A stretch of 64,000 nt of DNA from Bdellovibrionales bacterium (GTDB lineage: Bacteria > Bdellovibrionota > Bdellovibrionia > Bdellovibrionales > Bdellovibrionaceae). The DNA is taken from contig JAFEAQ010000011.1 in NCBI GenBank assembly GCA_018266295.1, forward strand, positions 372,001-436,000, in the 5' to 3' direction. The notes under the pieces were generated by a model that was given only the letters and a program-made list of their open reading frames with translations, was not told the DNA's origin and made no database searches. A program made the translations under genes and the position numbers. Shown here piece after piece: positions 1 to 64,000 of this stretch (the first letter of the stretch is position 1; each line of letters opens with the position of its first letter).

Positions 1-1
1 T

Positions 2-292
2 AAAAAACTGTTTTTGATAGGGAAGCAGAAATCGTCCTTCGCGTTGATTGAGATCGCGAACGGCGTCTTCATACGACGAATACCAAACATTCCAGACCGA
101 AGACCCGAGATGCCGCACGAGGATCGCATTGGCATCAAGATTTTCTTTGAGCTCGCGCCACGAAGCAAAGTTCGCGTGTTTGGCGATGATCTCAAGAGCG
201 TCTTTGAGTGCAATCGGCTTCCCGGCTTTAGCCTTGGCCTTTTGGAGTAGTTTCGCTTTGTTTTTTAAATGCTGGATTTGTGAAATGGCCAC
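2..292 (-). CDS. Hypothetical protein, 3' end cut by window edge
   Basis: The reading frame starts at a GTG preceded by a strong ribosome binding site (AAGGAG, six bases upstream) and stays open through the left edge, so about 97 N-terminal codons are visible. Residues 1-50 are lysine- and alanine-rich and helical, followed by a stretch with KDALEIIAKHANFASWRELK. This resembles the short N-terminal helical module found in some glyoxalase-superfamily proteins (for example ...ALELIAKQLGFRDWNTL), and the part after it is rich in aromatic residues (WNVWYSSYEDA). The function is not recognised. The plus-strand open frames over the same bases look like shadows, since they lack ribosome binding sites. 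Confidence 0.7.
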   Translation of the reverse strand, partial: MAISQIQHLKNKAKLLQKAKAKAGKPIALKDALEIIAKHANFASWRELKENLDANAILVRHLGSSVWNVWYSSYEDAVRDLNQREGRFLLPYQKQFF

Positions 293-452
293 AAAATCTC
301 CTTTGTCTTGTTACCTATAACCGCGTTGGTAACCAAAAGAGTTTATTTGTGTTGGCGTGTGAACGCCTGTCTTCGCGAGGTGAGCTTCTCTTTGGCGGTA
401 GAGGCGTCCTCGTCAGCCTCATAATAGAATATAACCGCAAACTTTCAAAAAG

Positions 453-1415
453 TCAAAGTGGGCAGTAAGTAATGACAATCACTCCGTTTGCTCCGGCTCC
501 GCCCGCTGGCGGACTCTTCGCGCAGAATCCATTTCCACCGCCGCCTCCACCGTAGTTTCCGGCGGCACCACCGGCGCCTGAGTTACCAACACCGGTTCCA
601 CCACCACCGCCACCACTTCCTGCCACTGAAGGGGAGGTTGCTAAGTCATTGCCCGCACTGCCCGCTTGAGGATTCGGAGTTCCAGCATTGTCAGCACCGC
701 CGGCACCACCGCCGCCGTTTGCGGGACTCGCCCCTCCACGCACGCCGGCTCCGGCGCCGAGATAGTTTTTGCCGCCTGTGGATCCGCTTCCGACAGCACC
801 GCCGCCATTCCCACCGCCACCGCCTCCGCCCGCACCTGAACCAGGAGTGACACCGTTCGCGCCTGGACCGTTGGGCCCTCCGGCTCCGCCACCACCTCCT
901 CCACCGGAAGTCGAAGATTTCGATCCGCCATTTCCGCCGGAATAAGTGACATCGCCGATGGAAGTCGCTGCACTGCCACCAGCACCACCGCCGCTCGTTG
1001 AACCTTTAAGTCCTGCCTTTGCGAGAAGTGTCGATGTGTCTACGAACCATGTGTCTGTTCCATCGGTGCTGGAGTTTCCTTTCGCGCCAATTTGATAAGT
1101 GACGGTGCCCGGGTATGTGACCTGCAAGTTGTTCTTACGTGCGTAGGCGCCGCCGCCACCGCCACCATTTGCATCATTTGAACACCAACTGCCGGCACCA
1201 CCACCACCGCCGCCACCGCCGATGGCTTCGATGGAGTTATCGTCTTTATTCCAGTCACTCGGGATCGCCCACGAGGTGCCTGAAGTTAATATGACTTTGG
1301 TGTAGGTGCATCCGGCTGTCTTTGATTTCCAAAAGGCGAACGGAATCAGACCTGCGAAGGATTTCCCTGAGAGAAAAACGACGGCCGCTGAAATAATGAG
1401 GTTTGTGATTTTCAT
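453..1415 (-). CDS. Secreted glycine-rich protein
   Basis: About 320 residues. The chosen ATG gives a clear signal peptide (MKITNLIISAAVVFLSGKSFA). A GTG 15 codons upstream would only add a polar leader. After a short region containing TSGTSWAIPSDW, most of the protein is runs of three to eight glycines mixed with Ala, Ser, Asn and Pro, ending in GVIVITYCPL. The W-x-I-P start followed by glycine tracts and a GVIVI-Y ending match the glycine-rich domain seen in phage tail-tip and bacterial surface proteins. I infer an exported surface or matrix protein. No phage genes lie nearby. The repetitive GC-rich DNA creates long false frames on other strands. Confidence 0.85.
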   Translation of the reverse strand: MKITNLIISAAVVFLSGKSFAGLIPFAFWKSKTAGCTYTKVILTSGTSWAIPSDWNKDDNSIEAIGGGGGGGGAGSWCSNDANGGGGGGAYARKNNLQVTYPGTVTYQIGAKGNSSTDGTDTWFVDTSTLLAKAGLKGSTSGGGAGGSAATSIGDVTYSGGNGGSKSSTSGGGGGGGAGGPNGPGANGVTPGSGAGGGGGGGNGGGAVGSGSTGGKNYLGAGAGVRGGASPANGGGGAGGADNAGTPNPQAGSAGNDLATSPSVAGSGGGGGGTGVGNSGAGGAAGNYGGGGGGNGFCAKSPPAGGAGANGVIVITYCPL

Positions 1416-1639
1416 GTGTCCATTTTCACCGTCCACACTTTTGCTTCCAGTGAATAACACAGATCAGGACGTGTTTCCGTTACGTTCCCTGTGCACTACT
1501 TAACCTAGGTAGGTACATAATCACCTTCGAAAAAGAGAGCAGCTCATTATACAATATATTGAATAATCTTTACAGATTATACTGGCTAGTCAGGGTTCAC
1601 AAAAAACAGTATATTAGCTTTAACAGAAAGGACGGTTTT

Positions 1640-2521
1640 ATGAAGAAACTATTATTCTCTCGAAAAAATGAACAACGCCACTGGGTTGGCGATGGGTTCC
1701 CCGTCCGCTCAATCTTTACTTATAATGATTTGGCCAAAGAGATTTCGCCATTTCTGTTAATGGATTACGCGGGCCCGGCAACCTTCCCGCCGACGAATGA
1801 ACGTAAAGGCGTTGGTGAGCATCCTCACCGCGGCTTTGAAACCGTGACGATAGTCTATTCAGGCGAAGTGGAGCATCGCGATTCCGCTGGCGGTGGAGGT
1901 CTCATTGGTCCCGGTGACGTGCAATGGATGACGGCGGCTTCGGGCCTTGTACATGAAGAGTTCCATGGTCCCGAGTTCGCAAAACGCGGCGGCAACTTTG
2001 AGATGGTACAGCTTTGGGTGAACTTGCCAAGAAAAGATAAAATGTCAAAACCTCGCTATCAAGGTTTGAAAGATGCGAACATTCCGGCAGTAGCCCTGCC
2101 TGATGGCGCCGGAACTTTGCGCGTGATTGCTGGAAACTATCAAGACGCCAAAGGCCCCGGCATGACATTTACTCCGATCAATCTTTGGGACTTGAACTTG
2201 AAAGCTGGTCACAAAGTCACTTTGAAAGTTCCTGCCGGTCACACCGCAACGGCGTTTGTCTTAAGTGGCAAAATCGAAGTCGGTACTGAAGCGATTGGCG
2301 AAGCAGCCCTCGCGGTGTTTGAACGCGACGGCGACGAGCTCACGTTCAAAGTCCTTGAAGACACGAAGTTGCTCTTCATGGGAGGAGAGCCGATTGAAGA
2401 ACCGATTGTCGGCTATGGCCCGTTTGTCATGAACTCCATCGGCGAAATCAAGCAAGCCTTCATCGATTTCGAAGAAGGACGCATGGGATCTTTTGGCTCG
2501 ATCAGCGGATCTGAAAACTAA
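1640..2521 (+). CDS. Pirin family protein
   Basis: About 293 residues, the usual pirin length. The start is the ATG behind GAAAGGA. A longer upstream extension in frame has no ribosome binding site and is unlike the family. The N-terminal cupin carries the diagnostic metal-binding segment EHPHRGFETVT followed by EVEHRDSAGGGG, GPGDVQWMTA and SGLVHEE, which together supply the His/Glu ligands. The C-terminal cupin contains GHTATAFVLSG and the family ending FNSIGEIKQAF-like (here FVMNSIGEIKQAF). Bacterial pirins are iron-binding, and some act as quercetinases or modulate pyruvate metabolism or stress responses; the substrate here cannot be told. It is a single gene, closed by a strong hairpin terminator. 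Confidence 0.95.
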   Translation: MKKLLFSRKNEQRHWVGDGFPVRSIFTYNDLAKEISPFLLMDYAGPATFPPTNERKGVGEHPHRGFETVTIVYSGEVEHRDSAGGGGLIGPGDVQWMTAASGLVHEEFHGPEFAKRGGNFEMVQLWVNLPRKDKMSKPRYQGLKDANIPAVALPDGAGTLRVIAGNYQDAKGPGMTFTPINLWDLNLKAGHKVTLKVPAGHTATAFVLSGKIEVGTEAIGEAALAVFERDGDELTFKVLEDTKLLFMGGEPIEEPIVGYGPFVMNSIGEIKQAFIDFEEGRMGSFGSISGSEN

Positions 2522-2541
2522 AAACACAAAGCCTTCACTGG

Positions 2542-2572
2542 AGCCCCAGGCAACGCCTGGGGCTTTCATTTC
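2542..2572 (+). terminator. Rho-independent terminator of pirin gene
   Basis: A ten-base-pair perfect stem (AGCCCCAGGC / GCCTGGGGCT) with a three-base loop starts about 20 bases after the pirin stop codon and is followed by a T-rich stretch (TTCATTTCTTC). Confidence 0.8.
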
Positions 2573-2703
2573 TTCATGGGTTGATTTAAAGATTTCAATA
2601 TTCCGTAACAACGTTGTGAAGATCTCTTCTAAATTGCCCATTTACCAGGGCTTCCTCAAGATTGGTTTTACACTTTCTTCCTCCTCCGCTACAGAAAAGT
2701 TAT

Positions 2704-3486
2704 ATGAAAGCAACAATCGTATTTCTTTTTACGTCCTCTTTGATCCTCAATGCTGCCAATGCACAGCCTAAACCCACTACCAGCGAGCTTCGTGAGATCA
2801 GTCTCGTAACGATGGAGATCCCGCCTTTTATGAGCGAGCACATGCCTGATCAAGGAGCGGGTTCCTATGCACTCAAGATGCTGTTTAAAAAACGCGGCTA
2901 TGATTTGAAAATGAGTTTTGCGCCCTTCTTGCGGTCAAAAAACCTCGCGACGCACGATCGGGACTTTGTCGGCTATGCTCCCAGCACAAAGTATAACCTC
3001 ATCAAAGGCTTTGTCCTGTCGAAAATTTTCTATCAATCCCCTTGGATGATTATTCAAAACAAAGAAAATCCGATCCAGTGGAAGAAGATCGAAGACTTGA
3101 CCAAATATCTTGGCGGCAACGTGAACGGCTATGACATGGTTCCAGAAGCCACACAGCTGTATGAAGCCGGAAAACTCAAAATTGAAATGGCTCCAGATGA
3201 TGTCAAAAATATTCTGAAGCTTGCTCACAAGCGTGTCGATTACATCTTTATGGATGAGAACATGTACAAGTTCTTGATGGCGACGAATCCGACCCTAAAA
3301 CCGTTTGCCGACAAATTAGAAATCCATCCACACCGAGTCGAAATGCTCAACTACGGGATTGCCTTCCGTAAAACCCCGCAAGGCATGGACCTGCTAGATG
3401 AGATCAATAAAGTTCTGAATGAAGAGGAATTTACGAATTACGTGAACGCCTACATGAAGAATCTCACGGCAGGCGCTCCGAAGTAA
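2704..3486 (+). CDS. Periplasmic solute-binding protein, family 3-like
   Basis: About 260 residues. The chosen start gives a signal peptide (MKATIVFLFTSSLILNAANA). The mature part begins ISLVTMEIPPFMSEHMPDQGAGS, the typical first strand and ligand loop of the extracellular family 3 binding proteins (PBPb fold). It then has the two-lobe pattern with SKIFYQSPWMIIQ and a C-terminal lobe ending ...LLDEINKVLNEEEFTNYVNAYM. No permease or ATPase gene is near, so it may be a stand-alone sensor or scavenger rather than part of a local ABC transporter. It ends directly against the convergent gene, with no intergenic base. A second lone protein of this type lies at 22848-23648. Confidence 0.85.
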   Translation: MKATIVFLFTSSLILNAANAQPKPTTSELREISLVTMEIPPFMSEHMPDQGAGSYALKMLFKKRGYDLKMSFAPFLRSKNLATHDRDFVGYAPSTKYNLIKGFVLSKIFYQSPWMIIQNKENPIQWKKIEDLTKYLGGNVNGYDMVPEATQLYEAGKLKIEMAPDDVKNILKLAHKRVDYIFMDENMYKFLMATNPTLKPFADKLEIHPHRVEMLNYGIAFRKTPQGMDLLDEINKVLNEEEFTNYVNAYMKNLTAGAPK

Positions 3487-4512
3487 TTATTTAAAACGCT
3501 TTTGCACACCCACGCGCATCATGTCGCGATCGTTATTGTCACTCGAAACGACGCGGCTGAAATCCACGAAGACTTTAACACCCTTCTTTGAATCACCTAC
3601 GGTGCGCTCTGCACGAACACTGATCAAGGCGTTTGTCTGAAGGTTGTTGGAGCCACGCTTGTTGATTGCAAAGTAAGGACCGACACCGGCGCTCATACTC
3701 CATTTTTCGCTGATCGGTTGAACAAACCACACTTGGGTTGCAACACCGTTACGGTCTGTGCGAACGCCATCATCCCCTTCATGAATTCCTGAAACAGACA
3801 AGGCCATGCCGTTGCTATAGTATTTCTTAAGCTCAACGGCTGCGTTCTTCGCGGACTCCGTGCCACCGTGATTTGTGATCGTATTGCCACCCATCACATC
3901 GAGCCAAACAGATCCATCACCCGCGTAGTCTGCAGAATCGCGGAAGTGACTGGCTGAAAAGTCTTTACCAACACCCACAAGGACGGCATCTGAACTTGGC
4001 GCGCCCGGCATCTGTACACGGTTGTACTGGGCACGAACATGCCAGCCGTTATTGCCGAGGTAATACAACACCGCCGCTGTCGCCAAAGCGCCGAGTCTTT
4101 GATCGTCCAGCTCGACGCCATCAACAGTGGTTGTATTCATCGAGAAGTAAGGACCTACGCCGACTTCTGCTTTCATTCTGTCAGAAATGTCTTTTCTAAA
4201 GACGATTTGGCCGGCAAAACCATCGCGGTGATTGTTCTGAGGGTGACCTTCGTTATAGTGAACGAAGTCGATGCGAACGGAGCTATCACTTGGCAGCCCC
4301 GTCCCACGGAGCTCTTGACCGAAACGCACCTCCAGGGCACGATTCTGCATATCATCGCCATTGCTGTTACGGCCGTTGCCATAAGTGTTAGAGACATAAG
4401 CGCCACTGAGACGGAGGTTCCGCTCAGCAACGCTCTCTTCATATCCTGCACGTCCCGGGAGGGACACCGTTTGAATCGCGGCCAAAAGTGCCAACGTCCA
4501 CGCCTTATTCAT
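3487..4512 (-). CDS. Outer-membrane beta-barrel protein with internal duplication
   Basis: About 341 residues with a signal peptide (MNKAWTLALLAAIQTVSLPGRAG) and an alternating polar/hydrophobic beta pattern ending in a terminal Phe-Lys (VGVQKRFK). The two halves look alike. An element reading roughly 'strand - D/E - VGVGPYFSMN' near residue 130 recurs as SAGVGPYFAIN near residue 285, each preceded by a KDISDRMKAEVG / PISEKWSMSAG segment. This suggests a tandemly duplicated eight-stranded unit giving a larger barrel. No specific porin family is recognised. The gene is monocistronic; the stop codon touches that of the convergent binding-protein gene. Confidence 0.8.
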   Translation of the reverse strand: MNKAWTLALLAAIQTVSLPGRAGYEESVAERNLRLSGAYVSNTYGNGRNSNGDDMQNRALEVRFGQELRGTGLPSDSSVRIDFVHYNEGHPQNNHRDGFAGQIVFRKDISDRMKAEVGVGPYFSMNTTTVDGVELDDQRLGALATAAVLYYLGNNGWHVRAQYNRVQMPGAPSSDAVLVGVGKDFSASHFRDSADYAGDGSVWLDVMGGNTITNHGGTESAKNAAVELKKYYSNGMALSVSGIHEGDDGVRTDRNGVATQVWFVQPISEKWSMSAGVGPYFAINKRGSNNLQTNALISVRAERTVGDSKKGVKVFVDFSRVVSSDNNDRDMMRVGVQKRFK

Positions 4513-4641
4513 GTTTAGCTCCGATCATTTTTTTTATTTTTCGGGAGCCTAGAGAGCAAGACGTGTTCCACGCTAAAAATGGGATAGCTTAGAGCCTGTC
4601 AAACAACGGCCAAAGCTTCGACGTTTCGACGCTTAAAAACG

Positions 4642-5280
4642 TCACGCTTTTGCCCAACCTAAAGCAGTTGATATTGTTGGCAATTCACGGACGAAGATCC
4701 CACGGCACTGCTCGGCGATTTCACGATGTTCGAGCTGGGTGCCGGCTTCACTTCTCAATTGAATGTAGTGTATCCAACTGCGCACAGTTCCGTTCATATA
4801 AAGCCTTGTTGAAGTGTTTAACGGCAGCAGCATGCGGGCGCATTCTTTTGCAATGCCGCGCTCGAGGGCCTCTTGATATTTGCCGTGAGCGGCCTCCCAA
4901 ACGTGCTTCTGAGCCTCTAAAAACCACTGCTTGGTCTCTGGGGAAAGATCATCGAGGGAGTTCTGGCGGTTTTTCTGATCCTGCCTGCGGGCTCCATACT
5001 CTATAAAGCCATCCACGGCCGCGTAGCGCTGCGAGAACTCTTGAAACGAAAAGGAGCGATGCCGCAGAATCTGGGCAGCCACCGCCCGCGAGGTGGTGAC
5101 CTCGAGGACCAAGTTCGCCTGCTCGAAAATCGACCAGTGGCCGTGCTTAATGCAGTAATGAATCAAGCGAGCAAAGTCCGGGTTGTCTTGGTTCACGGGA
5201 TTACTGACCCGGGCGCAATAGGCCATGGTTTCTTCGGCTTTTGGCGAGATCGAAATCAGTCGAACGGCGTTTTCAGTCAT
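4642..5280 (-). CDS. thyX: Flavin-dependent thymidylate synthase
   Basis: About 212 residues, normal for the family. The signature RHRxxSxxExSxRY is present as RHRSFSFQEFSQRY at residues 73-86, with upstream HGHWSIFEQANLVLEV (His/Glu substrate and FAD region) and downstream RMLLPLNTSTRLYMNGTVRSWIHYIQLR. ThyX makes dTMP from dUMP using methylene-tetrahydrofolate and reduced FAD, replacing ThyA. No thyA is visible in the window. The start codon follows a strong AAGGAGG site. The gene is divergent from a LysR-type regulator with palindromes in the 91-bp gap, so regulation by that protein is possible but not shown. Confidence 0.97.
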   Translation of the reverse strand: MTENAVRLISISPKAEETMAYCARVSNPVNQDNPDFARLIHYCIKHGHWSIFEQANLVLEVTTSRAVAAQILRHRSFSFQEFSQRYAAVDGFIEYGARRQDQKNRQNSLDDLSPETKQWFLEAQKHVWEAAHGKYQEALERGIAKECARMLLPLNTSTRLYMNGTVRSWIHYIQLRSEAGTQLEHREIAEQCRGIFVRELPTISTALGWAKA

Positions 5281-5328
5281 GGGGCCTCCTTAGATCAGTT
5301 ATACAAAATAGTGCAGCCCGAAATAAGG

Positions 5329-5371
5329 AATATGATTTCATATTTAATATTCTTTAAGTTATATGACTTAA
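5329..5371. promoter_or_regulatory. Two palindromes between thyX and a LysR gene
   Basis: In the AT-rich divergent gap there are two perfect inverted repeats: AATATGA-TT-TCATATT at 5329-5344 and TTAAGT-N6-ACTTAA at 5354-5371. The second is palindromic at 16 of 18 positions and ends on the base before the LysR start codon. Both have the A/T character and spacing expected of LysR-type operators, so they are candidate autoregulatory sites. This is inference from position and symmetry only. Confidence 0.45.
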
Positions 5372-6244
5372 ATGACGAATATTCCTCTTCAGCATCTTCA
5401 GGCGTTTGTGGTTTTCGGCGAGTCCGTCAATATCGTAACGGCGGCAAAAACTCTGGGTATCACTCAGCCGGCTCTGTCCAAACAACTCAAAGCACTGGAC
5501 AAAAAAATGCCTCAACCTTTATTTACTTTCAGTGGCCGCAAGAAAGTGCTGACTCCATTTGCTCAGGATCTTCTGCGTGAGTTAAGCGCGCGACTCAATG
5601 GCATTCAAAGCCTGGTTCATCAAACAGAGCTATTACACGATGACGGCCAAACGGCTCGTGTGCGCTTTGCCGCCCGCCGCGGAGTTCTTGACCGCTGCAG
5701 TGATCAGATTCGCTTTCCTGGGCAGATTTATTTCTCTGAGATGACCAATGAGGCGATGATCGAGGCACTGTTGCAGCGAAAAATTGAAATCGCAGTCCTT
5801 CATGATCCTCCGAGTTCGCCAGAGATTATTGCAAAGAAATTATTTAACGAAAATTTTCAGCTGGTGATTCCGAAATCACTTCTGCGCGAAAAACGCGGGC
5901 TGGGAAAAAAGCTCTTTACGGAACTCGCAATTCTTCCAGGGATTGCTTATAAATCCCAAGACGAAGTCCTGGCAAAACTCTGCGGGGCCTATGAGATGGA
6001 CTATCAGAAATTACGGATCCAAAGAGTCACAGAGAGCTACTCTAGCATTGCCTCGATGGTGGATGCCGGAATGGGCTGGGCAGCCTTACCCGCCTATCTT
6101 TCAGTTTCAAATACAAAAAACTGGATTCTACCGATCCCGGTGGAGCTTGTGACTCTGCGGGAGTTTTATCTGACCTACCGTAAAGAGTTCCACAAGACGA
6201 AATGGTTTCAAAATCTTTTAAATGAGATCAAGACCTGTTTTTAG
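5372..6244 (+). CDS. LysR-family transcriptional regulator
   Basis: About 290 residues, standard for LysR proteins. Residues 6-62 form the winged helix-turn-helix (LQHLQAFVVFGESVNIVTAAKTLGITQPALSKQLKALDKKM... with TQPALSKQLK in the recognition helix, and PLFTFSGRKKVLTPFA in the wing). The rest is a periplasmic-binding-fold effector domain, including a MIEALLQRKIEIAVL segment typical of the family and GMGWAALPAYL near the end. It is divergently transcribed from thyX. Its 3' end overlaps the convergent papain-like gene by four bases. The effector is unknown. Confidence 0.92.
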   Translation: MTNIPLQHLQAFVVFGESVNIVTAAKTLGITQPALSKQLKALDKKMPQPLFTFSGRKKVLTPFAQDLLRELSARLNGIQSLVHQTELLHDDGQTARVRFAARRGVLDRCSDQIRFPGQIYFSEMTNEAMIEALLQRKIEIAVLHDPPSSPEIIAKKLFNENFQLVIPKSLLREKRGLGKKLFTELAILPGIAYKSQDEVLAKLCGAYEMDYQKLRIQRVTESYSSIASMVDAGMGWAALPAYLSVSNTKNWILPIPVELVTLREFYLTYRKEFHKTKWFQNLLNEIKTCF

Positions 6245-7038
6245 CGACAACCTATTTCAGCGCACATCTCTTCAGGGGTGGAAGAGCGCTTTAACATGTC
6301 GGCAAGGTACTTGTCACTGTAGGTGGGCGAGTTCGCCGCCATCTTTTTCGGAATCTGGTTTAAATTTTCCAAGGACTGCAGGCGTGAGAAAATCATGCGA
6401 TGGAATTTTTCTTTCGCGAGGCACTTTTCACCCATGCCGGCAGGCTGTTCTTTCGTTTCAAGGTTGCTCGACCAGAAACAGATCTTTGCGCCGTTCTCTT
6501 TTGTTCCGGTGAAAACCACCGAGTGGCCTCTTTCTTTCACACCGATCTCGTCGCTCCAAAAGGCTTTCATAAAATCCCCGGGCTGTGCCAGTGCGATGTC
6601 CGTGAAGTTGATCCCAAGACCGAGTTCATGAAACAGCCTTGCAGTCCCAGGGCCGTTTGCATTCCACCGCCCCCAAACGCCAGAGCCATCCGGCTGGCCC
6701 GTGATCATCAGCGTCTCTGGAATATCTTTTCCGAGAGAAAGTCTTTTCTCAGTTTGCATTTTTTCAATCAGTCGCAAAAACACCTGATAGGTCGAGGCGC
6801 TGCAGAAGCTCGGCGTTGTGTTCTCTCGAGCAAAAACTAGGTGGCCGTCATGAACAGTCATTGATGACTTCAATAATTTAAATGTTGAGTTTGAGGTGTC
6901 GTAACCTCCGCCCACGGGCATTTCTTTGATGATCGATAAAATCAAAGAATTGTAAGGAGATCGCATCTCTTGCGCAGACAAATTTTCAGCAACAAAAAGA
7001 AATGTAACGACGATAAAAAGCCGGCTAAACTTTGACAT
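6241..7038 (-). CDS. Secreted NlpC/P60-like (papain-fold) protein, putative
   Basis: About 265 residues with a signal peptide (MSKFSRLFIVVTFLFVAENLSA). The mature part contains, in order, PSFCSASTYQVFLRL (Cys at the head of a helix), a region with WNANGPGT, AQPGDFMKAFW, RGHSVVFTGT (His) and ICFWSSN. Cys then 'GDF' then 'GHSVVF' is the order of the catalytic Cys and His in NlpC/P60 and related amidase or endopeptidase folds. I infer a cell-wall-active or related cysteine hydrolase. I cannot name the family with certainty, and a catalytic role is not proven. It may be relevant to handling prey peptidoglycan. Confidence 0.65.
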   Translation of the reverse strand: MSKFSRLFIVVTFLFVAENLSAQEMRSPYNSLILSIIKEMPVGGGYDTSNSTFKLLKSSMTVHDGHLVFARENTTPSFCSASTYQVFLRLIEKMQTEKRLSLGKDIPETLMITGQPDGSGVWGRWNANGPGTARLFHELGLGINFTDIALAQPGDFMKAFWSDEIGVKERGHSVVFTGTKENGAKICFWSSNLETKEQPAGMGEKCLAKEKFHRMIFSRLQSLENLNQIPKKMAANSPTYSDKYLADMLKRSSTPEEMCAEIGCR

Positions 7039-7107
7039 GCCGTCATCGCATCACAGGATCCGCAGACTGTCGAGTCCAATTCAGCAACGACAAACAAAGC
7101 CGTGTTT

Positions 7108-8583
7108 TTACTCGGCCCGGTCTTGAGTCACCACAGTTCTACGCACCGTTGGCTTTTTGACGGCATTGCCTTGCTGTGCAGCCCCTGGCTGTGGCTGAAC
7201 TGCTCTTGCACGAGGAGCCGCGTAACGTTGCTGCTGTTGTTGCTGTCGCTGAACAGTTCGTGCAGGCGCGCGCCGTTCGGGGGCCACGGCTTGAACTTGC
7301 CCCGCCATCTTGCCTTGGGGAATTAAGAAATCAAAAAAGCCATAGGATTCATCTAATTTCAGCATGATCACTGACAGCAGATAAAATGCAAACAGCATGT
7401 AGTGACGAGTGGATGCTTTCTCCTTCATCATCTTCTCAATACCACGCAGACGTTGATCCACATCGACGTTGGGACTCACCGCTTTTTGCGAAGCCGGCGG
7501 CGGAGAAGCATGCGTCTGAATCAAAACAGTGGCAGCCTCGCCGTTTGCGGAAAGGGCCGCTGAATTGCTAAGGGAAAGTTGCACATTCATATTGAGAAGA
7601 CGTACTTCGTTACGCTCTTGCTCAATTTCTGTCTCAAACATTTTTTGTAGCAACCGCGCATTCTCAGAGTAAGAATAATCCGGGTAGTGAGTCTGCATAA
7701 TCTGACGAAGGGCCGCCTGAAATTCTGCGGCACTTGAGTATCGTTCATTGGGATCCTTGCGCAGAGCTTTCAGAATAACCTGGTCAAGCTCCGGCGGAAT
7801 CGCGCCGTTATAGTAAGACGGCGCTTTGATGTTGTAATCGCAATTTGAAATCGTTGCGAGGATGGTCATCTCGGAATCGCCAGTGCGATAAAATGGGCGA
7901 CGGCTTGTGAGGAGCTCCCACGCGACAATACCCAAAGCAAAAATATCCACACGCGCATCAAGATGCTCGCCGGCGATCTGTTCCGGCGACATGTAGGCGA
8001 ATTTTCCCTTAATCGTGCCGGCGCGAGTGGCCTCAATCATCGTACTTGCAGCCTTTGCGATACCAAAATCGATGACTTTCAAATTGCCGTCATAGCTCAC
8101 CAGCAAGTTGTGCGGAGAAATATCGCGATGAATCGCTTTGACTTCTTCACCAGTGACTTTGTTGACAAAAGTATGGGCGTAACTCAAGCCGGAAGCCGCT
8201 TGCGCGAGCAGGCTGAGCGCCATCGGTATCGGCATGAGTTCGCCCTTTTCAACAAATTTATAAAGAACATCCTTAAGATTCTTACCTTCGATATATTCCA
8301 TGGAAATATAGGGCTGGCGGTTGCATTCTCCGAAATCGTGGATCTGCACCGTGTGGGGATGATTAAATCCCATACAAACCCTAATTTCACCCTGGAACAT
8401 TTTAATAAACTCAATGTCGTTAGCGGCATGAGGTAAAATGCGTTTAATAACTACAACACGGCCATTGCCTTTATGGCTTGCAGGACGGGCCAAGAACACT
8501 TCAGCCATTCCTCCGGTAGCGATTTTCTTCAGTAATACATAATTGCCGAAGTTCTCAAAATTCGGGAAATCATTTGAGTTCAT
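7108..8583 (-). CDS. Eukaryote-like serine/threonine protein kinase, membrane-anchored
   Basis: About 491 residues. The start is the ATG preceded by GGAGG. A second ATG 13 codons upstream has no good ribosome binding site. The kinase domain spans residues 15-310: glycine loop (IATGGMAEVFLA), VIKRIL lysine 47, HRDISPHNL (152-160), DFG (172-174) and an APE-like MSPEQIAGE. Near residue 395 a single hydrophobic segment (HYMLFAFYLLSVIMLKL) probably crosses the membrane, leaving a C-terminal tail of about 80 residues rich in Arg, Ala and Gln with a run of six glutamines. There are no PASTA repeats. A partner phosphatase is not present nearby. The substrate is unknown. Confidence 0.95.
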   Translation of the reverse strand: MNSNDFPNFENFGNYVLLKKIATGGMAEVFLARPASHKGNGRVVVIKRILPHAANDIEFIKMFQGEIRVCMGFNHPHTVQIHDFGECNRQPYISMEYIEGKNLKDVLYKFVEKGELMPIPMALSLLAQAASGLSYAHTFVNKVTGEEVKAIHRDISPHNLLVSYDGNLKVIDFGIAKAASTMIEATRAGTIKGKFAYMSPEQIAGEHLDARVDIFALGIVAWELLTSRRPFYRTGDSEMTILATISNCDYNIKAPSYYNGAIPPELDQVILKALRKDPNERYSSAAEFQAALRQIMQTHYPDYSYSENARLLQKMFETEIEQERNEVRLLNMNVQLSLSNSAALSANGEAATVLIQTHASPPPASQKAVSPNVDVDQRLRGIEKMMKEKASTRHYMLFAFYLLSVIMLKLDESYGFFDFLIPQGKMAGQVQAVAPERRAPARTVQRQQQQQQRYAAPRARAVQPQPGAAQQGNAVKKPTVRRTVVTQDRAE

Positions 8584-8704
8584 GTTCGGACCTCCGTGTG
8601 TACCCTGCTCTTTAATATCCATTGTAGACCATCTTTGAAAAAATATTTAAGTTTCTACGAACGTCATTTTTTTTGACAGCGAATCTTCTCAATCAGTCAA
8701 AGTT

Positions 8705-9073
8705 TCAGACAGTTCTTTTTTGATGTTTCTGACCAAATCTTTCCGAGAAATAAGCAGGTACGTTTGTAATCTCCTGAAACCTTTTTAAGTCAAAATACTC
8801 ATACATGCGGCTTGCATAGAACACGAGGAAGTCATTTTTCTCGTGGCACCAAGCGGTTATAATCCAATCTTGGCCTTTCTTTTTTACGGACTCTATGGTG
8901 ATTTGCCAGATGTATCTTTTCCCAGCCATATTCATATAGCAAATACGGGCGTCAGGGCCATGGATGCTGATTCTATTGATGCGTTCAGTGCGCTCCTGGA
9001 TTTTCTTGCTGTTCGCTCTGTACCAGGTATAAAAAACCACCACACATGCGATGGCGATATATAACGGGTTCAT
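8705..9073 (-). CDS. Small membrane-anchored protein, possible WYL-like fold
   Basis: About 122 residues behind a good AAGGAG site. Residues 1-18 form one membrane segment (MNPLYIAIACVVVFYTWY). The rest has a compact beta-rich pattern: ARICYMNMAGKRYIWQITIESVKK, WIITAWCHEKNDFLVFYASRM and EYFDLKRFQEIT. Tyr in 'xxYxN', a central 'WxIxAWC' and a closing Arg-rich strand recall WYL-type ligand-binding domains, but without a DNA-binding part. That similarity is my inference, and the function is unknown. It is monocistronic. Confidence 0.75.
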   Translation of the reverse strand: MNPLYIAIACVVVFYTWYRANSKKIQERTERINRISIHGPDARICYMNMAGKRYIWQITIESVKKKGQDWIITAWCHEKNDFLVFYASRMYEYFDLKRFQEITNVPAYFSERFGQKHQKRTV

Positions 9074-9159
9074 GACTCACTCCTTGTGTCTTGCTTTTAG
9101 TATAAAAGCCCGAACCCAAGCTGTGAAACCCATCGCCTTATTTTTTTCAGAATAAAACA

Positions 9160-9198
9160 CAGCGGTTTTGAAGTTTTACACTTCATAAAAAACTGCTG
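9160..9198 (-). terminator. Imperfect hairpin, possible terminator
   Basis: CAGC-GGTTTT-GAAGT pairs with ACTTC-ATA-AAAAACTGCTG around the loop TTTAC, and on the minus strand a T-rich stretch follows. It lies about 130 bases downstream of the phospholipase-D-fold gene and upstream of the small membrane protein gene. The distance makes its role uncertain. Confidence 0.35.
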
Positions 9199-9329
9199 AA
9201 AAGTATTTTTACACATCTCCGGAAAGCCTTACGGGGCGTTAGTTTGCTGACTATGACTCTGACAGTATTTTGGAAAAATAAATCGCGGGCCCGTGAAAAT
9301 CCGGGAGCTCTAGATGCGTGTAAATTCGC

Positions 9330-11036
9330 TTACAGCAAGTGAATGCCGCCGAAAGCCTCGGCTGCACGATAGATATATTCCTGAAGAAGCTGCTGATATT
9401 TGCCAACACTCGAATCACGGGCCTGCTTCCACTGCGGGCTGCCCCACTCATAAGACCTGGCAATGAGGTCCCTCGTGTAGCCTTGGAACTGCTCAACTGT
9501 TTGCGCACCATTCAACCACACGCCAACTTCTGTATTATGAATACGCGAGCGATGATCAAAGTTAGAAGTGCCAATCAGAACCTCTGCGCCGTCAATGATC
9601 GCGATTTTCGCATGCAAAAGATTTCCTTTAACCTCGGGCTTATTTGGATCCATGCCGTGATAGGCATAGACATGAACGCGATTCCCGATCGCCGGATTTT
9701 TTCGCAGCTCCAATAAGGCCGGCGCCACATACTGGTCAAATACTGCCAGCGTCACAACACCGTCACTGGTCAAAAATGAGTTACTGATAATTTCAAATTC
9801 AGCCTGAGGATTTTTCAAAAGCCAGCTCTTCAGCATACGAATGTCACGCTTACCTAAAATGAGATAGGGCGATACAAGTGTGACTTTTTTATTGGCCTTT
9901 AAAATACTTTCCTTGAGCGACCGCATCAGCGAATTTGGGTTCGCTTTCCTATTCCAGGTTTTCCAGCGTTGCAGGAAGTGCTCATGATTATGGGTCAGAT
10001 TCTGCACTTCATGCACGAGGCTCGCGGTTGAGTCTTCAAAACCTTTTCTGAGGAAGTCTTCTTTCTCCATTTCCTCCATACGGTTTTTCACGACATCCCG
10101 TCCGGCGTACTCGTTATAGGTCTTTTCCATCTTGTCGAGCTCAAAACCATAATCCAACTTAAAAAAGCGATACAGTTTATCGGCGAGTTCCTTGTTGAGG
10201 TAATTAAAATAAATTTTGTCGTAATAGCTTTGCAAAAGATCACTGAGCGAGGCGCTGCCTTCTGACGAGTTGGGGCGGATCATCAGCTCTACGTCTTGGA
10301 TGGATTCGCGACCATCACGGTTGAGGCCATAGTAACCGTCGCCAATATTACGTCCGCCCATAAACGCGAGTGCCTCCGAAGTTCCCGCGTCGATCAACAG
10401 AATCTTATCATGCGAACGATTGTTCAAAGTTAAGCGGCTATCTGATGCACTTGAGGACCAACGGCCCGTCAGGATATAAGCCATCCGCGACATCGCACGG
10501 CTGATGGTTGTAAATGGATTGATGGTCACGACTTCCATCTTACCCATTCCCGGCTGTTTGCTGAATTGGATCAACGCCAAAAGTTCGGTATGAGTAAAAT
10601 GCATCGAACCGACGGAATCCACCATCAAGCGGACATTGACTCCGCGACGGAGGGCCTCTTTCAGCTCGTTCAAAATCAAATAGCCAGCCTGGTCACGTTT
10701 GAAAATATAGTAAGTAATATCGATGCTTTTTTTCGCACCACGGATCGCGAGGATCTTCGCCATCAGGGCCTCTTCACCCGATAAGAGCGACTTCACTTGA
10801 GATTTGTGCTGCTCAAGGGCCCCCCGGATGGACTTCTTCTCAAGAGCGACTTCAGGGCTGGCCTCTGGGCTAAACAGACCACCTTCGGTGAAGACCTTTG
10901 AGCACTGAGGAGCGTCCGCACGGCTTTCGGCAACCGGGGCAAGAGCCAGCGCCAGGGAGAAAATAAACAGCCCCAGGACGCGGGAACGCATCTGAGTATA
11001 CAGCTGTCTAAGGTTTAGCCAGGAAAACCCGCGCAC
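9330..11036 (-). CDS. Secreted phospholipase D superfamily protein (cardiolipin-synthase-like)
   Basis: About 568 residues. The first GTG has the better ribosome binding site (AGGAGA); an ATG 15 codons inside would also keep the signal sequence (VLGLFIFSLALALAPVAESRADA). Two HKD motifs are present: HDKILLIDAG with FMGGRNIGDGYYG in the first half, and HAKIAIIDGAEVLIGTSNFDHRSR near the C-terminus, the arrangement of phosphatidyl-transfer enzymes and nucleases of this superfamily. A long helical insertion lies between the halves. The protein is exported, so it likely acts in the periplasm or outside the cell on phospholipids; the actual reaction cannot be told. Divergent from the DUF924 gene. 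Confidence 0.92.
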   Translation of the reverse strand: MRGFSWLNLRQLYTQMRSRVLGLFIFSLALALAPVAESRADAPQCSKVFTEGGLFSPEASPEVALEKKSIRGALEQHKSQVKSLLSGEEALMAKILAIRGAKKSIDITYYIFKRDQAGYLILNELKEALRRGVNVRLMVDSVGSMHFTHTELLALIQFSKQPGMGKMEVVTINPFTTISRAMSRMAYILTGRWSSSASDSRLTLNNRSHDKILLIDAGTSEALAFMGGRNIGDGYYGLNRDGRESIQDVELMIRPNSSEGSASLSDLLQSYYDKIYFNYLNKELADKLYRFFKLDYGFELDKMEKTYNEYAGRDVVKNRMEEMEKEDFLRKGFEDSTASLVHEVQNLTHNHEHFLQRWKTWNRKANPNSLMRSLKESILKANKKVTLVSPYLILGKRDIRMLKSWLLKNPQAEFEIISNSFLTSDGVVTLAVFDQYVAPALLELRKNPAIGNRVHVYAYHGMDPNKPEVKGNLLHAKIAIIDGAEVLIGTSNFDHRSRIHNTEVGVWLNGAQTVEQFQGYTRDLIARSYEWGSPQWKQARDSSVGKYQQLLQEYIYRAAEAFGGIHLL

Positions 11037-11135
11037 AATCTCTCCTATAGGGGTGAACTCACCCTACAGAATGACAATACAAAAGCTATGCTCAGAGGGG
11101 TTGCGCTAAACCTCTGTTTAGGCCATGCTAGCGCT

Positions 11136-11678
11136 ATGGCAACACCGCAAGAGATTCTTCATTTTTGGTTTCAGGAGTTAGATGCGCAAAAGCGCTTTGC
11201 AAAAAGCGATGAATTAGACCAAACGATCCGCGATCGTTTTTTGCAAACTTATAAAGATGTCGTGAATGATAAAACGGCCTCTTGGCGAACAACACCAGAA
11301 GGACGGCTTGCCGAGATTATTGTTTTAGATCAATTTTCACGCAATATGTTCCGAGATACCGCGAAAGCTTTTTCTTCCGACGGCTTAGCTCTCGAGCTTG
11401 CTGAGGCCGCGGTGGCTGTTGGCGATGACCAAAAACTTCCGGCGGAGCAGAGGGCCTTTATCTATATGCCCTACATGCACAGTGAGAGCCGCGCTGTTCA
11501 CGAAACCGCCGTGACTCTGTTTTCGCAAAAAGGCCTTGAGTACAATCTCAATTACGAAATGATGCATAAAAAGATTATCGATCGCTTTGGCCGATACCCG
11601 CATCGTAACGCGCTCCTTGGCCGCATTTCGACTCCTGAGGAAACCGCTTTCCTCAAAGAGCCGGGTTCTTCGTTTTAA
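11136..11678 (+). CDS. DUF924 family protein
   Basis: About 180 residues from the ATG starting MATPQEILHFWFQEL, which matches the usual N-terminus of the family. An upstream in-frame ATG would add 16 unlikely residues, but neither start has a strong ribosome binding site. Family hallmarks are LDQFSRNMFRDTAKAF and YMPYMHSESRAVHE, followed by DRFGRYPHRNALLGR and a closing STPEETAFL. DUF924 proteins are all-helical with a TPR-like fold. Their biochemical role is not established. Cytoplasmic, apparently a single gene. Confidence 0.9.
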   Translation: MATPQEILHFWFQELDAQKRFAKSDELDQTIRDRFLQTYKDVVNDKTASWRTTPEGRLAEIIVLDQFSRNMFRDTAKAFSSDGLALELAEAAVAVGDDQKLPAEQRAFIYMPYMHSESRAVHETAVTLFSQKGLEYNLNYEMMHKKIIDRFGRYPHRNALLGRISTPEETAFLKEPGSSF

Positions 11679-11746
11679 CCCCACCGGATGGCGACGAAAT
11701 AACATCCCCAATTGACACACTTAGCTTTTCATTAGAATAATTTTGC

Positions 11747-13171
11747 ATGATCCGAGTACTCACATTTTTGCTACTTCTTGCTTCGGCGGTGGTTCCTCAG
11801 GCGGCTCCTGCGGCCTATGATAAAGAAAACCCTCTGAAGCGCCGGGTGGCCAGCGTTTTCATTTCAAAGGCCTTTATTAACGAGCAGCTCAAAGCCCGCA
11901 CTGTAAAAGCTCCGATGTTCAAGGGCCTGAAAATTGAACTCGATGACAAAAGCGACGAGATGTATTTACTGGGTAAAATTCAGGTGCCGCTCGAAGAAAT
12001 GCGCACTATGAATGTCGAACCGGGCCTCGGCGAATTTAAATTCCGCCTCACGATGAAGCCTTCCGTCACCAAAGACGGTCACCTCGTTTTAGAATTTCCG
12101 CTGCAAGAAACTTATTTTTATCCAGCGAGCACAAACGGTAGTAAAAACGATCGCATCATCGTGCCGACAGAGCTCTTGTCTTTGGGACTGGCTTCAGCGC
12201 GCGGCTATCTATCGGCTCTTTCCGGCGATATGTCGACCTATGACCGCAAGACGGCCAAGCTGAAATCGGAATTGTCAGCCCTCCAGCGTGATATCAAAAA
12301 CGAAAAAGATTCCGCGAAGATCGAAGACCTCAAACTGCAAAAAAAATTGCTCGACCTGCAAATCCAGGCCGTTCCCATTGAGCGGGCACGCATGGAGGCC
12401 ACCGCAAAATCGGTAAATACGATCCTCGCGTTTAGCGGTGAAACAGATATCGACCTCAATGAAGAAATCAGTGCTCGCAAGAATGCCATCACGCTGAAAC
12501 TAAAGCTCAGTAAGCTCCTGCCTTATCTCAAAGATATCGAACTCGGCGGTGTCCGCGTCAGTCATGACAAGGTCGATGGCGGTGGCGAAGATTATCTGGT
12601 CGTTGACGTCGACTCCCAGCTGGAAGAGGTTCCAGCTCCTTCTCAGCGCGGTCCTCGTCAACAGCGCACAGCCCTGAAAACGGCTCCATCACTTTTGATT
12701 CGCTTGAATCAGAATATCTTTAACAGCAAAGCGCTGGGAGATATTAAAAAAAGTAAAATGGCGGATATCCGCGATTTCGAAATGACATTGAAAGATGACG
12801 GCCTTCATGTCTCGGGAAAGTGGCACAAGTACTTCTTTAACATTCCCTTCGACACAACCGTCGATTTTGAAACGACCGCTCCCGACGTATTTGAGATTCG
12901 CCTCCGTGAACTCAATGTTGAAGGCATTGACCTGAAGTTCCTGACAAAATTTGCATTGGATGCCGTGAAGGATCGCTTAGATGCCGCCCTTGCCGGCATT
13001 TGTACGTTTGAGTACTTAGGTGAAGACAAAGATGCAAGCCACGTTTTAAAAGTGACTGTAGAACCTAAAAAGCTCGTCCCTGCTTATCCGAACCTTCACC
13101 TCGTCGCCGTAGATGTCGGCAACCGCCAATTCATGCTTAAGATCGGCCACACTGAAGAGGAAAAACCATGA
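11747..13171 (+). CDS. Hypothetical secreted protein, possible LmeA/DUF2993-like lipid-binding fold
   Basis: About 474 residues with a signal peptide (MIRVLTFLLLLASAVVPQAAPAA). There are beta-rich segments at both ends. A coiled coil at residues 165-210 (KLKSELSALQRDIKNEKDSAKIEDLKLQKKLLD region) joins them. Near the C-terminus, ...DDGLHVSGKWHKYFFNIPFDTTVDFE then ELNVEGIDLKFLTKFALDAVKDRL resembles the strand-helix pattern of elongated lipid-binding LmeA/DUF2993 or BPI-like proteins. That is a weak resemblance. The stop codon overlaps the start of the TAXI gene (ATGA), so the two are translationally coupled and probably work together at the envelope. Confidence 0.8.
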   Translation: MIRVLTFLLLLASAVVPQAAPAAYDKENPLKRRVASVFISKAFINEQLKARTVKAPMFKGLKIELDDKSDEMYLLGKIQVPLEEMRTMNVEPGLGEFKFRLTMKPSVTKDGHLVLEFPLQETYFYPASTNGSKNDRIIVPTELLSLGLASARGYLSALSGDMSTYDRKTAKLKSELSALQRDIKNEKDSAKIEDLKLQKKLLDLQIQAVPIERARMEATAKSVNTILAFSGETDIDLNEEISARKNAITLKLKLSKLLPYLKDIELGGVRVSHDKVDGGGEDYLVVDVDSQLEEVPAPSQRGPRQQRTALKTAPSLLIRLNQNIFNSKALGDIKKSKMADIRDFEMTLKDDGLHVSGKWHKYFFNIPFDTTVDFETTAPDVFEIRLRELNVEGIDLKFLTKFALDAVKDRLDAALAGICTFEYLGEDKDASHVLKVTVEPKKLVPAYPNLHLVAVDVGNRQFMLKIGHTEEEKP

Positions 13172-14544
13172 AGAACGTATTCACAAAAAACCCTCAAGAT
13201 CCTGATGAGCAAAGAGAGTATCGCTATGGCCTTCGCACTATCATGGAACTTTTCGACATCGGTCCGACTGTGGCGATTACGGTTCTGTCGATTGCCCTCC
13301 TCATCATCCTTGGCGGCGTGGTTGCGTTTATTCAAAGTGCGCCTCCGACAAAGATTAATTTCTCTGCCGGCCCCGAAGACAGTTATTTTCAAAAAACAGC
13401 GCTTCGCTACGCCAAAGCACTTGCGAAGAACGGCGTCACTGTCAACGTTTTGACTTCAAACGGCTCTTTGCAAAATCTTGAGCGTCTTGCCGACCCCAAA
13501 GCCAAAGTCGATATCGGCCTGGTCCAAGCCGGCATTCGCGATAAAGAAATTAAAACCGACAACCTCGTTTCTTTGGGCAGTATCACATATATGCCGCTCA
13601 TGGTGTTTTACCGCGGTAAGAAGATCGAACTCCTTTCAGAACTTGCCGGTAAGTCGATCGCCATCGGCTCTGAAGGTTCTGGCACTCGCAAATTTGCTCT
13701 CAGACTTCTGAGCTCGAATGGCATTAAAGAAAAAGATCCTGGCACGACAAAGCTTCTGAATATGGATGCGGATGACGCGATTGCGGCTCTCGACAAGAAA
13801 CAAATCGATGCGGCCTTCATTATGACCGAAAGTGCCTCAAACGATGACGTCCGTAAGTTGCTTAAGTCTGACGACGTGAAACTTTATAACTTTAAGCAAG
13901 CCGCAGCCATCAATCGCAAGATCGACTATCTCAATGTCTTGGAACTCCCTGAAGGCTCGATTGATCTTGGCCAGAATATTCCAGATCACGATATCCAACT
14001 CGTCGGCCCGATGGTGGAGCTTATTGCAACAGATGATCTGCATCCCGCTTTGTCGGATCTGATCCTTGATGCCGCGACTGAGATTCACACACGCCCGAAT
14101 CTTTATCAAAAGCGCGGCGAATTCCCTGTGGCAGCTGAGCACGCGATCAGAATCAGCGAAGACGCACAGAGATTCTACAAATCGGGTAAGTCGCTCTTCT
14201 ATAGAAGCCTGCCGTTTTGGCTTGCAAGCCTTGTGAGCCGATTTGTCGTGGTCTTCTTACCGATTGCTGTCTTGTTAATTCCCGCGATCCGGGCCGTGCC
14301 GGCGTTCTTCCGCTGGCGTACACAAATCAAGATCCGCCGCCGTTATCGCGAGCTTCTGATTTTAGAAGAAAAATTTAAAAACGAAACCAACCCAGAGCGC
14401 CTCAAAGCCCTTCGCCGAAGCTTCGAGCGCATCGACGCCGAGATTAGCAAGATGCGTGTCCGCGCTGCTTTCGCCAACGACTTCTATTCCCTGCGTGGGC
14501 ATATTGATTACGTGAGAACTCTGATGATGAGTAAGTTCGCTTAG
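13168..14544 (+). CDS. TAXI-family solute-binding protein with two membrane segments
   Basis: About 458 residues. A cytoplasmic N-terminus is followed by a membrane helix at 33-55. A periplasmic domain at 60-340 has TAXI features (INFSAGPEDSYFQKTALRYAKALAKN, DIGLVQAGI, LAGKSIAIGSEGSGTRKFALRLL, IDAAFIMTES). A second membrane helix (near 347-371) is followed by a basic cytoplasmic coiled coil rich in Arg and Glu. TAXI proteins normally are soluble periplasmic binders for TRAP transporters. Here no TRAP permease is nearby and the protein is anchored on both sides, so it could be a sensor or envelope component instead. Coupled to the preceding gene by a four-base overlap. Confidence 0.85.
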   Translation: MKNVFTKNPQDPDEQREYRYGLRTIMELFDIGPTVAITVLSIALLIILGGVVAFIQSAPPTKINFSAGPEDSYFQKTALRYAKALAKNGVTVNVLTSNGSLQNLERLADPKAKVDIGLVQAGIRDKEIKTDNLVSLGSITYMPLMVFYRGKKIELLSELAGKSIAIGSEGSGTRKFALRLLSSNGIKEKDPGTTKLLNMDADDAIAALDKKQIDAAFIMTESASNDDVRKLLKSDDVKLYNFKQAAAINRKIDYLNVLELPEGSIDLGQNIPDHDIQLVGPMVELIATDDLHPALSDLILDAATEIHTRPNLYQKRGEFPVAAEHAIRISEDAQRFYKSGKSLFYRSLPFWLASLVSRFVVVFLPIAVLLIPAIRAVPAFFRWRTQIKIRRRYRELLILEEKFKNETNPERLKALRRSFERIDAEISKMRVRAAFANDFYSLRGHIDYVRTLMMSKFA

Positions 14545-14555
14545 ATTAGTTCGAA

Positions 14556-14589
14556 AGAGAAAAAGGGATTGAGGAAAAACCCCAATCCC
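14556..14589 (-). terminator. Terminator of the alpha/beta hydrolase gene
   Basis: GGGATTG-AGG pairs with CC-CAATCCC around an A-rich loop. On the minus strand the stem is followed by five Ts and a pyrimidine-rich tract. It lies between two convergent genes and also may serve the TAXI gene, though no T run follows on the plus strand. Confidence 0.65.
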
Positions 14590-14612
14590 GCCGTGCAATA
14601 AATAATTGTCAA

Positions 14613-15533
14613 TTAAAGGCCGCTCACTCTACTTGGCTCTTTTAAAAATTTCTCAAGAGCTTCGATCGTTGCTTTTGGATTTTCTTCCATCAACCAGTGA
14701 CCTGTATTTTTCAAAGTCACACCTTCAGCCTGAGGCGCTACGAGTTTCATCGTTGCAGCCAATGGACCCCCCATCGCTTTTTCACCACCGATCGAAAGAA
14801 CCGGCATTGAGAGCTGATTTTTAGCGAACTCTTTATTGTCTTTCGCATCCTGAGGGAAGGCTTTGAACCATGCCATTGCGGCTCTCATGTGACCTGGAGC
14901 TGCGTATTGTTTGGCGAAGTAGTTTTTCTTAGAATCGGGGAATGTTTTAGGATCTGCTGAGAACGTCGTCCACAAGTGATCCAAGTACATTTTCTCGCGG
15001 CCTTTCACAAGTTTCTCGGCACTTGGGCCATAGAAACGGAAATGCCAGATATCAGGACTGTTGTAGATATCATCGCCAGGACCAACTCCGGGTAAGAAAG
15101 CATCCATCACCACAAGTTTTGAAGTCATCTGAGGATACTTAACTGCAAAAGCGTAAGCCACCATAAGCCCGATATCATGACCAACGATATCCGCCTGAGC
15201 GATGCCGTAGTGGTCAAGCAAGGCTTTCACATCGGCCGCCATTTCGGCTTTAGTGTAACCGCTCTCGGGCGCTTCACTCAATCCGCCGCCGCGAAGGTCA
15301 GGCACAATCAAAGTGAATTTTCCTGAAAGAGCTTTCATCACTGGCTCCCACATCAAGGCAGACTCGCCCATCCCGTGAAGTAAAACCACCGGGCTGCCGA
15401 CACCGCCTTTGTACACATTCATTTTAAATCCATTGATTTGGACTTTCTCTTGTTTGAACCCTTTAGGGATGTCGATCGCACGCGCGGAAATCGTTGCTAG
15501 TAAGATCAAAGTTGTAAGCAATAGTTTTTTCAT
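14613..15533 (-). CDS. Secreted alpha/beta hydrolase, epoxide-hydrolase-like
   Basis: About 306 residues with a signal peptide (MKKLLLTTLILLATISARA). The alpha/beta core shows VVLLHGMGESALMWEPV (oxyanion HG), a conserved DLRGGGLSEAP, the nucleophile elbow VGHDIGLMVAYAFA with Asp rather than Ser, and the catalytic His in NTGHWLMEENP. An Asp nucleophile in G-H-D-x-G is characteristic of epoxide hydrolases and haloalkane dehalogenases, which differ from esterases. The export signal is unusual for these enzymes, which are mostly cytoplasmic. Divergent from a LysR gene that may control it. The substrate is unknown. Confidence 0.9.
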   Translation of the reverse strand: MKKLLLTTLILLATISARAIDIPKGFKQEKVQINGFKMNVYKGGVGSPVVLLHGMGESALMWEPVMKALSGKFTLIVPDLRGGGLSEAPESGYTKAEMAADVKALLDHYGIAQADIVGHDIGLMVAYAFAVKYPQMTSKLVVMDAFLPGVGPGDDIYNSPDIWHFRFYGPSAEKLVKGREKMYLDHLWTTFSADPKTFPDSKKNYFAKQYAAPGHMRAAMAWFKAFPQDAKDNKEFAKNQLSMPVLSIGGEKAMGGPLAATMKLVAPQAEGVTLKNTGHWLMEENPKATIEALEKFLKEPSRVSGL

Positions 15534-15651
15534 AATCTCGATCCTTTATAGTTTTGAAGCCTCTTTAAGAGCCTCAAAAGTTTGTTGCGTTTCTTGAATA
15601 TGAGATTAACAGGATTTTATTGTTTGAGTATCCCCGAAGATTGGTACAGAC

Positions 15652-15669
15652 TGTCCGTAATGGCGGACA
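15652..15669. promoter_or_regulatory. Palindrome across the LysR start codon
   Basis: TGTCCG-TAATGG-CGGACA is a perfect six-base inverted repeat with a six-base centre that contains the predicted ATG. It could be an autoregulatory operator or a small RNA hairpin that covers the start codon. There is no good Shine-Dalgarno sequence in front of this start, which makes the structure more relevant. Confidence 0.4.
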
Positions 15670-16568
15670 ATAAAGCACTGATTGACCTTAGCAGCGAAGG
15701 AATTGTTTTTTACCACGTAGCCCTTTTACACGGCTTCAGGGCGGCGGCCGCTCATTTGGGCCTGTCAAAATCTGTCGTAAGTAGTAAAGTTTCATCTCTA
15801 GAAACGCGTATAGGCCGTAAATTGCTTTATAGATCCACTCGCGACGTCAGCCTGACTCCCGAGGGGGAAGTATACTTTGAGTCCTGTCGTACACTCTTTG
15901 CCGCTACACAAAACCTGCAACTGAGTGAAAGCAAATTCAAATCCGAGCTTTCGGGAACCTTCACGATATCCGCTCCTCATGATTTTATGACGATCTGCCT
16001 GATTCCAGCGTTACAGAAGCTCCACTCTTTGCATCCGAAGCTGCGTTTAAATTTTGTCGCCGCAGATAATGTTCTAAACCTCGAAAAGAATAAAATAGAC
16101 CTTGCCATTCGTGTGGGCGCTGAAGGTGCAGGTCACCTATATCGCACGAATTTCTTTAACGTCGACTTTGGTTTCTATTGTAAAGCCTCGCTGGCTCCGC
16201 CAAAGAAATCAGAAAAAGAGATTTTAGAGTGGATCCAAGAAGAAGGCATTTTTGCCTTCCGTCCGAGCCGGGAAAAGTCCTTCACCTTCAATGGCAAAAG
16301 CCAAGATGTGAAAGTTCAGTCCAAGATTCAAGTGCACGATGTGCTTTCGCTCAAAAGCCTCATCATGGCGGGTGCTGGTATTGGTATCTTGCCTCATTTC
16401 GCGATCGCGAGCGAAATGGCTACTGGCGAGTTAGTGCAACTCCTCCCCGGAGCAGAATTCAAACAAGTCAGTTATATTTTTCTCTCGGGAGTGCGGCGCC
16501 AAGAGGATTCTCGCCTCAATGCAATTATTGAGTTCTTGCAACAAGCAGTGCCGACGTTTCAGATATAA
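15660..16568 (+). CDS. LysR-family transcriptional regulator
   Basis: About 302 residues from MADNKALIDLSSEGIVFYHV. In-frame starts further upstream would add 26 atypical residues. The helix-turn-helix spans residues 15-70 (FRAAAAHLGLSKSVVSSKVSSLETRIGRKLLYRSTRDVSLTPEGEVYF), followed by an effector domain (GTFTISAPHDFMTICLIPAL, KIDLAIRVG, MAGAGIGILPHFA). The pattern is that of the CrgA/AaeR-type subgroup. Divergent from the secreted hydrolase with a 126-bp gap, suggesting control of that gene. No ribosome binding site is evident. Confidence 0.92.
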   Translation: MADNKALIDLSSEGIVFYHVALLHGFRAAAAHLGLSKSVVSSKVSSLETRIGRKLLYRSTRDVSLTPEGEVYFESCRTLFAATQNLQLSESKFKSELSGTFTISAPHDFMTICLIPALQKLHSLHPKLRLNFVAADNVLNLEKNKIDLAIRVGAEGAGHLYRTNFFNVDFGFYCKASLAPPKKSEKEILEWIQEEGIFAFRPSREKSFTFNGKSQDVKVQSKIQVHDVLSLKSLIMAGAGIGILPHFAIASEMATGELVQLLPGAEFKQVSYIFLSGVRRQEDSRLNAIIEFLQQAVPTFQI

Positions 16569-16581
16569 AAATTGAGAGGAC

Positions 16582-17106
16582 TCAAACCAAAACCTGCCTC
16601 ACCTGCCCAACGACAGTCTCCGCACCGATCGTCAGATCGCACTGCCCTTGCTGTACTAGCAAAGACCATCGGTTGTTCTTTTCGACGCTCTGACCGAGTT
16701 TATCCAAAAACTCGGATTCAAAAGCAAAGATTTGCAGATCCTGTGCACGATGAACATCGCCTTCGCGAATTTCACTTAAAAGAACTTCGGGATTTTTATA
16801 TGTAAAGACCATCACGTCTTTGGCGGCCTTGCCTGCTTTGTGAAGTTTGCGCGGCGATGGATTGCCAATCTCGATCCACAGATCGACAGAGTTATGAAGC
16901 CCGAGCTTTCGCAAAGCCGGAGCTTCAGGATCTGCCAAACCACCCGGCGTAAACTCAAGTCCCTCTTGATAGGCTAAGCAATACGCAAGGACGCGGCTTA
17001 ACATGTAAGGGTAAGTTTCAGATGGATGCTGAGCCACGCGGAAATCCAACGACTCATAAACGCCGCGATCAATATCTGATAGCTCAATTTGGAAACGGTA
17101 TAGCAT
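16582..17106 (-). CDS. yaeQ: YaeQ family protein
   Basis: About 174 residues, the family length. The family hallmarks are visible: an N-terminal LYRFQIELSDIDRGVYE, then FRVAQHPSETYPYMLSRVLAYCL, GGLADPEAPALRKLG, LWIEIGNPSPRKLHKAGKAA and a C-terminal DLTIGAETVVGQ. YaeQ proteins have a PD-(D/E)XK nuclease-like fold with the Glu/Lys residues largely kept, but their activity is not established. It is monocistronic and its 3' end faces the LysR gene end to end. Confidence 0.93.
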   Translation of the reverse strand: MLYRFQIELSDIDRGVYESLDFRVAQHPSETYPYMLSRVLAYCLAYQEGLEFTPGGLADPEAPALRKLGLHNSVDLWIEIGNPSPRKLHKAGKAAKDVMVFTYKNPEVLLSEIREGDVHRAQDLQIFAFESEFLDKLGQSVEKNNRWSLLVQQGQCDLTIGAETVVGQVRQVLV

Positions 17107-17133
17107 TGAAAGGCCTCTGAGGGATTTTAGGCG

Positions 17134-17165
17134 AAAAAAGACCGAGTGTCACGGACTCGGTCTTT
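17134..17165 (-). terminator. Strong terminator of the 562-residue protein gene
   Basis: An eleven-base-pair perfect stem (AAAGACCGAGT / ACTCGGTCTTT) with loop GTCACGG, followed by T-rich sequence on the minus strand. The core CCGAGT-GTCACGG-ACTCGG occurs again, loop included, behind tRNA-Asp at 21148-21172. Confidence 0.85.
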
Positions 17166-17189
17166 ACCCTCGCTAGACTTTTTAAAAAT

Positions 17190-18878
17190 TCACTTTGCGG
17201 CGTCCTGCTGCTCACTGGTTTGTCCGCTTGCAGGCGCAGACTTTGGCGAGGAGCCGTCAACGTCTTTACCGCAGGCCAAGTTCGAGACCGTTTTTGCGAT
17301 GCGGGCTCTCACCGCCCCGCGAACCAGCGGGCAAGAAAATCCGCGATCACCGGTACGGCAGACCGTCGCAAGATCATCGGTATCGGGGCGAGGATTGGGC
17401 ACATTCGCTGGATGAATCCGGCTGTACTGACCTTGCATCTCTAGCGATGCCTTTTTGTCCTCATTTCCGCTTTGATCATAGATCTTCACAAATCTAAAGT
17501 CTGGATATAAGAGCTCTTCAGAGTAAGGAGCCTTGTACACTCTACTTCCATCGTTGTACTGAAAGACTTTATCACTGCTCACTTGGACATTAGTGTCTTT
17601 ATAGTTGTCACAAGAAATCACAGGGGCAATGCTTTGCTCACCTATTAAGTTATCCAGCTTCTCATCACCGAGCCTGATTATATTACAGAGTCCCGGCGGT
17701 ACCGAGCCATACTTGCGCATAGCTTCTTCGATCGTCTTTTGTGGGTTTTCAAGAACCAACGAATCACAATCATACCCCTGACGGGCAGCTTTGGCCGGCG
17801 CCAGCCACTGATCATTGCTCAAGAACTTAATCTCTTCATCGGAGAGTCCCAAAGTTTTCTGACAAGCACGAATATCAAACTGCCCTCGAGTATAGAGGCC
17901 TAGTGAAACCGCCGTAGCGAAACCCACTCCGGCAATCCCCACTTTCGTAGCTTTGACTCCGTCACCTCTTCTTTTATCAAAGCTTGGCTTTGCATCTTGC
18001 ATCGCAAGGGCTGCTTTACCAATGTGAAAATCACTTTTGGAAAGCTCTTGAATTCTTAATAGCACCGCCATCTTTGGATTTTTTCCCATAAACTTTTCGG
18101 CGACACTTTTTCTGACCTCAGTAAGAGCTTTATCATTTGCTTGCTCCTGGGCTTCTATTTTTTCGTACTCCGGCATCATCTTCTGACGGATTTTAGCTTG
18201 CTCGTCGGGAGTCTTACCCTCTTGCGCTTTTTTTAGATCTGCGTACCAGCGATTCTTTTCTTTGGTAAAATCTTTTTCCTCGAGAGCGGCAGTTTCTTTC
18301 TTAATCATGTCCTCGTAGGAAGCATATATTTTTTTAAATTGCGGATCATCAGGGAAAATATCCTTAAAGATCTTGCTTCTTTCCACCCGTATCTTGTCAT
18401 CGACGGCCTTCAATCTTTCGTCGAAGGTTCCGTCTTTGATAAATGTTTCTCTGAACTCCTTGATAGTTTTTGGGGTTTCGGTCGGAGTCTCATCAAGGAA
18501 TTCTTTAGCGAGCTCGATCATTTTGCGATCGCTGGATTTAGCGCTGGAAACTGGTGCATTTGCAGCCTGTCGAACGCGCTCTTTAGTTCTTTCTAGAGAA
18601 TTTAATTCTGCAAGGCGAGCGAGGTTTTTCTCAAAACCTTTTACAAACCTCGCATCCCCCGCCAGCCCCTTTAAAGCTGCCGCCGCATAGGACGCTGAAC
18701 CAACAGCTATACCCGTCCCTAAAGAGGCACTGCCTACAGACATGAGGCACTGAGCCGGATCACCGTCGACAACACAACCGGCTTTGTAAACATACGCCAT
18801 GGCTTTGAGATCACAATTGCCGGCATTTACCGGCGCCGCCATTGCAGTAGACAATAAAATCTCTAACAGAAAATCCAT
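17190..18878 (-). CDS. Hypothetical secreted protein with long coiled coil
   Basis: About 562 residues. The ATG chosen (MDFLLEILLSTAMAAPVNA) follows a GGGGGTG site and gives a signal peptide; an upstream ATG-type start adds 22 residues before it. The N-terminal third has Cys pairs (GNCDLKAMAYVYKAGC, DPAQC) and an alanine-rich hydrophobic stretch. The middle (residues 120-290) is highly charged and helical. The C-terminal third holds further Cys residues (IRACQ, YDCDSL, GLCNI, ISCD, VCRTGDRGFSC). Export plus paired cysteines suggests periplasmic disulfides. I do not recognise the family, and the function is unknown. Confidence 0.8.
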   Translation of the reverse strand: MDFLLEILLSTAMAAPVNAGNCDLKAMAYVYKAGCVVDGDPAQCLMSVGSASLGTGIAVGSASYAAAALKGLAGDARFVKGFEKNLARLAELNSLERTKERVRQAANAPVSSAKSSDRKMIELAKEFLDETPTETPKTIKEFRETFIKDGTFDERLKAVDDKIRVERSKIFKDIFPDDPQFKKIYASYEDMIKKETAALEEKDFTKEKNRWYADLKKAQEGKTPDEQAKIRQKMMPEYEKIEAQEQANDKALTEVRKSVAEKFMGKNPKMAVLLRIQELSKSDFHIGKAALAMQDAKPSFDKRRGDGVKATKVGIAGVGFATAVSLGLYTRGQFDIRACQKTLGLSDEEIKFLSNDQWLAPAKAARQGYDCDSLVLENPQKTIEEAMRKYGSVPPGLCNIIRLGDEKLDNLIGEQSIAPVISCDNYKDTNVQVSSDKVFQYNDGSRVYKAPYSEELLYPDFRFVKIYDQSGNEDKKASLEMQGQYSRIHPANVPNPRPDTDDLATVCRTGDRGFSCPLVRGAVRARIAKTVSNLACGKDVDGSSPKSAPASGQTSEQQDAAK

Positions 18879-19014
18879 AAACACACCCCCATCTACTAAG
18901 CATAGGTGTGAAGAATGATTTCTACCTAAGAAAAACTTCCACATTTGGCAGAATCAAGACAGCAGTACGTTTCGGAGCAAAGAGAACTATTTTTAGATTT
19001 CAGATGATCAATAT

Positions 19015-19548
19015 CTACTTCGGCACAGACCCAGCCGCCTCGGGCTTTTCAGCTTTCGAAGCTGCTGGCGACTGATCAGTGTCTTTACTTGCTGCCGCAG
19101 GTGGAATCTCTGGTGTGTCGTCAGAGCTATCCGACTTATCGTCATCGTCGGACTCTGCGGCCTCATCCGGTGGAAGCTCTTGCTTTGCATCCTTCAGGGA
19201 CTTGTTGGCAGACGAAGGAGTTTTCGCGAGGATCGCATTGCAGGCGCTTTTCGAATTGAAGAAATGCTTCCACATTTCAGCTTCGTCTTTGCTCTTGATC
19301 TCGAATGTCTGAACTTCGGAGCCCAAGTAAGAGCCGGCTTTCGCATATTCTTTAAGATGTTTCATCTTGCGAGGAATTTTGCGCTCGCCATCGCATTCTT
19401 CTTGAGAGGCTTTGCCGCCTTCCATGAAAAAGCTGAAAGCTCTCGGCGGTCTCTTCTTCGCCAAAGCGAAGGAGCCGGGGCTCAACATGGGTTGAAGGAA
19501 GAGTACGCTCGCCACGATCGCCAGATACTTGAATTTGATTTTCCGCAT
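19015..19548 (-). CDS. Hypothetical secreted protein with acidic C-terminal tail
   Basis: About 177 residues. A signal peptide (LAIVASVLFLQPMLSPGSFALA) is followed by a small basic domain with two cysteines (EECDGERK, SACNAIL) and a WKHFFNSK motif. The C-terminal third is low-complexity Asp/Ser/Ala/Pro (SDDDDKSDSSDD). The family is not recognised. A weak ribosome binding site precedes the ATG. Transcribed in the same direction as the 562-residue protein, 136 bases upstream of it. Confidence 0.65.
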   Translation of the reverse strand: MRKIKFKYLAIVASVLFLQPMLSPGSFALAKKRPPRAFSFFMEGGKASQEECDGERKIPRKMKHLKEYAKAGSYLGSEVQTFEIKSKDEAEMWKHFFNSKSACNAILAKTPSSANKSLKDAKQELPPDEAAESDDDDKSDSSDDTPEIPPAAASKDTDQSPAASKAEKPEAAGSVPK

Positions 19549-19686
19549 ATTCAGAAATACTAGCAGGACTTACCTTCGCTTAACATAGAAAACCCGCAGT
19601 TATGGACTCCGTACCCGCCAAGAAGACATTATGTTACCCAAGTTAAGCCCTCCTCCTAACCTAAATCTGATCAATCCATGCGGCGG

Positions 19687-20223
19687 CTAATGAACCGAAC
19701 CCGCTAGATACTCTTCCAGTTTATCGAACGACTCGGACCACCCTTGAATGCAGTCTTTCTGAAGTTCATTCGGAATGCCTTGTTGAGATAGTTTTAGAAG
19801 GCTGGTGTTCTTATCAAGCGATTCGAATTCGAAGGTAATGTATGTTAGCTCAGGCCACTCCCCGGGCATTTGCGCCTCGGCGGCGGAGATCACCCGGCCT
19901 TTTTCATCGGTGAACTGGTCGGTCATCACGATGCACTCATTAGGCACAATCTCTTCAAACTGACCGGTCATTCCACCGCCGCCTTTGTCATAGCCCTTCA
20001 TGTTGATGAAATACCGTCCACCCTCACGAAAATCTAAATCGACATGATCAGCATAAAGACCTGAGGGCCACCACCAGACTTTCAAGCTTTCAGATTTGGT
20101 GAAGGCATCAAAAAGCCGCGCAACGGGCACAGTGAACTCGCGCTCGATCACCAACAACTTAGACTGAGGGGTTGAGTTTTTCCTGCTCGCTGGCTGAGTT
20201 TCTTTCGTTTCGGAAGTTTGCAT
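19687..20223 (-). CDS. SRPBCC / AHSA1-type START-fold protein
   Basis: About 178 residues. The core, residues 28-175, reads IEREFTVPVARLFDAFTKSESLKVWWWP, the standard opening of AHSA1 (Aha1 C-terminal-like) proteins, then FREGGRYFINMKG, GQFEEIVPNECIVMTDQF and a closing GIPNELQKDCIQGWSESFDKLEEYL. The last Trp-x-x-x-x-x-x-Leu helix is typical of the family. These proteins bind hydrophobic ligands; the ligand here is unknown. Start behind AAGGAG. Just downstream of the carbonic anhydrase gene on the same strand. Confidence 0.92.
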   Translation of the reverse strand: MQTSETKETQPASRKNSTPQSKLLVIEREFTVPVARLFDAFTKSESLKVWWWPSGLYADHVDLDFREGGRYFINMKGYDKGGGGMTGQFEEIVPNECIVMTDQFTDEKGRVISAAEAQMPGEWPELTYITFEFESLDKNTSLLKLSQQGIPNELQKDCIQGWSESFDKLEEYLAGSVH

Positions 20224-20249
20224 AGGAGCTCCTTATTTTGCCGACGGGC

Positions 20250-20972
20250 CTACTTGTTGTTCGCGACTCCGGTCTTAGATTCTACACTGGCATAAAAGTT
20301 AACTTTTCCCGAAGAGATGTCGTACATCGCCCCGACAATGAGGATTTTGTTTTGCGCCTCAAGATCGCGAATAATTTTGCTTTTCTTTCTGATATTTTCG
20401 ACTGTCATTCTGACATTCGCTTCCGAGACGTGATCAATATCGTCGTAGGATTCCGGGTTGAATTTAGGATTCGACTTTTTGACTTGCGCAACGGCCGGCT
20501 GAATTTTATCCAGCACGCCTGTCAAAAATCCCAGCTTCACATTCTGACAAGCCCCTTTGACCGCGCCACATTTCGTATGCCCCATCACGACGATAAGTTT
20601 TGCCCCGGTGACCGCGGTACCGAACTCCATACTGCCAAGAATGTCGTCGTTTTCAATATTGCCAGCGACACGCGCAACAAATATCTCACCGATGCCTTGA
20701 TCAAAAACGATCTCTGGAGGAACGCGCGAATCAAGACAGCTTAAAACCACCGCGTAAGGTTTTTGGCCGTCTTTAGTTTTATTAATCTGATAGTGAAAAT
20801 CATGGCCCGCTTTTTCATTGTTTATAAAACGCTGATTGCCTTCCTTCAGGGCGGCAAGTTCTTCCTGAGGCGTCTGTGGCGGCGCCTGAACTTGTTTCGC
20901 AGCCCCCGCAGAGCTAATAAATACCCCGGCAATCAAAAACGGCATTACGACCGCAATACTTTTTTTAGTCAT
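20250..20972 (-). CDS. Secreted beta-class carbonic anhydrase
   Basis: About 240 residues. A signal peptide (residues 1-25) is followed by the beta carbonic anhydrase core: zinc ligands Cys79 (in SCLDSRVPPE), His132 and Cys135 (in GHTKCGAVKG), with the Asp81-Arg83 dyad. It interconverts carbon dioxide and bicarbonate. Most beta enzymes are cytoplasmic, so the export signal implies a periplasmic role, perhaps in pH balance or bicarbonate supply. Start behind AGGAGG. A 26-base gap precedes the AHSA1 gene, which may be co-transcribed. Confidence 0.95.
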   Translation of the reverse strand: MTKKSIAVVMPFLIAGVFISSAGAAKQVQAPPQTPQEELAALKEGNQRFINNEKAGHDFHYQINKTKDGQKPYAVVLSCLDSRVPPEIVFDQGIGEIFVARVAGNIENDDILGSMEFGTAVTGAKLIVVMGHTKCGAVKGACQNVKLGFLTGVLDKIQPAVAQVKKSNPKFNPESYDDIDHVSEANVRMTVENIRKKSKIIRDLEAQNKILIVGAMYDISSGKVNFYASVESKTGVANNK

Positions 20973-21142
20973 GGTCTCCTCCTGATTTCATTCTATCGCG
21001 GAGGCAATCGTGCAAAAGGAGAATATGGAAAGGCTGCTGCGAAACAAGAGCATCAACGTCTTTTTCGCAACTCATCTGTGAGAGCACAATTAAAAATTCA
21101 GTTTGTAGATTTCGACAAAATTGAAGTGAATAAATTTGGGCA

Positions 21143-21172
21143 CAAAAAAACCGAGTGTCACGGACTCGGTTT
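21143..21172 (-). terminator. Terminator behind tRNA-Asp
   Basis: Nine-base-pair stem AAACCGAGT / ACTCGGTTT with the same GTCACGG loop as the terminator at 17137-17165, followed by seven Ts on the minus strand. It lies about 60 bases beyond the tRNA 3' end. Confidence 0.8.
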
Positions 21173-21203
21173 CTACTTCGGCGGAGCCGAAGTGTAGACA
21201 GCA

Positions 21204-21234
21204 TTTTTTTATCAGCCTACGGCTGGTAAAAAAA
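21204..21234. repeat. T7/A7 palindromic hairpin at tRNA-Asp 3' end
   Basis: Seven Ts, CAGCC, TAC, GGCTG and seven As form a near-complete palindrome directly beside the encoded CCA of tRNA-Asp. On the minus strand the U run comes first, so it is not a classical terminator in that direction. It could define the 3' trailer for processing or stop plus-strand transcription. Confidence 0.5.
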
Positions 21235-21311
21235 TGGCGGGGTGGACGGGACTCGAACCCGCGGCCTTCCGCGTGACAGGCGGACGTTATAACCAACTTA
21301 ACTACCACCCC
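21235..21311 (-). tRNA. tRNA-Asp (GTC anticodon)
   Basis: 77 nucleotides with CCA encoded. The acceptor stem GGGGTGG pairs with CCACCCC, with discriminator G. The D arm contains TAGTTAAGTTGGTTA. The anticodon arm is TCCGC-CTGTCAC-GCGGA with anticodon GTC, and the T arm is GCGGG-TTCGAGT-CCCGT. It reads aspartate codons GAC and GAU. A promoter lies just upstream and a hairpin terminator downstream, so it is a single-gene unit. Confidence 0.98.
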
Positions 21312-21328
21312 GCATATGTGAGGCACCA

Positions 21329-21357
21329 TTTATACTGATCTCGTGCGCCCAGTTCAA
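21329..21357 (-). promoter_or_regulatory. Promoter of tRNA-Asp
   Basis: On the minus strand TTGAAC is followed after exactly 17 bases by TATAAA, and the tRNA 5' end lies 17 bases beyond. This is close to the housekeeping sigma consensus with ideal spacing. Confidence 0.75.
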
Positions 21358-21847
21358 CAAGTTTCTACAGCTTTTTCTTGAAAATCTGCGAGAAAATCGC
21401 CCGCTCTCGGGACTTTTGCACGCCCTTTAAGCATTTTAAGCGCACCCGATGGCTTCGGCCCCCGCTTCACTTCCCGCGAGACCCTTGAACGACCGTCAGC
21501 CTCCCTGCTGCTTCCACAATGTTTGTGCCCGCCTCTCAATAGGGCTCACAGGCTCTACGCATTTGTCGACATTTCGTGCGTTGAAAATTCTGAAAAACTC
21601 CACGTATGGTATTTTGAAAAATCCATGACAATACTTTTCCTTGAGTGTCTCCTCCAATCAACTAAACAATGAATGTTTATTATTCAAGACATGCTCAAAT
21701 AATCGTGTGTTCGTCACATCTTCGCGATGTGTTTGCGAACAAAACCCCGTCATTCGAAGCACTTACAAAAGTCTTAACAGGAATTTGTTTGCGACGAGAC
21801 TTCACTCTTCTTGCATTGAGTTCAAACATTCATTTAAATCATAGGTA
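21358..21847. other. Non-coding 490-bp stretch, no gene recognised
   Basis: The part from 21358 to 21540 is GC-rich; on the minus strand it could encode a basic 61-residue peptide from a TTG, but there is no supporting ribosome binding site. The part from 21560 to 21847 is AT-rich and probably contains the promoter of the response regulator gene. I looked for tmRNA, RNase P, SRP and 6S hallmarks and did not find them. Confidence 0.4.
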
Positions 21848-22240
21848 ATGATGACTCAAAGAAGAGGACGACTCCTTATTATCGATGATGAGGCAGAACT
21901 GCGAGAGGTTCTGATTGCCTTGCTAGAGGACTATATCCTCGAGATCGTCCAAGCTTCTAATGGCATGGAGGGTATCGATATTCTTGGATCCCAAGATTTT
22001 GATGCCATTCTCTCTGACGAAAAAATGCCGAAAAAATCCGGTCTCGAAGTTCTAAAGTGGATGCGCGAGAAGGGGCTTAAAACTCCTTTCATCATTCATT
22101 CAGGTTACCGTCATAAAGACATGGTTTCTGAAGCCAGCCGCCTCGGAGCCTTTGCTTTTATCGATAAACCATGGGATGAAAATAAGCTCATTCAAACTGT
22201 CTGTGACGCAATTGACGTCGGACTAGCAAAGAAGACTTAA
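21848..22240 (+). CDS. Single-domain response regulator
   Basis: About 130 residues, a receiver domain only. Acidic pocket D13-D14 (LIIDDEAELREVL), phosphoacceptor Asp57 (AILSDEKMPKKSG), Ser85 (IIHSGYR) and Lys107 (FIDKPWD) are all in place. With no output domain it probably acts through protein contacts in a phosphorelay or chemotaxis-like pathway. No kinase gene is adjacent. The stop codon overlaps the start of oligoribonuclease (TAATG), so both are translated together. Confidence 0.93.
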   Translation: MMTQRRGRLLIIDDEAELREVLIALLEDYILEIVQASNGMEGIDILGSQDFDAILSDEKMPKKSGLEVLKWMREKGLKTPFIIHSGYRHKDMVSEASRLGAFAFIDKPWDENKLIQTVCDAIDVGLAKKT

Positions 22241-22770
22241 TGGAAAAATTATTCTGGTTGGATATGGAGATGACGGGCCTCGACGTCAATAAAGAGGTCA
22301 TCATCGAAGTGGCCGCTATTATTACTGACTTCGAATTTCAGGAGCTCGATCAATTCGAAGCTGTCGTTCGACAACCACAACACTACCTCGACAACATGGA
22401 CGCCTGGAATACAGAGCATCACAAGAAATCAGGCCTCACTGCAAAAGTTCCTTACGGAATGGCGCCAGATTTGGTGGAAGCGAAACTCTGCGATCTGGTG
22501 AAGAAACATTTTCCAGATACGCGCAACAAGCCCATCCTTGCGGGCAACTCGATCAATCAAGATCGTCTCTTCATTGATAAGTACATGCCCGAATTCGGCC
22601 AGCGCCTTCACTATCGCGTGGTCGATGTGAGTTCTTGGAAAGTCATCATGAATACAAAGTTCAACTACAAGTACAGCAAGTCGAATCAACATCGTGCATT
22701 GGATGACATCCGCGAGAGCATTCAAGAGCTGAAACACTACTGCCGCTTTATCGAAATTCCTAAAAAATAG
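22240..22770 (+). CDS. orn: Oligoribonuclease
   Basis: About 176 residues, family length. DEDDh exonuclease residues: Asp8 and Glu10 (FWLDMEMTGLD), Asp108 (GNSINQDRLFIDKYMPE), and His151 with Asp156 (HRALDDI). Orn degrades two-base RNAs, including pGpG, the last step of cyclic-di-GMP breakdown, and is usually essential in bacteria that carry it. Here it is coupled by a one-base overlap to a receiver protein, which could link nucleotide turnover with signalling, though co-expression alone does not show this. Confidence 0.96.
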   Translation: MEKLFWLDMEMTGLDVNKEVIIEVAAIITDFEFQELDQFEAVVRQPQHYLDNMDAWNTEHHKKSGLTAKVPYGMAPDLVEAKLCDLVKKHFPDTRNKPILAGNSINQDRLFIDKYMPEFGQRLHYRVVDVSSWKVIMNTKFNYKYSKSNQHRALDDIRESIQELKHYCRFIEIPKK

Positions 22771-22847
22771 ATTTGCGAAGTTTACTCACTTAAATTTCGC
22801 AGATATAGGATCATCCCTCATTCTTGCATCGGACTAGAATGGGGGCC

Positions 22848-23648
22848 ATGAATCGCCTTCTAGCTCTCCTTATTTTAACTCTGCTCTGTATCCCCTCGGC
22901 CTTCGCCACGCAGGGATCGCTGAATGTCCTCACCGAGGAATGGGGACCCATTACCTTTGAAGAAAATGGCAAAGCCCAAGGCTTTGCTGTGGATGTCGTA
23001 GAGGCCATTCAAGCACAAATAAAAAATGATGCTCATATCCAAGTAGTCCCTTGGACTCGCGGTTATCATGAAGTACAAAGCCACCCCAATGTGGTTTTGT
23101 TCACTGTTATTCGTTCAAAAGAGCGCGAGAAACTCTTCACGCTGCTCGGCCCCCTCGGCGGCTGCGAGATCTCCTTCTATGGCCTGGTAAGGCCAAACTT
23201 GAAAATTAAAAACATCGATGACGCCAAAAACCTGCCGGCAATCGCGGCCAACCAAGACACACTGTTTGCCACCCTTCTCCAGAGCAGTGGCTTTAACAAC
23301 ATCATAATGACTAAAAATCCCCAGCAAGAAGTGCAGTTACTGGTGGCCGGTCGCGTGGACCTTATCACCAACGACCCCGTCGCCATTGAAACAGCTTTCA
23401 AGAAAATGGGCCGCAGTGATTTGAGACTCAAAAAATATCTGACCTTAGAAAAAAGTGAGCTCTACATTGCCTTCTCAAAAGGAACTCCCTACCCAGTGAT
23501 GCAGCAATGGAAGAAAGGTCTGGAAGAAATAAAGCAGAACGGAACCTTCGCTAAGATCGTTCACAAATGGCTTCCTGACAGCCAAGTTCTTCCAGGCACT
23601 CAGCTCGTCGGCCTTGAATCAGAAAATCCATCACGGGCCAAAAATTAA
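22848..23648 (+). CDS. Periplasmic solute-binding protein, family 3-like
   Basis: About 266 residues. The ATG behind GGGGG gives a signal peptide (MNRLLALLILTLLCIPSAFA). The mature protein opens with LNVLTEEWGPITFEENGKAQGFAVDVVEAI, the classic ligand-binding start, followed by VVPWTRGYHEV, RSKEREKLFTLLGPLG and a closing GTFAKIVHKWLPDSQV. These features match the amino-acid-type binding domains often found in Bdellovibrio as stand-alone genes. No permease is close. A terminator shared with ahcY follows. Confidence 0.88.
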   Translation: MNRLLALLILTLLCIPSAFATQGSLNVLTEEWGPITFEENGKAQGFAVDVVEAIQAQIKNDAHIQVVPWTRGYHEVQSHPNVVLFTVIRSKEREKLFTLLGPLGGCEISFYGLVRPNLKIKNIDDAKNLPAIAANQDTLFATLLQSSGFNNIIMTKNPQQEVQLLVAGRVDLITNDPVAIETAFKKMGRSDLRLKKYLTLEKSELYIAFSKGTPYPVMQQWKKGLEEIKQNGTFAKIVHKWLPDSQVLPGTQLVGLESENPSRAKN

Positions 23649-23649
23649 A

Positions 23650-23680
23650 AAGCCCAGATCTATCGACCTGGGCTTACCAT
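23650..23680 (-). terminator. Terminator between binding-protein gene and ahcY
   Basis: AAGCCCAG pairs with CTGGGCTT around a ten-base loop. On the minus strand it is followed by TTTTTAATTTT, so it closes ahcY. It could also act for the plus-strand gene. Confidence 0.75.
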
Positions 23681-23698
23681 TTTCATTTCCGAAATGAA

Positions 23699-25129
23699 TT
23701 AGTAACGGTAGTGTTCTGGCTTGAATGGCCCCTCAGCATCCAAGTGCAAGTACTTCGCTTGCTTGCTTGAAAGCTTCGTCAATTTCACACCGAGTTTACC
23801 CAAGTGCAAAGCCGCCACTTTTTCATCAAGATGCTTCGGCAAGCGGTAAACTTTGTTCTCTTCGTACTTATCACGGTTCAAGAACAATTCCATCTGAGCC
23901 AACACTTGATTCGTGAAGCTGTTCGACATCACGAAGCTTGGGTGACCCGTTGCACAGCCCAAGTTCACCAAGCGGCCTTTCGCCAATACGATGATTTGGT
24001 TGCCGTTTTTCAATGTGTGGATATCAACCTGAGGTTTGATCTCACGCATTTTTGAATTCTTATTCAACCAAGCCATATCGATTTCAATATCGAAGTGACC
24101 GATGTTACAAACAATCGCGTTATTTTTCATTTTCGCGAAGTGTTTGTCAGTCACGATGTCGCAGCAGCCAGTTGCTGTGACAAAGATATCAGCGATTGGA
24201 GTCGCCTCTTCCATTGTTGTCACTTCGAAACCTTCCATAGAAGCTTGCAAAGCACAGATTGGATCGATTTCAGTGACGAGTACGCGAGCGCCGAAGTTAC
24301 GCATAGAGTGAGCGCAACCTTTACCTACGTCACCGTAACCCGCAACAACCACGACTTTACCCGCGATCATTGTGTCTGTTGCACGCTTGATACCGTCTGC
24401 CAAAGACTCACGGCAGCCGTACAAGTTGTCGAATTTAGATTTTGTCACAGAGTCATTGATGTTGATCGCAGGAACTTTGAGTTTCCCCTGCTTCACCATC
24501 TGCTCAAGATTGTGAACACCTGTCGTTGTCTCTTCAGAGATCCCGATGATGTTTTTCATTTCTTTTGCAAAACGTGGCTCGTGCATCATGTTTGTGAGGT
24601 CACCGCCGTCGTCGAGGATCATGTTGTAGCCTTCTTTGCCCCAGCCAGTGATCGTTTGTTCGATACACCAGTTGAACTCCTGCTCTGTTTCGCCTTTCCA
24701 AGCAAAAACCGGGATCCCTGCAGCGGCGATTGCAACCGCCGCGTGGTCTTGAGTCGAGAAGATATTGCAAGAAGACCAACGGATCTCAGCGCCCAACTCA
24801 ACAAGTGTTTCAATCAACACGGCTGTTTGGATTGTCATGTGCAAGCAACCCGCAATGCGCGCGCCTTTCAAAGGCTTTTGCTTGCCGTACTCTTTACGAA
24901 GAGCCATCAAACCTGGCATTTCAGTTTCAGCGATCGAGATTTCTTCGCGGCCCCAACGAGCAAGCTCAGCGAAGACTTTTGGGTTGTCCATGGCTTCTTT
25001 GCAAACCATGTAGTCTACTTTTGTAGTGGCTTTAGCTGGCGCCTTCGCCGGAGTTTTTGTAGCAGCTTTTGCAGCCATTGCTTTCGCGTTTTTCTTCATA
25101 GCTTTCCCTGAATTTGTCGTAAGAGACAT
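23699..25129 (-). CDS. ahcY: Adenosylhomocysteinase with Lys/Ala-rich N-terminal tail
   Basis: About 476 residues; hydrolyses S-adenosylhomocysteine to adenosine and homocysteine, using NAD. The catalytic part starts near residue 38 and contains [21 protein letters not shown], the NAD site [21 protein letters not shown] and the family C-terminus FKPEHYRY. The first 37 residues are an added tail made of Ala, Lys, Thr and Pro ([19 protein letters not shown]), unlike the usual start of the enzyme and like the tail of the nearby SWIB protein. Either of two ATGs (25129, or 25099 with an AGGGAAAG site) keeps that tail. It follows map after six bases. Confidence 0.97.
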
Positions 25130-25135
25130 GTGTGA

Positions 25136-25900
25136 TTACCCTTGTAACGTTAAAATTTCATAGCCCGTGTCGGTCACAAGAATCGTATGCTCGAACTGCG
25201 CCGACAAGAGGTTATCTGCTGTTTTATAATATTTGATCGAAGAGCCTGGAATATCAAACTCTATAAATTGATCTGTGCCTTGGTTGACCATAGGCTCCAC
25301 AGTGATGCAATGGAACGGAACCAGGCGCTCGCCCTTCCCTTTTTTACCAAAGGCTGGAACAAACGGTTCTGTGTGGAAGACGCGGCCAATCCCATGGCCA
25401 CCGATTTCGCGAACAACGGTGTAGCCCTTACGGGTCACGAATTTGTCCGTAACGAAGCCTATATCGCCCGTATAGCCGTTCGGTTTGATCGCCTCGATAC
25501 CAAGGTCCCGCGCTTGTCTCGCCGTTTCTACGAGGTCTCGGGCCTCTTCAGATACGTTCCCCATCATATAAGTCTTAGACGTGTCGCCGAAGAAGCCGTC
25601 AATAAATGCCGTCACGTCGACGTTGATGATATCGCCGTCTTTAAGTGGCGTGTCATCAGGAACCCCGTGGCAGACCACTTCGTTCACCGAAGTGCATGAG
25701 TATTTAGGATAGCCGCCGTAGCCTAAGCACGCCGATTTCGCTCCACGGGTCAGCATGTAGTCGTTCGTAAGGATGTCGATCTCGTTCGTGGTCATGCCGA
25801 TTTTGATGTATTTATCGAGGTAAGTCAGGGTGTCGGCAGCAATCCGGCAAGCCAGAGTCATTTTTTTGATTTCATCGAGCGAGAGTGGTTTTATGGCCAT
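25136..25900 (-). CDS. map: Methionine aminopeptidase, type I
   Basis: About 254 residues from the ATG behind AGGGG; a GTG seven codons upstream is less likely. Metal ligands appear in DVTAFIDGFFGDTSKT (two Asp), GGHGIGRVFHTEP (His), VEPMVN (Glu) and the final FEHTILVT (Glu). It removes the initiator methionine from new proteins. Forms a probable two-gene operon with ahcY, an association consistent with methionine and methyl-group metabolism. Confidence 0.96.
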   Translation of the reverse strand: MAIKPLSLDEIKKMTLACRIAADTLTYLDKYIKIGMTTNEIDILTNDYMLTRGAKSACLGYGGYPKYSCTSVNEVVCHGVPDDTPLKDGDIINVDVTAFIDGFFGDTSKTYMMGNVSEEARDLVETARQARDLGIEAIKPNGYTGDIGFVTDKFVTRKGYTVVREIGGHGIGRVFHTEPFVPAFGKKGKGERLVPFHCITVEPMVNQGTDQFIEFDIPGSSIKYYKTADNLLSAQFEHTILVTDTGYEILTLQG

Positions 25901-25940
25901 AACGGTGTCCCCTAGAGCCACCTCTTATAGCACGGGCAAT

Positions 25941-25973
25941 AAAAAAAGCCTAGGGGTGTGCCCTAGGCTTTTT
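25941..25973 (-). terminator. Terminator of the SWIB protein gene
   Basis: A 13-base-pair stem (AAAAAGCCTAGGG / CCCTAGGCTTTTT) with a five-base loop, followed by a T run on the minus strand, 30 bases after the stop codon. Confidence 0.9.
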
Positions 25974-26004
25974 CAATTTAAAAGCTATAACTAGCTTCTA
26001 AGGA

Positions 26005-26388
26005 CTATTTCAAGTGCTTAGAAACAAGTTTAGTCATTTCAAACATAGAAACAGTGCCTTTGCCGAAGATTGGCTTCAATTTGTCATCAGCATTGATGTT
26101 TCTGCGGTTTTTAGTGTCTTGAAGACCGTTTTTCTTGATGTAAGCCCAAAGTTTTTTAACAACTTCAGTGCGTGGGAGTGGAGTTGCACCAACTACAGCA
26201 GCCAAAGTAGCGCTTGGAGTAAGTGGTTTCATGAAAGCTGGGTTTGGCTTACGTTTGCCAGCAGCTTTTTTAGGAGCAGCAGCTTTTTTAGAAGTTGCTT
26301 TTTTAGGAGCAGCTTTCTTAGTTGTAGCTTTTTTAGTAGCAGCTTTCTTTGTAGCGGCTTTTTTAGTCGCTTTTTTTGCTTTTGCCAT
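26005..26388 (-). CDS. SWIB/MDM2 domain protein with histone-H1-like tail
   Basis: About 127 residues. Residues 1-50 consist of repeats of Lys-Lys-Ala/Thr (TKKAATKKAATKKATTKKAA and similar), a histone-H1-like DNA-binding tail. Residues 53-127 are a SWIB domain (MKPLTPSATLAAVVGATPLPRTE, KKLWAYIKKNGLQD, INADDKLKPIFGKGTVSMFEMTKLVSKHL). Similar fusions are known from Chlamydia and related bacteria, where they are linked to chromatin compaction. I infer a nucleoid-binding protein. GGAGG ribosome binding site, own terminator, and a repeat-filled upstream region. Confidence 0.95.
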   Translation of the reverse strand: MAKAKKATKKAATKKAATKKATTKKAAPKKATSKKAAAPKKAAGKRKPNPAFMKPLTPSATLAAVVGATPLPRTEVVKKLWAYIKKNGLQDTKNRRNINADDKLKPIFGKGTVSMFEMTKLVSKHLK

Positions 26389-26504
26389 TATTTGATTCCT
26401 CCATTAATGGTGTTTGCTTTTTATTACTCGAATGACCCCAGTGTAACCAACTCTCAGTGTTTGTCCAAAAAAAAATGCAGCCTCATTAAAGATTTTTGAT
26501 TTTT

Positions 26505-26681
26505 CCTCTGAAACTCGCCTTTTTCAGAGGAGAAATTGTAATTTCCCCTCTGAAAATCACTCAATATCCCCCTTTTCGCATGCGTTTTCCCTCTGAAAAC
26601 ACCTGTTTTCCCCTCTGAGAATCCTCTGAAAATGACATTTTTTGCGCCCTTTAAGTCAGGTCTTGGAGCTTTTTTCAGAGG
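26505..26681. repeat. Cluster of CCTCTGAAA repeats in 332-bp intergenic region
   Basis: Between the SWIB start (26388) and the J-domain gene the core CCTCTGAAA occurs at 26505, 26547, 26590 and 26623, with CCTCTGAGA at 26612, and in inverted form TTTCAGAGG at 26522 and 26673. The longer consensus is TTTCCCCTCTGAAAA (inverted TTTTTCAGAGGAGAAAT). The pair 26505-26513 / 26522-26530 can form a perfect nine-base-pair hairpin. Spacing is irregular, so this is not a CRISPR array. Probable multi-site binding region for a DNA-binding protein. No gene lies in this stretch. Confidence 0.85.
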
Positions 26682-26786
26682 AGAAATCAGCTTTTTGAGT
26701 GACTTTCCCTTCTGGGACCAGTGAGGAAATCGTCAAATCAAGACTCTGGACTCAAGCTTTCCCATTCTGAGACCGATGTATACACC

Positions 26787-27227
26787 ATGCAATCCAGAGT
26801 GAGTTTCCACGAAATTCTCGAGAGAAAAATGAAGGCCGCAAGCAACGGCCAAAGCCATGAAACTCAATCTGCACAAGGCTTCGAGCAGCCTCCACACTCC
26901 GCCCCTCACTCCCAAGATCCGGCCCACCTCGCCTATCTGATGGGGACCCTTGGACCAGCTTACTTCCGCCCTCAAACCAGTCGTGCCTATCCCTCAAGAC
27001 CTAAGCCGCCTCCACCGCCACACGCTCTCAGCGAGGCGCAGAGGGCCGCCTACGACTTCTTTGCACTCCATGGGAACACCCTGAGTCCTGCGTTTTCGCA
27101 GAAGGAGCTCAAGAAGGCTTTCCGCGTTTTAGCTCTGAAATTACACCCAGATACGAATAAAGGCGCTGTTGCCAGCGCCTTTATCGAACTCAAAAAAAAT
27201 TATGAAACATTAATGGATCTATTTTAA
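26787..27227 (+). CDS. J-domain-like protein
   Basis: About 146 residues from the ATG; a GTG at 26721 would add 22 residues and has a slightly better GGGA site, so the start is open. The N-terminal half is Pro/His/Ser-rich and probably unstructured (ending SRPKPPPPPHALS). The C-terminal 55 residues form a J-domain: FSQKELKKAFRVLALKLHPDTNKG with the HPD signature, then AFIELKKNYETLMDL. A J-domain recruits and stimulates an Hsp70 such as DnaK, encoded at 44009-45934. Placing the J-domain last is unlike the classical DnaJ at 46022-47134. Ends with a four-base overlap into convergent ettA. Confidence 0.85.
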   Translation: MQSRVSFHEILERKMKAASNGQSHETQSAQGFEQPPHSAPHSQDPAHLAYLMGTLGPAYFRPQTSRAYPSRPKPPPPPHALSEAQRAAYDFFALHGNTLSPAFSQKELKKAFRVLALKLHPDTNKGAVASAFIELKKNYETLMDLF

Positions 27228-28897
27228 TTGATAGATCTGAAACGAACACGCTTCGGAGCAGCGTCAGCTCCCAGGCGTTTTTTGCGGTCTTCTTCATACT
27301 CAGTGAAGTTTCCATTGAAGAACTCCACCTTCGAATCCCCTTCAAACGCCATAATATGAGTGCAAATACGATCCAAGAACCAGCGATCATGGGAAATCAC
27401 GATGGCAGAACCACCGAATTCAAGGATTGCCTCCTCGAGGGCACGCATTGTATTCACATCAAGATCGTTCGTCGGCTCATCCAGCAAGAGCAAATTGGCG
27501 CCTTGCTTCAAGATCTTTGCCATGTTCACGCGGTTTCTTTCACCACCCGACAGAACGCCGACCTTCTTCTGCTGATCGGTGCCTGAAAAGTTGAACCAGG
27601 AAACATAGGCACGTGAAGGCACTTCCTTCTGACCGAGCTGAATCATCTCGTTACCACCAGAGAGCTCTTCCCAGATGGTTTTCTCTCCATTCAGAGTCTC
27701 GCGCGTTTGATCGACGTAGGCCATCTTCACGGTCTCACCGACTTTGAAGCTTCCACTGTCTGGTTTTTCTTGGCCTGTAATCATACGGAACAGAGTTGTT
27801 TTACCCACCCCGTTAGGACCAATGACCCCAACGACTGCTCCACGCGGAATCGTGAAACTGACATCATCAAAGAGCAACTTACCGCCGTAGGCCTTCGTGA
27901 TGTTCTTTGCTTCCACCACGATGTCACCGAGGCGAGGTCCCGGTGGGATATAGATCGACATCTCTTGGAGCTTCTCAGGAGTTGGCTCTTTCAAAAGATT
28001 TTCGTAAGCAGAGATGCGGGCTTTGGCTTTGGACTGACGAGCCTTCGCACCTTGACGGATCCACTCAAGCTCACGCTCCAATGTGCGAGCACGCTTTGAA
28101 GCGGTCTGCTGTTCTTGCGCTAAGCGCTTATCTTTTTGTTCGAGCCATGAAGTGTAGTTCCCTTTCCAAGGAATGCCTTCACCGCGGTCAAGCTCCAAGA
28201 TCCAGCCAGCAACGTTATCAAGGAAATAACGATCATGCGTGACCGCGATCACAGTGCCCGGGAATTTCGCCAAGTACTGCTCAAGCCATGCAACAGATTC
28301 TGCATCCAAGTGATTCGTCGGCTCATCCAGCAACAAGATATCTGGGTTGCTCATCAGAAGACGGCACAAAGCTACGCGGCGTTTTTCACCACCTGACAAT
28401 TGAGTCACTGGCAAGTCGCCATCTGGACAGCGAAGAGCATCCATCGCAACTTCGATCTTTTGATCGACTTCCCATCCACCGAGTGCTTCCAGTTTTTCTT
28501 GGATCACGCCTTGCTTTTCGATGAGTGTGTTCATCACATCTGGGTCCAAATCAGGATCGTTGAACTTTTCGCTGATCTCGTTGAACTGCTTCATGAGGAC
28601 CGGCAACTCACCCATGCCTGAGAAAATGTTTTCTTTCACAGTCATGGTTGGATCAAGATGCGGCTCTTGCTCGAGGTAGCCGACTTTCATTTGGCGTGCT
28701 GGGAAAGCTTCGCCGAGGAAATCATGATCTACGCCTGCCATAATTTTTAGCAAAGAGGACTTACCAGAACCATTCAATCCTAAAACGCCGATCTTCGCGC
28801 CATAGAAATAAGAAAGATAAATGTTTTTTAAAACGTAACGATTGGGAGGATAAACTTTAGAAACACCCTTCATCGTGTAGATGATATCTTGGGACAC
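27224..28897 (-). CDS. ettA: Energy-dependent translational throttle protein (ABC-F)
   Basis: About 557 residues. The GTG start (VSQDIIYTMKGVSKVYPPNRYVLKNIYLSY) fits the family N-terminus and an AAAGGAG site; an in-frame TTG two codons earlier is the alternative. Two ABC domains: Walker A GLNGSGKSS and GPNGVGKTT, signatures LSGGEKRRVALCR and LSGGERNRVNMAK, Walker B LLLDEPTNHLD and LLLDEPTNDLD, with the arm and linker of EttA between. It binds the ribosomal E site and controls entry into elongation according to energy state. Cytoplasmic, no membrane domain. Confidence 0.96.
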   Translation of the reverse strand: MSQDIIYTMKGVSKVYPPNRYVLKNIYLSYFYGAKIGVLGLNGSGKSSLLKIMAGVDHDFLGEAFPARQMKVGYLEQEPHLDPTMTVKENIFSGMGELPVLMKQFNEISEKFNDPDLDPDVMNTLIEKQGVIQEKLEALGGWEVDQKIEVAMDALRCPDGDLPVTQLSGGEKRRVALCRLLMSNPDILLLDEPTNHLDAESVAWLEQYLAKFPGTVIAVTHDRYFLDNVAGWILELDRGEGIPWKGNYTSWLEQKDKRLAQEQQTASKRARTLERELEWIRQGAKARQSKAKARISAYENLLKEPTPEKLQEMSIYIPPGPRLGDIVVEAKNITKAYGGKLLFDDVSFTIPRGAVVGVIGPNGVGKTTLFRMITGQEKPDSGSFKVGETVKMAYVDQTRETLNGEKTIWEELSGGNEMIQLGQKEVPSRAYVSWFNFSGTDQQKKVGVLSGGERNRVNMAKILKQGANLLLLDEPTNDLDVNTMRALEEAILEFGGSAIVISHDRWFLDRICTHIMAFEGDSKVEFFNGNFTEYEEDRKKRLGADAAPKRVRFRSIN

Positions 28898-29012
28898 TTT
28901 CAAGCTCCTTTAAGTATTACTTTAAGAGTGACGAAGGGACTAATTTATCAGGCCGAATTCCCTTGTCAAATGGTGTTATATTCTCTTACAAATTAAGTAC
29001 GGGTGCAAATTA

Positions 29013-29303
29013 ATGGATAAGCAGAATAAAGCAGACAAAACCGCCTCTACCGGCGCGACATCAGACGCGGCGGCGGGCAAACCTTCTTGGGATCATATCA
29101 ATTCAGATCTCAAGAGCGCCCTCGACACCTGGGAAGAACTCACTGACAAGATGGCCAACAAGCTTTCCCCTGAGGAAGAGCAATTGCGTGAGATTAAGAG
29201 CATTTTGGGTTCTTTGAAGGACAAGTTGAAGGCCTTCGAAGAGGACGATGCGCCGGCGGCGTCACCGGCCCCTGCTCCGAAAGCTCCTGAAGAAAAGGCT
29301 TAG
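29013..29303 (+). CDS. Small acidic hypothetical protein
   Basis: About 96 residues behind GGGTG. The start and end are low-complexity (Ala/Thr/Ser at the start, Pro/Ala at the end), and the centre (SWDHINSDLKSALDTWEELTDKMANKLSPEEEQLREIKSILGSL region) is a charged amphipathic helix likely to form a coiled coil. No signal peptide. Family not recognised. It is divergent from ettA and lies beside the left inverted repeat of the HNH segment. Confidence 0.75.
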   Translation: MDKQNKADKTASTGATSDAAAGKPSWDHINSDLKSALDTWEELTDKMANKLSPEEEQLREIKSILGSLKDKLKAFEEDDAPAASPAPAPKAPEEKA

Positions 29304-29311
29304 TTTTATTG

Positions 29312-30565
29312 CCATGTGGCTGTGAATGCGGCACTAAATTCGCCGAATCCCGGCCTGCTGTCGATAGACCTCTCGGTTATGATTAGCGCAGAGAACCCGG
29401 AGATTTTCTAGTTCATTGCCTCCTCCTGCCCAACGGGGCTGAATATGATCCGCCTGCAGATTCCACTGAGATCCGCAGATCTTGCCAGATTTTTGATCTT
29501 TATATTGGCAACACCCATCCCTTAATAGAACTTGGCGCTTAAGACTCTCGCAGATATTTTTGTTTGTCTCATCTTGAGTTTTCACTGGAACCGCGCCCTT
29601 CCTTTGACCCTTCACTGCTTTTTCCGCGGAACCTTTGGATCCTTGAGATCTGGACGCCTTTGTTCTTTGTTCAATGACTCTAACTGCGACGTACTCCAGA
29701 ACCTGATCCCATTCCCCACTTGGCAAGGCGGAGGACAACAATTCGCGCATAGTCTTCATCTTTTCCCACTGCTCTTTTGATAGAGTCACCTCGAGACGGA
29801 CCGACTCATTGGCCTGACAACTGATTTTCGGGCTCTCTTTAACTTCAATATTGAGCCTTTTACAGACAGCGACTTGAGTTTCAGCGAGTGTTTTGTATTT
29901 AATTGCCTCCACCATCGTCGCTTTGGCCTCGGTGGAGATTTTCTGCTCTTTGGCTTGGCGAAAAGATTTTTGTAAGAATGTAATTTGAGCCAGGGTAATT
30001 TCACCTTGATCAATACTCTCGATAACTGAAGGCACTTGCTGCGCGAGTCTCGCGGCATCGATCCGGCGCTGGGCACTTCCACCATCATAGCCCATACGCT
30101 CAGTGAGGTAGCTATACAAACTAGAATAGCCAAGTCTCAAAAATAGCCTTCGGCGATCAATCTCTGCAACATGCCGAAGGATTTCTTTAAGAGCTTCTTT
30201 TTCTTTTTTGATAAAGCTTAAAAGACTCTGATCCAAACTTTCATCTGAAAGATATTTCAAGCTCTTGTCTGACATAAAAACCTTATTCATAGCCGAACCT
30301 CCTCTTTGAAAAGGTTCTAACGTCAGTTTTAAATATCGATTTTTGAGATTTTATCAAAAGCGAAACGCTGTATGAAATGTCTATGAAAGGCCCAGTTATA
30401 CATCCTGCCCACCCCTATAAACCCTTGGTAATTATCTAAAAAGGAGGACCGAATAGCCTCTGAGAACAACCACTATATCCAAGATTAGAAATCGAAAAAC
30501 TACGTCAAACTATTTTTAAAAGATTCGTATTTCGGACCCTTAACCGGATTTCACAGCCATGTGGC
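29312..30565. repeat. Inverted 16-bp repeats flanking the HNH gene
   Basis: GCCATGTGGCTGTGAA at 29312-29327 and its inverted near copy at 30550-30565 (14 of 16 bases identical after reverse complement) bracket the HNH nuclease and about 290 non-coding bases upstream of it. The arrangement is compatible with a small mobile or once-mobile segment, but no target duplication is evident and no transposase is present. Confidence 0.45.
29334..30290 (-). CDS. HNH endonuclease
   Basis: About 318 residues with a GAGGAGG site. Residues 1-200 are helical and charged (ending in ...WDQVLEYVAVRVIEQRT), then a basic linker, and residues 245-310 form the HNH module: LLRDGCCQYKDQKSGKICGSQWNLQADHIQPRWAGGG with Cys pairs and the ADHI His, then NLRVLCANHNREVYR. 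This is the architecture of the DUF222-like/McrA-like HNH proteins that occur in several copies in Bdellovibrio genomes. A nuclease role is expected but the target is unknown. It lies between inverted repeats. Confidence 0.92.
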   Translation of the reverse strand: MNKVFMSDKSLKYLSDESLDQSLLSFIKKEKEALKEILRHVAEIDRRRLFLRLGYSSLYSYLTERMGYDGGSAQRRIDAARLAQQVPSVIESIDQGEITLAQITFLQKSFRQAKEQKISTEAKATMVEAIKYKTLAETQVAVCKRLNIEVKESPKISCQANESVRLEVTLSKEQWEKMKTMRELLSSALPSGEWDQVLEYVAVRVIEQRTKASRSQGSKGSAEKAVKGQRKGAVPVKTQDETNKNICESLKRQVLLRDGCCQYKDQKSGKICGSQWNLQADHIQPRWAGGGNELENLRVLCANHNREVYRQQAGIRRI

Positions 30566-30579
30566 AGTGGAACTCTGAA
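30291..30579. other. Non-coding stretch upstream of the HNH gene
   Basis: AT-rich with no supported gene. It contains an isolated GGAGGACC without a following open frame, one chance-level CCTCTGAGA at 30457, and the right inverted repeat at 30550-30565. It probably holds the HNH promoter. Confidence 0.4.
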
Positions 30580-30924
30580 TTATCGAAGAGGCTCAATAAT
30601 CAGAGAGCGCCCCTCGGGATCCTTGATTTTAAAATAATCCGCGTTGCCACCAAGGATTTTAATTCCCGCTTTTTCAATACGGCTGCGAAAACCCGAGAAG
30701 TCTTTCACACTGAAAACAATCGTGCCGATGTCTGTGCGAGTGGCCTCAGACTCAAAACACAAAAGACCGCCCTCAAGATAATAGTTCACATAACTATCTG
30801 AAAAGTCCGGCACAGTTTGATTTTCTTTAACATAAGTGCCCGTTGGCAAGTTTAGCGTTCCCTCGTAAAAATCACGGATTTCTGAAAGCCTTCCAGTATG
30901 GAAAATAACTGAGTTTAATTTCAT
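30580..30924 (-). CDS. VOC (glyoxalase/bleomycin-resistance) family protein
   Basis: About 114 residues, one VOC unit: MKLNSVIFHTGRLSEIRDFYEGTLNLP at the start (His in the first strand), GLLCFESE in the middle, IVFSVKDFSGFRSRIEKAGIKI at the second half and FKIKDPEGRSLIIEP at the end with the metal-ligand Glu. These proteins bind metal and small ligands as dimers; the substrate is unknown. It starts six bases after bolA and is the last gene of the parA-bolA group. Confidence 0.9.
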   Translation of the reverse strand: MKLNSVIFHTGRLSEIRDFYEGTLNLPTGTYVKENQTVPDFSDSYVNYYLEGGLLCFESEATRTDIGTIVFSVKDFSGFRSRIEKAGIKILGGNADYFKIKDPEGRSLIIEPLR

Positions 30925-30930
30925 AGCATC

Positions 30931-31260
30931 CTACTTCTTATCAACGAGAGAACCACCGCGGCACTCAGGCGAAACCATTTTGAAGGTGTCTTTGACCTTG
31001 TCCCACTCAGGCGGGGTAAAGGTTCTTTGCGAAAGGGCATGAAGACCCTTTGCCATATAGGGCTTGATGAGGTCATTCACAAGGCGGCTGCGGTCGATGC
31101 GGGATTTTCCCTCGAAGACATCCGCTACTACGAGAAGGCGGAAGTGCGTTTCTGAATTCGGCGGGACCGAGTGCATATGACTTTCGTTCTCGAGTTCAAA
31201 GTACTCGGGTTCAAAAGTCTGCTCTATGCTGGCTCTGAGAGCCTTTTCCATCGGTCCCAT
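30931..31260 (-). CDS. bolA: BolA family protein
   Basis: About 109 residues, with ENESHMHSVPPNSETHFRLLVVADVFEGKSRIDRSRLVNDLI, then MAKGLHALSQRTFTPPEW, the conserved BolA core including the invariant His after 'ALS'. BolA proteins act with monothiol glutaredoxins in iron-sulfur and redox handling, or as DNA-binding regulators of morphology. The start may be M1 or M4; M4 has a better-spaced GGGA. A dithiol-type glutaredoxin is encoded at 39856-40122 but is not adjacent. Confidence 0.94.
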   Translation of the reverse strand: MGPMEKALRASIEQTFEPEYFELENESHMHSVPPNSETHFRLLVVADVFEGKSRIDRSRLVNDLIKPYMAKGLHALSQRTFTPPEWDKVKDTFKMVSPECRGGSLVDKK

Positions 31261-31266
31261 TCGACA

Positions 31267-31791
31267 CTACTTCTTATTGATTTTCATTTTAGCGTACTCG
31301 ATCCCCATTTTTGCCATGGCAAAAACGCCTTTTTCTTCGAGTTTCTTTTCAACTTCCTTAGCCTTGCGAAGGCCTGCTGCCACCGTGATCTGCGCCAAAG
31401 GATGGCCGACAGGAATATTTTCAAAGTTTCCGTCATTCACCCACTCTTCAGCGACATTCTCAGCCACCTCAAAAGCTTTTGGTACTTTTGCGCGAACGAG
31501 TTCACTGTAAGGAAATTCAATATGAATTTTCTTACGATTCATTTCATCAAAGCCCGATGTCTCGTCAATAGTTTCATCCGCTGTGTGAGCAGCCTCTTCA
31601 GCGTGCTCTGAAGCTTCATGAGCGTTGCGAACAGTTTCCTCAGTCTCATCGACGATCTCTTCGGCCATCTCTACAAGTTCCTCATGAGACTCTTCTTGAG
31701 TGTCTTCATGGATTTCTTCGTGAGTTTCCTCGCGGCCTGGACGGCGACGGGCTTTTTTCTTTTTAGATGCATAGTCTTTTACTGTTGGCAT
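31267..31791 (-). CDS. Acidic Glu/His-rich helical protein
   Basis: About 174 residues. A basic N-terminus (KKKKARRRPGRE) is followed by residues 20-80 made of near-repeats of Glu/His/Asp (THEEIHEDTQEESHEEL and AHEASEHAEEAAHTADE), then a folded-looking C-terminal part (IHIEFPYSELVRAKVPKAFEVAENVAEEWVND...). The repeat is probably a long amphipathic helix, and the His-Glu pattern could bind metal. I do not recognise the family. It lies 24 bases behind parA and six before bolA, so it belongs to that operon. Confidence 0.8.
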   Translation of the reverse strand: MPTVKDYASKKKKARRRPGREETHEEIHEDTQEESHEELVEMAEEIVDETEETVRNAHEASEHAEEAAHTADETIDETSGFDEMNRKKIHIEFPYSELVRAKVPKAFEVAENVAEEWVNDGNFENIPVGHPLAQITVAAGLRKAKEVEKKLEEKGVFAMAKMGIEYAKMKINKK

Positions 31792-31815
31792 AACAACCTC
31801 GATTAAAATTAAAAC

Positions 31816-32601
31816 TTACAATTTCATTTCCAACACTTCGCGAGTAACTAAGTCATAGTCCTCGCGCGCGTTGGACTTAGAGTGATAAATCGTCTTTCCC
31901 GTGCCGATGGTGTTTTTCACCTCGGTGGAAGTTCTTATATAGCTCTTCATCAGCAAATCCTCAAAGGAATCCATGCATTTCTGTAAAAGCTCATGGCTGA
32001 CCTTTTCTCGGCCATCAAAACGTGTGAACAGAATTTTCTCTGTCAAGTCGAGGTCAAAATCTTTCTTGATTTCGCGAAGCTCCTCGAGATGTTTTTCAAG
32101 CCCCATATAGGAAAAACGATCCGGATTTACAGGCAGAATCACCATATCGGAAGCCACCGTCACCGCCGTATTCGTCGCGCTGAGCGCCGGAGCCGTGTCG
32201 ATCAGGATCAAATCGTAGTTTTTACGAATGGTCTCAAGCGGGTTCTTCACCGCCTGGGACCAATTGCGATTGGAGTTCAAAAGCACACGGTCTAGCACTG
32301 AGTTATTGAGATTCGACGGAATCAAATCGATTTTGTCCGTTAACTTAACGACAGCCTCTTGAATCGTCGCTTTCTTTTCCACGATATCGAGCCAAACAGG
32401 TTTTTCTTCGGCCTCGTCGATATCCATACCGAGAGCAAAGGTCAGATTGGCCTGCTGATCCATATCGATGAACAAGACGCGTGCACCATACTGAACGGCA
32501 CCGAGGCCAATATTCATGGCTGTAGTGGTCTTTGCCACTCCGCCTTTCAGCATTTGCACAGAGATGATTTTATGTGGAAGGGTGTTTTTGGCTCTAGCCA
32601 T
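31816..32601 (-). CDS. ParA-family ATPase
   Basis: About 261 residues. The deviant Walker A KGGVAKTTTA (residues 19-28) has the signature lysine; FIDMDQQANLT and LILIDTAPALSATNTAV are the switch motifs, and VILPVNPDRFSYMGLEKHLEEL follows. Typical for chromosome- or cargo-positioning ATPases of the ParA/Soj/MinD class. No parB is adjacent, so it is an orphan, more like those that place protein complexes than the chromosomal parAB. AAGGAGATC ribosome binding site. First gene of a tight group ending in the VOC gene. Confidence 0.94.
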   Translation of the reverse strand: MARAKNTLPHKIISVQMLKGGVAKTTTAMNIGLGAVQYGARVLFIDMDQQANLTFALGMDIDEAEEKPVWLDIVEKKATIQEAVVKLTDKIDLIPSNLNNSVLDRVLLNSNRNWSQAVKNPLETIRKNYDLILIDTAPALSATNTAVTVASDMVILPVNPDRFSYMGLEKHLEELREIKKDFDLDLTEKILFTRFDGREKVSHELLQKCMDSFEDLLMKSYIRTSTEVKNTIGTGKTIYHSKSNAREDYDLVTREVLEMKL

Positions 32602-32662
32602 GGGATCTCCTTCGTGAATGGAATAATCCCATCGCGCGAGCCCCTTTAAGTCAAGGCAGGTT

Positions 32663-34681
32663 TTATTTAGTTTGTGATTTCTGCTCGAGTCCCTTTAAGA
32701 AGCTCGATACGAGGTCGTCACGCTCTTGTCCTGACACAGGACGTGCACCCATCGGATATTCCTTATAGAGCTTTTGCTGGATTTCCAAGAGGAATCTTGA
32801 CGCCGTCACAGGACGAACCACGCCGTGACGTTTGCGCTGCTGGCAACGGGACATCACAAGGCGTTTTTTAGCACGAGTGACACCCACGTAAAAAAGTCTG
32901 CGTTCTTCGTCGATATCCGAACCAAGAGTTTTGTGTGGAAGCAGATCTTCTTCAACTCCGGCCAAGATAACAACCGGGAATTCCAAGCCTTTGCTGGCGT
33001 GAAGAGTCATCAACTGCATTTTATTCGAATTATCCTCTTCATTGACGTCATCTCTAAGCATCATCGCATCGATGAAGGATTTCAAATTTTCAAGATCATA
33101 ACTGCGACGCCCCAAGTAGGCATCCAGAATGCGACCGACGATCTCTACGACTTGCCATTTTTTCTCGGCGACACTCGGATCTGCCGTGCCATTATAAATG
33201 AACTGGCGATAGCCCAAGAGTTGCAAGATCTCGATAAAGTGAGCTCCAGGGCTCGAACCGACTTTGTAATCTAAAATCTGCGATGGCAGCGCATGACAGA
33301 AATTGAGCAGATCATCAATCGCTTCACCGGTTTTGTCTTGGATTCCGGCCTCTTTCCACTGCTGGCAGGCTTCCATGAAGGTGACTTTATTCGTGAGCGT
33401 ATACTCGGTGAGTTTTTCAATGGTCCCCTCACCGATTCCACGCGGCGGAACATTGATGATTCGACGGAGCGAAACTTCATTCGGCGCGAGAGCCTGTTTA
33501 AGGTACGCCATGACGTCTTTGACTTCTTTACGGTCAAAGATCGATGTGCCACCCGTGATTGTGTAGGGAATATTCGCGCGACGGAGCGAGCTCTCGATCA
33601 AGCCCCCTTGGGTGTTTGATCGGTAAAGCACCGCGAAGTCTTTGTAAGTGTATCCTTGGCGCATGAAGTGCTGAACTTCGCTGACCACGAAATCACACTC
33701 ATCTTCTTCGCGCTCCAAAACGAAAACTTCAGGTAATTCACCGGTGTTTTGGGCGTTTTCAGCTCTGAGGACTTTGCCGTGACGGTTCTTATTTTGCGCG
33801 ATTGCCGCATTGGCCACCGCCAAAATCTCGGCACTCGAACGGTAATTACGTTCGAGCTTAATCACTTCGCAGCTTTTAAACTCTTTTGGAAAATTCAGAA
33901 TATTTTTTACTTCAGCTCCGCGCCAACCGTAAATCGACTGATCGTCGTCACCGACGGCCGTAATATTATTATGCGTTTTAACGATCTGATGGATCAACTC
34001 CATCTGCAGACGATTAGTATCTTGGAACTCATCCACCATGACTTGCGTAAATGAGTTCTGGATCTTCTCAAGGGTTTCAGGGTGCTGTTTGAAAAGCTCT
34101 AACGGCTTAATCAAAAGACCCTCAAAGTCCACGACGCCTAGAAGTTCTAACTTTTTGTTAAATTTTGGAGCCAGGGTTTCGACCATCTCATGATACTCAT
34201 CGAAGGCTTCCGTTTTATTGGCCATCCCTGTGCGATGATCATTAATCATGTTGAGAAGCTTATCGACATCGAATTTATCTTTGCCTGAGTTGGTAACGTC
34301 TTTCAGAAGTTCTTTGATGATGGCATTGCAATCGCTTTGATCAACAATACCGAAGTAAGGGCTGAGGCCTGCATGCTTATGGAAACGGCGGAGAATCTGC
34401 AAACCAAACGAGTGAAAGGTTCCGGCCCAGAGGCCCTTTTTGGTTTGCGATCCAACTTTGGCAGAAACACGGTGCTTAAGTTCCTTAGCGGCTTTATTCG
34501 TGAACGTGAGGACGCAGATCTCGTCGGCCTTTGCGATGTTATCCGCAATAAGGCGACCGGTTCTGGAAACCAGAACCGTTGTCTTGCCAGAACCAGCTCC
34601 CGCAAGAATGAGCAGCGGGCCAAAATCGTGCTCGACGGCTTTGACCTGCTCAGGATTGAGACCTTTTGTCCAATGACTCAT
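32663..34681 (-). CDS. UvrD/PcrA-family DNA helicase without C-terminal Tudor domain
   Basis: About 672 residues; a superfamily 1A 3'-5' helicase. Motifs: Walker A AGAGSGKTTVLVSR, Ia and Ic, DEFQDTNRLQ (Walker B), GDDDQSIYGWRGA, LERNYRSS, TLHASKGLEFPVVILAG and VGVTRAKKRLVM. The protein ends about 30 residues after the motor core in VSGQERDDLVSSFLKGLE, without the Tudor-like extension common in PcrA and UvrD. That extension seems to be on the preceding gene. The start codon overlaps the stop of that gene by one base (TAATG). Confidence 0.95.
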   Translation of the reverse strand: MSHWTKGLNPEQVKAVEHDFGPLLILAGAGSGKTTVLVSRTGRLIADNIAKADEICVLTFTNKAAKELKHRVSAKVGSQTKKGLWAGTFHSFGLQILRRFHKHAGLSPYFGIVDQSDCNAIIKELLKDVTNSGKDKFDVDKLLNMINDHRTGMANKTEAFDEYHEMVETLAPKFNKKLELLGVVDFEGLLIKPLELFKQHPETLEKIQNSFTQVMVDEFQDTNRLQMELIHQIVKTHNNITAVGDDDQSIYGWRGAEVKNILNFPKEFKSCEVIKLERNYRSSAEILAVANAAIAQNKNRHGKVLRAENAQNTGELPEVFVLEREEDECDFVVSEVQHFMRQGYTYKDFAVLYRSNTQGGLIESSLRRANIPYTITGGTSIFDRKEVKDVMAYLKQALAPNEVSLRRIINVPPRGIGEGTIEKLTEYTLTNKVTFMEACQQWKEAGIQDKTGEAIDDLLNFCHALPSQILDYKVGSSPGAHFIEILQLLGYRQFIYNGTADPSVAEKKWQVVEIVGRILDAYLGRRSYDLENLKSFIDAMMLRDDVNEEDNSNKMQLMTLHASKGLEFPVVILAGVEEDLLPHKTLGSDIDEERRLFYVGVTRAKKRLVMSRCQQRKRHGVVRPVTASRFLLEIQQKLYKEYPMGARPVSGQERDDLVSSFLKGLEQKSQTK

Positions 34682-35115
34682 TATTCGCGATTGTGAACGA
34701 GATTACGAACTTCGTCAGAGAAAACCACTTCTACTTTTTCAGGCTGAACACCACGAACGATGCCAAGACCGAATTTTGGGTGGTTGATTTTCTGGTTCAA
34801 AGAAAACTTAGCTTTAATAGAGTAATTCACTTCAGAAGCGCTTTCTTGAGCCTGCATCAACGCTTCGTATTCAGCATTATGTGAAGACCTACGCGCGCTT
34901 TCAGAACCTGCACGAGCACGAGTGACTTTAGCCGCGCCTGTTGCACCGCCAGCTTTAGGCAATGAATAAGATTTTTGGCTGCCACAAACTTCACATTTGA
35001 TTTTCGCAGTTTTAGAAGTCGTGTGCGCTAAGACGACATGGTAACGGTCGGCATTACACTTTTTGCAGAAAGTAAAAAATGATTTTGCGACTGGAGGTAA
35101 CTGGTTCACTGGCAT
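34681..35115 (-). CDS. Zinc-ribbon protein with helicase-type Tudor domain
   Basis: About 144 residues. Residues 17-48 form a four-cysteine zinc ribbon (FCKKCNADRYHVV ... KCEVCGSQKSYSL). A basic Ala/Ser-rich linker follows. Residues 103-144 read AKFSLNQKINHPKFGLGIVRG then EKVEVVFSDEVRNLVH, which matches the Tudor-like domain at the end of PcrA and UvrD ('GDKVxHKKFGxGxVxxV ... LxVxF ... VKxLL') that contacts RNA polymerase. Its ribosome binding site lies in the 3' end of the previous gene and its stop overlaps the helicase start. I infer a transcription-coupling partner of that helicase. Confidence 0.9.
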   Translation of the reverse strand: MPVNQLPPVAKSFFTFCKKCNADRYHVVLAHTTSKTAKIKCEVCGSQKSYSLPKAGGATGAAKVTRARAGSESARRSSHNAEYEALMQAQESASEVNYSIKAKFSLNQKINHPKFGLGIVRGVQPEKVEVVFSDEVRNLVHNRE

Positions 35116-35116
35116 C

Positions 35117-36067
35117 TTAGTATCCCTTTGGTTTATAGATGTTTAAAGAATCGGTTAAATTTTTAGCAGCAATTTCCATGGCGTTGAGATAGAAGGGGCC
35201 TTCTTCATTCTCAATGCGCTTTTGCAGATCAATCATGCTCTGCTCTTCTTTTGGGTCGATGATATGGCCGCTCGGACCATAGTTTTCGAGGAATCCCAAA
35301 TCTTCTTCTTTCGTGAAGAACTGTTCCCAGCAATGGGTGTTTACCTGGGCACGATACGTGATCGTCTTTGCGTGAGAGTGCACTGGCGCGTAGCCTCCGA
35401 TGACTTCTAGATGTCCGTAGTGACTGTGTAACTTCAGCGCGGGGCTCCCCCATTGAGTCATGCCGGAACATTGCTCAACGTTAGCATACCACAGACCGAA
35501 CGCTTTAGATAGGAAACCTAAGCCATAAAATTGATCTTGTTTCGGCAAAAGCGAATTCACAGAACACAGGTTGTGGGCAACCCACTCCCCTTTGTGCATC
35601 GTTGGAATAATAATAAACAACGAAAGCGGAATCCAATCCATCTCATCCAGTGATTTTGCAATCACCTTTTGAGCTTCAGGAGTTTTGCTATTGTGAATCG
35701 GCGAACTGGTCGCTGGATACTTTTGCAAATCCAGCATTTCGCGAACCGCAGGGCTTAGTGCTGAAGGTTTCGCGGCGAATCCCGCAACGAATCCTGGCAT
35801 CACTGCACAGTCATAAAACACCCAACGAGGCATCGCCATGTTAGATGGACCAAAGGCACGCTCTTCAATCGAGTAAATGCGGTCGGCGAAATTCACTTCA
35901 GCAATGTCGAGAGGATCTTTGTAAACAGGCGGATGGCAAAACCAATCCAATTTGTGGCGCGTGCCTGGATGGGCAATCTGATTCTCGGGACGCACAAACA
36001 CATACGGTCTGATATCCCCAGATTCCATCCAACTCGCTTTACTCAATAAAGGATTCAATTTAGCCAT
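35117..36067 (-). CDS. Conserved hypothetical protein
   Basis: About 316 residues with no signal peptide or membrane segment. Visible features are a Trp/His-rich beginning (SGDIRPYVFVRPENQIAHPGTRHKLDWFCHPP), a central MDWIPLSLFIIIPTMHKGEWVAHNLCSVNS, then YGLGFLSKAFGLWYANVEQC, HSHYGHLEVIGGYAPVHSHAKTITYRA and IENEEGPFYLNAMEIAAKNL. The density of His and aromatic residues suggests an enzyme or ligand-binding fold. I cannot assign a family. It lies 27 bases after fumC and one base before the zinc-ribbon gene. Confidence 0.8.
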   Translation of the reverse strand: MAKLNPLLSKASWMESGDIRPYVFVRPENQIAHPGTRHKLDWFCHPPVYKDPLDIAEVNFADRIYSIEERAFGPSNMAMPRWVFYDCAVMPGFVAGFAAKPSALSPAVREMLDLQKYPATSSPIHNSKTPEAQKVIAKSLDEMDWIPLSLFIIIPTMHKGEWVAHNLCSVNSLLPKQDQFYGLGFLSKAFGLWYANVEQCSGMTQWGSPALKLHSHYGHLEVIGGYAPVHSHAKTITYRAQVNTHCWEQFFTKEEDLGFLENYGPSGHIIDPKEEQSMIDLQKRIENEEGPFYLNAMEIAAKNLTDSLNIYKPKGY

Positions 36068-36094
36068 TTTCGCTCTATTCTCTATTTTCCAGAT

Positions 36095-37486
36095 CTATTT
36101 TCCAAGTGGGTGGACCATGTCTTCAGGTCTCACCATTGTATCAAACTGCTCGGCTGTGAGGAGTCCTAACTTGACTGCTTCCTCTTTCAAAGTCGTGCCA
36201 TTTTTGTGAGCTGTCTTCGCGATTTTAGCTGCATTATCGTAGCCAATGTGCGGATTCAGCGCCGTCACCAACATGAGCGAGTTATCCAAATGCTTTTTGA
36301 TTTGTTGCTTATTAGCCTCAATGCCAACTACACAATGGTCTGTGAATGATTCACAAGCATCCGCAATCAAACGGATCGAATTCAAAACGTTGAACACAAT
36401 CACTGGCTTAAATACATTCAACTCGAAGTGACCGTTAGAGCCACCAATGCTGACGGCCACATTGTTCCCCATCACCTGAGCACAGACCATCGTCATAGCT
36501 TCAGACTGAGTCGGGTTCACTTTGCCCGGCATGATGGATGAGCCTGGCTCGTTCTCTGGCAGATTCAACTCGCCAATGCCGCAACGTGGACCTGAGCCCA
36601 ACAAGCGAATGTCATTCGCGATCTTCATCAAAGAAACCGCGATCGCGTTCAAAGCGCCGCTGACTTCAACCAATGCATCATGAGACGCCAAAGCTTCGAA
36701 TTTGTTTTCTGCACTGACGAAAGGAATTTTTGTTTCAGCAGCAATCGCTTTAGCTGCTTCTACCGGGAAATTGATGTGAGTGTTCAAACCCGTTCCCACC
36801 GCCGTTCCGCCGAGAGCCAACTGATGCAAATGCGGAAGTGTGTTTTTCACGCGTTGGATAGAGTACTTCATCTGAGTCGCGTAACCGGAAAACTCTTGGC
36901 CCAATGTCAGCGGTGTCGCGTCCATCAAGTGAGTACGGCCGATTTTTACGATGTCTTTGAATTCGTTTTGTTTCTTTTCAAGTGCGTGGTGCAACTTTTC
37001 AAGCATTGGCAACAAGCGGTTGTGAACTTGATCCGCCACTGCAATGTGCATTGCTGTGGGGAAAGTGTCGTTTGAAGACTGGCCTTTGTTCACATCGTCA
37101 TTCGGGTGAACTTCTTTATTCGGAAGTTTAATTCCTTGCATATCCATCGCGCGGTTGGCGATCACTTCGTTGGCATTCATGTTTGTCTGCGTGCCAGAGC
37201 CAGTTTGCCATACAACGAGTGGGAAATGCTCATCAAGTTTTCCAGAGATTACTTCGTCCGCCGCTTTCACGATGAACTCAGATTTTTTCGGATCAAGCAA
37301 ACCAAGCTTCGTGTTGGTGAGTGCCGCGCACTTTTTAAGAACGCCGAGGGCTTTGATCATCTCACGAGGGAAACGGTCGCCACCGATTTTAAAATTTTCG
37401 CGGGAACGCTGTGTTTGGGCTCCCCAGAATTTATCTGCAGGAACTTTCACTTCACCCATGGTGTCTTTTTCAATTCTGAAATCCAT
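36095..37486 (-). CDS. fumC: Fumarate hydratase, class II
   Basis: About 463 residues, normal for FumC. The family signature [13 protein letters not shown] is present, with [17 protein letters not shown] and [23 protein letters not shown] and the [23 protein letters not shown] ending. Converts fumarate and water to malate in the citric acid cycle. It follows the SDR gene after 13 bases with an AGGAAGG site, and is followed by the 316-residue protein, so it is part of a long minus-strand run. Confidence 0.97.
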
Positions 37487-37499
37487 TGTTGGATCCTTC

Positions 37500-38273
37500 C
37501 TATCTTCTCGTTACTTGACCAACTGATGCTTGATCTGTTGGATAAATCATAATTTCTTGAATGTTCACATGCCCCGGTCTTTGCAGGCACCACAAGATGG
37601 TCTCTGCAATGTCCTTCGGCTCAAGTGGCGTCATGTTCGCATAAACCTGCGCTGCCTTCTCAGGGTCTTCAAAGCGCACGAGAGAAAACTCTGTGCTGAC
37701 CATTCCTGGTTCGATGTTAGTGACACGAATATTTGTGCCCGCGAGGTCCATGCGCAATCCTTCAGAGATCGCACGCACTGCAAACTTCGTCGCGCAGTAC
37801 ACAGCGCCACCCGGATAGACCAAGCGTCCTGCCACAGAGCCAAGGTTCACGATATGACCGGCTTTCTTTTTCACCATGAACGGTAAAATTGCACGCGTCA
37901 GGTACAACAAACCTTTGATGTTGGTGTCGATCATCGTATCCCAGTCGCCAACTTGTGATTGCTGCATTTTCTCGGTGCCCTTGGCAAGGCCCGCATTGTT
38001 GACAAGCACGCTGACGTTTTCGAGTGCCGAAGCTTCTGACTGAACAAAGTCATCGACCTGCGAACGTTTGGTGACATCGAGTTGAATAGTTTTGAATTCT
38101 TGTTGCTTCGAATTTTGTGAAGTAGATTTAACCAAGCGGTCGCGAAGCTCTTTCAAGCGGTCGGCACGGCGACCGATCAGGATCAGGGAGTAACCCGCTT
38201 GAGACAGCTCTTCCGCCGTCGCCCAGCCAATACCCGCCGTGGCCCCTGTAATGATTGCCCATTTATTGTGCAT
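37500..38273 (-). CDS. Short-chain dehydrogenase/reductase, YdfG-like
   Basis: About 257 residues from [23 protein letters not shown] (AAGGA site); an in-frame start 27 codons upstream is atypical. Rossmann TGxxxGxG (TGATAGIG), an Arg-rich cofactor strand (LIGRRADRL, suggesting NADP), NNAG ([11 protein letters not shown]), the catalytic Ser (NLGSVAG) and YxxxK (VYCATKFAV), with [16 protein letters not shown]. The last motif is typical of YdfG, the 3-hydroxy acid / L-allo-threonine dehydrogenase. Upstream of fumC, with the first codons near the divergent EVE gene. Confidence 0.92.
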
Positions 38274-38371
38274 TTCGGATCTTTCCTTAGAGGGAAGAAC
38301 ATATAATTTTTTCTCCTTGAAATCACCCCTACGAATCAATATAACGCAAGACATCTTTAGAGAGAGGCCCT

Positions 38372-38830
38372 ATGAACTACTGGCTGATGAAATCCGAACC
38401 CGATGTCTACGGCATCGAGACCCTGAAAAAGGACAAAACCACGTGGTGGGAAGGCGTCCGCAACTATCAGGCCCGCAATTTCATGATGAAGGATATGAAA
38501 GTCGGCGACCTCGTGCTGTTTTATCACTCTAACGCAGAACCTTCGGGGGTCGCAGGCATCGCTAAAGTTTCTCACGCGGCGGAACCTGACAAATCTCAGT
38601 TTGACAAAAAGTCAGAGTACTTTGACCCAAAAGCCACGAAGGAAAAACCGCAGTGGTACTGCGTTCAGGTTGAGTACGTAAAAGAGTTTCCTGAAATCGT
38701 TTCTTTGAATGATCTTCGCGAACAGGCATCACTGGCAGATATGTTGGTTCTAAAAAAAGGCCAGCGCTTATCCGTACAACCCGTCGACAAAAAACATTTC
38801 GAAATTATCAAAAAACTCGGAGGACTTTAG
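38372..38830 (+). CDS. EVE domain protein
   Basis: About 152 residues, the whole protein one EVE domain: MNYWLMKSEPDVYGIETLKKDKTTWWEGVRNYQARNFMMKDMKVGDLVLFYHSN, AGIAKVSHAAEPDKSQFD, and LADMLVLKKGQRLSVQPVDKKHFEIIKKL. EVE (ASCH/PUA-like) proteins bind modified nucleobases; human THYN1 is a member. The target is unknown. Directly followed by the DusC-like gene, with TTG starting at the next base after the TAG; an association with RNA modification is plausible. Confidence 0.95.
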   Translation: MNYWLMKSEPDVYGIETLKKDKTTWWEGVRNYQARNFMMKDMKVGDLVLFYHSNAEPSGVAGIAKVSHAAEPDKSQFDKKSEYFDPKATKEKPQWYCVQVEYVKEFPEIVSLNDLREQASLADMLVLKKGQRLSVQPVDKKHFEIIKKLGGL

Positions 38831-39793
38831 TTGTCAGCTCCAGTGCGTTTGCTTTTAGCTCCGATGGAAGGTGTCGTCGACTGGGTTATGCGCGACACCC
38901 TTTCACAGATTGGCGGAATCGACCAGTTTGTGACGGAGTTTTTGCGCGTCACTGACAAGCTATACACTGAGGCGATTTTCTATCGCAATTGTCCAGAGCT
39001 CAAAACCGGGTCGCGCACTCGCAACGGCACTCCGGTCTTCGTGCAACTTCTAGGCGGCCATGCAGAACCTCTTGCGTTGAATGCTCAGCGTGCGGCCAAA
39101 CTCGGAGCACTGGGAGTTGATCTCAATTTCGGTTGCCCGGCAAAAACCGTGAATCGTCATGATGGCGGCGCGACGCTGTTAAAGTCTTGCGACCGCCTTT
39201 ATGACATCGTGAAAACCGTGCGCCAAGCGGTTCCTGCACATATTCCCGTCACAGCAAAAATTCGTTTAGGCTTTGACGATCCGGCAAAGTGCATCGAAAA
39301 CGCCAAAGCCATTGAAGAGGCCGGAGCGACTTGGGTCACCGTCCACTGCCGCACAAAAACCGATGGCTACAAGCCGCCGGCTTACTGGGAGTGGATCCCG
39401 CGCATGAAGGAAGTCACAAAAATCCCTATCATCGCGAATGGCGAAATTTGGAATGCGACGGATTTCCACCGTTGCCGCGAAGTCACAGGCTGCAGCGACT
39501 TCATGATCGGCCGTGGGGCCATGAGCAATCCGTATATTTTTAAACAAATTCGCGAGAGTCTCGCGCAAGATTCCGTGACCGAAGCCCACTGGCAAAACAC
39601 CAAGAACTTGCTGCCAGGCTTCTTTGAAGCGAGTACTTTTCACATTAATGAGTACTTTGCCGTGAGCCGCACCAAACAGTGGCTCCGCGCCCTCTCATTA
39701 AAGAGTCCTGAGGCCAAAACAGCCTTTGATCAGCTCAAAGTGTTACGAAAACCTGTGGAATTCCGCTCTTTGCTGGAAAATTTCTGTTCTTAA
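38831..39793 (+). CDS. dusC: tRNA-dihydrouridine synthase, DusC-like
   Basis: About 320 residues from a TTG directly after the EVE stop codon, with GGAGG in the end of that gene. FMN-binding LLLAPMEGVVDWVMRDTL, the catalytic Cys102 in VDLNFGCPAKTVNRHDGGATLLK, AKIRLGFDD, VHCRTKTDGY and IPIIANGEIWNA with IGRGAMSNPYIF. These features match DusC, which reduces U16 of tRNAs, better than DusA or DusB; the site here is an inference. Part of a two-gene unit with EVE. Confidence 0.93.
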   Translation: MSAPVRLLLAPMEGVVDWVMRDTLSQIGGIDQFVTEFLRVTDKLYTEAIFYRNCPELKTGSRTRNGTPVFVQLLGGHAEPLALNAQRAAKLGALGVDLNFGCPAKTVNRHDGGATLLKSCDRLYDIVKTVRQAVPAHIPVTAKIRLGFDDPAKCIENAKAIEEAGATWVTVHCRTKTDGYKPPAYWEWIPRMKEVTKIPIIANGEIWNATDFHRCREVTGCSDFMIGRGAMSNPYIFKQIRESLAQDSVTEAHWQNTKNLLPGFFEASTFHINEYFAVSRTKQWLRALSLKSPEAKTAFDQLKVLRKPVEFRSLLENFCS

Positions 39794-39855
39794 TGTTATA
39801 GTAAGAGTCACATTAAACAGACCGGGCGTAGGCCCCTCTGTAGATTGAGGTAAAA

Positions 39856-40122
39856 ATGGAAAATCAGACAGCTAAAGTTGTTATCTACTCTAAAGATCCA
39901 TGCCCGTACTGTGTGCGCGCGAAGAACTTCTTTGAAGATCAAGGCATCAAGTACGAAGAGATCGACCTCACAGACAAACCTGAAGAAATCGATCGCATTA
40001 AAAACGAAACTGGCTGGAGAACCGTCCCTATCATCATGATCAACGGAAAACTCATCGGCGGCTACAGCGACATGAAAACCTTGCACGACGAGGGCAAACT
40101 CGAACCAATGCTAAAATCCTAA
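39856..40122 (+). CDS. grxC: Glutaredoxin, class 3-type
   Basis: About 88 residues, a thioredoxin-fold protein with the dithiol active site C16-P-Y-C19, TVPIIMINGKLIGGYSDM (cis-Pro and glutathione binding) and a short end. Reduces disulfides and glutathionylated proteins using glutathione. GAGG site. It lies 62 bases behind the DusC-like gene and converges on the second dihydrouridine synthase. Possible BolA partner, but its dithiol motif is not the monothiol CGFS usually paired with BolA. Confidence 0.95.
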   Translation: MENQTAKVVIYSKDPCPYCVRAKNFFEDQGIKYEEIDLTDKPEEIDRIKNETGWRTVPIIMINGKLIGGYSDMKTLHDEGKLEPMLKS

Positions 40123-40137
40123 TCGATTTTCGATTGT

Positions 40138-41241
40138 CTACTGACGCAAGTCAGTTCGGCGGCACATTTCAATCGGAGCTTGGAAGAAATCTTTTACGAA
40201 AGCCTGCATCTCCTGCAGGCTTTTTGCTTTTGCACAGAGACCCACGAGCGACTGACCGAAATCCAACCACACTTCTGTGGTGCGCACGTGGAAACGAATT
40301 TTTCTCATCGCGAGATCCTCGCGGAAATACTGACCGCTATATTCAATCAAACTAAGCAGTGCCCGACCGTACTCTTGACCTTCTTCTTGCGGCGTTTGCG
40401 GAGCACGCTGCCCTTCGCGGCCAGCTGGCGGAGGAAAGCCCAGCATCTCGCCAAACTGCCACATCATCCATGGACGAGCTGCAAGTGCACGCCCCGCCAT
40501 CGCCATGTCGCAGCCGGTTTCCTGCAACATCGTCATAGCGTCTTCTGCGGTTTGCACGTCGCCATTGCCAATGATCGGCAAATCAATCACCTCACGCAGA
40601 GACTTAATCTGCGACCAGTCGGCAACGCCACGGCGTTTTTGTGCAGCCGTGCGCGGGTGAAGACAGACCCAGCTCGCGCCGGCATCTTTGAGGCCATTTA
40701 CGAAATTATGCAGATAAGTAAAATCTTTTTCAGTATTACCGTTGATACCGTCGTCCACTTTTCCCGGCTGAGGCGCTGCACGCAGCTTCACACTCACCGG
40801 CACTGTCGAATTTTTGACGGTCATCTCGACAATACGAGCGGCGTAATCGGGATCTCCCATGAGTGCCACACCGTAATTGTGCTTGAGGGCTTTTTGCACC
40901 GGGCATCCCATGTTGATGTCGATACCTTCAGCTCCCCACTCGTGAATCAATTTTTTGACGCTATCACCGATGGGTTTCTCTTCATTCCCAAGAATTTGCG
41001 GAACAAGTTCAGTCTCATGAGGCGCACGCAAAGTTTCAGGCGTCGTCGTGAGATCTTCATAAGGAAGACGGCGCGAATTCAGCATCTCACTCGGCCAAAT
41101 CGTCTTCGCTCCCACGGGCATATAATCACGAACCGTCAACCGCAAAGCCACATGGCTGAGCCCCACCATCGGAGCTAAACAAAGCGGAAAATTAACATCA
41201 GAATTAAGAATAGGCTTCGTAAGCCCCGGCCGTGCGCGCAT
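40138..41241 (-). CDS. tRNA-dihydrouridine synthase, DusB/DusA-like
   Basis: About 367 residues from MRARPGLTKP; a TTG two codons earlier is possible. LCLAPMVGLSHVALRLTVRDY (FMN site), the catalytic Cys113 in IDINMGCPVQKALKHNYGVALM, SVKLRAA, VCLHPRTAAQKRRGVADW and LPIIGNGDVQTAEDAMTML with MAGRALAARPWMMWQFGEM. The C-terminal part is family-like but the subfamily is not decided from sequence alone. It is the second Dus gene within 2.5 kb. No clear ribosome binding site. Confidence 0.9.
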   Translation of the reverse strand: MRARPGLTKPILNSDVNFPLCLAPMVGLSHVALRLTVRDYMPVGAKTIWPSEMLNSRRLPYEDLTTTPETLRAPHETELVPQILGNEEKPIGDSVKKLIHEWGAEGIDINMGCPVQKALKHNYGVALMGDPDYAARIVEMTVKNSTVPVSVKLRAAPQPGKVDDGINGNTEKDFTYLHNFVNGLKDAGASWVCLHPRTAAQKRRGVADWSQIKSLREVIDLPIIGNGDVQTAEDAMTMLQETGCDMAMAGRALAARPWMMWQFGEMLGFPPPAGREGQRAPQTPQEEGQEYGRALLSLIEYSGQYFREDLAMRKIRFHVRTTEVWLDFGQSLVGLCAKAKSLQEMQAFVKDFFQAPIEMCRRTDLRQ

Positions 41242-41392
41242 AGCCAATACCTACCCGCAATCCGCCCCCAGGACAAGGAGATCCGATTTCAGCCCACTTA
41301 GCCAGCCCTTTTTACACGAGATAGGCCACTACAGCGGTCATCCATTTGCAAAGTCTATAGAGAGACACCCTTCCGGCCAAAGTAGCACGATA

Positions 41393-41407
41393 CGCACCTT
41401 TGGTGCG
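41393..41407. promoter_or_regulatory. Palindrome upstream of the XRE regulator gene
   Basis: CGCACC-TTT-GGTGCG, a perfect six-base inverted repeat about 57 bases before the start codon. XRE regulators often bind such sites at their own promoter; this is a candidate operator only. Confidence 0.35.
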
Positions 41408-41463
41408 AATAACGCTTCCTTGCCGGTAAGGGTCTTTACATACAGAGGCCCCAAAAGGTTCAC

Positions 41464-42003
41464 ATGAATAACGAAATCTACCAAAACATCGCATGGAATA
41501 TTATCAATCTTCGACAAAGTCAGTGGCTGACTCAAGAGCAGCTCGCCGAAAAAACCAGTCTTTCTAAATATCAAATTAAACGTATCGAGAAAGGCCAAGG
41601 AGACACCACCTTGGAAAATATCAACCAGCTAGCGCAGTTTTTTGAAGTGCCGATTGAAAGCCTCTTTCAAAAAGAAAAGAAAGTAGATGTTGCAATTAAA
41701 ATCAGAGAGGAGATTTTGGAGAAATCTCCAAATAGAGTCCTGGTAAAGAGTTATAAAAAGTCCTTCATGGGCACCGGACAAATAAGATGCCTTGATCTCC
41801 CCTACAACTCGACAAGAAGCATTCGAATTGAAAAAGGAACGAATTATGAAATATGTGTATTAGCCGGTAGCACAACGATTCTAACCACCAACGATATGTC
41901 TCTCATGGAGTCTTCTCAAATTTTAACGGCCCAAGGACACGGCAGTTTGAGAATAAATAATGTTCACTCTCAAACTGCCAGGATTTTAATTTTTGCTTAC
42001 TGA
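41464..42003 (+). CDS. XRE-family regulator with cupin-like C-terminus
   Basis: About 179 residues. Residues 9-66 are a lambda-repressor-type helix-turn-helix ([36 protein letters not shown] ... [17 protein letters not shown]). After a linker, residues 95-179 are beta-rich ([53 protein letters not shown]), compatible with a small cupin that senses a ligand. AAAAGG site. The last seven bases overlap the end of convergent acs. No toxin partner is visible. Confidence 0.88.
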
Positions 42004-43886
42004 TTTAGGCGGTTCTTCACTAGGTCTTCGACGACGCTCGGATCCGCTAGCGTCGAGGTATCCCCTAGTTGATCGGGGAGATTCTCCGCGAGCTTGCGGA
42101 GGATCCGGCGCATGATTTTACCTGAGCGGGTTTTTGGCAGGCCTGGCGCCCATTGAATCAAATCCGGCTGCGCAATGGGGCCAATCTCTTTGCGCACCCA
42201 TTGGATAAGTTCTTTTTTAATCTCATCACTGCCCTGGAGACCCGAGCGCAAAGTCACGAAAGCATAAATACCCGTGCCTTTGATATCGTGCGGGTAACCA
42301 ACTACGGCCGCCTCGCTGACACCTGCATGCCCGACAAGCGCACTTTCGATTTCCGCCGTACCGATACGGTGGCCTGAAACATTTAATACATCATCCACGC
42401 GACCCGTGATCCAATAATAACCGTCCTCATCGCGACGGCAACCATCACCGGTGAAATAGTAACCCTTGTAGCTAGCAAAATAAGTTTGTTCAAAGCGCGC
42501 ATGATCTTTGTAAACCGTGCGCATTTGGCCCGGCCAAGAATCTTCTATTGCAAGGACGCCTTCCGCGGCCGTTTCTTTTTGCAAAACACCTTCGGGTGAC
42601 AACACCACGGGCTTGATTCCAAAGAACGGTAAAGTGGCTGAGCCGGGTTTTTGCTTCATCACTGCCGGAAGAGGTGAAATCATAATCCCACCGGTTTCTG
42701 TCTGCCACCATGTATCGACGATTGGACAACGCCCCTCACCGACAACATCGTGATACCAATTCCACGCTTCTGGGTTGATGGGCTCACCGACCGTGCCAAG
42801 AATACGCAATGACTGGCGCGAAGTTTTCTTCACCGGCTCTTCGCCTTCACGCATGAGCGCGCGGATGGCTGTAGGTGCCGTATAGAAAATGCTGACTTTG
42901 TGCTTATCAATCACATCCCAAAAACGAGAGTGCGTCGGATAACTCGGAACCCCTTCAAACATCAGTGTCGTTGCGCCATTCGCAAGAGGCCCATAGACCA
43001 AGTAGCTATGACCTGTAACCCAGCCCACATCGGCCGTACACCAATAGATGTCATTTTCTTTAAGATCAAAAACATACTCGTGAGTCATGCTCGCGTAGAG
43101 CAAGTACCCACCCGTTGTATGCAAGACCCCCTTGGGTTTTCCCGTCGAACCCGAAGTATATAGCAAAAAGAGCGGATCTTCGGCATTCATATGTTCCGGC
43201 TCACATTGGTCATTCACTTGAGTCCGCTCGTCTTGATACCAAATATCGCGGCCCGATTTCATATCGACCTTGCCGCCCGTGTGACGAACAACTAAAACTT
43301 TGCGCACGCCTGGAGTCTTCGTGAGCGCTTCATCAACGTTTTTCTTTAGCGGAATGACTTTCGAAGCTCGCAGACCTTCGTCCGCGGTGATCACGAAATC
43401 AGAATCGCAATCCAGAATACGATTGGCAATGGAGTCCGGAGCAAAACCACCAAAAATTACTGAGTGCATAGCTCCGATACGCGTGCAGGCGAGCATTGCA
43501 AAGGCCGCCTCAGGAATCATTGGCATGTAGATCGTCACGCGATCGCCACGCTTAACTCCATGACGTTTTAGAATGTTTGCAAACTTACAAACCTCGGCAT
43601 GCAATTCTCTATAGGTGATTTTTCTATTCGGAGTTTTAGGGTCATCGCCTTCCCAGATAATCGCAGTTTTATCGCCACGTGAGGGCAGATGGCGGTCGAT
43701 ACAGTTATAGGAAACATTCAGCTCTCCACCTTCAAACCACTTGATATGAACCGGAGAATTGAAAGAGGTGTCTTTGACCTTGTTCCACTTTTTAAACCAG
43801 TGCAGACGCTCCGCTTGATTGGCCCAGAAAGTCTCTGGGCTTTGAACAGATTCGTCGTACATTTTTTTGTATTGTGCAAAATCCAT
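41997..43886 (-). CDS. acs: Acetyl-CoA synthetase (AMP-forming)
   Basis: About 629 residues, slightly shorter than the common 650. Adenylate-forming motifs: [22 protein letters not shown] (P-loop-like), [52 protein letters not shown] and the C-terminal acetylation-site lysine in [15 protein letters not shown]. It activates acetate to acetyl-CoA via acetyl-AMP. AAGGAC site; likely monocistronic. Confidence 0.97.
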
Positions 43887-43942
43887 GGCGTACGTCCTTC
43901 GCTATAAGTTCACTTTTAGAACGAAGCCTTTTAAAAAACAAA

Positions 43943-43974
43943 AAGGCTGGGAGATATAAAATTCTCCCAGCCTT
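43943..43974 (-). terminator. Terminator of dnaK
   Basis: Eleven-base-pair perfect stem (AAGGCTGGGAG / CTCCCAGCCTT) with a ten-base AT-rich loop, and a T-rich stretch on the minus strand, 35 bases behind the dnaK stop codon. Confidence 0.9.
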
Positions 43975-44008
43975 CTTATTTATAAATCAAGTACTAATGT
44001 GTCGTTGC

Positions 44009-45934
44009 TTAGTTGACGTCTTTATAGTCTGCGTCGATCACATCGTCGCCGCCTTTGTTAGCGCCTTCGGTTTCGGTTGAGCCACCGCCTGCGCCGCCAC
44101 CACCAGATCCGTCACCGCCAGGTTGGCCGCCTTGCTTTTTGTAAAGCTCAGAAGACAACTTGTGAGTCACAGTTTGCAACTTATCGAACGCCGCTTTCAA
44201 CTCAGTCGCTGGGGCACCTTTGTTCTCGAGAACTTTACGTGCTTCTGCGATGGCTTCATTAGCAGATTTTACTTCTGCCTCTGGAAGCTGCGTTCCAGCA
44301 TCTTTGATCACCTTCTCTGTTTGGTAGATCAGGTTGTCCAAGTTGTTGTGAGCTTGAACTGCTTCCGCTTTTGCCTTATCGGCATCCGCTTGCAATTCCG
44401 CTTCACGAACCGCTTTTTTAACTTCTTCTTCGCTCAAACCAGATTGTGCAGTGATCTTGATCTGCTGTTGCTTGCCAGAAGACAAGTCTTTCGCAGATAC
44501 GCTCAAGATACCGTTGGCGTCGATGTCGAAAGTAACTTCAACTTGAGGAACACCCCGTGGAGCTGGTGGAATGCCAGTCAACTCGAAGCGGCCCAAAGTT
44601 TTGTTATCCGCAGACATCTTACGCTCACCCTGCAACACGTGGATGTCCACCGCTGGCTGATTATCAGCTGCCGTCGAGAACACCTGCGTTTTCTTCGTAG
44701 GGATCGCTGTATTTCTCTCGATCAACGCTGTCATTACGCCGCCAAGGGTTTCAATACCGAGGCTGAGCGGAGTTACGTCGAGGAGCAATACGTCTTTCAC
44801 ATCACCAGCAAGAACGCCCCCTTGAACAGCGGCACCGATTGCAACCACTTCGTCAGGGTTCACAGTGCGGTTTGGTTCTTTACCGAAGAAATCTTTAACT
44901 GCTTTTTGGATCGCAGGAATACGAGTTGAACCACCCACGAGAACGACTTCATCGATCTCAGAAGCTTTCAAACCAGCGTCTTCCAAAGCCTTACGGCATG
45001 GATCCATAGAACGTTTTACCAACGCCTCAGTCATTTGCTCGAACTTCGCGCGAGAAAGGCGCGTTTGCAAATGCTTAGGACCTGTTTGGTCCGCCGTGAT
45101 GAACGGAAGATTGATCTCTGTATCTTGCGCAGAAGAGAGTTCAATTTTCGCTTTCTCAGCCGCTTCTTTCAAACGTTGCAAAGCCATTTTGTCGTTTTTC
45201 AAATCAATGCCTTGGTCTTTTTTGAACTCAGTGATGAGCCATTCCAAGATCACTGTATCGAAGTTATCACCACCCAAGTGAGTGTCACCGTTCGTCGAAC
45301 GAACTTCAACAACACCGTCACCAACTTCAAGGATAGAGATATCGAATGTACCGCCACCGAAGTCGTAGATTGCGATCTTCTCGTCTTTTTTCTTATCCAA
45401 GCCGTACGCCAACGCAGCCGCAGTCGGTTCGTTGATGATACGTTTGATCTCTAGACCCGCGATGCGACCGGCGTCTTTCGTTGCCTGTCTTTGAGAGTCA
45501 TTGAAGTACGCTGGAACTGTGACAACAGCTTCAGTCACCGGCTCGCCCAAATAGTCTTCAGCAACTTTTTTGAGTTTTGCCAAAACAGCCGCACCGATTT
45601 CTTCTGGAGAAACCTGCTTACCGTTTGTCAGCTTGAATACGCAGTCATTGCCTTTAGCAACTACTGTGTACGGAACGAGTTTGATCTCTTCGCTGATTTC
45701 GTCGAATCTGCGACCGATAAAACGTTTCGCAGAATAAATTGTGTTTTCAGGATTTGTCACTGCCTGACGTTTCGCGATTTGACCCACGAGACGATCGCCG
45801 TCTTTCGTGAATGCAACCACTGAAGGAGTCGTGCGTGCGCCTTCCTCATTCACTAGAACTTTCGGTTCGCCACCTTCCATGATCGCCACGCAAGAGTTGG
45901 TCGTACCTAAGTCAATACCAATAATTTTTCCCAT
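44009..45934 (-). CDS. dnaK: Chaperone DnaK (Hsp70)
   Basis: About 641 residues. Starts [26 protein letters not shown], with [39 protein letters not shown] and [18 protein letters not shown] (ATPase), [23 protein letters not shown] (substrate domain start) and a Gly/Asp-rich end closing in [13 protein letters not shown]. Folds proteins with DnaJ and GrpE. Strong AAGGAG site. It follows dnaJ by 87 bases, so the order is dnaJ-dnaK, the reverse of the common grpE-dnaK-dnaJ; no grpE or hrcA is in the window. Confidence 0.98.
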
Positions 45935-45979
45935 TGTTCACTCCTTAAAATACTAAACTATCTAACACTTTAAACATGT

Positions 45980-46012
45980 GTCGGCCGCTGCCGACGTCAA
46001 GGTCGCGGACCT
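45980..46012. other. Two small hairpins in the dnaJ-dnaK gap
   Basis: GTCGGC-CGCT-GCCGAC at 45980-45995 and AGGTC-GCG-GACCT at 46000-46012. On the minus strand (the direction of dnaJ to dnaK) no T run follows, so they are not a clear terminator there; on the plus strand CTCTTTTTT follows. They might mark an RNA processing or attenuation point that sets different dnaJ and dnaK levels. Confidence 0.4.
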
Positions 46013-46021
46013 CTTTTTTGG

Positions 46022-47134
46022 CTACTTTTTCTTGCCGAAAAAGCCGCCGCCTTCACCTTTGACTTGAATACCCTCTAATTTTGCCAAATCGCGTAAGAGT
46101 TTTTCTTCTTCTTTTGAGATTTTTTCGGGAAATTCGACCTCAAGTGTGCAATAGAGGTCGCCACGGCGATGGCCTCTGAGGGACGGTAAACCTTGGCCTC
46201 CCACCTTGAGGGTTTTGCCGTTTGGCGTGCCCTTAGGGATGTCCAAAGTGATGTCGTCGTCCAGGCTTTCTACCGGCAATTCCGCTCCTAAAAGCAATTG
46301 GAGATAGGAGACTTCGACTGTGGTATGAAGGTCATCCCCTTCGCGCTCAAAATTCGCATGATCTTTTACACGAATCTCAACATAGAGGTCGCCCGCAGGC
46401 CCCCCGTTGTAACCGCCTTCCCCTTCGTTGCCGACGCGCAAACGAGTGCCAGTGTCGACACCTGGAGGAATGTTGATGCGGATCTTACGATGCTCAGGCA
46501 CACGGCCTTTTCCCTTACAGGACTTGCATGGATTTTTGATCGTCGTCCCTTGCCCGTGACAGGTTGGGCAGGTTGAAGCGACGCTAAAGAAGCCCTGCTG
46601 ACGGATGACTTGGCCTTGGCCATGGCAGGTCGGACAGGTCACAGGTGCAGAGCCTTTTTCAGCTCCGCTGCCTTTGCACTCGCCACAAGAGGTGTCGGTA
46701 TCAAATTCGATGTCTTTTTCAAGGCCGCGGAGAACGTCTTTCAGAGTGATCTCCGTCACGTAACGAAGATCCGCCCCTCTGCGAGGTTCTGTACGAGAAC
46801 GAGTGCGACGTTGCTGGCCGCCTCCGAAGAAGTCGCCAAAGATGTCGCCGAAGTTGGCGAAAATATCTTCCATGTCTGGATGGCCACCACCGCCGCCCAT
46901 GCCACCGCGGAAAGCCGCGTGGCCGAAGCGGTCGTACTGCGCCCGCTTTTGCGGATCGCTCAGAATTTCATAGGCACTGGCGCACTCTTTGAACTTTTCT
47001 TCGGCTTCGGGATTGCCGGGATTTTTATCAGGATGGAACTGCATGGCCAGCTTGCGATAGGCCTTCTTAATCGTATCTCCATCGGCATCGCGAGCGACGC
47101 CCAAGACCTCGTAGTAATCCCTTTGATTCGACAT
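46022..47134 (-). CDS. dnaJ: Chaperone DnaJ (type I Hsp40)
   Basis: About 370 residues. Residues 1-70 J-domain ([34 protein letters not shown], with HPD), a Gly/Phe-rich linker, then a zinc-binding part with four CxxCxGxG repeats ([32 protein letters not shown]) and the substrate-binding C-terminus. Stimulates DnaK ATPase and delivers substrates. Start behind ACGGGAA. A good promoter lies just upstream. No CIRCE element is seen. Confidence 0.97.
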
Positions 47135-47169
47135 GTCATTTCCCGTTTCAGAATTTTGCTAGTACAGGG

Positions 47170-47197
47170 AATATGAGACATTTCCGGGAGGTGTCAA
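47170..47197 (-). promoter_or_regulatory. Promoter of dnaJ
   Basis: On the minus strand TTGACA (perfect -35) is followed after 16 bases by CATATT (-10, four of six consensus bases), giving a leader of about 30 bases before the dnaJ start. It looks like a housekeeping-type promoter. A sigma-32-type sequence was not seen. Confidence 0.6.
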
Positions 47198-47222
47198 GAA
47201 CGGGGTGCGATTTTTTGAAGTT

Positions 47223-47918
47223 TTACTTCGTAGGAGCTTCACGAATTTTTGCGAGCTTATCTTCTAAGCGCTTGATGATTATTGGGTCTACTTCCGTTTT
47301 AATCATTTCAGCTAAGACGGCCTCAGCAGCAACACGATCGTTAGACTCATTGTAGAGACCACCAGCAAGAGAAAACACCCATGGAGGCGCCCCGTTGCGG
47401 CCCGCGCGAATAAAAAGATCCGCTGCCTTCTTCTTATCTTTCACTTCGTAGAGAGAATGATAGGCTGCTCGATAAAGGATTGGCCAATCATTAGGAAATT
47501 CTCTGACGCCTTTGTCGAAAATTTGTGCGGCACCTTCAACATCCGAAACCATCACACTTAATGCTACAGCACCCGTCGCATACGGCATGCGAAACTTAGG
47601 AGAAAGCTCTGTAATCGCGTTCAACATGCGATAGAGCCACCCCTTGCCGACACATAGATTTTTAGCAATTTGCTGATCGCAATAGTCAAAATCTTGAATC
47701 GCCCGTATCCAAAGAAAATCTGCCGTCACATCCTTATGACCGAAAGTAAAATGCTCTACTCCTGATGGAGGAGACAAAAGATCACGTGGCTTTTCTAAAA
47801 GACCTTTACTGGCATATATCTGCGAATATAAAACTAATAGAAAGGAGAAGACCCCAAGCAAAGCAAAGCTTGGGTGAGTCTGAAATTTCAACAATCTTTG
47901 CAGTCTAGTGTTATCCAA
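47223..47918 (-). CDS. Membrane-anchored helical-repeat protein next to pilA
   Basis: About 231 residues from a TTG preceded by GGGAGA. One N-terminal membrane segment (residues 17-35, FALLGVFSFLLVLYSQIYA), then a periplasmic or cytoplasmic part with tetratricopeptide-like helix pairs (AITELSPKFRMPYATGAVALSVMVSDVEGAAQIFDKGVREFPNDW, ...YHSLYEVKDKKKAADLFIRAGRNG, ...AEAVLAEMIKT). It has HKDVTADFLWIRAIQDFDYC near the start. Same strand as and downstream of pilA, behind a terminator. An assembly or export role for pili is an inference from position only. Confidence 0.85.
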   Translation of the reverse strand: MDNTRLQRLLKFQTHPSFALLGVFSFLLVLYSQIYASKGLLEKPRDLLSPPSGVEHFTFGHKDVTADFLWIRAIQDFDYCDQQIAKNLCVGKGWLYRMLNAITELSPKFRMPYATGAVALSVMVSDVEGAAQIFDKGVREFPNDWPILYRAAYHSLYEVKDKKKAADLFIRAGRNGAPPWVFSLAGGLYNESNDRVAAEAVLAEMIKTEVDPIIIKRLEDKLAKIREAPTK

Positions 47919-47950
47919 AACATTCTCCCTCTAAAAATACTAATGCCAAA

Positions 47951-47986
47951 ATAAAAAAAGCCCAAGTATTTCTACTTGAGCTTCTT
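47951..47986 (-). terminator. Terminator of pilA
   Basis: AAGCCCAAGTA pairs with TACTTGAGCTT (ten of eleven positions) around TTTC, followed on the minus strand by a run of seven Ts, 25 bases after the pilA stop codon. Confidence 0.85.
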
Positions 47987-48010
47987 TTTTCTGTCTTAAA
48001 CTCGACTAAA

Positions 48011-48583
48011 CTAAGGAATACCGATACGTGTATTCAATAATAGTTTTTGTTCATTGATTGTCCAGTCGTCGTTACCACCAGATTGGTGCACTACTGCGGT
48101 CGCTCCAGCAACAAAAGTATTCGTAGTCATAGCTGCCATACCAGTCACCGCAGAAATTGCCGCGGGAGCCGTATTAGTAGCACCATTTAGAGTAGAGCAG
48201 TTATTGGCCATTGCACCCGCAGCACCACAATACGCTGAAGTTGAAATAGCATTTCCTGGCGCTGTCGTTGGAGCCGTATTATAACCATTGGCTGCCGTAG
48301 CTTGAGACGTTACAGTATTGAAACCGACATTATAACGAAGACGACCTTCAGGAGAATATCCTACTGCACCAAACATAGAGTGATACGCCGTATACTCCGC
48401 AAAGAACGCCTTCTCTGCAGTATACAGAGACGACAACTGAGTTTTCGCCTCAGATTGGCGCGCCTTCGCCATGTATTTGCCGATTGACGGGATTGCTAAA
48501 GATGCCAAGATACCGATGATCGCGACTACGACCATGAGCTCTACAAGCGAGAAACCCGCTTGGTTATTACGTACGTACTTCAT
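48011..48583 (-). CDS. pilA: Type IV pilin
   Basis: About 190 residues. Prepilin leader MKYVRNNQAG cleaved before Phe11, then the hydrophobic helix FSLVELMVVVAIIGILASLA with Glu at mature position 5, SIGKYMAKARQSEAKTQLSSLYTAEKAFFAEY, and a variable C-terminal part rich in Ala, Thr and Asn with one cysteine pair (YCGAAGAMANNC). Pili of this type are needed for prey entry in Bdellovibrio. The start follows GGAGG. Confidence 0.95.
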   Translation of the reverse strand: MKYVRNNQAGFSLVELMVVVAIIGILASLAIPSIGKYMAKARQSEAKTQLSSLYTAEKAFFAEYTAYHSMFGAVGYSPEGRLRYNVGFNTVTSQATAANGYNTAPTTAPGNAISTSAYCGAAGAMANNCSTLNGATNTAPAAISAVTGMAAMTTNTFVAGATAVVHQSGGNDDWTINEQKLLLNTRIGIP

Positions 48584-48834
48584 TAGAGACCTCCAAATGG
48601 TTCTGTTTTTAATTTCGTATTTTGAAGACCCATACTTATCGTCAGTTATAAAGATTTTGTTAAACGCTAAATATGTGTCACTTTAAAATGGTGCCAAAAA
48701 GACCTTATCAAAGCAAGATTGCTTCTCAAAACAAGACATTCATTTTATAATAATCTTAAGATTGTTGGGTGTGTCCACTTGGACACCACTGGAGTGAAAA
48801 CTCAGAAAGAAAACACCCACCTGGACTTTAGCCC
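48584..48834. other. Divergent regulatory region, pilA and clpS
   Basis: No gene is seen. The AT-rich part next to pilA probably holds its promoter; I could not find a convincing sigma-54 site. At 48771-48786 a perfect inverted repeat GTGTCC-ACTT-GGACAC occurs, a candidate binding site for a regulator of either gene. Confidence 0.45.
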
Positions 48835-48863
48835 TTGAAGACACATATTTACCTGGCGATACC
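48835..48863 (+). promoter_or_regulatory. Candidate promoter of clpS-clpA
   Basis: TTGAAG is followed after 17 bases by GATACC, ending 65 bases before the chosen clpS start. The -35 match is good and the -10 match modest, so confidence is limited. Confidence 0.45.
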
Positions 48864-48928
48864 TTTTCCCCATGGAAGCACTTGAAAATCCAGAGGGAAA
48901 CTTGAGAAAAACGACTAAGGGGTCGACG

Positions 48929-49288
48929 ATGCAAAACAAACTAGTAGGGAATGGAACTCTTGTCAGTGATAACAGTCCGAAGCCCTACGTCTCTACTGAT
49001 GGAGAAACTTCTGTTCAAACGGTCCCTCGTGTAGAGACGCCGAAAATGTACAAAGTGCTTTTATTGAATGATGATTATACACCGATGGATTTTGTGGTCC
49101 TCGTACTACGCCGTTTTTTTGGGAAGGCTGAAGAAGAAGCGAACAAGATCATGCTCGACGTCCACAAAAAAGGTTCCGGCATTGCCGGAGTATTCACTCT
49201 GGAAGTCGCCGAAATGAAAGTCATGCAAGTAAATCAGTATTCGCAGATGAACGAGCATCCGCTCAAAAGCACGCTAGAGGAAGAATGA
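48929..49288 (+). CDS. clpS: ClpS adaptor protein
   Basis: About 119 residues from MQNKLVGNGT, behind AAGGGG; an upstream in-frame ATG would add 19 residues without a good site. The core has MYKVLLLNDDYTPMDFVVLVLRRFF, then EANKIMLDVHKKGSGIAGVFTLEVAEMKV, the conserved ClpS domain. The protein hands N-end-rule substrates to ClpAP. The N-terminal 35 residues are polar and unstructured. clpA follows after 42 bases with its own AGGAGG. Confidence 0.95.
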   Translation: MQNKLVGNGTLVSDNSPKPYVSTDGETSVQTVPRVETPKMYKVLLLNDDYTPMDFVVLVLRRFFGKAEEEANKIMLDVHKKGSGIAGVFTLEVAEMKVMQVNQYSQMNEHPLKSTLEEE

Positions 49289-49330
49289 CTTCAGCCGCCC
49301 CAGGCGGTTGTGTATCAGGAGGAATAGGTT

Positions 49331-51673
49331 ATGATGACACGAGAACTTGAACGTCGCCTCTCAGTTGCCACTGAAATTGCCAAGCAGGCTTACCATGAGT
49401 TTGTCACTCTGGAACATATCCTGCTCGCACTCACCGAATCCCCATTCATGGTCGAAATTCTGCAGGCCTGCGGAGTGAACGTCCAGAAACTCAAAGCCGA
49501 TCTCAAAGCGTATCTCAAGAAAACAGTTCCGCGCATCACCCAGGAGCAACTAGACTCTTACGGTGGCTACGACAGCTGGAATCCCGAGTTCACCCTCGCC
49601 TGCCACCGCCTCATTCAGCGCGCAGCCATTCAGGTCAAAAGCTCTGGACGAAATCAAATCAATGAAGGCAGTTTGCTCGTCGCCCTGTTCTATGAGCAGG
49701 ACTCCCATGCTGTCTTTGCTTTGGCTCAACAGGGCCTCAGCCAATTCGATGTGATCAATTACCTCTCTCACGGAGTGGCCAAAGACGTCAGCGGTACCGA
49801 CGAAGAAAACTCTTCCTCGCCGGCTCCGCGCATGGATATCGACGGTCAGCCGATGGATGAAAGCAAGAGTTCTCCGCTCGAAAGTTTTTGCACAAATTTG
49901 AACGAAAAAGCGAAGAAAGGTAAAATCGACCCGCTCGTTGGACGCGAAGATGTTATCGAGCGCTGCGTACAGATCCTTTCTCGCCGCACGAAGAACAATC
50001 CGCTGCTCATTGGTGAACCCGGTGTTGGTAAAACGGCGATTGCCGAAGGCCTTGCCGCGAAGATCGTTCAAGGTGAAGTGCCTGAGAAATTAAAAACGGC
50101 GATCATTTACTCTCTCGACATTGGCACCTTGCTTGCGGGCACGAAGTTCCGCGGTGATTTTGAAGGGCGCTTGAAAGCAGTCATCAAGGAAATCGAAAAG
50201 CACCCGAACGCCATTCTCTTTATCGATGAAATCCATAACATCGTTGGCGCCGGCGCGACCAGCGGTGGATCGCTCGATGCTTCGAATCTTTTGAAACCGG
50301 CACTGGCCAGTGGCGATATCAGCTGTATTGGTTCAACCACTCATAGTGAGTATCGACAGTACTTCGAAAAAGACCGCGCGCTCAACCGCCGTTTCCAGCG
50401 CATTGATGTGAATGAACCGACTCCTTCAGATTGCGTCGCAATCCTGAAAGGCCTTCGTAAATCCTACGAGGAATTCCACAACGTGGTGTTCACCGACGAG
50501 GCGCTCAAGGCAGCAGTTGATCTTTCGATTAAACACATTCACGGAAAACTGCTTCCGGATAAAGCCATTGATGTGATGGATGAAGCCGGTGCCTACTTCC
50601 GTCTACGCCATTTAGGTGAGGACAAAGTTGTGATCGGCATTCCTGAAGTCGAAGAAGTGATCGCGAAAATGACGGGCCTTCCGATCGCGAGCATTTCTTC
50701 CAACGAAAAAATGCAGCTTCGCGATTTGGACAAAAAACTCAAGGCGCTTATTTACGGTCAAGACGAAGCCATCGATCGCCTCGTGACAAGCATCAAGCTT
50801 TCACGCAGCGGCCTGGCCCGTCCCAACAAACCTATCGGCAGTTACCTCTTTACGGGCCCTACCGGTGTGGGTAAGACTGAAGTTTGTAAACAACTCGCAG
50901 CTATTCTCGGTATTCACTTCCATCGCTTTGATATGAGTGAGTATATGGAGAAGCACGCCGTCGCTCGTCTCGTGGGTGCACCTCCGGGATATGTGGGTTA
51001 CGAAGAAGGTGGCTTGTTAACGGAAGCCGTGAATAAACATCCGTATTCTGTTTTGTTGTTGGATGAATTAGAAAAAGCTCATCCGGATATTACAAACGCG
51101 CTCTTGCAAGTCATGGATGCGGGTCGCATGACTGATTCCCATGGCCGCGTTGCGGACTTTAAGAATGTGATCCTTGTGATGACGAGCAACGCCGGTGCTT
51201 TAGAAGTCGCTCGCGGTTCGATTGGTATCGTTGAAGACAGCCGCAGCTCTCAAAGCATGGAAGCCATCAAGAAAGCCTTCTCGCCGGAGTTTATCAACCG
51301 CTTGGATGCTGTGGTGAGCTTCCGTGACTTGTCAGAGGACATCATTCTCAAAGTTGTTGGTAAGTTTGTTGATGAACTGAAAATGACTTTGGCCGAGAAA
51401 AAAGTCGATCTGCAGGCTACACCAGAAGTTTTGAAATGGCTTATGAAAAAAGGCTACGACAAAGTTTACGGGGCTCGTCCTCTAGCTAGGACTGTGGATG
51501 AACACCTCAAGAAACCACTTGTCGATGAGTTATTATTTGGTCGTTTGGTCGATGGCGGCCGCGTCAGCGTCGAGGTGGACGGCTCCGTTGGAGGCGGCGT
51601 ATTGCGGTTCCAATTTAGTACCACTCAGAGCGGCAATAACTCTAAAAAGCCCAAAGAGACCGTCACGACTTGA
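49331..51673 (+). CDS. clpA: ATP-dependent Clp protease ATPase subunit ClpA
   Basis: About 780 residues. The Clp N-domain at 1-150 ([33 protein letters not shown]) is followed by AAA+ 1 ([15 protein letters not shown], Walker [14 protein letters not shown]) and AAA+ 2 ([28 protein letters not shown]), with a short linker between them typical of ClpA rather than ClpB. It unfolds proteins for ClpP. In an operon behind clpS; clpP is not in the window. Confidence 0.97.
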
Positions 51674-51699
51674 CATAATTTAGAGAGATGCCAAATTAA

Positions 51700-51755
51700 C
51701 CTTAGGGGTGAACGTGGCGCGTGACCGCGCCACCAAGGTTCAGCCCCCTAAGGAG
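51700..51755 (+). promoter_or_regulatory. Leader hairpin covering the htpX ribosome binding site
   Basis: CCTTAGGGG (51700-51708) pairs with CCCCTAAGG (51745-51753), GAAC with GTTC, and GTGGCGCG with CGCGCCAC around TGAC. The Shine-Dalgarno AAGGAG (51750-51755, eight bases before the start) is partly in the outer stem. No T run follows, so it is not a terminator of clpA. It may limit htpX translation until heat or a factor opens it. Predicted from sequence only. Confidence 0.6.
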
Positions 51756-51763
51756 TTTGCAAC

Positions 51764-52663
51764 ATGCAATTTTTCAAACGTTTCGGCTACTTCATTCTGA
51801 CTAACGTTCTTGTGATGGTGACGATTGGTATCGCATGGACGATCATCAGTCATTTCCTCGGACTTGCCGGATTTAATCAGTACCTTCCCACAATGCTGGC
51901 GTTTTGCTTGGTTTGGGGTATGGGCGGCGCCTTTATTTCTTTGCTTATGTCTAAGTTCGCCGCGAAGTCTTTCCATGGCGTTCAAGTGATTGACCCAAAT
52001 ACCAACCAGCCGGAGCTTCGTGCCCTTGTTGAAAAAGTTCACGAGCTCGCTCGCCGTGCGAAACTTCCTAAAATGCCTGAAGTCGGCATTTACGAGTCTT
52101 ATGACGTCAATGCGTTCGCAACCGGCCCGAGCAAGAGCAATTCGCTCGTGGCGGTTTCAACCGGTCTTCTTCAACGCATGAACGACAAAGAAGTTGAAGG
52201 CGTTCTCGGCCACGAAGTTTCGCATATTGCTAATGGCGACATGGTGACGATGACTTTGATTCAAGGTGTGGTGAATGCGTTTGCGATGTTCTTCTCGCGT
52301 ATTTTGGCAAACGTTCTTGCCAGTAACGTCGATGAAAAGTTCCGCAACATTGTTTACTTTGCGTGTACGATCCTCGGCGATATCGCTTTCACATTGCTAG
52401 GTTCCATCGTCGTGAACTTCTACTCGCGCAAACGTGAGTACCGTGCTGACGCCGGCAGCGCTAAGATCTCATCATCAGGCAACATGATCGCGGCCTTGCA
52501 GCGCTTGCAAAGCCTGCATGAAGCTCCGCCATCAACCGATGATGCTTACGCGAGTTTGAAAATCTCAGGCCGTGAGAAAAAAGGCAGCATCGCTGACTTG
52601 TTCATGACTCACCCGGCTCTTCAAGACCGTATCAACGCTCTTGAGAGAGGTCGCGTGGGCTAA
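51764..52663 (+). CDS. htpX: HtpX membrane metalloprotease
   Basis: About 299 residues. Membrane segments at residues 8-30 and 40-60, then HEVSH at 150-154 (zinc ligands) with a third ligand Glu225 in EYRADAGSA, and two further hydrophobic segments (IVYFACTILGDIAFTLLGSIVV). HtpX is an inner-membrane protease that removes damaged membrane proteins and is induced by stress. It is next to clpA and overlaps the transglycosylase gene by one base (TAATG). The leader hairpin suggests translational control. Confidence 0.96.
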   Translation: MQFFKRFGYFILTNVLVMVTIGIAWTIISHFLGLAGFNQYLPTMLAFCLVWGMGGAFISLLMSKFAAKSFHGVQVIDPNTNQPELRALVEKVHELARRAKLPKMPEVGIYESYDVNAFATGPSKSNSLVAVSTGLLQRMNDKEVEGVLGHEVSHIANGDMVTMTLIQGVVNAFAMFFSRILANVLASNVDEKFRNIVYFACTILGDIAFTLLGSIVVNFYSRKREYRADAGSAKISSSGNMIAALQRLQSLHEAPPSTDDAYASLKISGREKKGSIADLFMTHPALQDRINALERGRVG

Positions 52664-54840
52664 TGCGCAAGGCAATTTCTTCAGCCATTTTTGTAACCGC
52701 TTTTTTGGGGTGTACCACAACGTCTGTGAACCATACAGGTGCAGACACGAAGGTCACCCCTTCTTCTATGCCTCCAAGTTATGACTTCATCGTCCAAAAC
52801 CGTGATCATAACCAAAAAGAACTCGAGGCCCTGAAAACCACTGACGACAATCAAACATGGTGGAAGAAATATCGCATTGGACTTTTGAATCTCGATAAAA
52901 ATCCGGAGGTCTCTTGCCCTCAGTTTACGGCCCTTTCTAAAGAAGCTCACTTTCCACTCCGCGATTTGGCATTACTGCGCGCTCATCAAACGTGCGCTGA
53001 TACCAAAGACCTCGCGAAGCTGGATCCAGAGCTTTATAAAAGCAACTACAAATGGAGCCAGGACGTTCTTGCCGATGTGAATTTGAAGCAGGCACGCAAA
53101 ACAGACGACAAGCTCGATGACATCGAGGCACTGAAAGAAAGTGCCCGCCAAGAAGTGATTGCCAAAAAGAAAGAGCAATACCTTCTCGATGCACTCAAGA
53201 TCGCTCAAGACTTAAAATCAGAAGAAGAAATCAAAGCCGTTCAAGCTCAGCTCTATAAATCATCGCCGCGTTTAAAGCCGGATCTGACTTTCAAAGAACT
53301 TCCAGCGGCAGCCATGGATTATCGCCAGCGCCGCGAATTTGAAAAGGCTCTTGCAATCTACCGCAAGATCCTGAAAGATCCACAAGCTTCGACGGATGAT
53401 AAATTCCAAGCGCTCAAGAACATCCGCATGACCTATAAGGTCGCGCAAAATAAAAATGCCTATATCGATGCGACCACGCAACTCGTGAACGCAACGAAGG
53501 CTGATTTTAAAGAAAATAAAAAGGATCCACAAAATATCAAGCGCCTGCATGAAAGCTATGTTCTGCTTGCGCGCACGCTGTGGACTGAAGACCGCGTAAG
53601 CCTAGCACTGAAATACCTCACTGAAGCTCAAAGACAGCTCAAGGGTCAGCATTCGCTAGACGAGATCTACTTTGTTCTCGGTCGCATGGCAGAGGAAAAA
53701 GGCGACTTACAAAAAGCCGCTGACTACTACGAAGCAAGTCTTAAAGAGCCGCTTTCAAGTTCTAGCATCCGCGAACGCGTTCAGTGGCTGCACCCCTGGG
53801 TGCTTTACAAAATGAAGCAATACGACGAAGCGGCTACGAAGCTTCAAGAATACGCGAAAAAAGCCAAGGACAATTCCGATAAGACTCGAAGCACGTTCTG
53901 GGCGGCTCGCGCTTTAAAGAACAACAACAAGTCGGAAGAAGCAAAAGCGCTTTTACAGCAGCTCGTTAAAGACGACCAAATCGGTTACTACGGCATGCTC
54001 GCCGTGCGTGAACTCGGCCAGACTTACAATCCGATGAAGAGCAATGAGAAAGACTTCTCTTACTCTCTGACAAGCTTAAAGGAACTGAGCCCAACATCAG
54101 CGATGCAGGCTGAATGGCTGATGGCAGTCGGTGAAAATACGTTCTCAGAAAAAGTCATCGACCAGCTGGCGCAAGAGCTTCGCCAAAAAGGCCGCGCGGA
54201 TGAAGACACATGGCTTGTTGTTCTAACAAGCTATGCACGCGCCAACCTTTATCTGCCGCTTTTTGCCGCCTACAACAATCTGCCAAGTGGAGTAAAAGAA
54301 AAGATGATTCAGAAACATCCTGAACTTCTTTTCCCGCGTAACTACAAAGACATTATCCAGCAGGCAGCCGGCACCGAGCAGATCGCGCCGGAATTTGTGT
54401 TCTCGATCATCCGTCAAGAATCTGCGTTTAATCCACGCGCCCGCAGCCCTGTGGATGCCTTCGGTTTGATGCAGCTTTTGCCAAGCCTTGGAAAAGAGCT
54501 CAGCAAAAATGCGAAGGTCTCATACAAAGAGCCGGATGACCTTTTTGACCCGGAAGTGAACGTCCCCCTCGGGGCGCGTGAGCTGAAGAATTTGCTGTCG
54601 AAATATGACCAGCAATACATCCTTGCAGTGTCCGCTTACAATGCCAGCGGCAGTGCGATCCGTGGCTGGCTCAAGACTCGCTTCCGTGATGACTCCCTTG
54701 AGTTCATCGAAGAGGTCCCCTACGACGAGACCCGTGCCTATATTAAGCTCGTTATGCGTAATTTCGTGTTCTATAAGCGTCTAGGCCAGGATGCACCCGT
54801 GCCATTCCCGGAGGAGTGGCTCAAGCTCGTGAAGAACTAG
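52663..54840 (+). CDS. slt: Lipoprotein lytic murein transglycosylase (Slt-like)
   Basis: About 725 residues. A lipobox (FLGC, Cys17) marks it as a lipoprotein. Residues 40-560 are helical repeats (TPR-like, for example FEKALAIYRKILKDPQ, GDLQKAADYYEASLKEPL), like the superhelical arm of Slt70. The SLT domain near 570-700 has the catalytic Glu586 in FVFSIIRQESAFNPRARSP, GLMQLLPSLGKEL and LAVSAYNASGSAIRGWL. It cleaves peptidoglycan between MurNAc and GlcNAc, forming 1,6-anhydro ends. Coupled to htpX. Confidence 0.94.
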   Translation: MRKAISSAIFVTAFLGCTTTSVNHTGADTKVTPSSMPPSYDFIVQNRDHNQKELEALKTTDDNQTWWKKYRIGLLNLDKNPEVSCPQFTALSKEAHFPLRDLALLRAHQTCADTKDLAKLDPELYKSNYKWSQDVLADVNLKQARKTDDKLDDIEALKESARQEVIAKKKEQYLLDALKIAQDLKSEEEIKAVQAQLYKSSPRLKPDLTFKELPAAAMDYRQRREFEKALAIYRKILKDPQASTDDKFQALKNIRMTYKVAQNKNAYIDATTQLVNATKADFKENKKDPQNIKRLHESYVLLARTLWTEDRVSLALKYLTEAQRQLKGQHSLDEIYFVLGRMAEEKGDLQKAADYYEASLKEPLSSSSIRERVQWLHPWVLYKMKQYDEAATKLQEYAKKAKDNSDKTRSTFWAARALKNNNKSEEAKALLQQLVKDDQIGYYGMLAVRELGQTYNPMKSNEKDFSYSLTSLKELSPTSAMQAEWLMAVGENTFSEKVIDQLAQELRQKGRADEDTWLVVLTSYARANLYLPLFAAYNNLPSGVKEKMIQKHPELLFPRNYKDIIQQAAGTEQIAPEFVFSIIRQESAFNPRARSPVDAFGLMQLLPSLGKELSKNAKVSYKEPDDLFDPEVNVPLGARELKNLLSKYDQQYILAVSAYNASGSAIRGWLKTRFRDDSLEFIEEVPYDETRAYIKLVMRNFVFYKRLGQDAPVPFPEEWLKLVKN

Positions 54841-54853
54841 ACCAAGGCCCGCA

Positions 54854-54876
54854 GAGGCACCGAAATTCGGTGTCTC
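54854..54876 (+). terminator. Weak terminator after slt
   Basis: GAGGCACCGA pairs with TCGGTGTCTC (ten pairs, one G-T) around three bases, followed by only a short AATTT stretch. The T run is weak. Confidence 0.4.
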
Positions 54877-54950
54877 AATTTGAGAAGAAAAGCCAAGAAA
54901 GTTTAAGAGCGCCCTCGGAAATCCGATAATTATACGGTGGAGGAAACCTC

Positions 54951-56327
54951 ATGCGCTCTCAGAAAATGATATTCCTTGTTGGCGGCATCTTTGTAGTTTT
55001 CATCGGTGCTTTCGGGACTTACCAACATCTCAGTGGGGAAGCCTCTTCCCGTTCTACGAACTCCGTCAAAAAAGCCAGCGGCCGTTTTGAGGAGTCCAAG
55101 ATCACTTCAAAAACTGAAAGTGTCGATGATGAACAAAGTGCCTTGTTCAATGACCCTGCCATTGCTCAAGCATGGGGCCTTAAGAAAGCCGATGCAGCTC
55201 GCGCATGGTCGGTCTCTAAAGGCAGCAAGAGCGTTGTCGTTGCCGTCATCGATACGGGCGCCGACGTCAAGCATGAGAACCTTTCAGCAAATCTCTGGAT
55301 GAACCCTGGTGAAACCGGCAAAGACTCAAAAGGCCGCGACAAAGCCAACAACGGAGTCGATGACGACGGCAATGGCTTCATCGATGACGTTCACGGCTGG
55401 AACTTCGTTTCTAACAACAATAATCTGACGGACAACCATGGCCACGGCACTCATATCGCCGGCATCATTGGCGCGAATGCGGTGAACGGAAAAGGCTTCC
55501 GAGGGATCTCTCAAGACGTGAGCCTGATGATTTTGAAATACTACGATCCTAAAGTCGCTGGCACGGACAACTTAAAAAACACAGTGGCTTCGATTAAGTA
55601 CGCTGTGAAAATGGGCGCGAACATCATCAACTACTCTGGGGGCGGAACTGAGTTCAGCCAAGAAGAGCATGATGCGATTGTCGAAGCCGAGAAAAAAGGA
55701 ATTCTGTTTGTCGCAGCCGCGGGTAACGAAAGATCCAACTCGGATCAATTCCGCTACTACCCTGCTGACTATGGTCTTTCAAATATCATCTCAGTCACGG
55801 CGATCGACCCGAGCACAGAAGTTCTTTCTTCCAGCAACTACGGAACTGAGACTGTGGATATCGCAGCTCCAGGCCAAAACATCTTGTCACTGCTTCCGGG
55901 TGGTTCTTACGGGATGATGACAGGCACTTCGCAAGCAACGGCTTTCGTTTCGGGCGCTGCGGCCTTGGTGATGGCTCGACGTGAAGCTTATAAAGCTGTC
56001 GACGTGAAGAAATACATTCTTTCAACCGGTGATGCGATGGCTTCGCTCAGCGCAAAGACGCGTACTTCCCGTCAGCTGAATCTTTACAAGTCGCTGACGA
56101 TCCTCGATCAGGGCTTGGGACTCACAGGGGTTGCGGCCGCGAACAAAGGCAGCGCGAGCAATCAAGAGTTCACAGTTCGTGCCAAAGACGAAGCAAACAC
56201 TCCGCACGAAGATCCGAACCTTAAAAAGGATTCGGCGACTGAGATGGCGACCTTCGGAAAGTCACTCATTAAGAGCATGGAAAAAATGGGCCGCATCGGC
56301 GAAAAGCAGGCACCAGCAAGTCAGTAG
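54951..56327 (+). CDS. Subtilisin-like serine protease (S8)
   Basis: About 458 residues. An N-terminal signal or anchor (MIFLVGGIFVVFIGAFGTY) and a short pro-region precede the catalytic domain with Asp101 (AVIDTGADVKHENL), His165 (NHGHGTHIAGIIGANA) and Ser327 (GTSQATAFVSGAAAL), plus the oxyanion Asn in AAAGNERSN. The C-terminal part is low-complexity with charged residues. Exported protease, of the kind expanded in predatory Bdellovibrio. GGAGG site. Its stop lies four bases before a long palindrome. Confidence 0.96.
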   Translation: MRSQKMIFLVGGIFVVFIGAFGTYQHLSGEASSRSTNSVKKASGRFEESKITSKTESVDDEQSALFNDPAIAQAWGLKKADAARAWSVSKGSKSVVVAVIDTGADVKHENLSANLWMNPGETGKDSKGRDKANNGVDDDGNGFIDDVHGWNFVSNNNNLTDNHGHGTHIAGIIGANAVNGKGFRGISQDVSLMILKYYDPKVAGTDNLKNTVASIKYAVKMGANIINYSGGGTEFSQEEHDAIVEAEKKGILFVAAAGNERSNSDQFRYYPADYGLSNIISVTAIDPSTEVLSSSNYGTETVDIAAPGQNILSLLPGGSYGMMTGTSQATAFVSGAAALVMARREAYKAVDVKKYILSTGDAMASLSAKTRTSRQLNLYKSLTILDQGLGLTGVAAANKGSASNQEFTVRAKDEANTPHEDPNLKKDSATEMATFGKSLIKSMEKMGRIGEKQAPASQ

Positions 56328-56331
56328 CTTT

Positions 56332-56469
56332 AAAGGTACCAGGTCGCTTTTCGGAATTGACATTAAACTAGAAAAGAAAAACCCCCGAGATTATCGGGGG
56401 TTTCTATTTGTAGTGTCCGAGTTTCGGAGAAACTAAGATGTCAATTCTGAAAAGCGACCTGGTACCTTT
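56332..56469. repeat. 138-bp MITE-like palindromic element between convergent genes
   Basis: 31-base terminal inverted repeats starting AAAGGTACCAGGTCGC and ending GAATTGACA (one mismatch, G/A, at position 22) enclose 76 bases holding a terminator hairpin and a second small hairpin (AGTTTC-GGA-GAAACT, 56420-56434). The right end reaches the first base of the endA stop codon. There is no transposase or coding content. It resembles a REP or MITE-type element that has been used as a bidirectional terminator. Confidence 0.75.
56379..56403. terminator. Bidirectional terminator inside the palindromic element
   Basis: Perfect ten-base-pair stem AAACCCCCGA / TCGGGGGTTT with loop GATTA. T-rich sequence follows on both strands (TTTCTATTT on plus, TTTTTCTTTTC on minus), so it can end the subtilase and the endonuclease genes. 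Confidence 0.9.
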
Positions 56470-57338
56470 TAGAAGTCGTTGATTTTATCGACGAGTTCTG
56501 GGTAGTCGATGAATGGGTTGCGGTTACCCTGAAGCTTCATGATCTTTTCGTTGCGGTCGCGTTCTTCGTCGTCAACAGGGTCATCTTTGTGCCACTTGCG
56601 AAGAACTGCTTCGAGGCGAGGATCAATCGGCAGATCGTAACGAGTTGAGAAGTAGAACAATGCACGTGCCACGTTTCCGCGGTGCTCACGAGGTGGCTCA
56701 AAAACATCTTGGCCGCCGCCATCAGGTTTACCGAAGCGAACATTTTTGCACTTCAATGTTTTTGTATCCTTCACGACTTCACCAAACCAGTTGTTGCCGC
56801 GAACGGAATTCATTTCAGAATCCGTTGGGAAGAGGTGATGAAGATCCGATTTTTGCAAATCTGTAGGATATCTGCCGGTGAAACGACTTTGTGGCCACGT
56901 GTGCTCCGCATTGATTACGGTGCTGTCAGGAATCACTCCCGGCCCTGGGCGTCCACCATTGCTGAACTCTTCAGGTGTCGCATTGTGATCGCAGTAGACG
57001 TCCTTCACTCCGTATCCGCTGCCTGTATCAGGAATCAGATAAAAGCTACCGAAAAGAAACTTGCGAGCGTTGTTGTATCCGAAAGCCGTGTGCTGGTAAC
57101 AGCCACTCTCTTCACAAGAGGTGCCCAATGTATCGAGACCGTCTTTATGTGGATTGTGATAAACCTTCAAGATGACTTTCAAACGCATCAGCAAACTTTT
57201 ATCAGTTACGCCAGCGCCGAGTTCGCTATAGAACTCTTCACCATAATAAGGAATCTTTTCTGTCAGAGCCGCTGCATGAACAACGCCTGAAAAGAACATT
57301 GAAAAAAGGATCACTGTCTTAATGAAGTTTGTCTTCAT
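56469..57338 (-). CDS. endA: Secreted endonuclease I
   Basis: About 289 residues with a signal peptide (MKTNFIKTVILFSMFFSGVVHAA). The mature enzyme shows NAEHTWPQSRFTGRYPTDLQKSDLHHLFPTDSEMNSVRGNNWFGEV (beta-beta-alpha metal nuclease core with the catalytic His) and RGNVARALFYFSTRYDL. EndA/Vvn-type enzymes cut DNA and RNA non-specifically outside the cytoplasm. In a predator this would degrade prey nucleic acid. Next to an exported subtilase, in convergent orientation. Confidence 0.95.
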   Translation of the reverse strand: MKTNFIKTVILFSMFFSGVVHAAALTEKIPYYGEEFYSELGAGVTDKSLLMRLKVILKVYHNPHKDGLDTLGTSCEESGCYQHTAFGYNNARKFLFGSFYLIPDTGSGYGVKDVYCDHNATPEEFSNGGRPGPGVIPDSTVINAEHTWPQSRFTGRYPTDLQKSDLHHLFPTDSEMNSVRGNNWFGEVVKDTKTLKCKNVRFGKPDGGGQDVFEPPREHRGNVARALFYFSTRYDLPIDPRLEAVLRKWHKDDPVDDEERDRNEKIMKLQGNRNPFIDYPELVDKINDF

Positions 57339-57491
57339 TCGGGTCCGCCATTTCTGTTGGGGGTGATGTTTACAGCCTCTGGGCGGAACTATTGCGTTTC
57401 GGTAATAACGAAGTCAATTAAGAACGCTCGAAATTCTTTGTTAGAATTCCGTTAGGGAAAAATCATGGAAATGATTTTGGATTAAATTTTT

Positions 57492-58352
57492 TTAATAGAA
57501 GTCGGAAAGAGAGATTCTCCCTTTCCAAAAAAGAATAAGTCCGAACGTCAGCAACGCCACGGCTACTCCGGCTCCCACGAGATTGCGGAGACTTAAACTG
57601 AAGTAGCCCGTAAGGATCATTAAAAGCGAAAGACTCAGCGGTCCCCACAAAACATACTTGTGCCATTTCTTTCGTGGCACCGTCGGCTTTTGCGCAAAGC
57701 GTAAGTCGCCATCAGCTTTGCTGGTAAGCGTTACTTGCAACAAACCATGGGCCTTAAAGATCATTCGCTCACAGACATCATCAGAGCCGCCCTGAGCACT
57801 CTTTAATTCTTCGTATTTTAAGATCGCAAAGCGCAGAGCATCCAGTTGATGGCAGCTCTTCAGAAAATCATCATGCAAACTCAAGTTATCGAAGTTCATG
57901 ATGAGGTTCTTCCACTTACGCACCAAACTTGGCTGCGCTTTCAATGTCGGATCCAGAGGCAATTGCTCGAGACGCGCGAAAATCACATGGCAAGAATAGC
58001 ATTCAGAGTTTTTCTTTTCATTGATAGCGCCACACTTCGGGCAAGCTTGAGTGCTTGTCTTTTCAGCAGAGTCTTCGATTTCTTGTTGCAAGGCTGCAAA
58101 TGATTGAGCCTCCAACTCTTGCTGGAACGTGCGTGCTTCCTCCATCTCAGGAGATGCCTGCACTAGATAGGTCGCTACCGACATAGGATTTGTCACAGGA
58201 TAAGCGAATGAAAAGCGGCTTGAGCAGGAAATGCAGTCAAACTGAGGAGTGTGACTTTGGATGTCGCCCTCACTGACTTCGTAGAGTTTGCTGCAATTCG
58301 GGCAGCGCACTCTGAATTTTCCAAGCTGTTTTTCAGTCGATAGTTCGCTCAA
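57492..58352 (-). CDS. Membrane protein with two zinc-ribbon motifs
   Basis: About 286 residues from a TTG behind AGGAGA. Residues 14-47 (VRCPNCSKLYEVSEGDIQSHTPQFDCISCSSRFSF) form an MJ0042-type zinc ribbon, and a second Cys-x-x-Cys pair occurs at about 103-120 (ACPKCGAINEKKNSECYSCHVIF). Two membrane helices lie near the C-terminus (VLWGPLSLSLLMILTGYFSLSL and LVGAGVAVALLTFGLILFW). A soluble helical middle part (LRFAILKYEELKSA) lies between. The function is unknown. Divergent from lnt with about 40 bases between. Confidence 0.85.
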   Translation of the reverse strand: MSELSTEKQLGKFRVRCPNCSKLYEVSEGDIQSHTPQFDCISCSSRFSFAYPVTNPMSVATYLVQASPEMEEARTFQQELEAQSFAALQQEIEDSAEKTSTQACPKCGAINEKKNSECYSCHVIFARLEQLPLDPTLKAQPSLVRKWKNLIMNFDNLSLHDDFLKSCHQLDALRFAILKYEELKSAQGGSDDVCERMIFKAHGLLQVTLTSKADGDLRFAQKPTVPRKKWHKYVLWGPLSLSLLMILTGYFSLSLRNLVGAGVAVALLTFGLILFWKGRISLSDFY

Positions 58353-58392
58353 TCCGAGCTTCTCCTATTCATTCCTTAGTGTTACAAAGTCT

Positions 58393-60003
58393 ATGATGGG
58401 TAAGATTCTCGCGTTTTTCAAGAACTATTCTCTACGAAATTATTTATGGCCATTCATCGCCGGCGTGTTGATAGGCACCAGTTACATTCCGTTCCCTCCG
58501 TGGGCGCTCCTTTTTTGTTACGCTCCCCTCTGGGTTTTCGTTTTTCGGAGCGGAAAAAATTGGAAACAAGGTTTCGCCGCCGGCTGGTGGACTCAATTCG
58601 TTCTTACTCTGATCGGTTTTCATTGGATCGCCTACGTAACCAAACAATTCGGCGGCTTCCCGTGGCCTTTCGCGATTTTCGTACTGACGATTTTCGCGGC
58701 CTTTATGCATCTCTACATTCCAGTGACAACCGCTCTAGTGGCGTACCTCAAGGAAAAATACTCTTGGAGTGCGGGAAAATCCCTCCTGGCGTGTGCGCTT
58801 CTTTTGTCGCTGGCTGAGCGAGTATGGCCGAGCATTTTTCAATGGAATTTAGGTTATACCCTGCTCGCCGCAAATATCCCGGCCTATAATTGGGCCGACG
58901 TGATTGGCTTTGAGGGCCTCTCAACAATTATTCTTTTGTTGAATGCTTGGGTTGCCTGGATCTGGTTGCACCGTGAACAGCGCGGAACTTTGCAAAAACA
59001 CGGAGTCCTCTTGGCCCTTTTCTTGGCTGTATTTAATATCAGCGGCCACTTCCATGGCGAGCGCTGGAATGAGTTTGATCGCAAGTTCAATGTCTCGATC
59101 ATCCAAGCAAATATCGGTGACCTCGAAAAAGTCGTCGCTGAAAAAGGCCAAGGCTTCCAGGACGAAATCGTTACGAAGTTCCTGAACCTAACCCGTCAGG
59201 CAGTTGCAGCCACTCCCAATACGGAGCTGATCGTGTGGCCGGAAACCGCTTTTCCGGATTACCTCAACGCCTATAACACCAATTCCCGCATTCCCCGTCT
59301 TTTAGGATCTGGCCTCACGCCGCTTGGAAAAACGTTGCTGACAGGAGCCTATGGCAAAGATGCTCCGGGCGAACGCTCACCGCGCCTGACTTACAATTCT
59401 CTTTTCTTGGTGGACTCAAATGCACACGTGATTGGCCAGCCATACAACAAAACCAACTTGCTGGCGTTTGGCGAGTACTTGCCGTTCAGCGAGCGCTTTC
59501 CGTTTTTGCTCAAGTTGTTGCCGTTCATTTCCAACTTCGGCCGTGGTCATGGGCCAGAGATTTTGGTTTACCCTCATCCTGAAGGGGATATTAAAATCGG
59601 TGGCCAGATTTGCTATGAAGGACTGTACCCTGAATTCACTCGTGGCCTCGCTGAGAAGCAGGCCGACATTCTTGCCAACGTCACCAATGATTCTTGGTTC
59701 GGCCGTCCCTTTGAACCGCACCAGCATATGGAAATGACATTAGCTCGCGCAATCGAAGTGCGCCGCCCGTTGATTCGTTCTACGAATACCGGCATTAGCA
59801 CGGTGATTCTTGCGAATGGAACTGTCTTACAACAGTCACCATTGCACACGGAGTGGTTTGGCAGCTTTGACGTCGAGATGAAGAAAAATGCCCCAACAAC
59901 GGACTTTGTTCTTTGGGGACACTATGATTGGATTTTGATTTTACTAGGCTTATTGGCCGTTATCGCTAAAGGTGTTATCGATGCAAGACCTCATCGCTCT
60001 TGA
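58393..60003 (+). CDS. lnt: Apolipoprotein N-acyltransferase
   Basis: About 536 residues from MMGKILAFFKN; a longer in-frame start at 58288 would overlap the divergent gene. The N-terminal half has six or so membrane helices (for example FIAGVLIGTSYIPF, FVLTLIGFHWIAYV), and the periplasmic nitrilase domain contains the triad Glu284 (VWPETAFPDY), Lys353 (YNKTNLLAFGEYLPF) and Cys407 (GGQICYEGLYPE). Adds the third acyl chain to lipoproteins. Its end overlaps mutS2 by 23 bases. Confidence 0.95.
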   Translation: MMGKILAFFKNYSLRNYLWPFIAGVLIGTSYIPFPPWALLFCYAPLWVFVFRSGKNWKQGFAAGWWTQFVLTLIGFHWIAYVTKQFGGFPWPFAIFVLTIFAAFMHLYIPVTTALVAYLKEKYSWSAGKSLLACALLLSLAERVWPSIFQWNLGYTLLAANIPAYNWADVIGFEGLSTIILLLNAWVAWIWLHREQRGTLQKHGVLLALFLAVFNISGHFHGERWNEFDRKFNVSIIQANIGDLEKVVAEKGQGFQDEIVTKFLNLTRQAVAATPNTELIVWPETAFPDYLNAYNTNSRIPRLLGSGLTPLGKTLLTGAYGKDAPGERSPRLTYNSLFLVDSNAHVIGQPYNKTNLLAFGEYLPFSERFPFLLKLLPFISNFGRGHGPEILVYPHPEGDIKIGGQICYEGLYPEFTRGLAEKQADILANVTNDSWFGRPFEPHQHMEMTLARAIEVRRPLIRSTNTGISTVILANGTVLQQSPLHTEWFGSFDVEMKKNAPTTDFVLWGHYDWILILLGLLAVIAKGVIDARPHRS

Positions 60004-62308
60004 TTGGATAGAAATTTTAGAAAAGATCCGTGGCTATGCCACGAGTGAATCTGCCAAAAATAAAATTTTGGAGATCAAACCACTTGCAACCCCGGACGAG
60101 GCCCAGAAGAGCTTTCAGGAAATCTTTGATGCCGGCGCTGTTCTTGCTGAAGGGGTGCGCCCTTATATGCAGAGCTTGGATCTGTTTGCGACATGGTTTC
60201 CGCGCCTTAAAAAACGCGCCACACTCAAAACACTCGAGATCAAAGACGTTCGCAGCTTCTGTCTAGAAGCCCTCGCCTTGAAAGAAGCTCTTTCGCCACT
60301 CGACAATATGTGGGGCAGCCGCATCCGCGAAAGCTTGATGGAGGCTGAAGAGCCCCTCTCCGCGATCGACCAGATCTTGACTCCGGGGGGAGAGATCCGC
60401 TCTGATGCGAGCGAAAAGCTGTACAATCTTTTCCGCGAGAAAGAACGTCTTGCGCGGGATGTGCAAACAAATCTGGACCGCTTGGTGAAAGATCACCAAA
60501 TGGAAAACAATCTTCAGGATAAGTACGTCACCACTCGCGAAGGACGCTGGGTTCTTCCGGTCCGCGGCGGCATGCAACACTATGTGCCCGGCGTGATTCA
60601 CGGCTCTTCACAAACAAAGCAAACTGTTTTCATTGAACCTGAAAAAGTCATTCCGATGAACAACCGTCTTCGCCAGATCGAAGTCGAGATCGAAGACGAG
60701 ATCGAAAGACTCCTCGTCGAACTTTCACATTATCTTTCAGCCAAAGCCGAAGACTTTCAGAATACTTTTACCTTGCTTGAAGAGTCCGACATCCGCTTAG
60801 CGCAGGCGCAATTGACCAGCATGATCAAAGGCTCACCGATTGAATTCACCACCGAAGGTTTTGAACTCGTCGATGTTCGCCACCCGCTTTTGCAACTCTC
60901 TGGCAAAAACGTTGTCGCTAATACGGTGATTCTCAATCAGAAAAAATCGATCCTCCTTCTATCTGGCCCGAACGCCGGCGGTAAGACAGTTCTCCTCAAA
61001 GGCATTGGCCTCGCCGCACAGATGGCCCGCTGTGGCCTTCCGATCTGTGCCAGCGAAAGCTCCAAAGTGCCGTTCTTTAAAGATATTCTGATCGGCATCG
61101 GCGATGCTCAAAGCGTCGATGAAGAGCTCAGTACTTTTGCGGCTCACTTAAAGATCCTCACCAAAGCCGCGCAAATGCAGGGCGCAAACCACCTCATCTT
61201 GATCGATGAGATCTGCGGATCGACAGATCCGGAAGAAGGCAGCGCCCTTGCTCGCAGCTTTATCGAAACGTTTTCTAAAAATAATGTCTATGCCGTTATT
61301 ACTTCGCACTTAGGACCTTTGAAGGCCGGCTGGACCGATCAAGATCACGTTTTAAATGGAAGTCTTGAGTACGATCCTAAATCCGGCCGCCCGACATATC
61401 AGTTCTTGTCCGGCATTCCCGGCGATTCGCTCGCGATTCAAACGGCAAAGCGCGTGGGCGTGAGCAAAGAGATCGTCGAACGCGCCATTGAAGTGCTGTC
61501 ACCGACAACTCGTGCGCGCCTACAAGGTCTTGAACAGATTGAACAGCTCAAAGCCGACATCGCGATTTTACAAGAACATCTGCGCAGCGAAACGAAAAAG
61601 GCCACTGCCACTAAAAACAAGTACGAAACCTTGCTGGCACAGTTTAATAAAGAAAAAGAAGACCAGCTCGCAAAGACTCTCAAAAAAGCCGAAAAGAAAG
61701 TCGACGAGGCCATCGGCCTTGCGAAAGCCGGCGATATTTTCGAGCGGCACCGCAACCTGCAGGATATCAAGTACAATTTGCCTGAGATCGTCAAAGCAAA
61801 ACCGATCAACACCGGCGGCATTGAGAGTGTTGAAGACTTTGCCAAACGCTATCCGACGGGATCAAAAGTATTTGTGCCGTCTCTCAATCAGGACGGAATC
61901 GTGCAAAGTGCGCCGAACTCAAAAGGCGAAGTGATGATCCTCTCGAACTCAATTCGTCTGCAGCTGCCTTGGCAAGAGCTGCGCTCTCCGGGAAAACCGC
62001 AGAATCCGACGGCGCAGTTAGTGCGCAAGAGTTCCTCTTTCACGGTGGCTTTGAACGAAGATGAGACGGTCCTAGATTTGCGCGGAAAAACTTCTGAAGA
62101 CGCGATCGAGGAGCTCGAAGTGGCTCTGGATAAAGCCGTTCAGACCCGCGAAGACCGCTTGAAAATCATCCATGGTCACGGCACCGAGGCCCTGAAAAAA
62201 GCCGTGCGAACCTATCTTTCCCGTAGCATCTACGTGAAAAAGTGGAAAGCCGGGGGTCCGGATTCTGGCGGAGACGGCATTACATGGGTGGAGCTCAGCC
62301 TTGATTAG
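59981..62308 (+). CDS. mutS2: Endonuclease MutS2
   Basis: About 775 residues from MQDLIALDWIEILEKI, with AAAGGTG six bases before. The MutS core has Walker A LSGPNAGGKTVLL (328 onward), STFAAHLKILTKAA, LILIDEICGSTDPEEGSALARSF and a helical region, then a KOW-like part and a C-terminal Smr nuclease domain (LDLRGKTSEDAIEELEVALDKAVQ, IHGHGTEALKKAVRTYL). It acts on branched DNA and on collided ribosomes in some bacteria, not in mismatch repair. It starts inside the end of lnt. Confidence 0.96.
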   Translation: MQDLIALDWIEILEKIRGYATSESAKNKILEIKPLATPDEAQKSFQEIFDAGAVLAEGVRPYMQSLDLFATWFPRLKKRATLKTLEIKDVRSFCLEALALKEALSPLDNMWGSRIRESLMEAEEPLSAIDQILTPGGEIRSDASEKLYNLFREKERLARDVQTNLDRLVKDHQMENNLQDKYVTTREGRWVLPVRGGMQHYVPGVIHGSSQTKQTVFIEPEKVIPMNNRLRQIEVEIEDEIERLLVELSHYLSAKAEDFQNTFTLLEESDIRLAQAQLTSMIKGSPIEFTTEGFELVDVRHPLLQLSGKNVVANTVILNQKKSILLLSGPNAGGKTVLLKGIGLAAQMARCGLPICASESSKVPFFKDILIGIGDAQSVDEELSTFAAHLKILTKAAQMQGANHLILIDEICGSTDPEEGSALARSFIETFSKNNVYAVITSHLGPLKAGWTDQDHVLNGSLEYDPKSGRPTYQFLSGIPGDSLAIQTAKRVGVSKEIVERAIEVLSPTTRARLQGLEQIEQLKADIAILQEHLRSETKKATATKNKYETLLAQFNKEKEDQLAKTLKKAEKKVDEAIGLAKAGDIFERHRNLQDIKYNLPEIVKAKPINTGGIESVEDFAKRYPTGSKVFVPSLNQDGIVQSAPNSKGEVMILSNSIRLQLPWQELRSPGKPQNPTAQLVRKSSSFTVALNEDETVLDLRGKTSEDAIEELEVALDKAVQTREDRLKIIHGHGTEALKKAVRTYLSRSIYVKKWKAGGPDSGGDGITWVELSLD

Positions 62309-63008
62309 ATTTCCGAGTCTTTGCCTTTTGATTTTTGTTTTTGCTAGTCACGCCACTGCAGCGACAGTGCAAAAATACTCTGACAGCATGTCACTGGGGG
62401 CGGGTTTCATCTACGTCAACAACAAGCAGCTGGACATGAATAGCGCGATCGACGATGCCAACAACATAGGAGCTGGCGTCCCTAATCTGGGACACGCGTG
62501 GGAATTTTACGCCCAATGGACAACGCTCATTCAGTACTCAAATCTGACCTTGATCCTCCGCCCGTCTTACTTTGAGCAGTCAGCGCACAACGGCAGCATC
62601 CTTTACAAACTCAGCGGCACAACGATTTTTCCGATTGTACGAATGCACGTAACCGATTTGCCGGGCATGAACTTGTTCATTCAAGGGGGCGTTGGCTACG
62701 GAGAACTTCGCGGCGAAATCGACATCAGCAATAAAACTCTTAATTTCAGCGGCAACGGATTGGGAGTTCTCGCCGGTGTCGGCGCTGACACTTGTGTGAG
62801 TGACCGCCATTGCTTTAATCTCGAGCTCAACGTACGCAATCTCTCAATCCCTCGCAATACTTCCACGGGAGGCAATTGCGTCAATAGTGGCGATATTCCA
62901 GGGATTACTCGTTGCTATGTCGACTCCGAGGTCGAACGCAACTATTCAGATTTAAAAACCAACATGTCAGGCACGCAGATGCTGCTAGGTTATTTTTACC
63001 GCTACTAA
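62301..63008 (+). CDS. Predicted outer-membrane beta-barrel protein
   Basis: About 235 residues from a TTG that overlaps the mutS2 end by eight bases. A signal peptide (LCLLIFVFASHATAA) is followed by alternating beta strands (MSLGAGFIYVNN, AWEFYAQWTTLIQYSNLTLILRP, MNLFIQGGVGYGELRGEID, LGVLAGVGADTCVSDRHCFNLELNVRNL) ending in the terminal aromatic MLLGYFYRY. An eight-stranded barrel is likely. Three or four cysteines form possible loop disulfides. Function unknown. Co-transcribed with lnt and mutS2. Confidence 0.85.
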   Translation: MIRFPSLCLLIFVFASHATAATVQKYSDSMSLGAGFIYVNNKQLDMNSAIDDANNIGAGVPNLGHAWEFYAQWTTLIQYSNLTLILRPSYFEQSAHNGSILYKLSGTTIFPIVRMHVTDLPGMNLFIQGGVGYGELRGEIDISNKTLNFSGNGLGVLAGVGADTCVSDRHCFNLELNVRNLSIPRNTSTGGNCVNSGDIPGITRCYVDSEVERNYSDLKTNMSGTQMLLGYFYRY

Positions 63009-63035
63009 GAACAGACATTTCCGCTGTGCAGTTGA

Positions 63036-63419
63036 TTATTTATTTTTATTGTGTCCAGGAGCATTGGCAGAATTGCCGCGATCGCTATTCTTGGGTGACG
63101 AGACTTTCGCATCTTTATCGCTATTGCCGGAATTTCCGCCAGCGCCCAGAGATGCTCTCTCTGCTTGATCTCTGGGATCGAGGGCCCCTTTACGAGCTTT
63201 TTTCTTCTGAGCCGTCGAGTTTTGCAAGTTGCGTGCTTCCTCAGAAATCTTCGCGCCAAATTGCGAATCCGTTGAACTCTTATGGGCCTGATTAATCTGA
63301 CTGTCAAATTCACTGAGATCTTCTGAAGTCGCAGGTACCAGCGTCTGGGCCATAGACACAGAACTTAAGAAAAGAGCTACGAATGTAGGTATCAGATTTT
63401 TTATCAGAATTTTTCTCAT
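63036..63419 (-). CDS. Hypothetical secreted protein, low-complexity C-terminus
   Basis: About 127 residues from MRKILIKNLIPTFVALFLSSVSMAQ behind GGGAGA. A signal peptide is followed by a polar region (LSEFDSQINQAHKSSTD, FGAKISEEARNLQNST) and a basic, then Gly/Asn/Ser-rich tail ending SANAPGHNKNK. No domain is recognised. It lies 20 bases behind the partial gene at the right edge and is probably co-transcribed with it. Confidence 0.75.
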   Translation of the reverse strand: MRKILIKNLIPTFVALFLSSVSMAQTLVPATSEDLSEFDSQINQAHKSSTDSQFGAKISEEARNLQNSTAQKKKARKGALDPRDQAERASLGAGGNSGNSDKDAKVSSPKNSDRGNSANAPGHNKNK

Positions 63420-63439
63420 AACTTCTCCCATAGCCACTT

Positions 63440-64000
63440 CTAGAAAACGACTGAGTTTCCTTGCTTCGCAAACGTGAGCTTCAGTACCTGCTCACGAACC
63501 ACTTCATTTTTCTCATTCAAGAGGCGCACGCGAATACTTTTCTCACCAGAAATATCCGAGGAAACCACAAACGGCAGCTTGCCACGTCCGAGAGCTTTCA
63601 CGCTGACCGGCAAAGTGAGTTTACGCTCTTCACGAATCTCTTTATTTGAAGACACAAAGTGAACGTGCTCTGGAAGTTCGACTTCCGCTTGAGCCACCAT
63701 TTCTTTATCGCTTTGGTTGAAATCAATGTGAATCACATAAGCTTGTTGAGTCAGACCATCGCTTTTCTTTTGCTGAAGCAACTGATAGCTCACAAAGCTC
63801 AAGGTCAAAACGCCGGCCAGAGAAATACCTGAGAGCCACTTCCAAAAAAGCAGCCCCTTCGGAGTGCGTCTCTCACGCCAGTGTGCTAGCACTCGGGTCT
63901 TTAAATACGGCGAAGGCTCAAGAGGAGCCTTCTGAACTCTTGCAAAGAGCTCATGAAGCGCCTTTTGGTCCTGAGAGTCTTCTCGTCCGTGTTCTCGCCC
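63440..64000 (-). CDS. Single-pass membrane protein, start beyond right edge
   Basis: The frame is open through the right edge; 186 residues are visible. The cytoplasmic part (EDSQDQKALHELFARVQKAPLEPSPYLKTRVLAHW) is followed by one membrane segment (FWKWLSGISLAGVLTLSFVSYQLL) and a beta-rich outer domain (AYVIHIDFNQSDKEMVAQAEVELPEHVHFVSS, LTLPVSVKALGRGKLPFVVSSDI). The layout is that of an anti-sigma-factor-like or BatD-like protein; I cannot assign a family. The gene start and any partner sigma factor lie outside the window. Confidence 0.7.
   Translation of the reverse strand, partial: GREHGREDSQDQKALHELFARVQKAPLEPSPYLKTRVLAHWRERRTPKGLLFWKWLSGISLAGVLTLSFVSYQLLQQKKSDGLTQQAYVIHIDFNQSDKEMVAQAEVELPEHVHFVSSNKEIREERKLTLPVSVKALGRGKLPFVVSSDISGEKSIRVRLLNEKNEVVREQVLKLTFAKQGNSVVF

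Follow-up and report, generated by a model that had tools for sequence, protein, structure and literature searches.

A small ribbon and Tudor protein of Bdellovibrionota as a probable link between transcription and genome upkeep

The polymerase-docking domain of the helicases PcrA and UvrD is the contested centre of a model of Mfd-independent transcription-coupled repair. This C-terminal Tudor domain of PcrA binds the helicase-interaction motif [VIL]DxxTGE[VIL][VILT], which occurs in the SI1 insert of the beta subunit of RNA polymerase (RNAP) and also in UvrB. The glutamate is critical at either site, that of the UvrB motif is required in B. subtilis, and UvrB competes for the Tudor domain of PcrA (PMC8318588). 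Five residues of the PcrA domain, H681, W684, F705, K712 and L714, are discussed for RNAP binding, and four of them (H681, W684, K712 and L714) were mutated in RNAP-binding tests, in which point mutations greatly reduced binding (PMC5397179). That a PcrA-like Tudor domain may be borrowed by another repair protein is already known from DinX (PMC6511836).

The window analysed here, i.e. the whole stretch of 64,000 nucleotides, comes from a member of the Bdellovibrionaceae and contains a small gene followed by a UvrD-family helicase gene (Table 1). The product of the small gene has 144 amino acids (aa) in which a basic linker joins a four-cysteine ribbon to a Tudor domain at the C-terminal end. 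An earlier note on this DNA had read the pair as a split transcription-repair coupling factor in which the small protein supplies the polymerase contact of the helicase. The comparison with relatives leads to a different picture: the small protein is probably a link between transcription and genome upkeep and not a detached fragment of the helicase encoded next to it.

Table 1 Features around the small gene, with positions in the window
Feature	Position	Strand	Basis
UvrD-family helicase, 672 aa, Rep-like type, without Tudor domain	32663..34681	(-)	Pfam UvrD_N and UvrD_C; TIGR, PDB, tree
TAATG stop/start overlap of small gene and helicase gene	34679..34683	(-)	sequence; one shared base
Gene of the ribbon and Tudor protein	34681..35115	(-)	ORF; phylum-wide conservation
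C-terminal Tudor domain, residues 95-144	34684..34833	(-)	profile-profile comparison, PDB profile matches, fold, residue conservation, PcrA alignment
N-terminal four-cysteine ribbon, residues 12-51, C17xxC20 ... C41xxC44	34963..35082	(-)	cysteine conservation; predicted sheet
Upstream conserved gene, 316 aa	35117..36067	(-)	neighbourhoods; AlphaFold; Foldseek

The small protein and its Tudor domain

All four cysteines of the ribbon are present in 48 of the 49 aligned members of the family, and the lone exception, the L054 member, is without the entire ribbon. This relative (L054:2509-2775) possesses a Tudor domain and a Lys-rich start, and its genome is also without a Rep-like helicase. In the model of the window protein the ribbon forms a four-stranded sheet (pLDDT >90) on which the two CxxC pairs sit, and alignment and model agree in placing these pairs on a fold of beta hairpins. 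The zinc ribbon recognised in the earlier note is borne out by these data, and binding of a metal, namely zinc, is predicted from the sequence. The linker is basic and variable, with a helix at residues 67-89 of the model. The mean pLDDT of the model is 84, with high values in both domains and low ones in the linker. Profile searches with the small protein gave no Pfam or NCBIfam family scoring over its cut-off, and the protein is absent from the open-licence literature searched. Alignment of the whole model with VIA-align mainly set residues 1-53 against Tudor/SH3-like barrels at Z <=6, which is too weak to be read.

The relationship of the tail was examined by profile-profile comparison (hhalign) of 15 small-protein tails with 16 PcrA/UvrD tails, 15 of them from the phylum together with that of E. 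coli UvrD. A probability of 96.7% (E 4.4e-10) was obtained; a control in which this tail was compared with an unrelated family gave 1.1%. All matches to E 0.1 in a PDB search with the family profile are UvrD C-terminal domains (7egt, 7egs, 6yi2), with E-values of 0.012-0.077 in one profile search and 0.0054-0.015 in another. Residues 95-140 are predicted to form a Tudor-like small beta barrel (pLDDT about 90 or more), for which Foldseek gave probabilities of 0.99-1.00 against Tudor domains; the C-terminal domain of T. thermophilus UvrD (7egt_B) matches with an rmsd of 1.0 angstrom over 38 columns at 32% identity. Profiles and model identify the tail as a homologue of the PcrA/UvrD Tudor domain, and the earlier reading of a helicase-type Tudor end on a separate protein is upheld. 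The small protein has no match to PF12073 (DUF3553); 6 of the 30 relatives searched give weak matches, the best with E 0.0015 and thus below the Pfam cut-off, and a search of the own genome for DUF3553 gave nothing above the cut-off.

With the PcrA numbering traced through the 5dma alignment, H112, F115, F132, R137 and L139 of the small protein align with H681, W684, F705, K712 and L714 of G. stearothermophilus PcrA. Four of these positions (H112, F115, F132 and L139) are invariant in all of the 49 aligned members, and either R or K occupies position 137 in all 49. The known contact residues on which a polymerase-binding role would depend are thus kept, and they suggest binding of RNAP by the small protein.

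The nearest relative of this Tudor domain (99.4%, profile-profile) is encoded in the same genome. It forms the C-terminal end of a protein of 181 aa (L081:5203-5748; C11, about 805.2-805.7 kb), whose long N-terminal part is rich in Lys, Ala and Pro and resembles histone H1. Homologues of this protein are widespread in the class, and its gene is flanked by genes of a Tex-like protein and an LpxD-like acyltransferase.

The neighbouring helicase, gene neighbourhoods and distribution

The helicase consists of UvrD_N and UvrD_C domains only, in agreement with the earlier note, which had found it without a Tudor end. It scores 547.8 bits for rep vs 547.5 bits for pcrA in TIGR and 401 bits for Rep vs 399 bits for PcrA in the PDB. 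A second helicase of the same genome, a PcrA of 757 aa with a Tudor tail (L080:1129-3402), has PcrA as its best PDB match (658 bits) and shares 39% identity with the 672-aa helicase; the two are different paralogues. A Tudor-bearing PcrA was found in 16 of 16 genomes checked. In a tree of 32 helicases, 17 Tudor-bearing proteins (including E. coli UvrD) and 15 Tudor-less ones (including E. coli Rep) are separated by a branch with a support of 97/96. The 672-aa helicase lies among the Tudor-less paralogues on the Rep side of this branch. It has the length of Rep (~670 aa) and no tail, but its position as sister of E. coli Rep is weakly supported (78/43). Because of its place in this branch it did not visibly shed the tail that is now seen on the small protein. 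A canonical Mfd (1179 aa, 1041 bits) is encoded elsewhere in the genome.

Among the 17 loci of the own family for which long flanks were sampled, 15 have the Rep-like helicase gene directly after the small gene, and the two exceptions (G003 and G015) have no Rep-like helicase at all. The gap between both genes ranges from -1 to 34 nt in the family and from 3 to 34 nt in the 14 family relatives checked, which is still operon-like. Translational coupling, as claimed earlier, fits the overlap in the window; this overlap is, however, peculiar to the own genome among these relatives. In other families the arrangement is looser: one or two genes intervene in f2, f10 and part of f6, with the helicase about 0.8-2 kb downstream of the small gene, in f4 the helicase is located elsewhere, and in part of the order (L047, L048 and L051) the small gene has no repair neighbour. 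The gene pair for which the earlier note had advised a search across Bdellovibrionota is therefore adjacent in the own family, but 1-2 kb apart or dispersed in other families.

In other classes the neighbour is uvrC (Pfam UvrC_RNaseH, 1.2e-47), which is divergent from the small gene. Across two families it adjoins the small gene directly at 17 of the 20 loci, and not at L119, L120 and L122. A gene of the uracil-DNA-glycosylase family is often found beyond uvrC. Upstream of the small gene at the uvrC-linked loci no LexA-like or other palindromic boxes were detected with the four patterns tried. Two branches of the phylum thus pair the small gene with different repair genes.

The most constant neighbour in the class is the 316-aa gene, a constant operon partner there, and the gene order of the class reads fumC - (LOG-type gene) - GNAT-fold gene - small gene. 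Its product has no Pfam match. The AlphaFold model (pLDDT 92, pTM 0.91) has GNAT acetyltransferases as best PDB matches in Foldseek (E 8.8e-5, TM about 0.65 on the target), and a GNAT-acetyltransferase-like fold is predicted. This protein was also considered as a partner of the Tudor domain via the helicase-interaction motif and rejected, TGE being present in 0 of 27 homologues. Downstream of the helicase a ParA-type ATPase gene (window 31816-32601) and a gene of a short acidic/coiled protein (31267-31791) are located, neither of which clustered with genes of the other sampled neighbourhoods. A further ORF at 29334-30290 possesses an HNH-like C-terminal motif (HIQPRWAGGGNELENLRVLCANHN).

Of 60 relatives, 53 conserve the small gene. 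Profile matches to its product were obtained in 137 of 144 class genomes and 208 of 223 good phylum genomes, values which overstate the ribbon protein, as matches with E ~1e-10 to 1e-19 mostly represent the separate Lys-rich Tudor protein. A clear match (E < 1e-25) exists in 87 of the 106 good class genomes. When the Rep-like helicase is counted at E < 1e-140 in the same 106 genomes, both genes occur in 79, the small gene only in 8, the helicase only in 7 and neither of them in 12. This is more often together than expected (Fisher p 1.6e-6), with a co-occurrence that is inflated by shared ancestry and by reduced genomes missing many genes; the association is real in counts but not obligatory. 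One scan of genome contigs yielded two close relatives only, and a plasmid scan yielded none.

These data bear on the split coupling factor, i.e. a polymerase-binding domain of the helicase that moved to a zinc-ribbon protein and serves the Rep-like helicase in trans. The tight operon of the Bdellovibrionaceae, the missing tail of the helicase and the co-occurrence of both genes speak for such a split, and the loss of linkage to helicases that the earlier note had counted against its proposal was not observed in the own family. However, its second counter-argument does apply: with the 757-aa PcrA the genome encodes a helicase with a Tudor domain at another locus, and like PcrAs exist throughout the genomes checked. 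The helicase falls with the Tudor-less paralogues and E. coli Rep on the far side of a well-supported branch, uvrC adjoins the small gene in other classes, and each gene is found in good genomes that lack the other. A docking motif in trans on the helicase itself (TGEL, residue 313) was tried and rejected, since orthologues do not conserve the TGE loop. On the grounds of the Tudor-bearing PcrA, the helicase tree and the uvrC linkage, we reject the small protein as the shed or split tail of its coupled helicase. With a canonical Mfd in the genome and no motor in the small protein, a split transcription-repair coupling factor in the wider sense is unlikely as well, and a polymerase contact supplied in trans to this helicase is quite improbable.

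Possible partners and function

The RpoB of the own genome carries the helicase-interaction motif as IDESTGEII, and a strict match is present in 6 of 8 phylum genomes with a near match in the other two. At the homologous loop the UvrB of the genome reads IDPLTGQVL, hence TGQ and not TGE; relatives have RGV, TGQ, LGE, RNE or RGK, so that the glutamate is missing in most of them. A second strong UvrB homologue (865 bits) exists beside the usual one in one relative (G018:C12:182873-184762). A scan of the own-genome DNA for the motif resulted in 5 matches vs 2 in a reversed control, of which rpoB alone is convincing. Because the motif is intact in RpoB and UvrB has TGQ for TGE, RNAP appears from these sequences as the likelier dock of the Tudor domain. 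However, the own PcrA also explains both the RpoB motif and conserved Tudor residues, so the motif is permissive and not specific evidence.

As best explanation, which we consider to have about an even chance of being right, the small protein would be an RNAP-docked adaptor for genome maintenance, serving DNA repair or conflict resolution. Its Tudor domain would dock on RNAP, with the helicase-interaction hairpin in SI1 of the beta subunit as the most probable site. At the transcription complex, the ribbon and the basic linker would touch either nucleic acid or a partner that is a helicase or takes part in repair, and genome-maintenance enzymes could thereby act where the polymerase stalls or collides. 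A natural candidate for the partner is the co-transcribed Rep-like helicase in Bdellovibrionaceae and nucleotide excision repair in the other classes. Polymerase binding is suggested by sequence comparison and the second partner by the gene neighbourhoods, and an effect on repair may be presumed. The adaptor is based on the Tudor homology, the conservation of the contact residues, the RpoB motif, the linkage to repair genes, the co-occurrence with the Rep-like helicase and the phylum-wide retention. Against it stand the most constant class neighbour, which is a GNAT-fold protein and not a repair gene, and the part of the order without a repair neighbour. A bolder version, to which we assign a rather doubtful standing, is an adaptor of the whole phylum that delivers the Rep-like helicase in one class or UvrC-dependent excision repair in the others in trans, which would add to Mfd and UvrD a third way of coupling genome maintenance to transcription.

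The divergent uvrC of the other classes can also be explained by an accessory of nucleotide excision repair, whose Tudor domain works on UvrB or UvrC and not on the polymerase. UvrB is a known Tudor partner (PMC8318588), and the closest PDB profile and fold matches include a UvrB-bound UvrD C-terminal domain (7egt). But the motif glutamate of UvrB is replaced in the own genome and in most relatives while that of RpoB is intact, and uvrC is not adjacent to the small gene in the own class, which makes such an accessory quite unlikely. Little credence is given to a nucleoid or general chromatin-type protein with a Tudor domain that is a generic peptide reader common to the Lys-rich, H1-like paralogue. 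The close match between both Tudor domains, the basic linker, the ribbon-less L054 relative which kept its Lys-rich start and the GNAT-like fold encoded upstream would fit to it; the PcrA-type contact residues, however, are stricter in the small protein than in the H1-like paralogue, whose aromatic is often leucine. Similarly improbable is a mere competitor that fills the helicase dock of the polymerase and restrains PcrA without recruiting anything. It would fit to the contact residues shared with PcrA, the lack of a catalytic domain and the competition of UvrB for the PcrA Tudor domain (PMC8318588), but leaves the conserved ribbon and the specific repair-gene neighbours unexplained.

With the adaptor as the preferred reading, an uncharacterised gene of most members of a predatory phylum gains a testable function. 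A phylum that keeps the dock on a motor-free protein, beside a Tudor-less helicase or uvrC, is moreover a natural experiment on the role of the dock without a helicase and on delivery in trans.

Comparison with known systems

The families and the open literature searched contain no phylum-wide, motor-free protein of ribbon and Tudor domain with linkage to either uvrC or a helicase lacking the Tudor domain. The closest described domain is the C-terminal Tudor domain of PcrA/UvrD (PDB 5dma, 6yi2, 7egs, 7egt), which is homologous and has the same contact residues and HPxFGxG signature. In contrast to it, the domain of the small protein is carried by a ribbon protein of its own that has no motor, and it has neither the glycine-rich loop insertion nor the motif of the last strand (KYARLE). 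The mycobacterial DinX (PMC6511836) and DUF3553 (PF12073) are likewise cases of a PcrA-like Tudor domain borrowed by a genome-maintenance protein, the fusion partner being a Y-family polymerase in DinX and a ribbon in the small protein. The 672-aa helicase has its length, the absence of a tail and the Rep-side position in the tree in common with E. coli Rep, but is about equally similar to PcrA.

The four-cysteine zinc ribbon of the Elf1/ELOF1 type is also located on a small protein. Its profile similarity to the ribbon described here is weak (E 0.00028-0.00078) and falls below the Pfam cut-off, and common descent is unsupported. The RNAP-interaction domains of CarD/CdnL and Mfd are, like the PcrA-type Tudor domain, small Tudor-like modules which bind the beta subunit, and Mfd-type and PcrA-type domains have no apparent sequence homology (PMC5397179). 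The domains of CarD/CdnL and Mfd bind to the beta1 region and not to SI1. An Mfd-type coupling factor combines a translocase, an RNAP-interaction domain and a UvrB-like module, whereas the small protein of Bdellovibrionota has no motor.
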